DNA of 45,707 bases from a virus. The first letter of the stretch is position 1; each line of letters starts with the position of its first letter. The position numbers and the translations under genes were made by a program. The notes below the pieces were generated by a model. It did not search any database. It worked only from the letters and a program-made list of their open reading frames with translations, and had not been told where the DNA came from. This document shows positions 1-45,707 of the stretch, piece after piece. Where the stretch lies: the IMG/VR virus record IMGVR_UViG_3300010430_000100, positions 1-45,707 of that record; one strand, 5' to 3'.

Positions 1-123
1 CAGCCATGATTTTTGCCTCTCATTTTCCCGGCAATTGAGCCAGTGAGTTAATCGGTTGAATTTGCCCTACGATATATATCAATTTGCGCCAAAACAAGCA
101 CCAGACCAATTACGAACCAATTA
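1..123. repeat. Terminal direct repeat, left copy
   Basis: The first 123 bases are identical to the last 123 (45585-45707). The left copy holds the first seven bases of the small terminase gene on the minus strand plus its leader with the GAGAGG ribosome binding site. It may be a real short direct terminal repeat, as in T7-like phages, or the overlap left when a circular or permuted genome is assembled. The sequence alone cannot separate these. Confidence 0.9.
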
Positions 124-188
124 GATACCAATTTGCCCATTTTATAGATAATTGGGGTTTTCTGAGAGCACTCCAACTCTATTGAAGT

Positions 189-297
189 GGGTTCCTGTGT
201 TATATAATGCAGTATAATATGCGCACTACACCCCCCATATACCCCCTATATATATACTTTAACGTGATCGATCCTTTGTTATATAACAGAGGAACCC
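189..297. repeat. Long inverted repeat, 19-bp arms
   Basis: The arms are 189-207 and 279-297, complementary over 19 bases with one mismatch, separated by 71 bases of AT-rich sequence. The right arm also contains a local palindrome centred on TGTTATATAACA flanked by CCT and AGG. A near-identical copy of that palindrome occurs at 37096-37117. The function is unknown; an origin element, regulator site or transcript fold are all possible. Confidence 0.75.
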
Positions 298-595
298 AGT
301 TTAAATAAGTTGCGGGGTTTTCCAGAAGTTCCATAATATCGGCCAAAATGGACGGATTGAGCCAAATCAGTTCGGTTTCATTTGACAAATGTCAAGAGTA
401 CCCACGGGTACGGAAAAAAGTGCGAACCAGCCAGCACTTCACACTCCAGTTAAATACACCGTTAACCGAAATCCAGTTAACGCCAAAATTAGCATAAGCA
501 CTTGCTTATTTAGCCAAACGCTCAGGTATGCAATGACGAAACTGAGGGCACCACCCATGCCGGGAAAATAATTTAAAAAAAGATATTATAGGGGC

Positions 596-624
596 TTGAC
601 CGTTTTTCAAAAACATGTTGTAAC
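596..624 (+). promoter_or_regulatory. Early plus-strand promoter
   Basis: TTGACC at 596-601 and TGTAAC at 619-624 are 17 bases apart, a sigma70-like arrangement ending about 70 bases before the first gene of the left block. The -10 element lies inside the palindromic operator at 617-633. The same TTGACC hexamer begins the predicted promoters at 4867 and 14780. Confidence 0.55.
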
Positions 625-633
625 TATCACAAC
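617..633. promoter_or_regulatory. Operator site 1 (GTTGTAA-CTA-TCACAAC)
   Basis: A 17-bp dyad with one mismatch between 7-base halves separated by 3 bases. It matches sites at 10953, 14710 and 4893. It covers the predicted -10 element of the left early promoter, so a bound protein would be expected to repress. The likely ligand is the small HTH protein at 14454-14666. Confidence 0.65.
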
Positions 634-693
634 AAAGCAAATCAGCGCTGTCACTGGCGGCGCACAAATCAGCGATCACATGGAGCAAGACAC

Positions 694-1020
694 ATGGTTG
701 ACCTACGCGAACACTTCACGGCCTTTTATTTGGACAAAGCGCCAATTGAAGAATTGGAGCGAGCGCTTAAGGCCCGTCAAGGATATGCCAAAAAGCGCAT
801 GGAAATAAACGAGGCGCTTGCAGCCCACATCTTCAAGCGACGAGCGTCAATGTTACTGATTGTTGACAGTGTGATTGTGGCTATCACTGAAACTGAAAAT
901 TGGTATCAGGTTGTTGCCAGCAAAAGCGCAGTGGTGAAGGCTGGTGAGATTTACGCCACCACCAAAGAGCCGCGCCCGGCAACGGCAGAAGAACTTGAAG
1001 CATTCGGATTGAAAGGCTAG
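694..1020 (+). CDS. Early protein of unknown function
   Basis: A 108-residue protein, first gene of the left early operon. The ATG is preceded by GGAG at about 10 bases. The N-terminal half is helical and charged. Residues about 52-92 look like a compact beta-rich segment with alternating hydrophobic residues. No family is recognised. The next gene starts 4 bases after its stop, which implies one transcript from the promoter at 596. As the first gene behind an operator-controlled promoter, it is a candidate host-takeover protein, but nothing in the sequence shows its activity. Confidence 0.7.
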   Translation: MVDLREHFTAFYLDKAPIEELERALKARQGYAKKRMEINEALAAHIFKRRASMLLIVDSVIVAITETENWYQVVASKSAVVKAGEIYATTKEPRPATAEELEAFGLKG

Positions 1021-1024
1021 AGCT

Positions 1025-1288
1025 ATGGATAGCGCAACGAAATACATGCAAGCCGCCATTGATAGCGCAGTAGAGCGCGAGGCAGAGATTTACGGCGGGG
1101 GTGATAAAAGACAATTCCCCGGCCATTGCTCAGGCTTCGCAGACACACCTCTTGGAGAGCTGGCAGTCCATTACACAGCAGCGCAGGGCCGAACCACATG
1201 GAGGCGCGATCACATGCGCAAGGGCTGGAAATTGAGCGGCAAGGTAATCAGCCAAGCCAACCTGATCAAAGCGTTAAACGAGATTTAA
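1025..1288 (+). CDS. Small early protein, unknown
   Basis: An 87-residue protein starting 4 bases after the previous stop. It has a helical N terminus, a Gly-rich turn (residues 25-27), and a basic middle part with a Trp-Arg-Arg-Asp stretch that could bind nucleic acid. No family is recognised. Its position in the packed early operon is the main evidence that it is a gene. Confidence 0.6.
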   Translation: MDSATKYMQAAIDSAVEREAEIYGGGDKRQFPGHCSGFADTPLGELAVHYTAAQGRTTWRRDHMRKGWKLSGKVISQANLIKALNEI

Positions 1289-1323
1289 TCGTTCGGTTAC
1301 CGAACAAAGCAGGAGCATAGACC

Positions 1324-1554
1324 ATGAACAAGCAACGCCGCGAAGAAATCAAAAAGCTAACATCTGAGCTGGAGGGCATCACAAACCGGATAGAGGAAAT
1401 CCGCGACGAGGAGCAGGAATATCTAGACAATATCCCTGAGAACATGCAGGGCGGGGAGCGATACGAAGTCGCAGAAGCCGCAATCTCTAATCTAGATGAA
1501 GCTATTTCATCAGCAGAAGCCGCCAGCAGTGCGCTGGAAGATGCAGCGGAGTAA
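1324..1554 (+). CDS. Small acidic coiled-coil protein
   Basis: A 76-residue, Glu-rich, almost wholly helical protein. Residues 3-36 show heptad-like spacing of hydrophobic residues typical of a coiled coil, and the C terminus is an Ala/Glu/Ser helix. AGGAG lies upstream of the ATG at a usable distance. Small acidic helical early proteins sometimes act as inhibitors of host enzymes, but no specific function can be assigned. Confidence 0.65.
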   Translation: MNKQRREEIKKLTSELEGITNRIEEIRDEEQEYLDNIPENMQGGERYEVAEAAISNLDEAISSAEAASSALEDAAE

Positions 1555-1559
1555 GTGAC

Positions 1560-1949
1560 ATGAGCGCAGCGCACGAGATCATCAGGTTAGCCAAGCGCCG
1601 GGCAACAAACAGCTACATCAGCCAACTGTCGGTGGTCATCATGAAAAAGGATGGATCGACAGAGCCAGTAAAAGAAGCAACTGGCGTTGGCGTTGTGAAT
1701 ACAAAAAAGGGAAATGTCTCTTGCATATTCACCCCACCAAAAGACGCGGACGAGGCAAGTTATCAGTGGATGCTTAACGGCAACTCGGTGAAGTTAGACG
1801 ATCTGATCAAAGCCCTGATCAATCTGCCAGATAACGACTATCTGGACGAGCCTAAGAGGATCGACCCGGAGAGGGTTGCGCTGATAGAGAAGATTAACAA
1901 TACAGCCGAAGCGTTAACCGCGCTGGCAAACGAATTGAAGAAGGGTTAA
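1560..1949 (+). CDS. Early protein, unknown
   Basis: A 129-residue protein that starts 5 bases after the preceding stop. Residues about 15-75 are predicted beta-rich with a 'gvGVVNTKKGNV' hairpin, and the C-terminal 45 residues form a charged helix. No family is recognised. It is part of the contiguous early operon and is followed 5 bases later by the next gene. Confidence 0.65.
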   Translation: MSAAHEIIRLAKRRATNSYISQLSVVIMKKDGSTEPVKEATGVGVVNTKKGNVSCIFTPPKDADEASYQWMLNGNSVKLDDLIKALINLPDNDYLDEPKRIDPERVALIEKINNTAEALTALANELKKG

Positions 1950-1954
1950 GAGCC

Positions 1955-2752
1955 ATGAACCAGCAGACAATTGAAGCGACAATCAAATCAATCGCCCACT
2001 GGCGCGATAATCGATATGCAGAAGAATACATGCAAGCCAGCACAGGAAGAGACGATTGCGCACTGTGCGGAATTTATAACACCCCGGAAAATGTGGAAGC
2101 CGCTTGCGTTGGTTGCCCGGTTCGGGAAGAAGCAAAAAATGAATACTGCGCGAATACTCCATACATGAATGCAGACATCGCCTATGACGGGTGGCGTAAG
2201 GCGGTCATTAGCGACCGTGACGACGCGGACGAGAAGCGCGACGAGTTTCGTGAGTGTGCGCAAAAAATGGTGGATTTTCTGATCGATCTTTTGCCGGGGG
2301 ATATCGCCAAGAAGCAACGTCAGCTCGACAATCGCCACAAATGGGCGCGGTTTTTGATGCAGCCAGAGCGCCAAAAGCTATCAGGTATGCTTGGAGAGTA
2401 TAAAACCGAGAAACGTTGCTGCATTGGTCACGCTTGCGCGATGATGGGGATCGAGGAAGGGAAATCGCTGGCCAGCACAACTTCTATATTCGACGACAGC
2501 ACAAAAGTAGCGCCGAAATCTGTAGTTGGAGCGCTCGGATTGCGCGATGAAGTTGGAGCATTTGCGAACGCGCCGATAATGATTGACACGTCAGTATTCA
2601 GGGGGATTGAGATTGCCCAGCCCGGCAAGGATCATTTTGCGACACCAATCAAGTCACTTGCAGACTTAAACGACAATACACCTGCGACACCGCAGGAAAT
2701 AGGAAGGTTTATCTTGGAGAACATCGAAAACACAAATCTATGGGACATGTGA
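1955..2752 (+). CDS. Cys-rich early protein, possible metal binding
   Basis: A 265-residue protein, the largest of the first early group. Residues 35-65 contain CALC...CVGC...C, an arrangement suited to a zinc site. Near the middle is a second Cys cluster (KRCCIGHAC) resembling a 'CCLGVxC' segment I have seen in small phage proteins of unknown function. The N-terminal part is rich in Asp/Glu/Arg and predicted helical. No enzyme motif is visible. It is probably the last gene of the first early sub-block, since about 135 bases without a clear gene follow. Confidence 0.7.
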   Translation: MNQQTIEATIKSIAHWRDNRYAEEYMQASTGRDDCALCGIYNTPENVEAACVGCPVREEAKNEYCANTPYMNADIAYDGWRKAVISDRDDADEKRDEFRECAQKMVDFLIDLLPGDIAKKQRQLDNRHKWARFLMQPERQKLSGMLGEYKTEKRCCIGHACAMMGIEEGKSLASTTSIFDDSTKVAPKSVVGALGLRDEVGAFANAPIMIDTSVFRGIEIAQPGKDHFATPIKSLADLNDNTPATPQEIGRFILENIENTNLWDM

Positions 2753-2888
2753 TCCAAGAACAGTTTGGCAATAGTGCCATATATCCCCAAAAACGGGGGC
2801 CACACGCGCGAAGCTGGTAGGCGGTGGCAGTTGATACCAGCGAGGAGACCCGCCAACGTAAGGTATTTTCTTGTTACAGGGAGAGCCG

Positions 2889-3002
2889 ATGCCCTTCAGC
2901 AATCCCGACTTGATTGCTCAATCATTTTACTCAATTTGCAAACGGCGGGGTATGAGCAGCCCCGCCACCCAAAAGAGAAAGATCAATCATGGATATCGAT
3001 AA
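2889..3002 (+). CDS. Possible 37-residue basic peptide
   Basis: A short frame beginning ATG at 2889 with GGGAGAG just upstream, a strong ribosome binding site. It encodes 37 residues with a basic C-terminal half and overlaps the next gene by 14 bases. A GC-rich stem (GGCGGGG 2944-2950 with CCCCGCC 2960-2966) lies inside it and could influence translation of the downstream gene. It may be a leader peptide rather than a functional protein. Confidence 0.35.
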   Translation: MPFSNPDLIAQSFYSICKRRGMSSPATQKRKINHGYR

Positions 3003-3243
3003 AGTTGTACTGACAGCGATCAATTTGTCAGACCCGGAAGGCAAAGGGGATGGAGCGCTTGATTACGAAGCGCTTGAAGAACACGGCATTCACACAGCCT
3101 ACGCACTTAAACTAATCGCGGTGAAAATGTCAGAGATTGCGCCGATCCTCAAAGAAGGCCGAGGCGTTGCCATGGTCAGGAAGGGCGATGCACTGGAAGT
3201 TTGCGGCATTATCGCGCACGAGGCGACAGACACGAAGCACTAA
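2989..3243 (+). CDS. Small early protein, unknown
   Basis: An 84-residue protein. The ATG at 2989 follows AAGAGAAAG. It is predicted mixed alpha/beta and mildly acidic, with no recognised family. It overlaps the possible leader peptide at 2889-3002 and is followed 19 bases later by another small gene with its own AGGAG. Confidence 0.6.
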   Translation: MDIDKVVLTAINLSDPEGKGDGALDYEALEEHGIHTAYALKLIAVKMSEIAPILKEGRGVAMVRKGDALEVCGIIAHEATDTKH

Positions 3244-3262
3244 CCCGGCAGGAGATTGGCCA

Positions 3263-3457
3263 ATGGACCTAATTAGAGAAATCGAGCAGGTGGATGATAG
3301 CCAGTTACCCGCAATTTTTGATGCGGTCCTAACCCGGCTGGAGATGAACGGATTACAGCGGGAGCGCGTAATCGCAAAAATGCAAGCAAACCATTCGGAT
3401 TTTTTCGCAGACATATATGAATTTGTTCGCGATGAAATTGACAGCAACGTCTATTAG
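3263..3457 (+). CDS. Small acidic early protein
   Basis: A 64-residue protein starting at the ATG at 3263, chosen because AGGAG lies 10 bases upstream. The longer frame upstream would overlap the previous gene and lacks such a signal. It is helical and acidic, with no known family. It sits in an operon with the neighbouring genes. Confidence 0.6.
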   Translation: MDLIREIEQVDDSQLPAIFDAVLTRLEMNGLQRERVIAKMQANHSDFFADIYEFVRDEIDSNVY

Positions 3458-3469
3458 GAGAGGCGGATC

Positions 3470-4183
3470 ATGAAACCAACAGACCACCAACGCGAAAATG
3501 CAGCGATGCTGCTAACATCGATAAACGCTTGCCCTAAGGATTGCGTTCTAGATGTTATCACCCAATTCATCATGAAAACCGAAGCTGCCGCATTCCAGCA
3601 AGGCGAGGAACACAACGCGGTAAACGACCATCAGGACTATCAAGAAATGATGGAGCGCTTTTCGATATTTCTCGATTATGCGACTGGCGGCAGACTTACA
3701 AAAACCAATTACCCAATTGGCGTGATGAAAGCCGAGATGGAAGCCCATGTAATGTCGCTGACGACAGAGGCGTTCGAAGAAGGTCGAGAGCACGAGCGCG
3801 ACTTGAGGCGGTCGGAAACAGCTAAGCCAGAAGATAGGCACCACAAACTAGCGTCAAAAATAAACAAGGCTATGCAAGGCGCACTCATTGCGGATTTTAT
3901 CAACATTGCATCACCTATAATCGCCGAGTTCGAGGCTGAGATAACAGGGTGGAAGCCGATAGATGAAACGGCAAAAGACGGGCGAAAAGTTGACCTGTTA
4001 TTCAAAGGACGAAACGGGCACGTATGGCGAAAAACAGATTGGTATTTCTATACCAATTCCGCTGGTGACGAATGTTGGGGTGATGAAGCACGGCGAGAGG
4101 GATACGCTTGTTGTGAATTAGAACCCACCCACTACCGCAAAATCACCCTACCCGCTCAACCTGAAAAGGAGGGGGAAGGATGA
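3470..4183 (+). CDS. Early protein with C-terminal DUF551-like segment
   Basis: A 237-residue protein with GGAGAGG before the ATG. Residues 1-150 are helical, with repeated Glu/His-rich stretches. The C-terminal 80 residues carry 'GWKPIDETAKDGRKVDLLF' followed by spaced Trp and Tyr residues, which resembles the WKPIxTAPKDG pattern of the DUF551 and related phage domains. The function of that domain is unknown. The stop codon overlaps the start of the next miniprotein (ATGA). Confidence 0.7.
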   Translation: MKPTDHQRENAAMLLTSINACPKDCVLDVITQFIMKTEAAAFQQGEEHNAVNDHQDYQEMMERFSIFLDYATGGRLTKTNYPIGVMKAEMEAHVMSLTTEAFEEGREHERDLRRSETAKPEDRHHKLASKINKAMQGALIADFINIASPIIAEFEAEITGWKPIDETAKDGRKVDLLFKGRNGHVWRKTDWYFYTNSAGDECWGDEARREGYACCELEPTHYRKITLPAQPEKEGEG

Positions 4184-4269
4184 CGCAGCCAGACCTAGCC
4201 GACGACGAACGCATCAAATGCCCGGAATGCGAAGGATTTGGGGATATCCCTAAACTGCCGGGTAAATAG
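4180..4269 (+). CDS. 29-residue CPEC miniprotein
   Basis: A very short frame whose ATG overlaps the stop of the preceding gene (ATGA) and is preceded by AGGAGGGGGAAGG, among the strongest ribosome binding sites in the window. It contains one CPECEGFG motif of the DnaJ zinc-repeat type, i.e. half of a zinc site, so it could dimerise around a metal or pair with another protein. Its size makes it easy to miss. Function unknown. Confidence 0.5.
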   Translation: MTQPDLADDERIKCPECEGFGDIPKLPGK

Positions 4270-4280
4270 GAGAAGATCAG

Positions 4281-4481
4281 ATGATTTTTAACACACCAAC
4301 GCCGGAGCCAATGCCAGATGACATCATTGAGGTTAGTCTGGCGCAGAGGAAAAAAGAGCTTCGCGATAGATTTGCGATTGCGGCCATGCGAAGCCTTATC
4401 CCGGCAATGCAATATCCTAGTGAAGTCGCAAAAATAGCCTACGAACATGCTGACGCCATGATGAAGGAGAGAGAAAGATGA
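4281..4481 (+). CDS. Small helical early protein
   Basis: A 66-residue protein with AGGAGAAG before the ATG. The N terminus is proline-rich and the rest is a charged amphipathic helix. Its stop overlaps the next start (ATGA), so the two are translationally coupled. No family is recognised. Confidence 0.6.
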   Translation: MIFNTPTPEPMPDDIIEVSLAQRKKELRDRFAIAAMRSLIPAMQYPSEVAKIAYEHADAMMKERER

Positions 4482-4858
4482 ATGAGCCAGATTTGCCAAG
4501 AGAATTGGCCGAGTTATCGCTTGATGCTAAAATGGTCGGAAGTTCTTGGTTTTCAATGATGAAGGTCGGGCCAAACTCAGAGGGTGTTGTCTTTCATATG
4601 CAGGAAAGCAAGCCTGCGGATTGGGCGGTAACGGCGCTTGAAGAAATGATAAAAGCCGGGATCATTGAAAAATATGACTTCAACAAATTCGGATCGATAG
4701 GGTATCGCCCCCTAATATCCTTCTGGCCCTTGTTCGGTTGGACCATGTGGGCAATCGAGAAGTCAGGCATGGACAAAGCCCCCTTCAAGCGGTCTTTGGT
4801 CGAACCTATAAACGAGGGTAGCGAAACGCAGGGAGAAATTAAAATCGGTCTTGGCTGA
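4478..4858 (+). CDS. Early protein, unknown
   Basis: A 126-residue protein coupled to the previous gene by an ATGA overlap. Residues 85-105 are aromatic and hydrophobic (FWPLFGWTMW), possibly a membrane-dipping or buried segment. No family is recognised. It closes the first early transcription unit; a new promoter with an operator-like dyad follows at 4867. Confidence 0.6.
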   Translation: MNEPDLPRELAELSLDAKMVGSSWFSMMKVGPNSEGVVFHMQESKPADWAVTALEEMIKAGIIEKYDFNKFGSIGYRPLISFWPLFGWTMWAIEKSGMDKAPFKRSLVEPINEGSETQGEIKIGLG

Positions 4859-4866
4859 TTTTTAAC

Positions 4867-4909
4867 TTGACCCGGTAAATACCACCCTGTAAGTTGCGAA
4901 TAACACAAC
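4867..4909 (+). promoter_or_regulatory. Second early promoter with operator-like dyad
   Basis: TTGACC (4867-4872) and TAAGTT (4890-4895) are 17 bases apart. The dyad GTTGCGA-ATA-ACACAAC at 4893-4909 overlaps the -10 element and has two mismatches to the consensus GTTGTGA-N3-TCACAAC found at three other places. It is the weakest member of the set. It would drive the genes from 4926 to 5426. Confidence 0.5.
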
Positions 4910-4925
4910 AACCGAGGGGCTTGAA

Positions 4926-5021
4926 ATGGGCAATCTACCGCTTTCGAAAACAGAGCTGGCGATTATTTTCGCCTTCACTTTTGTCTCATCAATGGCGATC
5001 ACTTATGTCGCGTGTCTTTGA
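4926..5021 (+). CDS. 31-residue single-pass membrane peptide
   Basis: A short frame with GAGGGG 6 bases before the ATG, directly behind the promoter at 4867. Residues about 11-30 form one hydrophobic helix after a short polar N terminus. It could be an early membrane-acting peptide, for example a superinfection-exclusion factor or inhibitor, but nothing identifies a role. It overlaps the next possible frame by 17 bases. Confidence 0.5.
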   Translation: MGNLPLSKTELAIIFAFTFVSSMAITYVACL

Positions 5022-5154
5022 GAACATAGACCGCACTCAACTTTCCAAGCTCGCAGAGCTTAGGGAAAAACAGCAAACGCAAAAAACGGAGAAACCAAAA
5101 TGCGTGAACTTGACTACTACCGCAACGAAATGGCTGGACGACTGGCCGAAGTAA
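5005..5154 (+). CDS. Possible 49-residue basic protein
   Basis: This frame starts inside the 31-residue gene and ends inside the 5100-5426 gene, overlapping both in other frames. It encodes a Lys/Gln/Glu-rich helix. No good ribosome binding site is seen before the ATG at 5005. It may be a real nested gene or a by-product of composition. Confidence 0.3.
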   Translation: MSRVFENIDRTQLSKLAELREKQQTQKTEKPKCVNLTTTATKWLDDWPK

Positions 5155-5426
5155 ACATGGACATTTTGGATCAGGAGCAGATTATTATCGATACTGCCCG
5201 GCAGCACCAAGAGGCCCAACAGAAACACGCTGAGCTTGTGCAAATGCGTCAATCAATTTCGTCGGCGCTGCAATCTTCTCAAGTGCCACAGCAGCAAGCG
5301 CATCCAGAGCAGGCGCAGCCAGAGCAGGTGCAGGAGAAAGCGCCGGAGCCAACGAACGCAGAGCTTGAGGCTAAACTGGCCGAGGCTATGACGAAGAACA
5401 ACGAGGCCACAGAAAAAGCCGAGTAA
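5100..5426 (+). CDS. Coiled-coil protein with Pro-Glu-Gln repeats
   Basis: A 108-residue protein with GGAG 8 bases before the ATG. Residues 1-60 form a long helix with coiled-coil spacing. Residues about 62-82 are a low-complexity stretch of repeated PEQ/QPEQ units, and the C terminus is an Ala/Glu-rich helix. No family is recognised. It is followed by a strong hairpin at 5442-5473 that separates it from the Spo11-like cassette. Confidence 0.65.
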   Translation: MRELDYYRNEMAGRLAEVNMDILDQEQIIIDTARQHQEAQQKHAELVQMRQSISSALQSSQVPQQQAHPEQAQPEQVQEKAPEPTNAELEAKLAEAMTKNNEATEKAE

Positions 5427-5441
5427 CACTTCGACATAACA

Positions 5442-5473
5442 GCAGCACCGCCGCCCCTTATCGGTGGTGCTGC
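5442..5473 (+). terminator. Strong hairpin, possible terminator
   Basis: A 12-bp stem (5442-5453 with 5462-5473, one G-U pair) and an 8-base loop, followed by CUUCUUUC rather than a clean U run. It lies between the PEQ-repeat gene and the Spo11-like cassette. It may terminate or attenuate the upstream transcript or protect an mRNA end. Confidence 0.5.
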
Positions 5474-5500
5474 ACTTCTTTCAACAAGAGGCAAGATCAA

Positions 5501-6409
5501 ATGAGTTTAGAGAAATTCAGAGACTATAAATTCCAAGACAAAACGATTGCGCTGATCAACAAGGCCAGCGACATCATTGCTGAGTACCAGTCAAACGGCT
5601 ATTCGCTCACGTTGCGCCAGCTTTATTATCAATTCGTTTCGCGCGATCTAATCCCGAACAATATGCGCGAGTACAAGAAGCTTGGAGAAACAATCAACAA
5701 GGCGCGGCTGGCTGGCCTAATTGACTGGAACGCCATTGAGGACCGAACACGGAACTTGAAAGGTGTCAGCACTTGGGACGGGCCGGAGGGCGTAATATCA
5801 AGCGCTTGCTACAGTTACAAAGAGGATTTGTGGCGAAACCAATCATTCGCGCCGGAGGTCTGGATCGAGAAGGACGCGCTTGTCGGCGTGATCGAGCGCG
5901 TTTGCAATCGCTGGCAAGTGCCTTTCTTCGCTTGCCGGGGGTACACGTCCCAATCAGAGCAGTATCGCGCTGGAAAGCGCTTAAAATCGGCTGAGTATGG
6001 CGGCAAGCAGCCTATCATCCTTCACCTTGGCGACCACGATCCGAGCGGCATCGACATGACGCGCGACAACCGGGAGCGCCTAGATATGTTTTCAGGCTTT
6101 TCGGCTGAAGTTCGACGCTTGGCGTTGAACATGGACCAGATCGATCAATACTCACCACCACCCAACCCGGCAAAGATCACAGACAGCCGTTTCCAAGGGT
6201 ACGTTGACAAGCACGGCAAATCCAGTTGGGAACTTGACGCGCTTGATCCTTCGATTATCGCCGAGTTGGTCGAGGATAACGTCAAGAAGCTGATCGACTT
6301 CAACCAGTGGGAAATCGACAAGCAAGCCGAGAGCGACAATAAAGATATGCTTTATAAAGTCTCGGATCGTTGGGACGAGGTTTGCGAATTTTTGGAAGGC
6401 ACGGAGTAA
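5501..6409 (+). CDS. Stand-alone Spo11/TopoVI-A-like (Mini-A type) protein
   Basis: A 302-residue protein with the two catalytic parts of the Spo11/topoisomerase VI A fold. A winged-helix segment carries TLRQLYYQF (Arg39, Tyr42, Tyr43), where family members have the DNA-cleaving tyrosine. A TOPRIM domain has Glu123 in WIEKDA and the DxD pair Asp178/Asp180 in LGDHDPSGID. No ATPase B subunit is encoded in the window. That matches the Mini-A group of stand-alone TopoVI-A homologues described from mobile elements, whose function is unsettled. The stop overlaps the next start (TAATG), and three genes form one coupled cassette closed by a terminator at 7347. A role in DNA cleavage during recombination or host-DNA attack is inference. 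AGAGGCAAG lies before the ATG. Confidence 0.8.
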   Translation: MSLEKFRDYKFQDKTIALINKASDIIAEYQSNGYSLTLRQLYYQFVSRDLIPNNMREYKKLGETINKARLAGLIDWNAIEDRTRNLKGVSTWDGPEGVISSACYSYKEDLWRNQSFAPEVWIEKDALVGVIERVCNRWQVPFFACRGYTSQSEQYRAGKRLKSAEYGGKQPIILHLGDHDPSGIDMTRDNRERLDMFSGFSAEVRRLALNMDQIDQYSPPPNPAKITDSRFQGYVDKHGKSSWELDALDPSIIAELVEDNVKKLIDFNQWEIDKQAESDNKDMLYKVSDRWDEVCEFLEGTE

Positions 6410-6798
6410 TGACTAAAATCGTTTCAGTGGCGCTATTCAAGCGCGATGGTGCGCTAACATTTAGACCGCCACGCAAAGAAAGATCATCTGACCAGTACAA
6501 CGCCCGAAAATCGGCTATGCGCTACTGGAACGGCAAAACTCAAGCGCCTGACAAGCTGGTCAAGGTGATCATTATCACTAAGGTCGAGCATGGCACGGTC
6601 TATTTCGCGGAGCGATCCCCGCAGGTTGGCAAAATCCGCCCTTGGCTTGAAGATAAAATCCCTCTTGAGGACGCGGCAAATCAGCCTCACATACTGGCTT
6701 GCTTGCACGAGATGGATATCGATCTGAATAAGCGCCCGGTCACTGCCATGCCGGACACGCTGGAAATCAACGGCATTATTTATAGGAGAGAAATCTAA
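6409..6798 (+). CDS. Unknown protein coupled to Spo11-like gene
   Basis: A 129-residue protein. The start at 6409 is chosen because it forms a TAATG overlap with the stop of the Spo11-like gene. The N-terminal 60 residues are basic (several Arg/Lys pairs) and may contact DNA. The remainder is mixed alpha/beta. No family is recognised. Strict coupling to the gene before and after suggests the three products work together. Confidence 0.65.
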   Translation: MTKIVSVALFKRDGALTFRPPRKERSSDQYNARKSAMRYWNGKTQAPDKLVKVIIITKVEHGTVYFAERSPQVGKIRPWLEDKIPLEDAANQPHILACLHEMDIDLNKRPVTAMPDTLEINGIIYRREI

Positions 6799-7331
6799 TG
6801 AACGCGCGGAGATACTACAAGGTATATGGCGAGACTAAAGCCAAGTGCGAAGAAGTCCTAGATGACTACAACCGAATGATTGACGCGGTTCACAGCTGGG
6901 CCATGTCGCATGGCGGCAAGGGTTATTGGCGCGAAGGGAGCCGGGTTTCAGGTATCACGATTGACGCGACCAAGAAAAAGCCCGAAGGCTGGTTGATCAA
7001 TAAGCAATATCACTCACCAGACACGGCCTATTTGAAGCCGGACAAGCGAACCAAGGTGGGCAAGAGATTGGAGACTGAAATCTCAGGGCTGCCGAACCCG
7101 TTCAGATCGAACCTAGTGGGTGAGGCTTTTGGAGTTGGCGCGTTCGTTATATCAACGCAAGCATCAAAATGCATATGCTGGCTGCACATGGAGCGGTGCG
7201 AGGGCGAAATAATTTTGTCAGTGCCGATTGCAAATGATAGCTTCGGAGATGAAGGAGTTACCAAGTTCAAGCCTGACCATGCCGAAGAAATAACATACGG
7301 CGAATATATGATCATGACAGGTCAATCCTGA
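6798..7331 (+). CDS. Unknown protein, third of Spo11-like cassette
   Basis: A 177-residue protein starting in a TAATG overlap with the previous gene. It is basic in the first 90 residues, with aromatic-rich patches (GKGYWREG, KCICWLHMERC), and acidic towards the C terminus. The spaced Cys/His residues near 143-153 could bind a metal. No family is recognised. It is the last gene before the plus-strand terminator at 7347. Confidence 0.65.
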   Translation: MNARRYYKVYGETKAKCEEVLDDYNRMIDAVHSWAMSHGGKGYWREGSRVSGITIDATKKKPEGWLINKQYHSPDTAYLKPDKRTKVGKRLETEISGLPNPFRSNLVGEAFGVGAFVISTQASKCICWLHMERCEGEIILSVPIANDSFGDEGVTKFKPDHAEEITYGEYMIMTGQS

Positions 7332-7346
7332 TACCTCCCAAACTGG

Positions 7347-7378
7347 CCCGGCAATCTTAGATTGTCGGGTATTTTTTT
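7347..7378 (+). terminator. Rho-independent terminator of left block
   Basis: The stem CCCGGCAATC / GATTGTCGGG (7347-7356 with 7360-7369, one G-U pair) has a 3-base loop and is followed by TATTTTTTTAT. It ends the rightward early transcript 15 bases after the last stop codon. Confidence 0.85.
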
Positions 7379-7391
7379 ATCCGCCCAAAAG

Positions 7392-7421
7392 AAAAGGGCC
7401 AGCTAAAAAACTGACCCTTTT
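7392..7421 (-). terminator. Terminator downstream of endolysin
   Basis: Arms AAAAGGGCCAG (7392-7402) and CTGACCCTTTT (7411-7421) form a stem with one mismatch or wobble. On the minus strand it is followed by CTTTTGG. It faces the plus-strand terminator and closes the endolysin transcript. Confidence 0.65.
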
Positions 7422-7500
7422 CCCCAAAAGCAAAATCAACGGATACCAGCAAGAGACCGTGACAAGCTATCATTACACCAAGCCGAAGCCCGGCGCAACA

Positions 7501-8310
7501 CTAAATCGCAACAGAGGCGGCTTTGTCGTAAGCCTCAGCACGCGCTTTCTCTTGTTGACCGCGCAGGAATGCAAGCCCGGCGCACACAAGCAGCACCGCA
7601 GCCACGCACAATAGCCAAGAATTACCGTTTGAAATATAGTCGGTCGCCACGACAGCAATCGACCCGGTGCCGCCAGTCGCAGAAGTTTTGCCAGCCCGTT
7701 TGGATTTGGTCTTGGCTGTTTTTGCTTCTGCCTTGAGTGTTTCAACCTTGTGCGCTTCTGACGCGGAAGTCTGGCGACCTTGACTTAGGAACATCGACAT
7801 TGCGAACGCTTCATTCTCAGCAACGCGCCGTGTCCAACCCTTGCCGAACGTCTTGAAGATCGACAGGCCGCGCAAGAAGGACATGCGTTGACGCGCCACG
7901 GCTTTGATCATATCCGCGCCATAGGATTTATTGATTGCCTTGAGCGTGAGAGTTCCAATCGCACCGTCAGGCTTTGCCCCGGAAATGCGCTGAATGCACT
8001 TGGCGGCGCGACCAGTGCCAGAGTTTACGCCGTAATCGTAGACAACAGCATCCACGCCAATTGGCAGATCATCACCGCGCAGTTTATCCCAATATTTTTT
8101 CTCGTAGATGCCCACCGCAGTGTCTTTGGTGATGCTCGGAATATGCAAATGAGGGAATGCATGGGCCGCGATCCCCATGTTTGTGCCGAGCAGCCGACCC
8201 TTGCCGACCTTGCCACCCGTCCAATTGCCGGGGTCTTTCGGGTTGTTGGTATAACCGCCCTCATGCTTCAGAGTGGCTTCGATAATTTTTCGTTTAAACT
8301 TGATAGCCAT
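7501..8310 (-). CDS. GH108 endolysin with C-terminal membrane anchor
   Basis: A 269-residue lysozyme-like enzyme that cuts peptidoglycan. The N terminus has HEGGYTNNPKDPGN, the signature of glycoside hydrolase family 108 with the catalytic Glu at 17 and the conserved TnmGIaahaf segment. Residues about 88-155 match the PG_binding_3 domain found behind GH108 (YDYGVNSGTGRAAK, DGAIGTLT). After a Lys/Ala/Thr-rich linker (about 190-215) comes one hydrophobic helix (about 232-248) and a short charged tail. GH108 endolysins more often lack a C-terminal membrane segment. There is no N-terminal signal. The gene stands alone, 9.6 kb from the holin and spanin genes, with its own leader and terminator. 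Confidence 0.9.
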   Translation of the reverse strand: MAIKFKRKIIEATLKHEGGYTNNPKDPGNWTGGKVGKGRLLGTNMGIAAHAFPHLHIPSITKDTAVGIYEKKYWDKLRGDDLPIGVDAVVYDYGVNSGTGRAAKCIQRISGAKPDGAIGTLTLKAINKSYGADMIKAVARQRMSFLRGLSIFKTFGKGWTRRVAENEAFAMSMFLSQGRQTSASEAHKVETLKAEAKTAKTKSKRAGKTSATGGTGSIAVVATDYISNGNSWLLCVAAVLLVCAGLAFLRGQQEKARAEAYDKAASVAI

Positions 8311-8523
8311 AATTCACCTTTTCAAATGGTTTAGGTGATTACGGTTAGCATAATTTCTGCTAAAGTGAAATTGTGGTTTCATCCACGATAGTTTGCGGCA
8401 CTCCTTGGCAGACATCAGCTTGCGTATGCTGTATCAGGACCACCGCTCGACGGGTCAGACCCAACCAGTCGCCGCAATGCTTAGGCAATCGAAGCTGGTT
8501 AAGCGGGGTAAACGCAGAGAGAT
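8311..8523. other. Endolysin leader region with operator-like repeat
   Basis: About 210 bases without a supported gene. TTAGCA (8345-8350) and TGCTAA (8358-8363) form an inverted repeat with a 7-base spacer, about 35-50 bases upstream of the endolysin start, a suitable place for a regulator of the lysis enzyme. The part from 8365 to 8520 has several short complementary stretches and may fold as RNA, but no known RNA family or tRNA is recognised. No clear -35/-10 pair is seen. Confidence 0.4.
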
Positions 8524-8561
8524 AAAGGGCGCAAGCTTGGAATGAGCCAAGAGCGCCCTTT
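8524..8561 (-). terminator. Terminator after VapE-like gene
   Basis: AAAGGGCGC (8524-8532) pairs with GCGCCCTTT (8553-8561), and an inner CTTGG/CCAAG pair extends the stem. On the minus strand it follows the VapE-like stop within 7 bases and runs into TTTATCTCTC. On the plus strand it also ends in TTTACTTT. Confidence 0.7.
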
Positions 8562-8567
8562 ACTTTA

Positions 8568-10040
8568 TCACCAATCGGCACTGTCAAAGTTCATGGCATC
8601 AGGGGAAACGTAGCTGATACCGTCAGTTCCTTCACGCTTCGCGATCCAGCCGAGATGTTTCATCACGCGACCAACGCGGCCAGAGTGCCGCCAATCAGCG
8701 TCTTTCGTTAGAACGCCGATAGCCCTTAGAACTTCGCTTTGATCAATCTTGGTTTTGCCGTGGATAGCGTCTTTAATTGGGCCAGTCCAAACGTCGATAT
8801 CTGTTCTGATTTCTTGCTCTATCTTGGCAAAATCTTCTTCCTCTTGCGTCAGCCACCATTGCTCACCAGCGCGATAAAGCGTTAGAGCTTCGGCCCAAAT
8901 CTGGTCACGATCACGCTCGACAGCTTCAATGTCAATCTTACCCACAGTGACAGGCCAGAACCGACGCGCCCCGGTGCTATCGCGCAAGTATGCATTGCCT
9001 TCGGGGTTAATCGTGCCGACCATGACAGCCCGGCGCGGCGCTTCAATGATGTTGCGCCCGTATGGCGGACGGAAACGATCAGTTTGGCGCGTGACGAACT
9101 TCTTAACGTTGTTGGTTTCTGACTGCGAGAAGCGGTGCATCTCGGCAATCTCGATACACCAAACGCCCTGCATCTCCATCATGGCATCCTTCGATCCAAT
9201 GTCAGACAGTTCATCAGTGAAGAATTGCCGCCCGTACAATGCCGGGAGAACGCTCGACTTGCGAGCGCCTTGCTTGCCCTCAAGAATTGGCATGGTGTCA
9301 ACCTTGCAGCCCGGTTGCAGCGCACGTGCAATGCTCGATATCAACCAGCGCTTTGAAACGATCCGCGAGTAATCGCTATCTTCTGCACCTAGATATTCAG
9401 TCATGAACCCGGCAACGCGCGAAGCCCCGTCCCACTTCAAGCCCTCAAGATACTCAGTCAGATCATCATATGCGAACGCATTGGCCACCACGTCGATCAC
9501 AGGGGCAAGTGAACTTGGTTTTGGAGACATGTAGAAACTTTCAAGCCACATGGTTGCTTCTGCAATATCGGTGTCAGATATTGGCCGAGGCTGGAACCCG
9601 TCATCTTCCCAAGGCGGCTGGCGGTCGATATAAACCTTGCGCCGGAATTTGTCATAGGCAAACACGCCGCGCATTTCAGGATGATTTTCTAGGAACAAGC
9701 GCCAGTTCTTTGACGCGCCGGGCTTCGGCTTCCCATCTTCATTCTCGACCAGCTGCGCCATCCAACCGTCATCGGCCTTGTGAACCTTGCGCGTTTTGAT
9801 CTGCACAACTTCAGCTGGTTGCGCATTGTCGTTGCTGCGCATTTGCTGCACTGGCTCATTTGCATCGCGCGGTGAGGGGTTCTCACTTGGCGCTGGCGCT
9901 GGCGGTGTCCACTCGCGCACAGTCGAGCGCATGAAATTATCGATATCGGATTTTGTCCAACCGTCAGCAACGGCATCGGCGCAATCCCATCCTTTAGGTG
10001 GCAGCTTGCCAGCGTCCCAATCCTTGAACGAATAGACCAT
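8568..10040 (-). CDS. VapE/virulence-associated E family helicase-ATPase
   Basis: A 490-residue protein of the VapE superfamily (P-loop ATPases related to D5 and SF3 replicative helicases). Residues 1-100 are a Pro-rich, flexible N terminus. The ATPase domain spans about 170-420, with the Walker A variant GKQGARKS at 255-262, an aromatic/acidic Walker B region (GVWCIEIAEM), and the conserved FRPPYGR and TGARRFWPV segments typical of this family. It probably unwinds DNA at the phage origin. The ATG overlaps the stop of the primase (TAATG), so primase and helicase are made together. Confidence 0.88.
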   Translation of the reverse strand: MVYSFKDWDAGKLPPKGWDCADAVADGWTKSDIDNFMRSTVREWTPPAPAPSENPSPRDANEPVQQMRSNDNAQPAEVVQIKTRKVHKADDGWMAQLVENEDGKPKPGASKNWRLFLENHPEMRGVFAYDKFRRKVYIDRQPPWEDDGFQPRPISDTDIAEATMWLESFYMSPKPSSLAPVIDVVANAFAYDDLTEYLEGLKWDGASRVAGFMTEYLGAEDSDYSRIVSKRWLISSIARALQPGCKVDTMPILEGKQGARKSSVLPALYGRQFFTDELSDIGSKDAMMEMQGVWCIEIAEMHRFSQSETNNVKKFVTRQTDRFRPPYGRNIIEAPRRAVMVGTINPEGNAYLRDSTGARRFWPVTVGKIDIEAVERDRDQIWAEALTLYRAGEQWWLTQEEEDFAKIEQEIRTDIDVWTGPIKDAIHGKTKIDQSEVLRAIGVLTKDADWRHSGRVGRVMKHLGWIAKREGTDGISYVSPDAMNFDSADW

Positions 10041-10921
10041 TATATCACCGCCACGACTTCACAGACGCGGACGCGACAATCAAGCTTAGTCAGGATTGCA
10101 GCAATTTCGTCAGAAACCTTCATGCCGGGATCATCATTGTCAGGCCAGATCACCACATTGCGACCAGCAAGCGGCGACCAGTCGACATACTTCACGCCTT
10201 GAGTGCCACCCGGCCATGACACACAGGCCCGGCCAGTTGCGGCTTCCATTGCATCTCGGCACTTCTCGCCTTCAACAACGATAACTTGCTTCTTGTCCGC
10301 GATCCGGTCAAGACCGTAAAGCATCCGAGGCTTTTCAAACGGGAACCGTGACCAGCATTTAGTCCCATCAGGCAGTTCAACAAACCGGATCATTGGGGTT
10401 TCTTTGCCGCCGCCTTGCATTTCCCGGCGCAGAACATAGCCCATGAGCGATCCGTCAGCCTTCCGGTATGGATGCACCAACGAAGGCACAAGCTTGCCCC
10501 ATGCGCGATCTGTGCCAGCGCGTTTAGGATTGTAGACGCGAACAGTCTGGCCAACTTTTATTTCGCCAGCAGGATCGACAGGGATAATTCCCTTGTAAGG
10601 ATCGACGGTTTCAATTTGGCGCGGCCTAACGTTATGCCCGGCAGCTTTGCGCCCGGTCAAAATCTCGATTGCGTCAGGCAGCTTTACGCCCTTAATCATC
10701 TGCACGAAATCGAGGACATCACCCTTTGCGCCGCAGCCGAAGCAATGCATCATCTCAGCGCCATTGCGCCCATTAAACACGGTAAAGGATGCAGTCTTTT
10801 CGGAATGGAACGGACAGCACCCGGCCCACTCGTCACCATCTTTCTTCAAGTCAACGCCAAAGCTTTGCGCCGTGGCGACTAAGGAGATATCCCTGCGGAT
10901 TTGTTCTATATCATTGCCCAT
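10040..10921 (-). CDS. DnaG-type primase (CHC2 zinc finger + TOPRIM)
   Basis: A 293-residue protein from the ATG at 10921. A longer frame to 10990 would run through the operator at 10953 and is unlikely. The zinc finger is Cys36-x2-His39-x20-Cys60-x2-Cys63 (CPFHSEKTASF, MMHCFGCGAKGD), the CHC2 domain that reads the priming template. TOPRIM motifs follow: VVEGEKC (catalytic Glu) and WPDNDDPG (metal-binding Asp residues). It is shorter than bacterial DnaG and lacks a DnaB-binding domain, fitting a partnership with the VapE-like helicase next door. Expression is probably controlled by the palindrome at 10953. Confidence 0.9.
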   Translation of the reverse strand: MGNDIEQIRRDISLVATAQSFGVDLKKDGDEWAGCCPFHSEKTASFTVFNGRNGAEMMHCFGCGAKGDVLDFVQMIKGVKLPDAIEILTGRKAAGHNVRPRQIETVDPYKGIIPVDPAGEIKVGQTVRVYNPKRAGTDRAWGKLVPSLVHPYRKADGSLMGYVLRREMQGGGKETPMIRFVELPDGTKCWSRFPFEKPRMLYGLDRIADKKQVIVVEGEKCRDAMEAATGRACVSWPGGTQGVKYVDWSPLAGRNVVIWPDNDDPGMKVSDEIAAILTKLDCRVRVCEVVAVI

Positions 10922-10952
10922 ATTATTGCTCTTGCTTTGCTGATTTGCTTTT

Positions 10953-10969
10953 GTTGTGACATTCACAAC
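10953..10969. promoter_or_regulatory. Operator site 2, perfect dyad
   Basis: GTTGTGA-CAT-TCACAAC, a perfect 7-3-7 palindrome, the best copy of the phage operator. It lies 32 bases upstream of the primase start. On the minus strand a possible -35 TTGCTT (10994-10989) and -10 TATGTT (10972-10967) with a 16-base spacer place the -10 at the edge of the dyad. Confidence 0.75.
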
Positions 10970-10994
10970 ATAATTGAAGCCGGATTGCAAGCAA
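10967..10994 (-). promoter_or_regulatory. Possible primase promoter
   Basis: TTGCTT and TATGTT spaced by 16 bases on the minus strand, the -10 overlapping operator site 2. The -35 is weak. Position just before primase and VapE, after a hairpin-rich gap, supports a separate transcription start here. Confidence 0.4.
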
Positions 10995-11039
10995 ATATTT
11001 TTTTGCGGCCCCGGTCAATGGCTATTTGTTTTGAAGCAA

Positions 11040-11111
11040 GGGCTGACACGCAAGACGCGAAACAATAACGAGCGCGTCAGCCCCAAGGTTTGGCGCGGGA
11101 GGTTGCGCCAA
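11040..11111. other. Two hairpins between nuclease and primase genes
   Basis: The first stem pairs 11040-11051 with 11072-11083 (11 of 12 bases, loop of 20). The second pairs TTGGCGC (11090-11096) with GCGCCAA (11105-11111) around an 8-base loop. Neither is followed by a T run on the minus strand, so they look more like RNA processing, mRNA-end or attenuation structures than classical terminators. Confidence 0.5.
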
Positions 11112-11121
11112 TACACCATAT

Positions 11122-11535
11122 CTAGGTCAACATTGTTTTTTGAAGAACAATCTTCTCTAATTCTTCTTCGTTGTGGGCAATCCCGGCGAAGCCGCCAGCG
11201 CCCTTAACCGCATTGATCCAAGTGATTTGTTCAGGTGTTGCCTTGGTGTTTTCCTTAACTTCGACCTGAACGCAAACGCCAATCGTTTGCCCTACCATAT
11301 CCGGGGTAATCTTGACGGGAACCCACCCGCCAAGATCAGACATGCCTTTTACCCCGGCATGGAATGGACGAGCGCCACGGATCAGCACATCACCATCCTT
11401 CGCAATGACACGATCACCAGCGGACAGGCGGCGAGTTTTACCAACCCACGCCATGCCCGTATTCTGCCGGAACAATCGCGCCCCGATTTTGGTTGCGTGA
11501 ACCTGCAACCGACGCATCAAGCTTACCTCAGACAT
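11122..11535 (-). CDS. VRR-NUC family nuclease
   Basis: A 137-residue protein starting in a TAATG overlap with the SSB stop. It shows the VRR-NUC (PD-(D/E)XK) pattern: LFRQNTG near the N terminus, GMSDLGGW with the metal-binding Asp, QVEVKEN with the E-x-K catalytic pair, then ATPEQ..W...V...GGFAGIA. Stand-alone VRR-NUC enzymes in phages are thought to be structure-specific endonucleases acting on replication or recombination intermediates, such as branched DNA. Its place between SSB and primase fits a replication-repair role. Confidence 0.85.
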   Translation of the reverse strand: MSEVSLMRRLQVHATKIGARLFRQNTGMAWVGKTRRLSAGDRVIAKDGDVLIRGARPFHAGVKGMSDLGGWVPVKITPDMVGQTIGVCVQVEVKENTKATPEQITWINAVKGAGGFAGIAHNEEELEKIVLQKTMLT

Positions 11536-11987
11536 TAGACGCGCCACTCAGGACCAAACGGGATATCGTCATCAGCATGACCGCCAGCTTGAGGGCGACC
11601 ACCGCCACCACCGCCGCCGCCACCAGAATTGCCGCCGCCATTGCCGCCGAGCATAACCAAGTTAGACTTGAAACCTTGCAGCACAATCTCAGTGGAATAG
11701 CGATCATTCCCGTCTTGATCCTGCCACTTGCGAGTTTGCAACTGGCCTTCAATGTAGACCTTCGAACCCTTGGTCAGATATTGCTCAGCGACCCGCGCCA
11801 AACCTTCGCTAAAAATAACGACCCTATGCCATTCGGTTTTCTCGCGCTGTTCGTTGGTGTTTTTATCTTTCCAACGCTCAGATGTCGCGATCTTCAGCGT
11901 AACAATAGGGCGACCATCTTGAGTGTTGCGGACCTCAGGATCAGCGCCGAGATTGCCCACCAAAATAACTTTATTTACTGACGACAT
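11535..11987 (-). CDS. ssb: Single-stranded DNA-binding protein
   Basis: A 150-residue protein with an OB-fold: [17 protein letters not shown] at the N terminus, TEWHRVVIF, and [16 protein letters not shown], all close to bacterial SSB. A Gly-rich linker of about 20 residues follows. The acidic tip that recruits host replication proteins (DDDIPF) is present but followed by GPEWRV, so it is not the extreme C terminus as in most bacterial SSBs. It coats ssDNA during replication and RecET recombination. It is coupled by TAATG to the MazG-like gene upstream and the nuclease downstream. Confidence 0.95.
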
Positions 11988-12370
11988 TAGAATTGTTTCC
12001 CGTTGTTTTTGCGGTTCTCAATTTTGTGATCCGCGCGATTTTTGTTGTATTCCATTTTCTCGACGACAGCGCCGCCAAGATCAAGCCCCATGTACCCGGC
12101 CAGATCAGCTATGCGGATTACTGCATCAGCAAGTTCAACCTCTATCCCCGTCCGGTGCGGCAGGTGATCATCAGGCAAACCCTTGCGAACAGCTTCAAGA
12201 CCCTCGCTAATTTCCGAATGGATCAGAGCAATCATCTCGCCCACATTGCGCCGGACAGGGCGACCCGTTTTTGGGTCATTGTACCATCCCGCAGCCTTTG
12301 AATTGCCATGCGCCGTTTCGGTCAGGGCAGACAGCCCTGCCACGATCAGAGCATTTCCAGCTTGTTTCAT
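11987..12370 (-). CDS. MazG-like nucleotide pyrophosphohydrolase
   Basis: A 127-residue all-helical protein. [14 protein letters not shown] and [21 protein letters not shown] give the E-x2-E/x-E and E-x2-D metal-binding pattern of the MazG/all-alpha NTP pyrophosphatase superfamily, and the N-terminal region is helical. Such enzymes hydrolyse (d)NTPs, often non-canonical ones, or lower alarmone signals. In phages they are often placed with replication genes, as here between the helicase and SSB. An AGGAGAAAG ribosome binding site lies before the ATG. Confidence 0.82.
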
Positions 12371-12385
12371 TTCTCTTTCTCCTAG

Positions 12386-13780
12386 TTATGCCCGGCGTTT
12401 CTGTTTTGCCAGCCGAGCGGTGTAAATCTTACTAGCCCAATGAGCCGGGTTTTTATAACCGCGATCAGTTGCGAGCGCGATTAATTCTTCTAACGTGCCA
12501 GCCTTGGCTTGCTCGATTTTCTTTTGCCTGCGCAATTCTTGCACGTTGATTTCTTCTAGTTCGCCTTCGACCTCAGTATGAGAGCGCACTTGAGCTTCAT
12601 CTTGGTGTCCACAAACAGGACAGACCGGAGCCGGGTTGAATGTAGCGAAACAGTTCTTGCAGATTTTTGGGCTGACCTCGCCAGCGTTGCCCTTCTTTTT
12701 CTTGCGACCTTCAAGCGACCACTCGCGGTCATCATCAGGCAAGCCGAGCCGCCCGATATTACCCACCAAATCCAACAACACTGCCGGGTAATCTTTGCGC
12801 CGCAGCGCCCGGCCTAACTGTTGCAAGTGCTTTGCCAGTGATTTTGTTGGCGCGTATTGCAAGACCGCCTCAATCGTTACATCACGATCCACTTGCGCCG
12901 ACAGGTCAAACCCTTCGCAGAACAATTGGCAATTCACGATCACATCAAGCTGACGATCTGCGAACGCATGGAACGCGCGATCACGATCATTCGTTGGCGT
13001 GTTACCATCCAGCGCCACAGCGTTAATACCACTCGCCCGGAACTCGGCAGCCAATTGCTCAGAACGCGCCACAGAAGGCGCGAATGCAATCGTGCGCTTA
13101 CCACCCGCATACTTGCGCCAATGGCCCACAGCCCCCGCTAAAACCGCCTTGCCGGACATAATTTCATCGATCTGACTATTTACATAATCGCCTTTTCCAG
13201 TGCGAACCCCGGTCAAGTCAATCCCGGCAGGTGCGAACGCGCGATATCTGGACAATCGACCAGCCTCGATAAGATCGGCAACGCTCGGCCCCATCACCAT
13301 TGTGTCCCAAAGATCACCCAAAGGTTTACCGTCGAGCCGCTCAGGTGTGCCAGTCAAGCCGATAAGCTTCGCGCCAGTGCCTTTATAGTGCAGCGTAACG
13401 GAGGCCCAACCAGCCGAAGCCGACAGGTGCGCTTCATCGACCATAACATAGTCGGCCTCGATATTGTGCTTGCGGTTTTTCAGAGTGTCGATTGACGCAA
13501 TGTAGACCCGGTGCAGTGGGTTATAGTGCCGACCCGAAGCGATATATGAGAATGGTATGCCAACCTTTTCAAATGTCTTTGCAGTCTGTTTGATCAGGTC
13601 AACCCGGTGAACACAGAAGATCACGCGCTTGCCAGCGTTATAGATTAACTCTATCAGCTTTGCGGCCAAGACCGTTTTACCGAAGCCAGTCGGCGCGTAA
13701 ACCAGAACAGAGCCATGAGTGCGAAGGGCAACGCGCAACTTGGTGCGCACGTCCTCTTGATCATCAAATAGCTTTATCAT
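12386..13780 (-). CDS. SF2 DEAH-type helicase with C-terminal zinc ribbon
   Basis: A 464-residue protein. The start at 13780 is chosen because the frame upstream lies within the preceding gene. Motifs in order: Walker A APTGFGKT, motif Ia region, DEAH box (MVDEAH), motif III LTGTPER, and motif VI QQLGRALRR, as in UvrB/RecG/RAD25-like SF2 helicases of phages. Two CxxC pairs (CKNC, CPVC) near residue 385-405 form a zinc ribbon, and a charged helix ends the protein. It probably unwinds DNA in replication or recombination. It overlaps the GcrA-like gene by 17 bases. Confidence 0.9.
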   Translation of the reverse strand: MIKLFDDQEDVRTKLRVALRTHGSVLVYAPTGFGKTVLAAKLIELIYNAGKRVIFCVHRVDLIKQTAKTFEKVGIPFSYIASGRHYNPLHRVYIASIDTLKNRKHNIEADYVMVDEAHLSASAGWASVTLHYKGTGAKLIGLTGTPERLDGKPLGDLWDTMVMGPSVADLIEAGRLSRYRAFAPAGIDLTGVRTGKGDYVNSQIDEIMSGKAVLAGAVGHWRKYAGGKRTIAFAPSVARSEQLAAEFRASGINAVALDGNTPTNDRDRAFHAFADRQLDVIVNCQLFCEGFDLSAQVDRDVTIEAVLQYAPTKSLAKHLQQLGRALRRKDYPAVLLDLVGNIGRLGLPDDDREWSLEGRKKKKGNAGEVSPKICKNCFATFNPAPVCPVCGHQDEAQVRSHTEVEGELEEINVQELRRQKKIEQAKAGTLEELIALATDRGYKNPAHWASKIYTARLAKQKRRA

Positions 13781-14234
13781 CTGGAACCCCGGTGTAAGCG
13801 AGTTTTGCGTGACAGGTGCAATAAGCGCCCCGGCTTCTCTTGTGACCACAGAAGCCACCGTCTACAGGCCAGCGGCATTTGTTCGGGGAAAGCTCCATAA
13901 TGCTGACAGGCGCAGACCCCGGCAAACAGTGAAACCGTTTTTCGTATCTGCTTTTCTCGCGCTTTTCATCATCATGAATGTTGACCCGCGCAACCGTGGC
14001 AATGCGCCCCGGCTTCTCTTTCTTTTTCCGAAGCGCCCCGGTTCCAGCGCCACGGTTCCAGCCGTTTTGTGAGTTTGCCATGACCACGTTATTGCGTGAG
14101 CAAAACCCAATCACCGCGTTTCGAGTTGCGCCCGGAACTCTTTGCGCAATCTTGCCAGCACTCAGCCCCTTGTTGATCATATCTATGACCAGAGCATGTT
14201 TCTCATTGTGAGATAATTCTTGCCAAGGTGTCAT
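13764..14234 (-). CDS. GcrA-family transcription regulator
   Basis: A 156-residue protein with both ends of the GcrA family. The N-terminal HTH (about 25-48, SAGKIAQRVPGATRNAVIGF) matches the GcrA DNA-binding domain. The C-terminal part (about 111-148) carries SIMELSPNKCRWP, FCG and YCTCHAKLAY, the family's conserved zinc-like Cys/His block (Cys120, Cys129, Cys139, His142). The basic linker between them is short. In alphaproteobacteria GcrA binds sigma70-RNA polymerase and activates promoters carrying CcrM-methylated GANTC. This phage genome almost lacks GANTC, so the protein may act on host promoters or compete with host GcrA. Its start overlaps the previous stop (ATGA). Confidence 0.88.
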   Translation of the reverse strand: MTPWQELSHNEKHALVIDMINKGLSAGKIAQRVPGATRNAVIGFCSRNNVVMANSQNGWNRGAGTGALRKKKEKPGRIATVARVNIHDDEKREKSRYEKRFHCLPGSAPVSIMELSPNKCRWPVDGGFCGHKRSRGAYCTCHAKLAYTGVPDDKAI

Positions 14235-14467
14235 CTTCTACCCGTCACTAATCGTTTGATTTGCTTTTCGTGTTTGGACATTAGGCGCAATCGATTTGAT
14301 GTTGATTTCAAATCTTCTAGCTGCGCCTTATCCAGTATTGCGTTAAACGAAAGAACAACCTTGCCGCGTTGGTCAGTCGTTGCTCCCTTGACAATGTAAT
14401 CAAGCAGGTCAGCTTGATCTTCAAATGTCATGGGTGGTCTTGGTTTTTCCTGCTCACCCTTTATCAT
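14231..14467 (-). CDS. Small basic early protein
   Basis: A 78-residue protein whose ATG lies inside the end of the HTH gene and whose stop overlaps the GcrA-like start (ATGA). It is mostly helical with a basic C terminus. No family is recognised. Position between two transcription regulators suggests a role in the same control circuit, but that is only context. Confidence 0.6.
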   Translation of the reverse strand: MIKGEQEKPRPPMTFEDQADLLDYIVKGATTDQRGKVVLSFNAILDKAQLEDLKSTSNRLRLMSKHEKQIKRLVTGRR

Positions 14468-14666
14468 CGGGCAGCATATCCTCAAGAGACAAGGATATCC
14501 CCTTGCGCTTTGCTACCTCGACCAGCGCCGCCTGATCCCGGCCATTTATCAACCCTGCCGGGTCATTGATTGCGCGGGTTACTTTAGATCGATCACGCTC
14601 AATTTCACGCGCCAATTCAGAGGCGTTCAGGCCGAGCTTCTTATATACCTTTTGCCAAGGTGTCAC
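14454..14666 (-). CDS. Small HTH regulator, Cro-like
   Basis: A 70-residue protein with a GTG start. Residues about 12-35 (LNASELAREIERDRSKVTRAI) read as a helix-turn-helix of the XRE/Cro type, followed by two short helices. There is no separate dimerisation or cleavage domain, so it resembles Cro more than CI. It is the first gene behind the minus-strand promoter at 14703-14731, whose spacer is entirely filled by operator site 3. I infer that it represses its own promoter and those at 617 and 10953, and perhaps 4893. Its first five residues (MTPWQ) match those of the GcrA-like protein. Confidence 0.78.
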   Translation of the reverse strand: MTPWQKVYKKLGLNASELAREIERDRSKVTRAINDPAGLINGRDQAALVEVAKRKGISLSLEDMLPDDKG

Positions 14667-14702
14667 TTTTCAAACTCCAATTTAGGTTTCAATTTCACGG
14701 CG

Positions 14703-14731
14703 ATACTATGTTGCGATATTCACAACGTCAA
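14703..14731 (-). promoter_or_regulatory. Promoter of HTH-replication operon
   Basis: TTGACG (14731-14726) and TAGTAT (14708-14703) are separated by exactly 17 bases on the minus strand. This is the clearest promoter in the window and drives the HTH, GcrA, helicase, MazG, SSB and nuclease genes. It faces away from the recE promoter at 14780. Confidence 0.7.
14710..14726. promoter_or_regulatory. Operator site 3 inside promoter spacer
   Basis: GTTGCGA-TAT-TCACAAC, one mismatch from a perfect 7-3-7 dyad. It fills the 17-base spacer between the -35 and -10 elements, touching the -35. A bound dimer would exclude RNA polymerase, which fits autorepression by the HTH protein. Confidence 0.75.
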
Positions 14732-14779
14732 CCCATAAAAATAAAATTACAGAAATTCTGTTTTTCTGAAATTCAGGTG

Positions 14780-14809
14780 TTGACCTGCTAGAAAATGTGT
14801 GCGCATTAT
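14780..14809 (+). promoter_or_regulatory. Promoter of recombination operon
   Basis: TTGACC (14780-14785) and CATTAT (14804-14809) with an 18-base spacer, 43 bases before the RecE-like start. It diverges from the HTH promoter. Operator site 3 lies 54 bases upstream, so any direct repression here is uncertain. Confidence 0.5.
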
Positions 14810-14851
14810 CACCGGGCAAAAGCAAATCACTAGCAAACGAGAGACACAACA

Positions 14852-15754
14852 ATGAGCAACGAAATTGTTCCCGCAGAGGAAGCAACGCCGACGACTGTTG
14901 AGACTACAGAGACACGCGAACCGGGCATTTATTTGAACTTAGATAATGACGCCTATCACAGCGGCCCCGGTGTTTCTAAATCTGGCCTTTGGACTATTGA
15001 AACCAAAACGCCGAGCCACTTCAAAAACGAAGTGCGCGAGACAAAGGATCATTTCGAATTTGGATCAGCCGCGCACTTGGCAATCTTGGAGCCGGAGGAG
15101 TTTGAGTGGAAGGTTTACCGCGGCCCGGCAGACCGACGCGGCAACAAATGGAAAGACGCGAAAGAATATTGCGCCATTGAGAAAAAGCATCTTCTTATTG
15201 AGGGTGATTATGACAAGGTGCTGGCTATTCGCGATACCGTTCACGCAAACCCTTGGATCAACTCAATGATTACAGGCGGACCGCGTGAGGTTGAAGCGTC
15301 AGGATATTGGATCGACGAAGAAACAGGCGTTCTTTGCCGTTGTCGCCATGACCTTTATCGCACAGACCTTGGCGTTTCTATTGACGTTAAGACCGCAGCC
15401 AACGCATCGCCCGGCGCATTTGACCGCAAGGCTTCAGACTTCGGATATCACATGCAGGATGCATTCTACTCAGACGGATATCGCGCACTAGGCCGGGAGG
15501 TTAACGCATTCGTTTTCTTGGCATGGGAGAAAGACGCACCATTCGAGTTCTCAATTCAAGAGCTGCCACCGTCAGCAGTGCAGGAAGGCCGCATGGCTTA
15601 CCGCAACGCTCTTGAGATTTATGCAGAGTGCCAGCGCACCGGGGATTGGTGGGGATATCAGCGCGGCAAAGAAGTGCGCACAATGAAATTCCCGCGTTGG
15701 GGTTACAAGTACGTGACCAACCCGGAAGAACTCGACAATGCCAAAGATGGATAA
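14852..15754 (+). CDS. recE: RecE-like 5'-3' exonuclease (DUF3799/PDDEXK)
   Basis: A 300-residue nuclease. The conserved PD-(D/E)XK elements are His75 in FGSAAH, Glu148, Asp167 in CRHDLY, the D-x-K pair Asp178/Lys180 in SIDVKTA, and the downstream helix MQDAFY (Gln202, Tyr206). This order matches the RecE C-terminal exonuclease family. It would resect double-stranded ends to give 3' overhangs for the RecT annealase encoded just downstream, forming a RecET recombination pair. The N-terminal 22 residues are a Thr/Glu-rich extension. A good ribosome binding site (GAGAGA) precedes the ATG. Confidence 0.9.
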   Translation: MSNEIVPAEEATPTTVETTETREPGIYLNLDNDAYHSGPGVSKSGLWTIETKTPSHFKNEVRETKDHFEFGSAAHLAILEPEEFEWKVYRGPADRRGNKWKDAKEYCAIEKKHLLIEGDYDKVLAIRDTVHANPWINSMITGGPREVEASGYWIDEETGVLCRCRHDLYRTDLGVSIDVKTAANASPGAFDRKASDFGYHMQDAFYSDGYRALGREVNAFVFLAWEKDAPFEFSIQELPPSAVQEGRMAYRNALEIYAECQRTGDWWGYQRGKEVRTMKFPRWGYKYVTNPEELDNAKDG

Positions 15755-15938
15755 GGCATTAGCAACCCGCAACTTTTGGTGCGCTTCATATTACTTGAAC
15801 CGATCACCAAAGAGAAACCCGGCCAATGCAATCAAAGCATTGTGCCAAGTAGCAACCAAAAGCACCGGGAAGGTGCAAACTAAAGCAATCGATTTATTGG
15901 AAAGGATCGACAGTGAGCAACAACATTCAAGTTTATAA
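15738..15938 (+). CDS. Small basic protein between recE and recT
   Basis: A 66-residue basic frame covering the 158-base gap between recE and recT and overlapping both. GGAAG lies 10 bases before the ATG. No family is recognised. It may be a small accessory protein of the recombination pair or a chance open frame; the only support is filling an otherwise odd gap in a packed operon. Confidence 0.4.
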   Translation: MPKMDKALATRNFWCASYYLNRSPKRNPANAIKALCQVATKSTGKVQTKAIDLLERIDSEQQHSSL

Positions 15939-16824
15939 AGGCCAGATCGAAAAAATGGCGCCAGAATTTAAGAAGGCGCTGCCCGGCCACATATCACCAG
16001 AGCGATTTGTGCGCACCGCGCAGACAGCAATCGCGCTGACCCGCAACATCGAGAAGTTGCAAAATCCCGGATCACTCATGGCGGCTTGCACAAAAGCGGC
16101 GGCAGACGGATTGATCATTGACGGGCGCGAGGCTGCAATCGTGATCGACTATCGCGGCAATGCGGACTATCGCCCAATGGTGCGCGGCTTGCTCAAGCTC
16201 ATGTACAACACTGGCGCGGTCAAGAGCATCTTGGTTGAAGTGGTGCGCGAGAATGATTATTTCGACTACTCGCCAACCGACTACGAAAATCCGATTAAGC
16301 ACAAGATCGACATGCGCACACCGCGCGGCGAAGCTTATGCGGTATATGCGCTGGCGATCCTAAAAGATGGTGGCATCCTTTACGAAGTCATGACCACCGA
16401 GGACATTAACCGCATCCGTGACCGCTCAGACGCATGGAAGGCGTTCGAGAAGGGCAAGATCAAATCAACCCCTTGGGCAACTGACTGGTCAGAAATGGCG
16501 CGTAAAACAGTCTTGCGCCGCTTATACAAATACATGCCTTCAAGTGTTGAGGACGAACGCCTGCAAAACGCAGTCGAGCGGGAAGATGTTGAATATTCAT
16601 TTGAGATGGAAGGCACCACAGACGAAGCCACACCAACCAATGCCGGGCCACGAAAGGCCGGAGCGGGTAACGACATCTTGAGCCAAGTTGATGATACCCC
16701 GGCAGAAGAAGTGATCGATGCAGAATTTGTTGATCACGACCCGGAAACCGGGGAAGTCGTTGACGAGCAAGCGCCGGAAGCCGAGACAGGCGACGAGGGC
16801 AAGCAAGAGGACGACGATATTTAA
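15913..16824 (+). CDS. recT: RecT-family ssDNA annealing protein
   Basis: A 303-residue protein with a GTG start preceded by GGAAAGGA. It matches RecT through the N-terminal helical region (TAQTAIALTRN), CTKAAADGLIIDGREAAIV, YRPMVRGLLKLMYNTGAVKSI and ATDWSEMARKTVLRRLYKYMP, and it ends in a long acidic tail (about 235-303) rich in Glu/Asp, as in other RecT proteins. It pairs complementary single strands made by the RecE-like nuclease, allowing end joining, concatemer formation and gene exchange. Confidence 0.93.
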   Translation: MSNNIQVYKGQIEKMAPEFKKALPGHISPERFVRTAQTAIALTRNIEKLQNPGSLMAACTKAAADGLIIDGREAAIVIDYRGNADYRPMVRGLLKLMYNTGAVKSILVEVVRENDYFDYSPTDYENPIKHKIDMRTPRGEAYAVYALAILKDGGILYEVMTTEDINRIRDRSDAWKAFEKGKIKSTPWATDWSEMARKTVLRRLYKYMPSSVEDERLQNAVEREDVEYSFEMEGTTDEATPTNAGPRKAGAGNDILSQVDDTPAEEVIDAEFVDHDPETGEVVDEQAPEAETGDEGKQEDDDI

Positions 16825-17027
16825 TGGCAAATAAATTTGGTTTGCCCGATTTTGTCCGCCTAGAAATTCCACTAGGCGGACGTAAGGAAATAATCGAGAC
16901 AGCCGAGCAGCTTCGGGCGCTTGCTCATGAACTCGACCAGATCACCGCAGCGCCACACAACGAAAGCACTGTATCAGTTCTAGCCTATCACGCGATCCGT
17001 GATGTATCGAAAAGGAAAAAATCGTGA
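16824..17027 (+). CDS. Small protein coupled to recT
   Basis: A 67-residue protein whose ATG overlaps the recT stop (TAATG). Residues 22-40 form an amphipathic helix and the C terminus is basic. No family is recognised. Strict coupling suggests a recombination-related role. Confidence 0.6.
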   Translation: MANKFGLPDFVRLEIPLGGRKEIIETAEQLRALAHELDQITAAPHNESTVSVLAYHAIRDVSKRKKS

Positions 17028-17386
17028 CACTACCCAAGAAACCAAAGTCAAAGCCATTCGGCCACCGCGAGGAGCTTGACGAAATGAGAATGGTCAAAGG
17101 ATATGAACCTTTGCGCAATGTGCTGCAAGCGGCATTTGATCAAGCCTCAGAAGGCAAGGGCCGGGAGCGTCACGCCGACAATCGCCCATTTGCAGAGCAG
17201 CCGATCATGACGATCCAGAGTATGCACGGCATCGGCATTGGTGGCGGATTGTATCAGGTCATCAAAAAGACCAACGAGGCCGGAGCAATGGCGCAGCGAA
17301 ACGAGATTGACGCAGCGGAGCGCGAACTGTTGGGCGCAATCAATTACGCCGCATCAGTTATCCTTATGCTTCGGAAGCAGAAATAA
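17024..17386 (+). CDS. Conserved-looking phage protein, unknown
   Basis: A 120-residue protein with a GTG start inside the end of the previous gene (GTGA). The segment from about 45 to 117 (RERHA...PF..QP, then G-rich IGIGGGLYQVIKKT and ERELLGAINYAASVILML) looks like a compact helical domain of the kind widespread in phage early regions. I cannot name its function with confidence. Confidence 0.65.
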   Translation: MTLPKKPKSKPFGHREELDEMRMVKGYEPLRNVLQAAFDQASEGKGRERHADNRPFAEQPIMTIQSMHGIGIGGGLYQVIKKTNEAGAMAQRNEIDAAERELLGAINYAASVILMLRKQK

Positions 17387-17592
17387 TGCCGCCGCTTTTG
17401 ATTTCGTTCCTTGGATTTATGATGGTAATCACGCCAATAATCTTCATGGTTATGGATGGAGTTGAAAGCGATGACGACCTAATCAACTGGCTTCTTTCGA
17501 AGTCATTTGAAGAACTAAACGTGATCCGGGGCTTAATATCCGGGGGCGTTATAATCATGGGCCTCGGCCTAACTTTTCATGCACTGCCATAG
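17386..17592 (+). CDS. Small two-helix membrane protein
   Basis: A 68-residue protein starting in a TAATG overlap. Two hydrophobic segments (about 4-22 and 48-66) flank an acidic loop, so it should sit in the inner membrane. Being in the recombination operon rather than the lysis cassette, it is less likely a holin. Superinfection exclusion is one possibility, with no direct evidence. Confidence 0.6.
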   Translation: MPPLLISFLGFMMVITPIIFMVMDGVESDDDLINWLLSKSFEELNVIRGLISGGVIIMGLGLTFHALP

Positions 17593-17603
17593 GAGAAACA
17601 GAA

Positions 17604-17936
17604 ATGGCTACAATTAAATCAGGTATCGCAATTACAATCAAAGCATGGTTGCCAGTAGGCGAAACTATTGACGACCAGATTACCAATCTTCAACTAGTAA
17701 AAGACGCGCACGAGAGCGGCGACTACTCAGCGTTTCTTGCCGTTGCTTCAATTGATGAAGTAAAGTCAGAGCAAAAGAACCGCCGCGTTGAAGATGAAAC
17801 CCCGGCAGTTGAGACAGAAGATTTGTCTGATGTTGGCGAAACGCCATTCGATCAGGATGACGCATCTGAGCCAGAGCAAGAGGCCGAGCCGGGCGATTAC
17901 AATCCCGAAAGCGAAGAAGTCCAATTGGCTGACTAA
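17604..17936 (+). CDS. Acidic protein at end of rec operon
   Basis: A 110-residue protein with AGGAGAAAC before the ATG. Residues 1-50 form a small mixed domain and residues 55-110 are a disordered, very acidic tail. Acidic phage proteins sometimes mimic DNA or bind basic proteins, but no family is recognised. It is followed at once by a bidirectional terminator. Confidence 0.6.
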   Translation: MATIKSGIAITIKAWLPVGETIDDQITNLQLVKDAHESGDYSAFLAVASIDEVKSEQKNRRVEDETPAVETEDLSDVGETPFDQDDASEPEQEAEPGDYNPESEEVQLAD

Positions 17937-17970
17937 TAAAAAAAGGGGGCGCTTGCCCCCTTTACTTTTT
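17937..17970. terminator. Bidirectional terminator
   Basis: The stem AAAGGGGGC / GCCCCCTTT (17942-17950 with 17955-17963) has a GCTT loop, a T-rich tail on the plus strand and a run of T on the minus strand (A run at 17937-17944). It separates the converging recombination and lysis transcripts. Confidence 0.85.
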
Positions 17971-18162
17971 CCAGCCGCACTGTTTGCGGCCAAACTCGTT
18001 ATGAGATAGCGTCCACTCAATCATCTGGTCGCTCATATTTTCCACGTCTTTATTCGTGACAGGAGCCTTCGAGGACAGATCACAGAACCCGGCGCTAGTC
18101 GTTGCGCACCCACTCACGAAGCCGAGCGCGACGATCATCAAAAGACATTTGACGAATTTCAT
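17962..18162 (-). CDS. Outer-membrane lipoprotein spanin (Rz1-like)
   Basis: A 66-residue protein with a lipoprotein signal: MKFVKC, a hydrophobic core, and a lipobox VSGC with Cys19 as the lipid-bearing residue. The mature part is about 48 residues. The gene starts inside the Rz-like gene in another frame and runs past it, the classic overlapping Rz/Rz1 layout. It would connect with the inner-membrane spanin to fuse the membranes in the last step of lysis. Confidence 0.82.
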   Translation of the reverse strand: MKFVKCLLMIVALGFVSGCATTSAGFCDLSSKAPVTNKDVENMSDQMIEWTLSHNEFGRKQCGWKK

Positions 18163-18346
18163 TATCGGTCAAGACCTTTTCTTTTAGAGCCTTAATTGCA
18201 TCAGCTTGCTGCCGAGCGCGTACAGAGGCGACACCACTCTTGCGGCCAGAATACCACAAGAGGGCCGCAGAAACGCCCACAGCCCCAAAAACAATCAATG
18301 CACGGCCAACTGGATTGGTTACCAGCCAAGCGAGAAAACCAATCAT
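18095..18346 (-). CDS. Inner-membrane spanin (Rz-like)
   Basis: An 83-residue protein with one N-terminal membrane helix (about 14-32) followed by a charged, helical periplasmic part (QQADAIKALKEKV... RRARLREW) suited to a coiled coil. It overlaps the Rz1-like gene by 68 bases and starts in a TAATG overlap with the holin-like gene. It is shorter than lambda Rz. Confidence 0.8.
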   Translation of the reverse strand: MIGFLAWLVTNPVGRALIVFGAVGVSAALLWYSGRKSGVASVRARQQADAIKALKEKVLTDNEIRQMSFDDRRARLREWVRND

Positions 18347-18543
18347 TAGGTTTTCCAGCCGAATTTTTTGGCCATGAAATAGAAAATCTCAGTGCCACCC
18401 CAAACGACAGCGCCAAGAATAACCTCAACACCAACCATCACGTCAGTGTCGCTGGTCACCATCTCGACAGCATCAGGCGGCAAACCCTTGCCTATCAAGA
18501 TACCTGCGATAACTCGCAGGAGAATACGGACAAATACAGACAT
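18346..18543 (-). CDS. Holin candidate 1, small two-helix membrane protein
   Basis: A 65-residue protein with two hydrophobic stretches (about 3-20 and 36-57) and a basic C terminus, located directly before the spanins. Size and position fit a class II type holin or pinholin. No family name is certain. An AGGTGA ribosome binding site precedes the ATG. Confidence 0.6.
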   Translation of the reverse strand: MSVFVRILLRVIAGILIGKGLPPDAVEMVTSDTDVMVGVEVILGAVVWGGTEIFYFMAKKFGWKT

Positions 18544-18553
18544 TAAATCACCT

Positions 18554-19042
18554 TCAATCCTTCGGCGCTGGAATGGTCAGTGAGCTACTTTGTGCGCCAG
18601 CGCGTTCTCGCACAGTAAAGCTATTAGTCGTAACCTTAATGATTTTGTCGGGAAACCATTCATCTTCAATAACCCAACTTGTTTTTATTCGGTATCTGCC
18701 GGAGCCAAGGGAACACTCACCCGGCCAGACCCACCAATCAAGTGTTGCTGGCTGCGGCAGTGCAGCGTCTTTACTATAATTCACAGTGTTAACCGTACTG
18801 CAAACCTTTGAGTACCGTCGATTTGACTGAAGTTGCTCGACGTTGACGATATACGTCCCAACAAAATCATGGTGGATAGTTCGATCAATCGCCATTAATG
18901 GCGGCTCACCTACATAAGCGTCAGAGACTTGCACTGACCGGACATCTAGCCACCAATTGCCCGGCAGGATAGCAGCGAACAGAAGCCACCCCATAAAGAA
19001 AATGGCCACTGTTCTTGTAAAAATCTCTACGAATTGCCTCAT
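18554..19042 (-). CDS. Membrane-anchored protein in lysis cassette
   Basis: A 162-residue protein. The ATG at 19042 is chosen over an upstream TTG because GGAGAGG lies at the right distance. An N-terminal membrane helix (about 8-27) is followed by a predominantly beta-rich extracytoplasmic domain with two Cys residues that could form a disulfide. No family is recognised. It sits between two holin candidates and its start overlaps the stop of the upstream gene (ATGA). An anti-holin or an envelope-binding accessory protein are possibilities. Confidence 0.6.
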   Translation of the reverse strand: MRQFVEIFTRTVAIFFMGWLLFAAILPGNWWLDVRSVQVSDAYVGEPPLMAIDRTIHHDFVGTYIVNVEQLQSNRRYSKVCSTVNTVNYSKDAALPQPATLDWWVWPGECSLGSGRYRIKTSWVIEDEWFPDKIIKVTTNSFTVRERAGAQSSSLTIPAPKD

Positions 19043-19344
19043 TTTTTGCCTCTCCAAGCATTCAAAAGGGCCACGCCCTTTGATGGGTCGCGAGCAATAT
19101 CGACGATCAGACGCATCACAAGCTCGCCTACTAACGTTAAAATAGCAGCTAATGGAACTTTGTAAACGTCCGGGTTAACATTGAAGTGGGCAATCAGCGG
19201 ATCAGTGAACACAATGGCAGAGAAAACCCCGCCGAAAACACCAGCCGCCGCGCCCTTCAAAGGGCGAAGCGGGTAGGCAAGCAGTCTGAAAACAGCAGCG
19301 CCAGCCACAGCAAGCCAGAAAAACAAGTCATGAAATGGCGACAT
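19039..19344 (-). CDS. Holin candidate 2, multi-pass membrane protein
   Basis: A 101-residue protein from the ATG at 19344, with AAAGGG upstream. Hydrophobic segments at about 4-23, 31-48 and 64-84 suggest three membrane passes and a short basic cytoplasmic tail, as in class I holins. It is the first gene of the lysis cassette behind the promoter at 19378. Which of the two candidates sets the timing cannot be told from sequence. Confidence 0.65.
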   Translation of the reverse strand: MSPFHDLFFWLAVAGAAVFRLLAYPLRPLKGAAAGVFGGVFSAIVFTDPLIAHFNVNPDVYKVPLAAILTLVGELVMRLIVDIARDPSKGVALLNAWRGKK

Positions 19345-19377
19345 CTGTGGCACCCTTTGTTTAAAAAACTAAAAAAA

Positions 19378-19407
19378 CTAATACAAATGTTAAGATGATT
19401 TGTTCAA
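19378..19407 (-). promoter_or_regulatory. Lysis cassette promoter
   Basis: TTGAAC (19407-19402) and TATTAG (19383-19378) are 18 bases apart on the minus strand, directly after the terminator at 19421 and about 35 bases before the first holin candidate. No copy of the GTTGTGA operator is present. Confidence 0.5.
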
Positions 19408-19420
19408 CACTTAAACAAAT

Positions 19421-19446
19421 AAAAAGCGCGACTACCTGCCGCGCTT
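19421..19446 (-). terminator. Terminator overlapping stop of PLA2-like gene
   Basis: AAGCGCG (19424-19430) and CGCGCTT (19440-19446) form a 7-bp stem that contains the stop codon of the PLA2-like gene. On the minus strand it is followed by TTTTTATTT. It separates the late structural transcript from the lysis cassette. Confidence 0.7.
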
Positions 19447-19713
19447 CTTCTTCTTTGCTTTATTGTAGAAATACCAGCCGAAACATAGAACGGCCAGCAT
19501 CATTGCCGGGCCAAGCCCAAATGATATTGCTTTTGTCAAAGGGTCATACCCGGAATTTGAAACGCACACGCCCAAATTCCAATCCGCTAGAAGGCGCGGG
19601 TCAAGATTTGCATAAGCATCATCATGAAACTTGCAGCAATGCCCCCACCAGCCATCCCAAAACCCGGTGCAGTGACCAGAGTTCCAAGATGATATGATAT
19701 CGGCCAGCGACAC
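19432..19713 (-). CDS. Small phospholipase A2-like membrane protein
   Basis: A 93-residue protein. Residues 20-34 contain DGWWGHCCKFHDDAY, which matches the secreted phospholipase A2 core CCxxHD, with His30 as catalytic residue. A candidate partner Asp44 lies in LADWNLGVC. A Gly-rich turn before it could be the calcium loop. A single membrane helix (about 64-83) and a basic KAKKKKRGR tail follow. It is much shorter than most PLA2 enzymes (about 120 residues) and has only five Cys residues. It lies between the tail-associated genes and the lysis cassette, so it may attack host phospholipids at entry or lysis. Activity is unproven. Confidence 0.6.
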   Translation of the reverse strand: MSLADIISSWNSGHCTGFWDGWWGHCCKFHDDAYANLDPRLLADWNLGVCVSNSGYDPLTKAISFGLGPAMMLAVLCFGWYFYNKAKKKKRGR

Positions 19714-19715
19714 AA

Positions 19716-20309
19716 TTAAGCCCCGCTACCCAATAAACCAGCGAATGCGGCCTTAGCCCTATCGATTGCGGCAGAGATTTCTTCGCTTGTAGATGACGCA
19801 ATAATCTCAATCTCAGCGCTTTCCCGTATGCGCTGGATCGCGCCAGACACCCGCGTGAACTCAGCCGCATAATAGATCACCTTTGGAGCTTCGGCGCGGA
19901 TTACGTCGATGTCGCCGCCAGCAGCTTCAAACATAATCGGGAAAGCTTCGCGCGTGATCTTGGTATTATCGACCTCAGCAACAATTCCCTTAGCCTCAGT
20001 GATCTTTGTTGGCCAGTTAGCCTCCTCATTCTGCGGATAAGGAACCCCGCCACGGTGCGCGGTTTTTGCGTAGTTGCCGACTTCATCAGCGAGACTAACG
20101 ACATGGAACCGAGCTTGTGTTATCAAGTCCTCAATCTTCGGCGCAGAAAGTTCAGGCTTGACATGTTCGGTGATTTCATAGTCCTCAATAGACCAGCCCA
20201 GTTGGGCAGCGCCGACATGAATAATGTCGCCATTTTCAAGCTTAACCTCAAACGACTGATCAGCTTCAAGCGTTCTGACAAACTCGCCAGACTTCAAAAG
20301 CTCAAGCAT
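19716..20309 (-). CDS. Tail-fibre-associated protein, possible chaperone
   Basis: A 197-residue protein with AGGGGAAA before the ATG. Residues 1-50 are beta-rich. The middle resembles helical segments of tail fibre assembly proteins, and the C terminus is an Ala-rich helix. Position two genes after the tail fibre suggests an assembly chaperone, but no family match is certain. It ends 3 bases before the PLA2-like gene. Confidence 0.5.
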   Translation of the reverse strand: MLELLKSGEFVRTLEADQSFEVKLENGDIIHVGAAQLGWSIEDYEITEHVKPELSAPKIEDLITQARFHVVSLADEVGNYAKTAHRGGVPYPQNEEANWPTKITEAKGIVAEVDNTKITREAFPIMFEAAGGDIDVIRAEAPKVIYYAAEFTRVSGAIQRIRESAEIEIIASSTSEEISAAIDRAKAAFAGLLGSGA

Positions 20310-20310
20310 T

Positions 20311-21027
20311 TTATTTCCCCTTCAATACAAATACGACCATATGAGCTTTAGGCTCAGAGTTAGAATTTGAGGCGTGATCATAAACTTCATCAAGCCCCAC
20401 CCAATTGCGGCCCTGCCCACTCTTGTTTGCCTGTACGTTGTGTGACGCAACGGCATTGTCAAACATGCGGTATGCAATAGCCCCAGTCCTTGCCGAAGGG
20501 CCGTTGTCGGACCCGGCAAAGATACCAATCACGCCGCCGCCAGCAGGGACCGCAACGTTAACAGAAAGATTGTCCGTTGGCGGGGTTTTGCTTTGATATG
20601 CAATTGGCTCGGCCAGAACATCGGCAATGCTAAAGCCCCGGAAGATTGACACCCGTATTTCGTTGTAATTGCCTGACGACATGGACAATGTGAGGTCAGC
20701 AGTTGTGCCGCTGTCTATATCTGCATAATACAGATCGCAGTGGTAGCCGTAGCTACTGCCGCCAACGTGATACCCCTTGCCACCGAGACGCGTTGCAGTG
20801 ACCCCGCCAAGAACTACAGAAGTCCAAGGGGCATCCCCGCCATACGTGCCAATAACATCAACGTGAGCAATCGCGATTATAAGCCGACGACCCGGAGCAG
20901 CCGCGCCAATACTGACACCGCTCCAAGTCTTTGACGTTGATGTCTCATAGCCAGTAGTTAGGTTGGCCACATGAGAAAAGTCTTTGATTTTAGGCTTCCC
21001 AATTGGCGGGATAATAGGCATAAACAT
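20311..21027 (-). CDS. Tail-associated beta-rich protein
   Basis: A 238-residue protein starting in a TAATG overlap with the tail fibre stop. The sequence is Gly/Ser/Thr/Tyr-rich with alternating hydrophobic residues, typical of a beta-sandwich, and has no membrane segments. A receptor-binding or fibre-tip protein acting with the long fibre is likely from position; no catalytic motif is seen. Confidence 0.55.
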   Translation of the reverse strand: MFMPIIPPIGKPKIKDFSHVANLTTGYETSTSKTWSGVSIGAAAPGRRLIIAIAHVDVIGTYGGDAPWTSVVLGGVTATRLGGKGYHVGGSSYGYHCDLYYADIDSGTTADLTLSMSSGNYNEIRVSIFRGFSIADVLAEPIAYQSKTPPTDNLSVNVAVPAGGGVIGIFAGSDNGPSARTGAIAYRMFDNAVASHNVQANKSGQGRNWVGLDEVYDHASNSNSEPKAHMVVFVLKGK

Positions 21028-23873
21028 TAGCCAACAATCCTCTTAACTTGAGCAAACTTGTAACCACTGAGCCTTGTGATAAACACAAAGAATACGTGTC
21101 CAGCAGTAGTCGTAAGCTCGTCACTATCGACTTTATTGAACCCAGCGAACGAGATAGAACCCGCGCCGGAAGCGTTGTCGAGCGATAGAAGGCAAGAATA
21201 GGAGTTACCCACCCCATCGTCTGCGGGAGCTGCAATTGTGAAAGCCCCGTTGTTAGTACCGTGGAAGAAGTTGCGACCACGAATTGAAACAGAGGGGTCA
21301 ACGGTTACGCCCGACAGGTTTCCTATGTGGGTATAATTGGTACCATATCCGCCACCAATATAGTCGCTCACATCGGAACGTGCGAACTGCGAAGCTTGTA
21401 GTCCATCCAACAGATCAGCATCTAGACCAGAGCCAGCACCATCGTTACCAGAGTGCCAGAGTATATTGTTGTCCCACTTTAGAGCGCCGGAGCTACCCAT
21501 AAAGAGCTTCTTTCCATACCTTCCACTCCAATGGAACCCAATGCCGGGGGCGTACTCATCAGCAGACTGACCAGTGCCAACTAGATTGACTTCACGTAAT
21601 TCAATGGGCTGAGTGCTATAGCTTCCACTGATATCTGTAGAGTGGAATGAATGACTACCCGCAATTCCTGACTGCCCTACATCAGCACGGATAAACTGCG
21701 AAGCTTGAATACCGTCCAATAGGTCCGCATTCAAACCGGAGCCTGAACCGTCGTTGTTGACGGACCATTGCTTATTCCAAGTTGACCAATTGCCATTGTA
21801 TCTGCGCCGAACGTAGACAGTGTCGTTGTGATATGCGTGATAGCTCTGGAATATCCATCCGCTGTTTATGCCTTTTTCGGTTTCAACGCGCAGCATACCC
21901 GCCACTGATACCGGGTAATTCGTCCCGTTCTGAGCATATCCATTTGAGTCCTGAAGATAAGTACCAGCATCCAAGTAGTCATTCAGGTCCACTGCATCCG
22001 GCAGATATTGATGCGCACTCAAATCAGCTCTCAGACCCGAACTCGGTCCACTGTTTCCAGAGTGCCAGAGCTTGCCCCAAGATTTCCATGTTCCATCTTC
22101 TTCTGTTCGAACAAACCAATTGTTAGTCCTTAAGTCAGTAGCAAGCTGGCCAGCCCAAACGCTAGAGTAAGCCATACTGAAAAGCATGTGGTCAACCCCT
22201 GCCGGAGAACCTTGAGCGCCGCCAGATAAATACTTAGCTGTGACACCATTTGCGTCTGGCACAGTATCAGCGTTTGAAACTGGATGTCCTGCTAGGTGGT
22301 CAGTTAGAAGGAACGAAGATGCGTTCTTTCCATCCAACAGATCAGCATCTAGACCAGAGCCAGCACCATCAACCGTTTTGACCTTAGCCAGCACATCAGC
22401 AGCAGTGTATGCAGAAGATGCAAGCTTTGCGTCAAGCGCATCTTGAAGCCCGGTAACACCTGATATACCGATAGAAGTTTGGAAGGTGTCTACCCACTCA
22501 GTCGCAGACCAAGAACGCATAAGTCTCGATCCGGTATTGAAATAAAGGTCACCATTTTGCAAGGCCGATCCATCATTGCGAGTTGCCGGGTCAGAAGTCT
22601 TGCCGCCCAAATAAACGAGCGCGAAATTGTTAACGTCAGCGATATTTGCCGCGACACTATTCACATTCCCGATGGACCCGGCCACGGCATTCACATTGGC
22701 AATATCGCCAGAAACGGTCAAGACCGACGACATGTTATTGCTAACATTCAAAATCGCAGAGAGGTCGTTAGCAACCGCGTTAACATGGCCAGCGTTGTTT
22801 GCAACCACAGTGACGTTTGCGCCAATGCTAGCGACAGCATCAATGTCATCTTTGTTCGCGTTCACAGCGTTGATGTTTGTCGCGTTGCCAGCTACAGCAG
22901 AAACGCTTGCGACATTCCCGGCAACAGTATCGACGTTAGCCTTGTTCGCAGCAACATTGTCGATGTTGGCCTTGTTTGCATTCACAGCAACGACATCAGC
23001 GATATTCGCAGCCACAGCATCAACATTTGTCTTGTTCGCGTGTACGGCGTTGATGTTTGCGGAGTTTCCAGCAACGGCTGAAACATTGGCAATGTTTCCT
23101 GCGACAGCATCAATGTCATCTTTGTTCGCGTTCACAGCGTTGATGTTTGTCGCGTTGCCAGCTACAGCATTGATATTGGCTTGGTTGCCAGCTACCGCGT
23201 TGATCTGCGACGATATTGTGGCTACAGTGTCGATGTTGGGCTTATTGCCAGCCACAGCGTTAACGTTGGCGATTGAAGGTGCAACTATGTTCACGTTGCC
23301 AATTGAACCGCCGACATTGTTCACGTTACCGATTGACCCGGCTACAGTGTTCACGCTGGCGATATTGTCAGACGTGATTGTTACCTTGCCAATCGACCCG
23401 GCCACAGTGCTTATATCGTTAGCCTTGGGGCCAAGGGTGAGGATGTACCCAATCAGACTATCAAGCGTAGACGCATCAGCGGACGCAGGGATTTTAACCG
23501 AACGCGTGACCTCTTCTTGGATTTGGTTGAGCCGCATTGTTGCCATGTCGAAACCGCGCTCAACAGTCTCAGCATAATACGCACCTTGGTTCTCAAGATC
23601 GATTTCTTGAGTTCCCGGCAGGTTGAGAATGATTGTGATCTTCTCGCCAGTTGCCGGAGCCGGGGTTACAGTAATTGAGCCACCAGACGCGCCGCCGACA
23701 CCCGAAACGGTGTAGTTGGTGCCGAGCGTAAGAACACTTTCGACACCAGCCGCGCTTGTCTTGATGACTTTCAAATGGGCTTGATCGTAAATCTTGAAGC
23801 CGTAATTGAATGAGGTTGTGGAGCCGTTACCGTTATACGGCCCCGATTTGTTGTTACCGTTTGAAATCGTCAT
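21027..23873 (-). CDS. Tail fibre protein
   Basis: A 948-residue fibre. Residues 1-130 (NGNNKSGPYNGNGSTTSFNYGFKIYD to RLNQIQEEVTRSV) match the T7 gp17-type N-terminal domain that attaches the fibre to the tail. Residues about 150-415 are degenerate 15-residue repeats of the form 'NINAVAGNxANVDAV', which should form a long triple-stranded shaft. From about 480 on, three or four copies of 'GSGLxADLLDGxxASxF' alternate with beta-rich modules that likely contact the receptor. The gene contains an exact 69-bp duplication and the only GANTC site found in the window. It is followed by two smaller tail-associated genes. Confidence 0.92.
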   Translation of the reverse strand: MTISNGNNKSGPYNGNGSTTSFNYGFKIYDQAHLKVIKTSAAGVESVLTLGTNYTVSGVGGASGGSITVTPAPATGEKITIILNLPGTQEIDLENQGAYYAETVERGFDMATMRLNQIQEEVTRSVKIPASADASTLDSLIGYILTLGPKANDISTVAGSIGKVTITSDNIASVNTVAGSIGNVNNVGGSIGNVNIVAPSIANVNAVAGNKPNIDTVATISSQINAVAGNQANINAVAGNATNINAVNANKDDIDAVAGNIANVSAVAGNSANINAVHANKTNVDAVAANIADVVAVNANKANIDNVAANKANVDTVAGNVASVSAVAGNATNINAVNANKDDIDAVASIGANVTVVANNAGHVNAVANDLSAILNVSNNMSSVLTVSGDIANVNAVAGSIGNVNSVAANIADVNNFALVYLGGKTSDPATRNDGSALQNGDLYFNTGSRLMRSWSATEWVDTFQTSIGISGVTGLQDALDAKLASSAYTAADVLAKVKTVDGAGSGLDADLLDGKNASSFLLTDHLAGHPVSNADTVPDANGVTAKYLSGGAQGSPAGVDHMLFSMAYSSVWAGQLATDLRTNNWFVRTEEDGTWKSWGKLWHSGNSGPSSGLRADLSAHQYLPDAVDLNDYLDAGTYLQDSNGYAQNGTNYPVSVAGMLRVETEKGINSGWIFQSYHAYHNDTVYVRRRYNGNWSTWNKQWSVNNDGSGSGLNADLLDGIQASQFIRADVGQSGIAGSHSFHSTDISGSYSTQPIELREVNLVGTGQSADEYAPGIGFHWSGRYGKKLFMGSSGALKWDNNILWHSGNDGAGSGLDADLLDGLQASQFARSDVSDYIGGGYGTNYTHIGNLSGVTVDPSVSIRGRNFFHGTNNGAFTIAAPADDGVGNSYSCLLSLDNASGAGSISFAGFNKVDSDELTTTAGHVFFVFITRLSGYKFAQVKRIVG
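22831..22899. repeat. 69-bp direct repeat in fibre gene, copy A
   Basis: Identical to 23101-23169, offset by 270 bases, i.e. exactly six 15-codon repeat units. Identity at DNA level over 69 bases, while neighbouring units have drifted, suggests a recent duplication or gene conversion inside the shaft. Confidence 0.85.
23101..23169. repeat. 69-bp direct repeat in fibre gene, copy B
   Basis: Second copy of the 69-bp repeat at 22831-22899. Recombination between the copies would shorten or lengthen the fibre shaft by 90 residues without a frameshift. Confidence 0.85.
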
Positions 23874-23881
23874 TTCAAATC

Positions 23882-26800
23882 CTACTTTCCGGTTTTGCCA
23901 ATTAGAGCTTCGATTGGCGAAGTTTCTTCACCTTCTAATTCTCGCGCCCCAAAGTCAACAATCCTGTTGATTGCAGTCGAAGGAATACCGAAGGCCGTTC
24001 CAGTGCTGTTGATGATAGCTTTAACATCAGTCTTATTGAAGCCCTCAGTATCAGCAATTGCGTCAAATATCGACTTGCCGCCCTTGGCTAAGTCGCCAGT
24101 AATGCCGCCATAAGCGCCGCCACTGCTAAACCCTTGCGCCGATGATAGCGCATCTCGCGCGAACGGGATCGTGCTAAGCGCCGAGAATATAGTCTCGGAG
24201 GCCAAGAACTTCGCCCACTCGGTTGCGTCATCTTCTTCCTCATCATCGCCGGGCAAGCGGCCTTTAATAGCCGCATACACGACAGCCTCAAGCGTAAACA
24301 GCATAGTCATATCAACAGACCAAGAAAGTGCCTCTAGCGCAGCTTGCTTGGAAACAACGCCCTCTTTGTCGATCACGCCTTTTGTTTTCATGGTCCGCTC
24401 ATATGCAACGTTGAACTTGGCGAACATGTACGAGCCAAGCGTCGTGAACAGACGAACAAAATCAGACTGCCGGGTTTTGTTGCTCAGAGTGCCGCGCTCG
24501 ATCCCGGCGCGATCCGAGAATATTCCAGACGCTTGTGAACGCTTCACAATTGCATCAGCGTGCGCAACGGCCTTGACTTCGCTATTGCCGAACATATCCA
24601 AGCCCTGACGATACCCGGCAAGCCAAGTTGGAGCATCGACAAGGTGGAACTGCGTTAGGGTCATAGGCAGGAACCCAACACGGCCAATGAAATCGCGCTT
24701 GAAATCAGCGAAGCGACCAGAGACAGGGCCAGACACCGGATCATTCATAAAGTCGTAAATGTCTTTGTTGAACGTTGTCGAGCGTTCGCGCATGAATGAC
24801 GACTTGGCTTTAATGTCGTCAATCGCACCCGGGCGCAGACGGTCCATAACGCCAAGCGTGAAATACTTCTTGCCGACGACGACCATTGATTGAGGCAAGC
24901 CCGTGATTTGCACGAGAACCGTTGACATGTTGAAAGCTAGTTTGGCGGCAGTGAAGTTTGATTTTGCCGCACGAGCAACCTTGCTCATAATGTCGCCAGA
25001 ACGCTGTTCGCCTTCCGCCGTGTCTTTCAGCCATAGCTCCAATTCTTCAAAGTCAGCTTGTTTGCCGTAATCGATAAACGTGTCTTTGACGCGCTGGTCT
25101 TGAAGCACTCGCCAAGAGTTAGACACTGCCTCGCCCATCTCGATATCGTAAACAACATCTTGAATGTGTCGGTGCAAGACAGAGATATCCAACTCGACAG
25201 GGCGACCAGAAGATTGCGCACGCTCCTTTGTGTGACCGTTCTTGGTCTGCGCCTTACCAAATCTTCCGGACATCATCGCTTCAGCGATATCTTGTTGCTG
25301 GTCCTCTCGAACCAACGCAGACAAGCGCGGATCATACTTCAAAGGATAATAGCCACCCTTGAGCTTTTTCCCGGCAATAGTGACCGGGGTTGCTTCGACC
25401 TTATCAGGCGCGGTGCCAGTCAGACGCTTCTCACGTTCAGCGATTTGAGGCCAGTATGAGTTGACAAAATCCCAAACGGACTGAATGAACTTCGCGTCAG
25501 TTTCATCAAGTAGACCTAACACATGAGCGACTTGCGCCTCAGTGAATGAGCCTTTGACGTTCTTGTCAGTTAGACGCTGGAAATTGCCCTCGTTACCAGT
25601 GTTCAGCGCGATTGACAGCAATTCAAACTTTGAGAAACTACCGCCAAGCTCAGGCACATACTGGCGTTCGCTTGTCATCTTGCGCAGCACTTCTTTATCG
25701 CCGTACACCTCATAGAGCTTCTCAAGACCCTCAGCCGCATTTTGACGCGCAACGATAAGACGATCTTGCGCTGCATCAATAGGAGCTTTGATTGCATCGT
25801 AAACTGGGCCGAAGTCTTTGAACCCGTCAATCTCGCGAAGTAATGTTCCAGCATTCAGAACGGAGTTGAAGAAACCGCGAACAGATTTTCTTGCTTCTTC
25901 ACCAGCATCTTTAACGCGAGAAGGTGACTTCTTCTTAACGTTCTGTTCGAATTGTTGAACAATACTATCAACAGTCTCGGACATCTTGCGTTTATTCTTC
26001 GCGTCTACTAGATCATCCCAACGCAAAGCCACATGCTCGATGTTCTTCAAACTATCAATAACACCCCGGAAGTGATCAATATTAAGGGTTTTGTAAGGCT
26101 GGCGCTTACTATCGGCCAAGACCTTTTCTGGAATTGATAGTTCATTTTCGCGCCCGGCGGCTTTCATACCCTCGACAAAATCAGCCAGAGTTGCCCGGTT
26201 GCGCTCGTCTTTGCGTGACAGCTTGCGGAAGTCGTACCGTTCAAGAATATCATCAACCGCATCCAAATAGTTGATTGACGCGCCGCCCTCGCGAGAAGCC
26301 CCGGCGATCCGCTTGCGCTTATTCTTGTTGTTCAGGCGATCAATAAACCGCTCACCCTTTTCAACTTCATTGGCGATTTTCCGGCTTTCCATGAATAGAG
26401 CATGATTGATCAATTGGCGGCGCTTAGCCTCAATCAGCCGATCTGCTACCTCATTGCGCCGACCAGTGCGAACATTGGCAACGTCGATCTGTTGCGCAGC
26501 CTTGTCAGGCGAAACCTCACCACGCGCCGCAGCCCTTGCGTCATTGGCGATTTTACGCCGCGCCTGCTGCATCCAAACGCTATCACGGCCCAAAGTGCGC
26601 GAAAGCCCTTGAGCCTCGTCAGCGGCCTTCCTTTCAGCAGCAAGGAACCGATTTGCGTTCATTGCATCGCGAATGTTCATCTTGCCCAAAGTCTGCCGGG
26701 CAATCTCTTTCGCTTCTTTAACGCTCAAGCCGCGATCTACCTCAGCAACATCGGCAACGGCCTTCAACTCGGCAGCGATCCACTGGCCTCGCTTGTCGTT

Positions 26801-29800
26801 GTGGACAGCATCAAGTGCCTCGCGCTGGATTGACCCATCATTCAGCGGGTCGCCGTGGCGATCACGCATAATCTTGTCAGTCTCAGCTTCGATTGCATCT
26901 TCGCGCCGTGGAGCAGCTTCAAGCGCTTGCAGCATTTCATCTGCACTTGAATACCCAAACCACCCGGCAGCGATATCAGGATCGACCCCATCTTTTTTGG
27001 TGTAGAGCGTGAACTTGCCGCGCGGTAGTGTCTTGGTAATGCCAGCGCCATATCGAGCAACTAAATCTTGGCGCGAGATACGCAGATCAAGGGGAATGCC
27101 CTCAGGCTGGTCTTCGCCAAGCCAGCGGCGATTGCCCATCCATTCAAACGCGCGGTAAACTTTATAGCCGTTTATTTCCTTTTCGACATCGGCGCGGATT
27201 TTGGCACGTTCTTCTTTGAACCACTTTTCTTTCTCGCGCTGCACCGGAGCCATGATTTCGCGCAGCAAGCGCGACTTGGCTTCATTCTCGGCACGTTCGC
27301 GCGAACGCAAGTAAGATTGATAGTCCGCCTCGCTCATTCCCATAGCCTCAGCGCTTAGGAATATCGGCGCAGTCTCATTGACCTCATTTCGCGCCGCCTC
27401 AATCTCAGCATCACTTGCAAGCATCCGGTCAAACACAGCGGAAACCTCAGGCGAAACGTTGACGTTAAGCCCGGTGACTTTCTGATAGATCGAGATAAGC
27501 CAAGCCCGGAAACGCTCGAACGCGCTTTTCAACTCAGCCGAAGGCGCTTTACCGTCCATCAGGTAAGCTTCGAACCCACGCGCGAATTGCTCCTGCATCC
27601 CAACATCAATCGCAGCATCCTTGGCAGCATCGCCAGTTGTGCCGTTTTCCAGCGCCGCCAAAACATCGGCCTTGGTGACAGAAGCGCCGCCAGCCTTTGA
27701 CGCATCACGCGCCACGTCAGCCGCATTATCGCGCCACCAGCCCTTGAGTGTTTCGAACTCAGTCGCAGCATTTGCCTCGCCACGGTCAGCCATATCTTGA
27801 AGAACGGTCAAGAAGTAGTGACCGCTTTCATGGAGCATGGTTGACAGGTCAGCCCGTTCGAACAGGTTGATTACAGTTTCGCCCTGCCCAATCCCGGCAG
27901 CAGGGAATTGGATCGATCCTCGCGCACCATCTTTGTCTTGGAACAAGAAACGCTTATCAGCCGGGTCAAATGTCCCTCGGTTTTCCACAGATTTGATATT
28001 TGATGCATATTCATCAAACACATGAACGTGCGCGGTGTCCGGGTCCATATCCATGCCGGGGAATTGACGATCAGCATTTTTCAGAATGATTGCATCAAAG
28101 CCTAATTCCTTGATCACCTGACCGACAATGTGGAAACCAACGGCCCGACCATCATCACCCTCGGCATACATCACCGCGTCACTGCCGCGCAAAGCCTCGT
28201 CGATCTGGTCAGAAGTCGCGCCTTCGGTGAAAAATCCCTCAACCGCAGACATCAAGTCGCCACGGTCAATATCAAATTCGTCAGAAACCTTTTCGATAGC
28301 ATCAATCAGCTTGTTGCCGCCGTTCTCGTTTTCAGCTTCCCATCGTGCCTCGTCGATTTCATCTTCATAATCGTCGCGGTTCGCCTCGACTTCTTCAACA
28401 GTGATATCGTTGTTTTCCGCTACCAATTCCATTGCGGCGCGATCCATCGCCTCAAAGTCAACGAACTCGATATATTGCCGATCACTGCCGCCGACCACAA
28501 AAGGCCGCTCAGTGCGGACGAACATTTCCAGCACCTTCTCAGTGCCACCCTTCAATTCAAGCGCAGCTAGGGCGCGGCCAATCTCAAATGCCGCATCATC
28601 ATCATCCATGACCGCGACATCAGACGAAACAATGCGGAGGCTTCTAGTTGATCGATAAAGAGACCGCACAACAGCATCGCGCCCCTTTTTCTCAAACTGG
28701 TCAAGCAATCGATCTTGAAGCTCCTCAGCGCGTTGCTCAATGCGCACAGTCAAGTCTGGACCTTCGCCGCTATAATTGCCCTCAGCATCAGCCTCGCTTG
28801 AAGTGAAGTAATTTACCGCGCCGAAGTGGCCTTCTTTATTGCCGCGCTTTGATGCATCAAACAATTCAAAATCGTGCGTTGTGCCGTGAAAAGCCCTCAT
28901 GACGAATGGGCCTTGACCGGAAAAATCCTGATAGTTGATTTCATCAGGATCAAGCACTTCATCAGTGCCAGCCCATTTCTTGAATGCGTCAGAACCAACA
29001 GGCGCAGCTTGCCCGTATTGTGCGCCTTGCTGGTCAGCCCGGATTGCTGCAAGGATAGTCTCATTGTCGTCAGAGATATCGGAGCCAATGCTGGCCAAAT
29101 ATTCTTCAATGCTATCAAGCGCCTCGTCAGTTTCAGGTTCGATATCCCCGGCAGCATGGACAGTCTCACCACGTGCCTCGCGATCAATCGCGTCCAATAG
29201 CGCCGCACGAATATCTGGAACCTGACCGCCAGTCTCAAGCGCGTTTTTGTACTCTTGCACGATAGGATCATCAGCCAGATACCCGGCTTCAATCGCAGCT
29301 TGCGCCACATCATCAAGACCAAACTTCTTGCCGGAGCCGCCGCCGAACATTGATTTGACGTTATCCATGCCAGACCGAGCCAGCTTGAGCGTTTTCTTGC
29401 CCTTGCCGCGCTTCACAGTATCGACGTTACGCGCACGTAATTCGCCGCCTTCGTCATTGATCCCGCCATAGCTATCGATAAACTCAAACAGCGAAGGGCC
29501 GCGCTTTTCAGCCGCGCTAGTCTTGCGCATCCGGGCTTCTTCAATCGTACGCAGAACGACATCGGTGTCACGCGATTGCATACCCTCAGGCAATGCGCCG
29601 CGAACTTCTGGCAGTGGATAGCGCTGCAAAAATTCTTCCGTTGTCATACCGGAGCGTTCAGCCATGACGCGGTAAAACGCCGGGTAAAGCATCGCCTCGC
29701 TTGTGGCAACGTCAGTCCCACGGCCAGCCACGCGAAGGCGCGAAACCATGTCGTCATAAATCTTTTGCTCAAGACCGCGCAAGCTATCTTGCTCGATACG

Positions 29801-31546
29801 CATTTCTTCTGCGATTTCGTACGCCTCTTGCACGGCCTCTTGTGCCTTGGCGTTGAACTCGGCAGCTTCGGCGCTGGTCATTTGATCAGGATCAAAACGC
29901 ATGTGATCAATCAAGAATGCATCATGCTCAGACCCGGCAATAGAAGCGGCATAGGTCGCAGTTGGGATTTGGAAGTCAGCGCCAGACTGCAAAGCCAAAT
30001 TCAAATCATCTCGCGACAGCCCGTCGATTTCATCAACCACGGCGAAAGGATCAGCGCCGACATCTTGGAAGTATTGAACAAATTTATCAGCCGGAATGTA
30101 GATGTTTTCCACAGGCCCGTCTTTTGTTGCCTTGGTCACAAAATCGCGGAAGGCATCAGGCATACGTTCCCGCGTCTTGGAGTTGGTAGCAGCGCCAGAC
30201 AATTCTTCAAACAGAGCTTTGCGGTTCGCAGCGTCTTGCGCATCCCGGCGCTTAGTCATGACCTTATCAGCGCTCACCGCGCCGACTTCAATCGGAGCCG
30301 TGACAAATTCAGCCAGACCTTCAATCAAAACCTCAGAGATATTGAACTCTTGCCGGGCAGCGATCTGCGCCGCAGCTTCACCACCAGAACCCATTGCAGC
30401 TTGCAAGACTGACTGCATGGCGGCATTGGCAACCGGGTTCTTGGATAGCACTTCACCAGCCACACCGCCAGAAAGCCCGTCCATCAAGCCAATAATCAGA
30501 CCGCGCGTCATACCGCGACCAACCGCACCGCGCATCAATTCTTCATTCTGCACAGCCTCAAGTGCGCCCTCAGGCGTTGAGATATCAATCCCATGCTCAG
30601 AAAAATACTCAGCCGGAGAAGTGCCAGCCTCGACAGCGGCAGAGCCACCACCCATGAAAATAGCACCCGCGCCCGGCGATCTGGTTGCAGCGGTCACAAC
30701 CGCAGTTGCAGCCAGTTGAGGAACGCTTTCAGCGGCGGTTTCGGCAAGGAACGCAGTAAACCCGGCAGGGTCGCTGGCCACGATTTTAAAGAAACTCGTT
30801 AAGTCCTGACCGATATCGCCAGTCGTTTCTTGCGCGATATAAGATTGCTTGAACGCCTCGCCAGCCGGAGACATTGGGATTGCAGCGATTTCATTGGCAA
30901 TTCGACCAACATTTTGTTGGAAGTATTGCGCCGATTGCTCAGTATCAGCACCGCGCAGCTTGTCCAAGTTCGCGCCGATCCAGCGAGAGCCAGCCATAAA
31001 CAAATGATCAGGACCGGGGATCATTGCCTTACCGACAGCCTCACCTTGCTCATTGCGATAGAAAGTCATTTCGTCAGCAAGGATATCGCCAAAGTTCAAT
31101 TCGCGGTCACGCGCACGTCGAGCCGTGTCAGCCGCCAAAAACTGATTGAGCGATTGAGGAACGCGCTTCACGCCGCGAGAAACAGCATTGCCGCCAGACG
31201 CAAACACAGTTTCGAACGCAGATAGACCTTCAAGATCATCACGCGACACAGCAGCGTTTTCTGGAACCGTGAGCCACTCAGCCAGCTTCGGCGCGGAGCT
31301 TAGAATTGTTGAAGCTTTCTCGCGCTCAATCGCAGCTTGGAAAACATTTCGATACTCGGCAACCATCGGCAGTGGTGGCGGCATCTGGCCAGTAGTCTTG
31401 CCGTACTCTTTAGCCAGAGACATATCCCCGGCAATCTCGTCAGGCTTTTGCGTTTCAGAACCCATAACAACTTGAGCGGCCCCAACATTACGTTGCTGCC
31501 GCTCGCGGTTAACTCTTGCCAAATATTCGGAAATGCTTTCAGACAT
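23882..31546 (-). CDS. Giant polyvalent virion protein with ART and zincin motifs
   Basis: A 2554-residue protein in the place of the large T7 internal (ejected) proteins. Regions in order: an N-terminal helical part; hydrophobic segments near 245-400; a domain about 430-540 of the type seen in phage polyvalent proteins; an ADP-ribosyltransferase-like region about 885-1185 beginning AFHGTTHDF (His887) with GAVNYFTSS and ending in VFDEYASNIKSV; a metalloprotease-like HESGH at 1239-1243 followed by EQFARGFEAYL...APS; long coiled-coil regions about 1360-2100; and a C-terminal part with a hydrophobic segment. It probably enters the cell with the DNA, helps span the envelope, and may modify host proteins. 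The enzymatic roles rest on motif likeness. Confidence 0.8.
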   Translation of the reverse strand: MSESISEYLARVNRERQQRNVGAAQVVMGSETQKPDEIAGDMSLAKEYGKTTGQMPPPLPMVAEYRNVFQAAIEREKASTILSSAPKLAEWLTVPENAAVSRDDLEGLSAFETVFASGGNAVSRGVKRVPQSLNQFLAADTARRARDRELNFGDILADEMTFYRNEQGEAVGKAMIPGPDHLFMAGSRWIGANLDKLRGADTEQSAQYFQQNVGRIANEIAAIPMSPAGEAFKQSYIAQETTGDIGQDLTSFFKIVASDPAGFTAFLAETAAESVPQLAATAVVTAATRSPGAGAIFMGGGSAAVEAGTSPAEYFSEHGIDISTPEGALEAVQNEELMRGAVGRGMTRGLIIGLMDGLSGGVAGEVLSKNPVANAAMQSVLQAAMGSGGEAAAQIAARQEFNISEVLIEGLAEFVTAPIEVGAVSADKVMTKRRDAQDAANRKALFEELSGAATNSKTRERMPDAFRDFVTKATKDGPVENIYIPADKFVQYFQDVGADPFAVVDEIDGLSRDDLNLALQSGADFQIPTATYAASIAGSEHDAFLIDHMRFDPDQMTSAEAAEFNAKAQEAVQEAYEIAEEMRIEQDSLRGLEQKIYDDMVSRLRVAGRGTDVATSEAMLYPAFYRVMAERSGMTTEEFLQRYPLPEVRGALPEGMQSRDTDVVLRTIEEARMRKTSAAEKRGPSLFEFIDSYGGINDEGGELRARNVDTVKRGKGKKTLKLARSGMDNVKSMFGGGSGKKFGLDDVAQAAIEAGYLADDPIVQEYKNALETGGQVPDIRAALLDAIDREARGETVHAAGDIEPETDEALDSIEEYLASIGSDISDDNETILAAIRADQQGAQYGQAAPVGSDAFKKWAGTDEVLDPDEINYQDFSGQGPFVMRAFHGTTHDFELFDASKRGNKEGHFGAVNYFTSSEADAEGNYSGEGPDLTVRIEQRAEELQDRLLDQFEKKGRDAVVRSLYRSTRSLRIVSSDVAVMDDDDAAFEIGRALAALELKGGTEKVLEMFVRTERPFVVGGSDRQYIEFVDFEAMDRAAMELVAENNDITVEEVEANRDDYEDEIDEARWEAENENGGNKLIDAIEKVSDEFDIDRGDLMSAVEGFFTEGATSDQIDEALRGSDAVMYAEGDDGRAVGFHIVGQVIKELGFDAIILKNADRQFPGMDMDPDTAHVHVFDEYASNIKSVENRGTFDPADKRFLFQDKDGARGSIQFPAAGIGQGETVINLFERADLSTMLHESGHYFLTVLQDMADRGEANAATEFETLKGWWRDNAADVARDASKAGGASVTKADVLAALENGTTGDAAKDAAIDVGMQEQFARGFEAYLMDGKAPSAELKSAFERFRAWLISIYQKVTGLNVNVSPEVSAVFDRMLASDAEIEAARNEVNETAPIFLSAEAMGMSEADYQSYLRSRERAENEAKSRLLREIMAPVQREKEKWFKEERAKIRADVEKEINGYKVYRAFEWMGNRRWLGEDQPEGIPLDLRISRQDLVARYGAGITKTLPRGKFTLYTKKDGVDPDIAAGWFGYSSADEMLQALEAAPRREDAIEAETDKIMRDRHGDPLNDGSIQREALDAVHNDKRGQWIAAELKAVADVAEVDRGLSVKEAKEIARQTLGKMNIRDAMNANRFLAAERKAADEAQGLSRTLGRDSVWMQQARRKIANDARAAARGEVSPDKAAQQIDVANVRTGRRNEVADRLIEAKRRQLINHALFMESRKIANEVEKGERFIDRLNNKNKRKRIAGASREGGASINYLDAVDDILERYDFRKLSRKDERNRATLADFVEGMKAAGRENELSIPEKVLADSKRQPYKTLNIDHFRGVIDSLKNIEHVALRWDDLVDAKNKRKMSETVDSIVQQFEQNVKKKSPSRVKDAGEEARKSVRGFFNSVLNAGTLLREIDGFKDFGPVYDAIKAPIDAAQDRLIVARQNAAEGLEKLYEVYGDKEVLRKMTSERQYVPELGGSFSKFELLSIALNTGNEGNFQRLTDKNVKGSFTEAQVAHVLGLLDETDAKFIQSVWDFVNSYWPQIAEREKRLTGTAPDKVEATPVTIAGKKLKGGYYPLKYDPRLSALVREDQQQDIAEAMMSGRFGKAQTKNGHTKERAQSSGRPVELDISVLHRHIQDVVYDIEMGEAVSNSWRVLQDQRVKDTFIDYGKQADFEELELWLKDTAEGEQRSGDIMSKVARAAKSNFTAAKLAFNMSTVLVQITGLPQSMVVVGKKYFTLGVMDRLRPGAIDDIKAKSSFMRERSTTFNKDIYDFMNDPVSGPVSGRFADFKRDFIGRVGFLPMTLTQFHLVDAPTWLAGYRQGLDMFGNSEVKAVAHADAIVKRSQASGIFSDRAGIERGTLSNKTRQSDFVRLFTTLGSYMFAKFNVAYERTMKTKGVIDKEGVVSKQAALEALSWSVDMTMLFTLEAVVYAAIKGRLPGDDEEEDDATEWAKFLASETIFSALSTIPFARDALSSAQGFSSGGAYGGITGDLAKGGKSIFDAIADTEGFNKTDVKAIINSTGTAFGIPSTAINRIVDFGARELEGEETSPIEALIGKTGK

Positions 31547-33811
31547 CTATTCTCTTTGCTCCATCAGGAAACGCTCGTAAACTTCTTCAACTTGAGCGGC
31601 GCTAGGCTTGTGTCCAAGTTGGGCCTCAAGAGTTTGTTCAATCTCAAGACGATCAACTATAGGTATTGTGTCGTATTTAACATTAAGTTCAACATCAAAG
31701 CCACCGCCAATGTCACCAATTTTTCCAGTTTCAAAGAAAAATCCTTCTTTCTGGTCACGACCGCCTATGAAATTCGCCGGACCTTTGGTCACAATCGGCA
31801 ACAACATGCGATTGACCATAGATTGAATTTCGTATTGCGTTGGCGCTTTACCGTTCTGTTCTTTGAAAGAAGCCATTTCATCGGCCAGCGCAGATTGGAA
31901 TTGTGATACCTGCCGGGCAATTTCTTCGCGCTCACGGCCTTTTTTCCCAGTCGTGGTAAGACCAACGGCCTCAAGCTGGTCACTGGCTTGTGACCATGCC
32001 GAAGTAAGCTGCAAGCCTTCTTCTCGCGCCTTGCGCTCGTCTTTTAGGATAGAAGTTTGAGCATCAGACATCTTCTGAAAGTCGCCCTTGCCCAGTCTAT
32101 CCCGGTAATCGTTAAGATCGAGGCTTGCGAACTGTTCAGGCTCCATTGCTGCAAACCGCTTCATATCGTACAGAAACACGTCATCAGTCTTAACTTCACG
32201 ACCTGACGCGACAGTCTCCATATAACCCCATGCAGACGACACAGCGGACATTCCAGCCGCTTGCCGGATATCCATCGGCACATCATCAGGCGAATATCCC
32301 TGATCGATGTATGACCACAATTCGGCCTTGGCCGATTTTTGGCGTTGCTCGATTGCCTTCGATTGAGCGGCCATAGCTGAGTTGATCCGTTTACGCGCAA
32401 GTTCTCGCACGGCAGGGTCTTTAATCTCAGCAAGCCGAGCCTCAATTTGATCGTATGATGGAAACCCAAGACGCGCCCCGGCAGTGTTGCTGGTAGCCAC
32501 GGCAGTTGTGCCAACAGGCGCACCGCCGCGAGTGCCAGCATCTTCAATGTGCCAAGGCTCCCAAGACATAGGAAATTTGAGGCCGTACGCAGCCGCGTTG
32601 TCATGAACCCACTTAATAACCTCTTTTGGCGCGTGTTTCAGTGATCGGCCATTGTATGAGATATCAGCCGCGTCACCGTGGTTGTGGTTCGACTTGCCCG
32701 GAGGCGCTACCCATTTCCGCGCCGCTTCTGGCGATCCGTATTTCTTGAGAGCGTTTTCCCATAGCTGGCGCTGGCGCTCAACAGAACGGAAGCCTGAATA
32801 GACACCCAACCCATCTCGGATATGAGGAGGTGCGTCTTGAAACATCGCAGACAGGTTGCCAGCGAATGTGTCATCAAGCCCTTCGATATGTTCAGCGCCA
32901 TGACCAGACGCAAGCCGAGACATTAGAAACTTCTTGGCAGGTGCGCGAACAGCAGGAGCATCGTCTTTGTGATCATGGTCAGGCGTGGAGACTTCATCAC
33001 GACCACCAGACAAAATGTCAGCCGCGAACGATGTAGCCTCAGCCTCTTGAGCAATCGGCTCGATTGCCTTCTTCAATGCGAATTGATCCGCGCCGGACAA
33101 CTCGCCAGCCATTTCGTTGATGTAATCACGCGCAGCAAGAGGATCGTCTTGCGCGATACGCAAGGCAACGTTGCGGTGAACACCAGAAACAAACTGGCCA
33201 ATCGCGTCTTGTTTCTTCTCAGGAGACCAGCCGTTAAGCGCCGCTTGCTGATTGAGTTCAGCCAAGCCAGCCGCAATGTTATCCTTGACCAAATCTTGAT
33301 TGCTGTAGTTCACAAGCGCGTCATTGGCGTATGAGTTCATTCGAGCAGTTGCCGCCTCATTGACCCAAGTCTTGCGTTGCCCGGCAGTGTGGACGATGGA
33401 TTGCTGCAAAGTGCGCTCAAGCCGCGCTTGCGTCATCTGGTTGTACTTGGCATTCGCGCCCGGTGTCAGACCCTTTGACAATTCCCGGCGCTTTTCTTCT
33501 GCCGACTTTTCGAACGCAGCGCGTGCATCAATGGCATTCTTACCTTGCAGCGTGAGGAAACCGCCCTCACCATACATTTGTTCGCGCGTCCAATTTGCAT
33601 ATTCCACATCAGCATCTTTTGCCGCAGTGGTATCTTCAAGCGCCTTTAGTTCTGCAAATGCGTTTGAGGCTTGTTGCAAGCCGCGTGACAGCCCTTGCAA
33701 CCCTCGACCTATACCAGCGCCCATTTGCTCAGCGTTGGCTCGTACAGTCATGTTTGACTGCAATTCAGGACGAATTGCAACGTTTGGAGTGTATTCAGGA
33801 ACCTTAACCAT
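31547..33811 (-). CDS. Internal virion protein with M15 peptidase domain
   Basis: A 754-residue protein. The N-terminal 250 residues are helical and Ala/Gln-rich. A peptidase M15 (D,D- or L,D-peptidase) domain lies at about 290-430: YSGFRSVERQ, then SNHNHGDAAD fitting S-x-H-x2-G-x-A-x-D (His376, Asp383) and EPWHIE (His421), giving all three zinc ligands. The rest is helical. It likely cuts peptide bonds in peptidoglycan during DNA entry, as T7 gp16 does with a different enzyme. Its stop codon is directly followed by the start of the giant protein gene. Confidence 0.87.
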   Translation of the reverse strand: MVKVPEYTPNVAIRPELQSNMTVRANAEQMGAGIGRGLQGLSRGLQQASNAFAELKALEDTTAAKDADVEYANWTREQMYGEGGFLTLQGKNAIDARAAFEKSAEEKRRELSKGLTPGANAKYNQMTQARLERTLQQSIVHTAGQRKTWVNEAATARMNSYANDALVNYSNQDLVKDNIAAGLAELNQQAALNGWSPEKKQDAIGQFVSGVHRNVALRIAQDDPLAARDYINEMAGELSGADQFALKKAIEPIAQEAEATSFAADILSGGRDEVSTPDHDHKDDAPAVRAPAKKFLMSRLASGHGAEHIEGLDDTFAGNLSAMFQDAPPHIRDGLGVYSGFRSVERQRQLWENALKKYGSPEAARKWVAPPGKSNHNHGDAADISYNGRSLKHAPKEVIKWVHDNAAAYGLKFPMSWEPWHIEDAGTRGGAPVGTTAVATSNTAGARLGFPSYDQIEARLAEIKDPAVRELARKRINSAMAAQSKAIEQRQKSAKAELWSYIDQGYSPDDVPMDIRQAAGMSAVSSAWGYMETVASGREVKTDDVFLYDMKRFAAMEPEQFASLDLNDYRDRLGKGDFQKMSDAQTSILKDERKAREEGLQLTSAWSQASDQLEAVGLTTTGKKGREREEIARQVSQFQSALADEMASFKEQNGKAPTQYEIQSMVNRMLLPIVTKGPANFIGGRDQKEGFFFETGKIGDIGGGFDVELNVKYDTIPIVDRLEIEQTLEAQLGHKPSAAQVEEVYERFLMEQRE

Positions 33812-33819
33812 TTTCTATC

Positions 33820-34338
33820 CTATGCAATCATCCCGATCCGGTTGGATCGATAGCCCTTGTAAGCATTACTAAACCCGCCAAGCAATGTGCCAGCCGCAGC
33901 CAAGAACCCGCCAGTCTCAGCGGCCTTCGCCTCCATGCGATCCAACTCAGCCCCGGCGCGTTGATTGACCGCATCAACTTGCCTATCGTAACTTTCTCGA
34001 TATGCGTTAGACCGGACAGTCAGCGCGTCAATCTCGCCAAGTGTGGCAGTATCAACCAGAACATCAAGCGGCGATCCAAACGACAGATCAACCCCGTTCG
34101 CAGCCATAGCAACTTTTTGCTGGCCCTTGATCCGGGCAACCTCAAGACGTTTGCGCTGTTCTTCAAATTCGCCGCGGCGAATTGCATCCTGCGCACGGCG
34201 CTCGCTCAGTGTCGCGTTCATCTCGCGAACCTTGGCGTTGTATCGCGCAGCCTTGGCTTGCGCTTGTCCTTGTGCGATCTGGCCCATTGCGCCGACAACG
34301 CTTGAGGCAAGGCCAAGGACCATTGAGATATCACACAT
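33820..34338 (-). CDS. Internal virion protein, T7 gp14-like
   Basis: A 172-residue protein. An N-terminal hydrophobic stretch (about 6-20) is followed by a long Ala/Arg/Gln-rich helix and a C-terminal Gly/Ala-rich hydrophobic segment (about 142-158). This layout matches T7 gp14-type proteins, which are ejected and form a pore in the outer membrane. GAGG lies before the ATG, which overlaps the end of the gp13-like gene by 8 bases. Confidence 0.75.
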   Translation of the reverse strand: MCDISMVLGLASSVVGAMGQIAQGQAQAKAARYNAKVREMNATLSERRAQDAIRRGEFEEQRKRLEVARIKGQQKVAMAANGVDLSFGSPLDVLVDTATLGEIDALTVRSNAYRESYDRQVDAVNQRAGAELDRMEAKAAETGGFLAAAGTLLGGFSNAYKGYRSNRIGMIA

Positions 34339-34813
34339 CTTTTGACCTCATTTCGAAAAAGTAGAAATCATGACCATTCATATCAAAAGGCCCGGTTAAT
34401 TCAAAGCCCAACCACCGCAGCCACCGGACGGACGCTTTATTACGCACATCAACGAAATTTCGCAGCACCGAATATCTTTCCCGGCAGTGGTCACGCCATT
34501 CAACAGAGTGGCGCAGGAAGCCAATGTAATTCTTCTCCAGCGCCTTAGTACCTAGCAACCACGGCGCACCCGCCTTGGTCAGTACGTTCAGATCACCAAC
34601 GCCAAACATTAGTTCGGGCTTTCCGTCCATCAGCGCAGTCATCCGAAGCTCAGAGCGGCCATAAGAAAACCACAGCGCTTCGCTTGGAGTTTTGTTGCTT
34701 GCCGCCCACACTTCATCGCGATCAGCCTTGCGCATCCGTTTAGCTATCGGCTCGATATGGTCAGGCGTTGCTGGTACAACCTCGATATTTGCAAATCGTT
34801 TCTTCTTGGTCAT
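34331..34813 (-). CDS. T7 gp13-like protein (DUF2833, GNAT-like)
   Basis: A 160-residue protein. 'IEVVPATPDHIEPIAKRMRKADRDEV', the central GVGDLN and PWLLGT segments and the C-terminal NKASVRWLRWLGFEL match the acetyltransferase-like fold of DUF2833, the family of T7 gp13. It is needed for virion morphogenesis in T7 although its enzymatic activity is not established. Its ATG overlaps the stop of the gp12-like gene (ATGA). Confidence 0.82.
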   Translation of the reverse strand: MTKKKRFANIEVVPATPDHIEPIAKRMRKADRDEVWAASNKTPSEALWFSYGRSELRMTALMDGKPELMFGVGDLNVLTKAGAPWLLGTKALEKNYIGFLRHSVEWRDHCRERYSVLRNFVDVRNKASVRWLRWLGFELTGPFDMNGHDFYFFEMRSKDV

Positions 34814-36882
34814 CGTCCTATCGATACATCTGGCATCAGCGCGAGAATTGTCATTGGCAGCGGGTCAAATTGCTTAACGACAATCGAACCGCGCTCGTTC
34901 CAATCCCACGCAGGGGTTATGTGAATATCGCCAGTGTACATTTTAATCGCCTCATTCCAAGCCTCAGTTTGCCTTTGTTTGTATTCAACCAAGTGAGGAC
35001 TATCGCGATCACCGTCATAAGGCCCGACAAACACGCCGCGCGTGTTCTCGACGCGCAACGTGACCTCAGACACGGATTTGGTGCGCCCTTGCACCGTTCC
35101 AAGACCCTGCACCGCACCAAGGTCGAGCGATAAGGTTTCCAGCATGGACGTAATGGGCAGACCGATATGAGCTTGAGTAACAGGGTTCGGCAACGTCACA
35201 GACCCACCGGAAACCGTCAGGTTGCGCACAACGTTACCATTTGCCAGCGCAACGACTTGCTTGCCCTCTAAATGGCCTAGACCGGAAATCACAGTAGAAG
35301 GCGTGCCGACATAAGTCAGGCCGCTATCGACAAAGAATGCATCCTGCACATCAGAGAAGTTACGGCTATGCAATCGCTCGATATATCGTCGCTGCACACC
35401 GTTCACAGTGCGCCGAACGACGAAGTATGGCACATCTTCTTGATCTTCAGAGATAACGGCAACGCTTTCAAAGATACCATCATCGCTTTCATGCTCAGTC
35501 CATGCCCAAACTTCATGTTCTTTCATGTAAGTCAGACTTAGGAGCTTGCCGTTATCCAGCACTACCCAAACCATAGACCAAGGCGCTTGCGCATATCCCC
35601 AAGACTTGATCGATCGACCTTCGAAAAAGTGTCTCGCAAGGATCGTCAGATCACGCCCAACGAAACTATCTTGAGCAAACTCATAGGAGAAGTCGCGGAT
35701 CACGCCGCCCCGGTCTTGTGGGAACAAAACGGTGTTACCCACGACGACAGGCTGGACACGCGCGGCCCCGCGATAGCCTTGGTTATCAATTTTCACGGCT
35801 GAGGGAGTAATAGCATCAGACTGCGACCCACCAGACACGATCCATTCAGCGCCGGATGTCAGCAGCATCATACCCCGCATGGGCAGGAGCGAACGAATTT
35901 CGTTAACCTGCCTCGCACGAATGCGGAATGTTACTGCATCGCTGGCCTTCGCCGGGCTTGAAAAGCCGAAGTTTTCATAGTTGGCAGTTTGAGACATCCA
36001 ACAGGCTTGCGGGTTGTTTTTTGACGATGCAAACGCGAGCCTTTGCTCGACGAATGAAACACATCGCGGGTAATTCCCCGCGCCGTTGAATGGGTTGTGT
36101 CCACTTTGCGGACCATCAGCCAGATCAGCAACGATATTTTCGTCATCAAAGGACGTTCCACTAGTGCCGCCGATATATCCATAAACGCCATTATTATCCT
36201 TGTAAACGATGTAACGAGAAGCCCCGGCCACAGCAGACCAAGACACGCGGTTTTTGCCGCCAGCAATTGCCAGATCATTTTGCACACTGGCTTCAGCAGA
36301 GGGCAGGCTTTCTTCACCAGTCGAAGCCGACACAGCCGCGACTTTGTATTTGTATGTTTTTGTTCCAGAACCGGACACCACAGACGCGCTAACGCCGCCC
36401 GGCGCAGCCATAGCCGGAGCAAATGTCACGGCTGTCAGCGCCCAATTGTCGTCAGCCAATCGCGATAATTTTCGCGGTGAGTGGTCTTCGTGTGTGATGT
36501 ACATCACATCAGCTTCTTGCGTGAACACAAGAGAGCCGACTTGATCCTCGGTGTAAGGCGTTGCGGTTTCGTAAATGCTGCCGCCAGACAGAACAGCGCC
36601 ACCATCCCGATAAACGCGCATGTACAAATGCCCAACTTCCAGCATGTAAGATTGTTCAGTGTTGAACTGGAATGGAATTAGGTCAGTCTTTTGGGAACTG
36701 CTTTTGACCTCGCCCACGAACTTGAAGCCAGCCCGGTTGGACGCGCCGCCGTGCGGATGCACAAAAATGTTCTTGCCTTGACGCAGCCCGGTTGGGTACT
36801 TCGCCAGATCGACCCGCGCCCAAAGCGCCGGAGACAAAACCCCGGCAGTGAAGGCAGGTTGATAAGTTCTAAGATCAGCCAT
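34810..36882 (-). CDS. Tail nozzle protein (T7 gp12-like tubular protein B)
   Basis: A 690-residue beta-rich protein. The N terminus (TYQPAFTAGVLSPALWARVDLAKYPTG, then FVHPHGGASNRAG) is a signature I recognise from podophage nozzle or tubular proteins. A fibronectin-like segment lies at about 160-260. Position directly after the gp11-like gene, with a TAATG overlap, supports the tail-tube role: it extends the portal channel and closes it until infection. Confidence 0.85.
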   Translation of the reverse strand: MADLRTYQPAFTAGVLSPALWARVDLAKYPTGLRQGKNIFVHPHGGASNRAGFKFVGEVKSSSQKTDLIPFQFNTEQSYMLEVGHLYMRVYRDGGAVLSGGSIYETATPYTEDQVGSLVFTQEADVMYITHEDHSPRKLSRLADDNWALTAVTFAPAMAAPGGVSASVVSGSGTKTYKYKVAAVSASTGEESLPSAEASVQNDLAIAGGKNRVSWSAVAGASRYIVYKDNNGVYGYIGGTSGTSFDDENIVADLADGPQSGHNPFNGAGNYPRCVSFVEQRLAFASSKNNPQACWMSQTANYENFGFSSPAKASDAVTFRIRARQVNEIRSLLPMRGMMLLTSGAEWIVSGGSQSDAITPSAVKIDNQGYRGAARVQPVVVGNTVLFPQDRGGVIRDFSYEFAQDSFVGRDLTILARHFFEGRSIKSWGYAQAPWSMVWVVLDNGKLLSLTYMKEHEVWAWTEHESDDGIFESVAVISEDQEDVPYFVVRRTVNGVQRRYIERLHSRNFSDVQDAFFVDSGLTYVGTPSTVISGLGHLEGKQVVALANGNVVRNLTVSGGSVTLPNPVTQAHIGLPITSMLETLSLDLGAVQGLGTVQGRTKSVSEVTLRVENTRGVFVGPYDGDRDSPHLVEYKQRQTEAWNEAIKMYTGDIHITPAWDWNERGSIVVKQFDPLPMTILALMPDVSIGR

Positions 36883-37505
36883 TATGCACGAGCCTTTTCG
36901 TAATCGCTCAAGTGGTTGTAATGGTGCCGCGTTTCATTAGCGTCAACCATCTCAGCTTGCGCCGACAATACCCGCGCGAAATTCAGAGCGTCATTGCGCA
37001 CCTTGAAATCACGGACAAGAGGCATGGCCAGACGCGCGGCCAACTCCCAAGACAAAGCTTCAATAAATGACGTATCAAACTTTGTTGGGTCAGTTTCCTT
37101 TGTTATATAACATAGGATCGCTGGTGATATAGTTGTATATACAACCCGGTTGGCAATTTTGTACGGAACGCCATATTCGCCCAAATCACTAGCTTTTTCA
37201 GGCACTTGCGACGATAACACGTCAATTACCTTTAAGCAGTCTGTCGGCAACTCGTAGGCTTTCGCTTGACCGCTTATCACGTCAAACGCCGAAAACGTCC
37301 CGGCTGGTATTGGATTGGTAACACCAGCCATTGACTGGAACTTAGTCGCAAATGACCACGGATAGCGCGATAACATCACTTCCAGAGTATGCGAATAATA
37401 CTGGTTGCAAGCTCGCGCCTCAGTGGTACCTTCGGTCAATGAGCTAATATTGCCCTTGCCCAAGTTGGTCAGCGCCATGTTACAGATCGAAACGATTGAA
37501 GCCAT
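36882..37505 (-). CDS. Tail adaptor (T7 gp11-like tubular protein A)
   Basis: A 207-residue helical protein with the family pattern: SICNMALTNLGKGNISSL, ARACNQYYSHTLEVMLSRYPWSFA, YELPTDCLKVIDV, and the C-terminal SFIEALSWELAARLAMPLVRD. It binds the portal and carries the nozzle. AAGGTGA precedes the ATG. The gene contains at 37096-37117 a copy of the palindrome found near the left end. Confidence 0.9.
   Translation of the reverse strand: MASIVSICNMALTNLGKGNISSLTEGTTEARACNQYYSHTLEVMLSRYPWSFATKFQSMAGVTNPIPAGTFSAFDVISGQAKAYELPTDCLKVIDVLSSQVPEKASDLGEYGVPYKIANRVVYTTISPAILCYITKETDPTKFDTSFIEALSWELAARLAMPLVRDFKVRNDALNFARVLSAQAEMVDANETRHHYNHLSDYEKARA
37096..37117. repeat. Palindromic element, second copy
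   Basis: TCCTTTGTTATATAACA at 37096-37112 is identical to 272-288, and after one mismatch AGGA also matches. The element is a palindrome (CCT-N-TGTTATATAACA-N-AGG). Here it lies within a coding region. Confidence 0.6.
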
Positions 37506-37633
37506 TTCTTCACCTTATAAAAAACCTTTGTGCAAGCGTACATTTCCCGCGCAAAGGTGTCTAGTTTGATTGGTAAATTCGATTTTCAATTTTAATAAGA
37601 TGCAACATGTTACCACCTATATTTAGTTAAAAG
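37506..37633 (-). promoter_or_regulatory. Leader of tail-gene transcript
   Basis: A 128-base AT-rich gap between the terminator at 37634 and the gp11-like start. CCTTTGTGC (37525-37533) and GCGCAAAGG (37549-37557) form an imperfect inverted repeat just ahead of the ribosome binding site. A promoter is expected here after the terminator, but no clear -35/-10 pair is seen. Confidence 0.4.
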
Positions 37634-37660
37634 AAAAGGGCGACCTAAAGCCGCCCTTTT
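37634..37660 (-). terminator. Terminator after head genes
   Basis: AAAAGGGCG (37634-37642) pairs with CGCCCTTTT (37652-37660). On the minus strand it is followed by CTTTTAAC. It lies 3 bases after the stop of the 157-residue gene and divides head from tail genes. Confidence 0.75.
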
Positions 37661-37662
37661 TT

Positions 37663-38136
37663 TTAGTCGTCTGCCATAACAGGGGCGGTTTGTGATTGCC
37701 CTGTATGTTCAGTAGGCAAGTAATCGGGGCGTGGACCCGAATTACCTAGCGCCTCGTCAACCCCGTTACCCTCAGGCTTAGTTTCAGGTTCGGAGGCAGA
37801 CGCATCATCATTAGACGGATTTTTGATTGAGGACAAGTGCGTCTCGATGATTTCATTTGCATCAGCGCCGTTTGCGACCGGAGCGCCAGAGATTTTTTGA
37901 GCAATCTCTTTGCGTTCGGCAGCGCCTAGCGTTTTCCAATTGTCGGGAATTTCAGAAGTTGCAGAAGCCCCAACCTCAGCTGTGGCGGTTGGCTCTGGAT
38001 CAGAGCCAACTTTTCTCACCCAACCCGGGCGGCTTTTTTTATCTGACCACACATCGTTGTCGATAAAAAACCGCTCACCCGGTTCGCGCAAGACGTTGCC
38101 CCAATAGCCATGTTCAAGCGCTTCGACCTTAGGCAT
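37663..38136 (-). CDS. Head-region protein with acidic tail, unknown
   Basis: A 157-residue protein overlapping the cement-protein gene by 8 bases. The first 50 residues include ERFFIDNDVWSDKKSRPGWVRKV, a compact segment found in small phage head proteins. Residues 50-157 are low-complexity, rich in Ala, Glu, Pro and Asn. It could be a head-completion or decoration protein; this is inferred from position only. Confidence 0.55.
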   Translation of the reverse strand: MPKVEALEHGYWGNVLREPGERFFIDNDVWSDKKSRPGWVRKVGSDPEPTATAEVGASATSEIPDNWKTLGAAERKEIAQKISGAPVANGADANEIIETHLSSIKNPSNDDASASEPETKPEGNGVDEALGNSGPRPDYLPTEHTGQSQTAPVMADD

Positions 38137-38566
38137 TCGATTGGTTCCCCAATGTCACGCCAGCAGTGATTTTACCCGCAGTCATTGGGCCAGATGCAAC
38201 CACATAGTTGAGGCGGAAATAACGCTCGTCAGTGCCGCGCGTGATGTATTCAGGCACGAACACTTTGCCGGGCTTCAAATCAGCCAGAGCGATAGCCGGA
38301 GTTTGCCAGACCACCTTTGGAGCCGCAAAGTTCTCAGTCGCGGAAACCTCAAGCTGGACCTGCAAAGTCGCAGCGCCGCCAGCGGTAAACGCTTCGGTGA
38401 CTTGAGCGCGGAGCGGGATAGCCGAACCCGGACCAATATCTCGCTTGACAGCAGCGGCATGGCCGTAAGCCGTGCCAGTCTTGCCAAGGTCGATGACGTT
38501 TGTTGAAGGCGCAGAGGCGGTAATTGCTTGCTGATCCGACAACATTGATTGATTATCAAAAATCAT
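38129..38566 (-). CDS. Capsid cement protein, Bbp16 family
   Basis: A 145-residue protein that matches the Bbp16 family of capsid cement proteins (named from Bordetella phage BPP-1): MIFDNQSMLSDQQAIT at the N terminus, the VIDLGKTGTA segment, a beta-rich core and YFRLNYVVASGPMTAGKITAGV at the end. It binds the outside of the capsid at lattice contacts and stabilises it. It follows the major capsid gene after a terminator. Confidence 0.85.
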   Translation of the reverse strand: MIFDNQSMLSDQQAITASAPSTNVIDLGKTGTAYGHAAAVKRDIGPGSAIPLRAQVTEAFTAGGAATLQVQLEVSATENFAAPKVVWQTPAIALADLKPGKVFVPEYITRGTDERYFRLNYVVASGPMTAGKITAGVTLGNQSNA

Positions 38567-38592
38567 TTTGTTTCCCTCTATTAAGAGATTTG

Positions 38593-38617
38593 AAAAACCG
38601 GGGGAGTTATCCCCCGG
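38593..38617 (-). terminator. Strong terminator after major capsid gene
   Basis: CCGGGGGA (38598-38605) and TCCCCCGG (38610-38617) form an 8-bp GC stem with a 4-base loop, followed by TTTTTC on the minus strand. Partial readthrough would set the ratio of capsid to downstream proteins. Confidence 0.85.
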
Positions 38618-38625
38618 CAGATGGA

Positions 38626-39636
38626 TTAGGCAGCAACTACGCGCTGTTCTGTGTTCAACAGAGCATCGGTCTCGCGGATAGGAATACCGCGATAGTGCTT
38701 CACTTCTTGACCTTCAACAAACTGCGAAGTCAAGTGGTGATAGTTGTTAACCGCATTGGTCAATGACTTGTCGGTTGATTGCGCATCGAGCAATTCCAGC
38801 ACATCGCGGTTCATGTAGATCGCGATACGGCTTGACTGTGCGTTAATGCGGCGAGATTGCAGCTTGTAATAAGCCTTGCGGAGCAATGCCCAAACGTCAA
38901 CAGTGTTGCCATCAATCGCGGCCTTGGAGATGTTCGCGATCCGCGCATTGTAGCGCCAATCTTTAACGAACATGCCAATGTGCCAATTGAACATCGCGAC
39001 CTTGGCGTAATAGGTATTACCGTCAGCGTCTTTAACTGGCTCCTCACCCTTATCTTCCATAGAAACACCAGCTTTAGTGCCTTTTGGAAAGAGCAAAGAA
39101 GTCGCGTGATCACCCCAAGTAACGAACCAAATCGACGTATTGTCGTTGCCAGCACCGCCACCGTCAATAACCTGATTGCCAGCGCCAGCGCCACCAATCG
39201 AGCCGTAACGTGCAGCCAAGCCTTGGAACTTCTCAGGTGAAGTGTCGGTGCTGTGGTAGAAAATACCGCGAGCCATTTCTTGGTTCATAGCTTCCAAGAA
39301 TGGGGCGCTTTCTGCCAAGCGAGCTTTAGCCATATCGTCAGCCAGATCGAGCAAACGCTTGTCGATTTCAGAACGGGCTTCAAGGAAACCAGTTGTATCT
39401 TCGACTTGTTGCGTGGTCGCTTTAGACTGCTTCACACCCTTGTAAAGACGACCCCAAGAAACTTCCGGCAGACCCGTACGGATGCCGTGTTTGTGCTTAG
39501 TGCCAGAGTTACATTGTGTCGCAAGAGCATCATCCAAAATAGGGTTTTGCTGATGCAGGATTTCCGCGATCTTGCCCTCAGTGCTGTCTTTGTACTGATC
39601 GACAAGGTTGGGGAAATAAGTTCCAATAGTTGCCAT
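38626..39636 (-). CDS. Major capsid protein
   Basis: A 336-residue protein placed between scaffold and cement genes, as in BPP-1-like podophages. It begins MATIGTYFPNLVDQYKD, followed by a long helix (EARSEIDKRLLDLADDMAKARL) like the HK97-fold spine helix, and has the conserved RGIFYHST and KVAMFNWHIGMFVKDWR segments of this capsid family. AAGGG precedes the ATG and a strong terminator follows. It is expected to be the most abundant virion protein. Confidence 0.88.
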   Translation of the reverse strand: MATIGTYFPNLVDQYKDSTEGKIAEILHQQNPILDDALATQCNSGTKHKHGIRTGLPEVSWGRLYKGVKQSKATTQQVEDTTGFLEARSEIDKRLLDLADDMAKARLAESAPFLEAMNQEMARGIFYHSTDTSPEKFQGLAARYGSIGGAGAGNQVIDGGGAGNDNTSIWFVTWGDHATSLLFPKGTKAGVSMEDKGEEPVKDADGNTYYAKVAMFNWHIGMFVKDWRYNARIANISKAAIDGNTVDVWALLRKAYYKLQSRRINAQSSRIAIYMNRDVLELLDAQSTDKSLTNAVNNYHHLTSQFVEGQEVKHYRGIPIRETDALLNTEQRVVAA

Positions 39637-39640
39637 TTAA

Positions 39641-40348
39641 CTACCCTTTCGGAGCGTCATTGGGGAATAGAGCATGAGCGGCATCGGCTGGCTTCCCCTT
39701 GCCTTCCGCGCCACCTTTCGCCGGGTCGTCGTCAAGCAACGCTGCCCCGATCTTACTACAGAAACGAATTACCGCAGGATGATTGCCGCCGCCGTAGCTG
39801 GTCAGGAAGTCCCGCAGTTCATCATCTCCAAATTTCTCAACCGCGCTTGTGGCGGTCTTGACCGTTTTGTCCCAATTATCGCCGCCCATTTCCTTGTCGG
39901 CTTTTGCTTGGTCCACCCAACCGGACACGGTTTTGTTCCAGTTCTCGCCTTGTTCAGCAGCGCTTTTTTGTTGCGCCTCAATGAACTTATCAGCAAGCTT
40001 CTGCGCTTGGTTTTGCGTTAAGCCCATATCCTTGAACTCAGGAGACAACGCGCCAAGCAATTCTTGGTCAAGCTCAACGCCCTCAGGCATTTGAAGCTCA
40101 TACTTCCCATCTTCAGGGACAGTATCGCCAGCTTCTTTCTCACCTTCCTTGGGCTTCTCCCCCTCGGCTGGCTTCTCGCCTTCCGCTGGCTTCTCGCCCT
40201 CGCCGCCGAAGATCACGCTGGCCGGGTCTTTATCGGCTGGTGTGCCTTCGGTTGCGCCGCCCTCAGGTGTGCCGCCTTCAGGAGCGCCACCAGAGCCAAC
40301 GCCCTCGCCCTCGAATAGCGGCAATGGAATACCAAATTTAGTAAACAT
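39641..40348 (-). CDS. Scaffolding protein
   Basis: A 235-residue acidic protein just upstream of the major capsid gene. Residues 10-75 are low-complexity, with four EGEKP-type repeats. The middle is helical (ELLGALSPEFKDMGLTQNQAQKLADKFIEAQ, a typical phage scaffold segment), and the C terminus is basic/Ala-rich. It directs procapsid assembly and is then released. Its start overlaps the Bbp19-like stop (TGATG). Confidence 0.82.
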   Translation of the reverse strand: MFTKFGIPLPLFEGEGVGSGGAPEGGTPEGGATEGTPADKDPASVIFGGEGEKPAEGEKPAEGEKPKEGEKEAGDTVPEDGKYELQMPEGVELDQELLGALSPEFKDMGLTQNQAQKLADKFIEAQQKSAAEQGENWNKTVSGWVDQAKADKEMGGDNWDKTVKTATSAVEKFGDDELRDFLTSYGGGNHPAVIRFCSKIGAALLDDDPAKGGAEGKGKPADAAHALFPNDAPKG

Positions 40349-40680
40349 CAGTCCTCGTCCTCGTCTGTGATGTAAGTATCACTCTTAGATGATGCAGCCA
40401 TTGTTTCATTGTTAGCGAAGCCGAGCAAGAGGCTTGGATAAAATCTTGGATCGACAGCATCAAGCACCGCGACAATCTTATGTCCAATATTTTGCTCGCC
40501 AGCGTTAAACGCCGAAACCTCAGCGTCATTACTCCATCGGCTTCTATCAATACCGCTTAGAGCAATCAACCACATGATAAACTTTTTGCCCTCAGGCGTG
40601 TTATAAATCGCCTCCACTGCGTCATAAAGATCACGTTGGGCCTGACTTACCTCTTGGGCCTTTTCTTCTTCATCGAACAT
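40348..40680 (-). CDS. Bbp19-like head protein
   Basis: A 110-residue protein. The ATG at 40680 is preferred over an upstream GTG because GTGGGG lies before it. The core (KKFIMWLIALSGID..., FNAGEQNIGHKIVAVLDAVDPRFYPSLL) matches the Bbp19-like small phage domain next to portal genes in BPP-1-like phages. Its exact role is not known. The tail is acidic. Confidence 0.75.
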   Translation of the reverse strand: MFDEEEKAQEVSQAQRDLYDAVEAIYNTPEGKKFIMWLIALSGIDRSRWSNDAEVSAFNAGEQNIGHKIVAVLDAVDPRFYPSLLLGFANNETMAASSKSDTYITDEDED

Positions 40681-40681
40681 A

Positions 40682-42376
40682 TTAAGCCCCACTAATTCCG
40701 AGTTGTGACAACAAATCTTGACCGCCCGGCATTGATGCAGCCTCAGCCATTAGACCCGCAGTCTCAGCAGCACCCTTCGCGACAGGCACGGCCTTCTCAG
40801 CAGTTTCAAGCTGTGCAGCTTGTTGCATCTGAGCAGACCGTTCATCGCGCACCTTCTTCACCTCGTCGTTTGACTTGATGATCTTCGCAGGAGCGCCAAC
40901 CATTTCGCTGTATTGCGTGACAGCCTCGTCAGCGTCGAAGCGATCCAGAACATCAGGCTTGGCGTTGGCAAGGTTGCCCACAAATCCAGCCACACGTTCA
41001 ATCGCGCCAGTAGCAACGGCCTTTTGAGCTTGAGCAAGAATTGAAGTATATTCAATCTTCAAATCCTGATTTTGTATCTCAGGCGGTGCTGGTGGGAATT
41101 GATTGCGCTTCAGCATAATCTCGAACGCCCGGCTGATCACAGGCTCAAGTTGCGCGTCATAGATGTTCTCAAGCACAGGCCCAAGCGCCAGAAGCTTTTC
41201 CTCTTTGCGTTCAGCGATTTCCATGCTGTTGCGCGGCTGAATGCCTTCCATGTTGGCAAGCATCAAGAACAAGTCAGAGTACATGCCCTGATTGATCCGG
41301 TCGCGTGTCTCGCGAATATCTTCGCGAAGCTCACCAAGGCGGATATTTACTTCCATTGCCGGGCGATAACCTTTACCAGCCGGATCGTCAACATAGGTCA
41401 CAGAACCCGGCAGGAGTGATGCAGGGTTATTCTTGAGCGCAGTCGGCCCCGTCATTGGTGGACGCACGATCTTATCAATACCTTCCAACTTTCGAGACTG
41501 TTCTTTTTGCAACATCTTGGCGTCGCCAAGCACAACCATTGCAGGAGATACCGCATATTCATCATCGCCAGACAACTCCCAAGGCGGCGCAATGATAGGG
41601 TTGCTATCAAATCCGCTTTCCTCAAGCATCTTGCCGTTAGAAGGCTCGTGATCTTCCCAATAGTTCGACAAGAAACGCTTGTTCTTCTTGTCGGCTTTCT
41701 TTGGGTTGCGGTTCAAACGCGGCTCGACAGCGTGCCAGATGTAGAACATACTGTCATAATTTGCGTTATCGTATTGAGTGCGAACCGTATCGCTCACATT
41801 TTCCAGACCGAAGCGGCTGACAATCTTTTCCACAGTCCACTTGAACTTTCGATAAAGCGTCGTGGCACGTCCATTTTCATCCCGCGCGATCCAGAACCGC
41901 CCATGAATTTGCTGCATCATTCGAATGTGATTTTCATCATCTTCGACCAACAAGCCGCATGACTGGCCAAACTGACCTAGATCAGCATATCCCTTGTGGA
42001 ATGCGCGGTAGATATTTGACGATTGGAAAGCCTCACGCATCCGCGTTTCAACATCATCAAGCCAGACTTTAACAGGCTCATACTTGCGCAACTCAGGATC
42101 ATGAGTGGCAAGCTGGAACCAAGGCCGGGCTGGTGATGAAACGCCAGAATGCATACCACTCGCAAGCGTCCGAAGCGAGAACGTCGGCGAACTATCGATG
42201 ATCTTGGAGCGGTCATAGAACCCCTCGTTCTTATCATCAAGACGCAATCGGGACGGTTCAAAGTAATTGCCCAAGGGTCGCCAAATGGCCTCCCAAGGGC
42301 TTCTTATTGATTGCAACTCAAGCGCCCGGCGAGTGTGGTATTGCCGCTGCGTTTCATTCTCGCGGGGATTGCTCAT
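40682..42376 (-). CDS. Portal (head-to-tail connector) protein
   Basis: A 564-residue protein of the Head-tail_con family (T7 gp8 type). Recognisable parts are RSPWEAIWRPLGNYFEPSR near the N terminus, the TLASGMHSGVSSPARPWF segment, IQPRNSMEIAERKEEKLLALGPVL in the stem/wing region and an Ala/Gln-rich C terminus. Twelve copies form the ring through which DNA is packaged and ejected. Its ATG directly follows the stop of the previous gene. Confidence 0.92.
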   Translation of the reverse strand: MSNPRENETQRQYHTRRALELQSIRSPWEAIWRPLGNYFEPSRLRLDDKNEGFYDRSKIIDSSPTFSLRTLASGMHSGVSSPARPWFQLATHDPELRKYEPVKVWLDDVETRMREAFQSSNIYRAFHKGYADLGQFGQSCGLLVEDDENHIRMMQQIHGRFWIARDENGRATTLYRKFKWTVEKIVSRFGLENVSDTVRTQYDNANYDSMFYIWHAVEPRLNRNPKKADKKNKRFLSNYWEDHEPSNGKMLEESGFDSNPIIAPPWELSGDDEYAVSPAMVVLGDAKMLQKEQSRKLEGIDKIVRPPMTGPTALKNNPASLLPGSVTYVDDPAGKGYRPAMEVNIRLGELREDIRETRDRINQGMYSDLFLMLANMEGIQPRNSMEIAERKEEKLLALGPVLENIYDAQLEPVISRAFEIMLKRNQFPPAPPEIQNQDLKIEYTSILAQAQKAVATGAIERVAGFVGNLANAKPDVLDRFDADEAVTQYSEMVGAPAKIIKSNDEVKKVRDERSAQMQQAAQLETAEKAVPVAKGAAETAGLMAEAASMPGGQDLLSQLGISGA

Positions 42377-42658
42377 TTACTGACCTAACAGAGTTTTAGT
42401 TGCGATTGGTGCATAACCGCCAGTGTTTGATCCACCACCAGTTAACACCGTGTTTAGAGTGCCACGGCCCGGCTGATTGCGCCCTTTGGCCATGATCTTA
42501 GATGCAGCACCCGGCGCGGCAGGTTCAGCCGTTGCAGCAGGTGCGCGAGCGGGAGCGTTTGGGGTTCCCGGTGGCTGCGTTGTCGTTGGCTGCGTTGGTG
42601 AAGGCCGTTCAACCTTAGTGCTACCGCCCGGTGCCGTGCGATTTGAGAACAAACACAT
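42377..42658 (-). CDS. MCLF-type small protein 1
   Basis: A 93-residue protein from the ATG at 42658. It starts MCLF, has a Pro/Ala/Thr-rich middle and ends in a Gly-rich segment with TVLTGG and a terminal KTLLGQ. The next gene upstream encodes a product of the same plan (MCLF...TILTSG...LLGS). Small proteins with such LLG ends are common beside podophage portal genes; their function is unknown. Confidence 0.65.
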   Translation of the reverse strand: MCLFSNRTAPGGSTKVERPSPTQPTTTQPPGTPNAPARAPAATAEPAAPGAASKIMAKGRNQPGRGTLNTVLTGGGSNTGGYAPIATKTLLGQ

Positions 42659-42659
42659 G

Positions 42660-42872
42660 TTAAGACCCCAACAATACAGGCGCGGCGGTTGGCGCTTTAG
42701 CCTTAACACCGCTGCCGCTGGTTAGAATTGTGCGCTGACCAGACCGAACGCGGTCCTCAGTGCGTCGCTGCGCCGCTGTTCGAACTGCCGCAGTATCGGG
42801 CAATCGTTGCTGCGCGTGTTCTGGTGGGAGTTCTGGCGGCGCTGGATCAGGCCCGGTATTGAATAAGCACAT
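42660..42872 (-). CDS. MCLF-type small protein 2
   Basis: A 70-residue protein from the ATG at 42872, 4 bases after the stop of the membrane gene. It starts MCLFN, is Pro/Arg/Gln-rich in the middle and ends TILTSG...PVLLGS, like its downstream neighbour. The pair looks like a tandem duplication that has diverged. Confidence 0.65.
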   Translation of the reverse strand: MCLFNTGPDPAPPELPPEHAQQRLPDTAAVRTAAQRRTEDRVRSGQRTILTSGSGVKAKAPTAAPVLLGS

Positions 42873-42876
42873 AGTT

Positions 42877-43056
42877 TCACCCAATGAGGTTAAAGATTAG
42901 GCCAGCAAACGGAACAATGACAGAAAGTGCAGTGACCGCAATGAATGCCAAGAACAGACCGAAGAAGATAAGCTCCCCGATACCCATCGACATTAAGTCT
43001 GGCGATATGCCTTTGCTCACCATCCAGTTGTTAGCCTTAGAAATTGTCTCTTTCAT
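42877..43056 (-). CDS. 59-residue membrane protein
   Basis: A short frame with AAGGG 9 bases before the ATG, filling an otherwise empty gap. Residues 1-26 are polar. Residues about 28-58 are hydrophobic, enough for one long or two short membrane helices. It is encoded among packaging and head genes. No family is recognised. Confidence 0.6.
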   Translation of the reverse strand: MKETISKANNWMVSKGISPDLMSMGIGELIFFGLFLAFIAVTALSVIVPFAGLIFNLIG

Positions 43057-43116
43057 TTATCGAACCCTTAGTCAAGAGAAATGCCCCGGCAGTCGTCTAG
43101 GCGTTGAAACACTCAG

Positions 43117-43392
43117 CTAACCGACGATGCACCAATCTTCGGCAAGCATGTCAGTTTGTGAACACAACCAAGGCACAACCATATCATCAGCCGTTTTCAT
43201 GTCGATATGCGCGTGATAGTTAACCTCAGTTCCTTCGCCCATGATCGACAAAAGCGGTTCACGGTTAACAATGAACTTGGAGCCGTTCACCAAGAAGATA
43301 AACATGCCCTTACCATTCCAGCCAGCACGAGCGACCCGCTTACCATCCTTAATAGCTTGGAGCGCTTCGCCAAATGTCATATCCTTGTCCAT
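43117..43392 (-). CDS. tad2: Tad2-family anti-Thoeris protein (DUF2829)
   Basis: A 91-residue protein from the second ATG, which has AAGGA at the right distance. TFGEALQAIKDGKRVARAGWNGKGMFIFLV and IDMKTADDMVVPWLCSQTDMLAEDW match the DUF2829 family. Characterised members (Tad2) bind the cyclic ADP-ribose-type signal made by bacterial Thoeris TIR proteins and so block that defence. Putting it beside terminase in the late region is unusual if early protection is needed; it may be carried over or expressed early by another transcript. I infer the host population carries Thoeris. Confidence 0.88.
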   Translation of the reverse strand: MDKDMTFGEALQAIKDGKRVARAGWNGKGMFIFLVNGSKFIVNREPLLSIMGEGTEVNYHAHIDMKTADDMVVPWLCSQTDMLAEDWCIVG

Positions 43393-43401
43393 AATCATTC
43401 C

Positions 43402-44889
43402 TTATTCTAAAACATCATAATCAACTTGAGCAGCCGAAACAGTGTGACCACCATCGGGTTGAGTGTAGTTATGATGTTGGCGCTTTGCAACAGGCTCTGC
43501 AAATGTCACAGCCAGCGCGTCAGCTTTGTTCGGAGAAGGCAATCCACGCTCCTTCATGTGTTCCTTGCTTTCAAGCTGCACCTTCCCGTCTGGCCTTGGC
43601 ACAGTCTCAACACCAACCAGATCATCAGACAAGTCTTGATCCTTGGGATCGATAGCGCCGCCAGCTTGCAGCCATTTTTGCATCTCCACCCATATGTAAG
43701 CCCGAACATTGTAACACCCCGGATCAAGCGTTTTAGTGCTGCCAAACCACACTAAGCGCCAGTTGCGCCCTATAGTATCACCATAAGACTTGATCCCGGT
43801 GCCATAGCCCGCATCGATAAACACCGCGTCAGCCTGATATTCTTCCTCAAGACGCGCGATCTTCGCGCCCACGGCCATGTCGTTATCGTTCTTGGGTATC
43901 GTCAGCAGGTGCTTGGAATAGAGACCTTGGCGCAAGTACACCTCAAGGCTGTCATCACCAGTCCACGCCGGGTCAACGCCAATGATCACGGGCGCGAAAC
44001 TGTATTGCTCTTTGCGCAGGTGGCGTTTTTGAGCCGCATCAACTAGCTCGCCGGAAATCAACTGCATGGCGCTTTGCGATGGAAACTGACCACGCACCCG
44101 GATTTTGAAAAAGTCACTATCTTCGCCACGATCTTCAGCCCACTTCTCATAAAGTTTCTTGTTTGTACCTTCTACATCTCGCGCGTCTACTTGCATAGTG
44201 CGCCAGCGTTTCTTGTAACGTCTAAAGCATTCGCGGAAACGACCAGAGTTTTGCGTCGGGTTTCCAAATACAACCCAAATAATGACTGTGTTCTCGTCAG
44301 TCATCGCGCCTTCGGCTACTTCCCAAACCTTGTCATGTATCTTTGAAGCTTCATCAAACAGCAGCAAGATAATCTTGTCTTTGTTGTGCAGTCCGGCAAA
44401 GGCTTCGGTGTTATGCTGCGACCACGTGAGGAAATCCATGCGCCAACTTTCATCGCGCTTGGGATCACGCGACTTGATGGACATCTTTTGGATATCGAAC
44501 CAGTCAGCAGTCAGAGACTTCTTGAACCAATTGGCGACCTCAGGCGATGTTTTGGTGCGAAGCTGCGGCTCAGTGTTGGCCGTGATCAGCACGTTAGCGT
44601 CAACCCAACAGGACATTGCCCAGTTGGATAGCATACCCATCTTGGCAGATTTGCCGATACCGTGGCCAGATGCAACGGCAATCTGGAGCGGGTCATAGCG
44701 TGTATCAGGGTTAGCCAAATGCTCGACAATGATCTGATCAATGTCTTGCTGCCATTGTCGCGGCCCATGGTAGCTTTCCAGCTCACCATGGCCCCAATCC
44801 CACGCCGCCGCTGACCACTTGTCAGGACGAAAGCGGCACGAAGCCGCCAGCTCTATGATTTGGTCATTGTAATCGTCTTGATTTTGCAC
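43402..44889 (-). CDS. terL: Terminase large subunit
   Basis: A 495-residue packaging motor with a GTG start and AGGA upstream. ATPase part: Walker A SGHGIGKS (74-81) and Walker B IILLLFDEA (Asp179, Glu180). Nuclease part: VIIGVDPAWTGDD (Asp306), ADAVFIDAGYGTGI and the C-terminal NKADALAVTFA with its Asp. It translocates DNA into the procapsid and cuts concatemers. It is separated from the small subunit gene by the Cys-rich miniprotein gene. Confidence 0.95.
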   Translation of the reverse strand: MQNQDDYNDQIIELAASCRFRPDKWSAAAWDWGHGELESYHGPRQWQQDIDQIIVEHLANPDTRYDPLQIAVASGHGIGKSAKMGMLSNWAMSCWVDANVLITANTEPQLRTKTSPEVANWFKKSLTADWFDIQKMSIKSRDPKRDESWRMDFLTWSQHNTEAFAGLHNKDKIILLLFDEASKIHDKVWEVAEGAMTDENTVIIWVVFGNPTQNSGRFRECFRRYKKRWRTMQVDARDVEGTNKKLYEKWAEDRGEDSDFFKIRVRGQFPSQSAMQLISGELVDAAQKRHLRKEQYSFAPVIIGVDPAWTGDDSLEVYLRQGLYSKHLLTIPKNDNDMAVGAKIARLEEEYQADAVFIDAGYGTGIKSYGDTIGRNWRLVWFGSTKTLDPGCYNVRAYIWVEMQKWLQAGGAIDPKDQDLSDDLVGVETVPRPDGKVQLESKEHMKERGLPSPNKADALAVTFAEPVAKRQHHNYTQPDGGHTVSAAQVDYDVLE

Positions 44890-44905
44890 TTGTTCGGCTT
44901 CCTAA

Positions 44906-45049
44906 CTATTCGCCCTCAAACTCACGGCGATCTTCGCAAGCACCGCAATCGCAATCATCAGTGGAGCAATTGCAGCACTCTTGACAGCAAGCACAACCCT
45001 CACAGAACGGCGTGTCAAATTCTGTATTGTCGCAAGCCTCGCAATCCAT
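44906..45049 (-). CDS. 47-residue Cys-rich miniprotein
   Basis: A short frame whose ATG overlaps the TerS stop (TAATG) and which ends 17 bases before TerL. It has 12 Cys in 47 residues, many in CxxC, CC and CxC pairs, and a net negative charge. The Cys density suggests binding of two or more metal ions or a clustered disulfide fold. No family is recognised. Translational coupling between the two terminase genes hints at a role in packaging or in tuning terminase levels. Confidence 0.65.
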   Translation of the reverse strand: MDCEACDNTEFDTPFCEGCACCQECCNCSTDDCDCGACEDRREFEGE

Positions 45050-45591
45050 TACTCGCCCTCAGTATTCTTGAGCGCACGAGCAAGGCGATCACCAAGCCCC
45101 TCAATGCCAGTGTGATTGACGTTCTCTTGGAACGCTTGCACGTCGATGTGCTTACCAATCGCGTTCAGGCGGTCCATGCGGTTGCTCAGGCGCACCTTCT
45201 TCAACTGGCCAATTATTTGCTTTTCTTCGCCGTAACCGTCCCAAATTTCAGCAACGTCAACGCCCTGCACAAGTCCTTGTCTCCAAATCTTAGGCCATTC
45301 ATGTATTGGCTTGAGTGTCATATCCTCATTGTAAATATCCGCAATATCAGCCTCAGCTTCATCATGTAATCGCGTAAGTAACCATGCAGCATCTACTTTG
45401 GTTTTTCTTATGCGTTCGGCCTTCAATTCTATGATGCGCTCCTGAATATGTGGTTTTCTAAGGAGTTCTGCCGCGATTGATGCAGCGCTTTTCTCGCTAT
45501 ATTCGGCGCGAATAGCTGCCTTAGTGCCATTGAAATCTTTAATGTACTCAATGCAGAATAATTCCTGCTTATCGCTCCGCTTCTCAGCCAT
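45049..45591 (-). CDS. terS: Terminase small subunit
   Basis: A 180-residue protein of the Terminase_2 family: KQELFCIEYIKDFNGTKAAIRAEYSEKSAASIAAELLRKPHIQERI is the N-terminal DNA-binding HTH, followed by an oligomerisation helix region (about 80-160) and an acidic C terminus. It recognises the packaging site and loads DNA on TerL. GAGAGG precedes the ATG. The start codon lies inside the terminal repeat. Confidence 0.93.
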   Translation of the reverse strand: MAEKRSDKQELFCIEYIKDFNGTKAAIRAEYSEKSAASIAAELLRKPHIQERIIELKAERIRKTKVDAAWLLTRLHDEAEADIADIYNEDMTLKPIHEWPKIWRQGLVQGVDVAEIWDGYGEEKQIIGQLKKVRLSNRMDRLNAIGKHIDVQAFQENVNHTGIEGLGDRLARALKNTEGE

Positions 45592-45707
45592 GATTTTTGC
45601 CTCTCATTTTCCCGGCAATTGAGCCAGTGAGTTAATCGGTTGAATTTGCCCTACGATATATATCAATTTGCGCCAAAACAAGCACCAGACCAATTACGAA
45701 CCAATTA
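45585..45707. repeat. Terminal direct repeat, right copy
   Basis: Identical to 1-123. It contains the TerS start codon and leader. No clear promoter for the late genes is seen inside it, so the promoter may lie further upstream, i.e. in 124-400 of the left end if the molecule is circular or concatemeric. Confidence 0.9.

Follow-up and report, generated by a model that had tools for sequence, protein, structure and literature searches.

The question raised by this locus is whether a topoisomerase VI-A-like or Spo11-like protein, encoded in front of two closely coupled genes, is part of a new three-component DNA-cleaving system, or whether it is a known protein standing among genes that have little to do with it. 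The window, that is, the whole stretch of DNA that was analysed, is a virus record of 45,707 nt whose ends are an exact direct repeat of 123 bp (1-123 and 45585-45707). The terminal repeat makes it probable that the genome is complete in this record, unless the repeat is an assembler overlap. The virus infects bacteria and is a podovirus, with a T7-type portal (head-tail adaptor), a major head protein and tail tubular proteins recognised by PHROG, and it also encodes a primase, helicases, exonuclease VIII and RecT. On the minus strand, an ORF of 2554 aa (23882-31546) adjoins a 754-aa endolysin/tape-measure-like protein (31547-33811).

The layout given in the preliminary description was found as described: three ORFs, a hairpin upstream and a terminator downstream, with two 1-base TAATG overlaps joining the first gene to gene B and gene B to gene C (Table 1). 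The 76-nt stretch holding the hairpin folds at -28.3 kcal/mol (z -5.5), which is beyond the shuffled sequences. Genes B and C probably share a transcript with the lead gene. Overlaps of one base are the commonest type in this phage, seen at 9 of 42 same-strand junctions counted in a hand-picked set of genes of the window, and the TAATG linkage is therefore no marker of a functional unit here.

Table 1. Features of the locus, and positions of activator genes in related loci.
Feature	Position	Strand	Remarks
Hairpin, terminator-like with a poor T tail	5442..5473	+	12-bp stem, 8-nt loop, 5' of the Mini-A gene
Mini-A (Topo VI-A/Spo11-like), 302 aa	5501..6409	+	phrog_6247, tblastn, predicted fold, invariant residues Tyr43, Glu123, Asp178, Asp180
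Gene B, 129 aa, small family in related podoviruses	6409..6798	+	Homologues; confident predicted fold without PDB match
Gene C, 177 aa, near-orphan	6798..7331	+	Weak phrog_2260 match; sub-threshold DUF5420
Intrinsic terminator with T run, closing the rightward unit	7346..7370	+	Beyond shuffles
PrtN-type activator (PF11112), related loci	L086 8797-9063; also L001, L087, L090-L094

The lead protein matches PHROG 6247 ('DNA topoisomerase') over its whole length (residues 3-298, 7e-112), and in tblastn it is 44.3% identical, over 94% of the query, to a protein of Pseudomonas phage NP1 which a review names as an instance of Mini-A (PMC7614492). Phages and archaeal viruses carry Mini-A as a truncated homologue of Top6A that stands alone, and its function is described as unknown in reviews (PMC7614492, PMC8084294, PMC8185306). 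Homology to a published Mini-A thus extends over most of the protein, and from its sequence the lead gene is Mini-A, a new copy of a known but functionally uncharacterised family. The family is widespread in phages: matches were obtained in 76 annotated phage records, with 40-56% identity among the matches listed, and in 577 stretches of viral contigs. When the six frames of the window were scanned, a TP6A_N (Pfam) match was seen at the lead gene only (E 0.0018, residues 16-45), under the Pfam cut-off.

The predicted structure points in the same direction. The AlphaFold model of Mini-A has a pLDDT of 83.6, and in Foldseek the only PDB matches under 1e-3 were Topo VI-A of M. mazei, at low TM-scores (0.30). 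In VIA the model superposes on Topo VI-A (1d3y) with a Z of 9.0 and 3.5 Å over 139 residues, a level shared by JetD and a C. glutamicum nuclease, and designed Rossmann proteins tie with Topo VI-A near Z 9; Spo11 gave a Z of 6.9. The alignment to Topo VI-A covers only the TOPRIM half of Mini-A (about 109-265), and for this half the model supports a Topo VI-A-like fold, so that a truncated form of the fold is predicted on a virus. The N-terminal half is assigned more tentatively, by the weak TP6A_N match together with its motif. When the PDB was searched by sequence with a profile of 33 Mini-As, no chain was retrieved up to E 10, and the kinship to Topo VI-A must therefore be remote. A search of the viral fold library with the same model gave one match under 1e-3, a protein of 152 aa.

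The preliminary description had located the Tyr and TOPRIM residues correctly. All 82 Mini-As compared share Arg39, Tyr43, Glu123, Lys124, Asp178, His179, Asp180 and Gly183, and thus none of the catalytic residues Tyr43, Glu123, Asp178 and Asp180 has been lost in the homologues, a loss that the description had named as a ground for refutation. The earlier description had left the choice between Tyr42 and Tyr43; since Tyr42 is replaced by Phe in 6 of the 82 and Tyr43 is invariant, Tyr43 is the likely nucleophile. It had also claimed that no Topo VI B subunit is encoded, and this agrees with our scan of the six frames of the window, where neither the Topo-VIb transducer (PF09239) nor a GHKL ATPase (PF02518) gave a match and the controls did. 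The A-subunit-like protein is thus not accompanied by a GHKL ATPase B subunit such as topoisomerase VI has.

If genes B and C replaced the missing subunit, as regulatory or DNA-targeting partners of Mini-A, they would be expected to travel with it. We collected 76 distinct Mini-A loci (75 viral and one prophage), and the ORF downstream of Mini-A was obtained from 69. These ORFs were nearly all different in sequence. No family of neighbours within about 5 kb of Mini-A occurred in more than 8 loci, and no PHROG family matched more than two of the 130 immediate neighbours. The neighbours that could be named were mostly genes of DNA metabolism, such as exonuclease VIII, helicase, RecT, primase and SSB. 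The flanks also differ among eight annotated phages. Pam3 has a threonine dehydratase and hypothetical proteins there; in NP1 the gene lies among those for a Sak4-like protein, ligase, ThyX and Cas4 exonuclease; and RcSimone-Hastad has endonuclease V, with Cas4 exonuclease and DNA polymerase as well. Thymidylate synthase is found in both BP12C and BabaJaga, LWP01 has an excisionase, RHph_TM26 has hypothetical proteins, and in Commonplace an endolysin lies two genes further along. A gene for thymidylate synthase was seen beside or near Mini-A in three phage groups, those of NP1 (L107), BP12C (L110) and BabaJaga (L111). The idea that Mini-A keeps fixed neighbours is thus contradicted in nearly all of the 69 viral loci and in the eight annotated phages, which is the outcome by which the preliminary description had said its claim would be refuted. 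Nor was any partner, of the kind found in the Spo11 core complex, conserved with Mini-A across the loci.

Gene B gives a similar picture from the other side. Its relatives were found in 11 viral contig loci, in one Phyllobacterium prophage and in four more genomes of that order. A C-terminal motif, INGxxYxR, is strongly conserved in the family, and the predicted fold (pLDDT 86.6) had no PDB match under 1e-3. Nine records with gene B also share the portal protein of the window at 60-64% identity, and Mini-A is present in two of them, G003 (the L014 record) and G007 (Phyllobacterium). In the other seven it was found nowhere in the record, these being 46.6-48.8 kb, as long as the window, with completeness not given. 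Since B is kept in the relatives and Mini-A is mostly absent, B is a gene of this phage group, and Mini-A is one that its members may have or lack. In a tree, the Mini-A of the window stands apart from those of L014 and of the Phyllobacterium prophage (L086), which favours independent acquisition by this phage and these relatives, although a single clade is not rejected by the AU test (p 0.186). Most of the podovirus relatives carry a gene for a PrtN-type pyocin activator (PF11112) within about 2 kb 3' of B, and none was found in the window.

Gene C is still more isolated. It has a weak match to phrog_2260 (5e-4, residues 44-175), no homologue in the viral contigs and only weak partial matches in phages, and it is absent from all the fetched gene B loci of the relatives. 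Two weak genome matches to C were put down to chance, since they lie inside ABC-transporter-like and SecA-type-like genes.

In favour of a three-gene system are the tight overlaps, the enclosure of one unit between hairpin and terminator, and the position of B, which follows Mini-A directly both here and in L014 and is one gene further on in L086. The 115-aa ORF that lies between the two genes in L086 was considered as a VRR-NUC nuclease, a reading that was rejected as it had no Pfam match. Set against this are the absence of Mini-A from most of the B-carrying relatives, the absence of C from the B loci, the mostly unrelated genes 3' of Mini-A in about 69 other loci and the frequency of 1-base overlaps in this phage. 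Genes B and C do not travel with Mini-A, and the proposed new system with B and C as its partners is very improbable. They are probably independent accessory genes of the phage group, although, given the unit that they share with Mini-A, a functional link to it at this locus is conceivable.

We therefore regard it as likely that the locus as a whole is explained by an optional Mini-A in the early region of a podovirus, cleaving DNA by its Tyr and TOPRIM residues, amid unrelated accessory genes. The protein would form a homodimer, with one Tyr43 for the attack on each strand, and Glu123, Asp178 and Asp180 would hold Mg2+. The product would be a double-strand break with the protein presumably on the 5' ends. 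Because the ATPase is absent, and from what is known of the family, ATP-driven strand passage is not expected; Mini-A may instead carry out ATP-independent cleavage and religation during replication or recombination of the phage DNA.

It is also conceivable that Mini-A is a dedicated Spo11-like break-maker which starts phage recombination, with lasting cuts on which the exonuclease and the annealing protein of the phage would then act. The phage encodes both an exonuclease VIII-type nuclease and RecT, Mini-A of NP1 lies among genes for Sak4, ligase and Cas4 exonuclease, there is no ATPase subunit and the catalytic set is conserved. Nevertheless, RecT, the annealing protein that was looked for, is present in all nine relatives with or without Mini-A and in 2 of 36 other Mini-A records, and it thus does not track Mini-A. 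The sequence alone does not separate a religating topoisomerase from a Spo11-like break-maker, and we find the latter possible but rather doubtful. The fuller version, in which ATP-independent programmed breaks drive recombination of the phage genome and B or C might help locally, seems to us somewhat less probable again. If true, viruses would have their own counterpart to the formation of breaks in meiosis.

An attack by Mini-A on the host chromosome or on rival elements is quite improbable. Such a role would fit a candidate DNA-cutting enzyme encoded in a phage early region, but at E 1 PADLOC matched none of Mini-A, B and C, there was no sign of a partner for self-protection, and Mini-A is not conserved among the close relatives. 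As related podoviruses exist with and without Mini-A, its role could be approached through phages that are otherwise alike.

Compared with known systems, Mini-A of this phage shares with Topo VI-A and Spo11 the predicted TOPRIM fold and the set of Tyr, Glu and DxD residues, but it differs in having no PDB match by sequence and neither a B subunit nor a meiotic-type partner. The TOPRIM half superposes about equally well on the JetD/MksG-type nucleases of SMC (Wadjet-type) systems (Z 8.6 and 9.0); unlike in these, there are no SMC partners among the annotated genes, and the PADLOC result sets all three proteins of the locus apart from them. The stand-alone Top6A homologue was already known (PMC7614492), and what is new here is another copy of it, and not a new three-part system. 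It differs from the published Mini-As at the sequence level only, and its neighbours are different, as they are for other Mini-As. In its size, its family (phrog_6247), its Tyr and TOPRIM residues and its lack of a B subunit, it is the same as a published Mini-A such as that of NP1.
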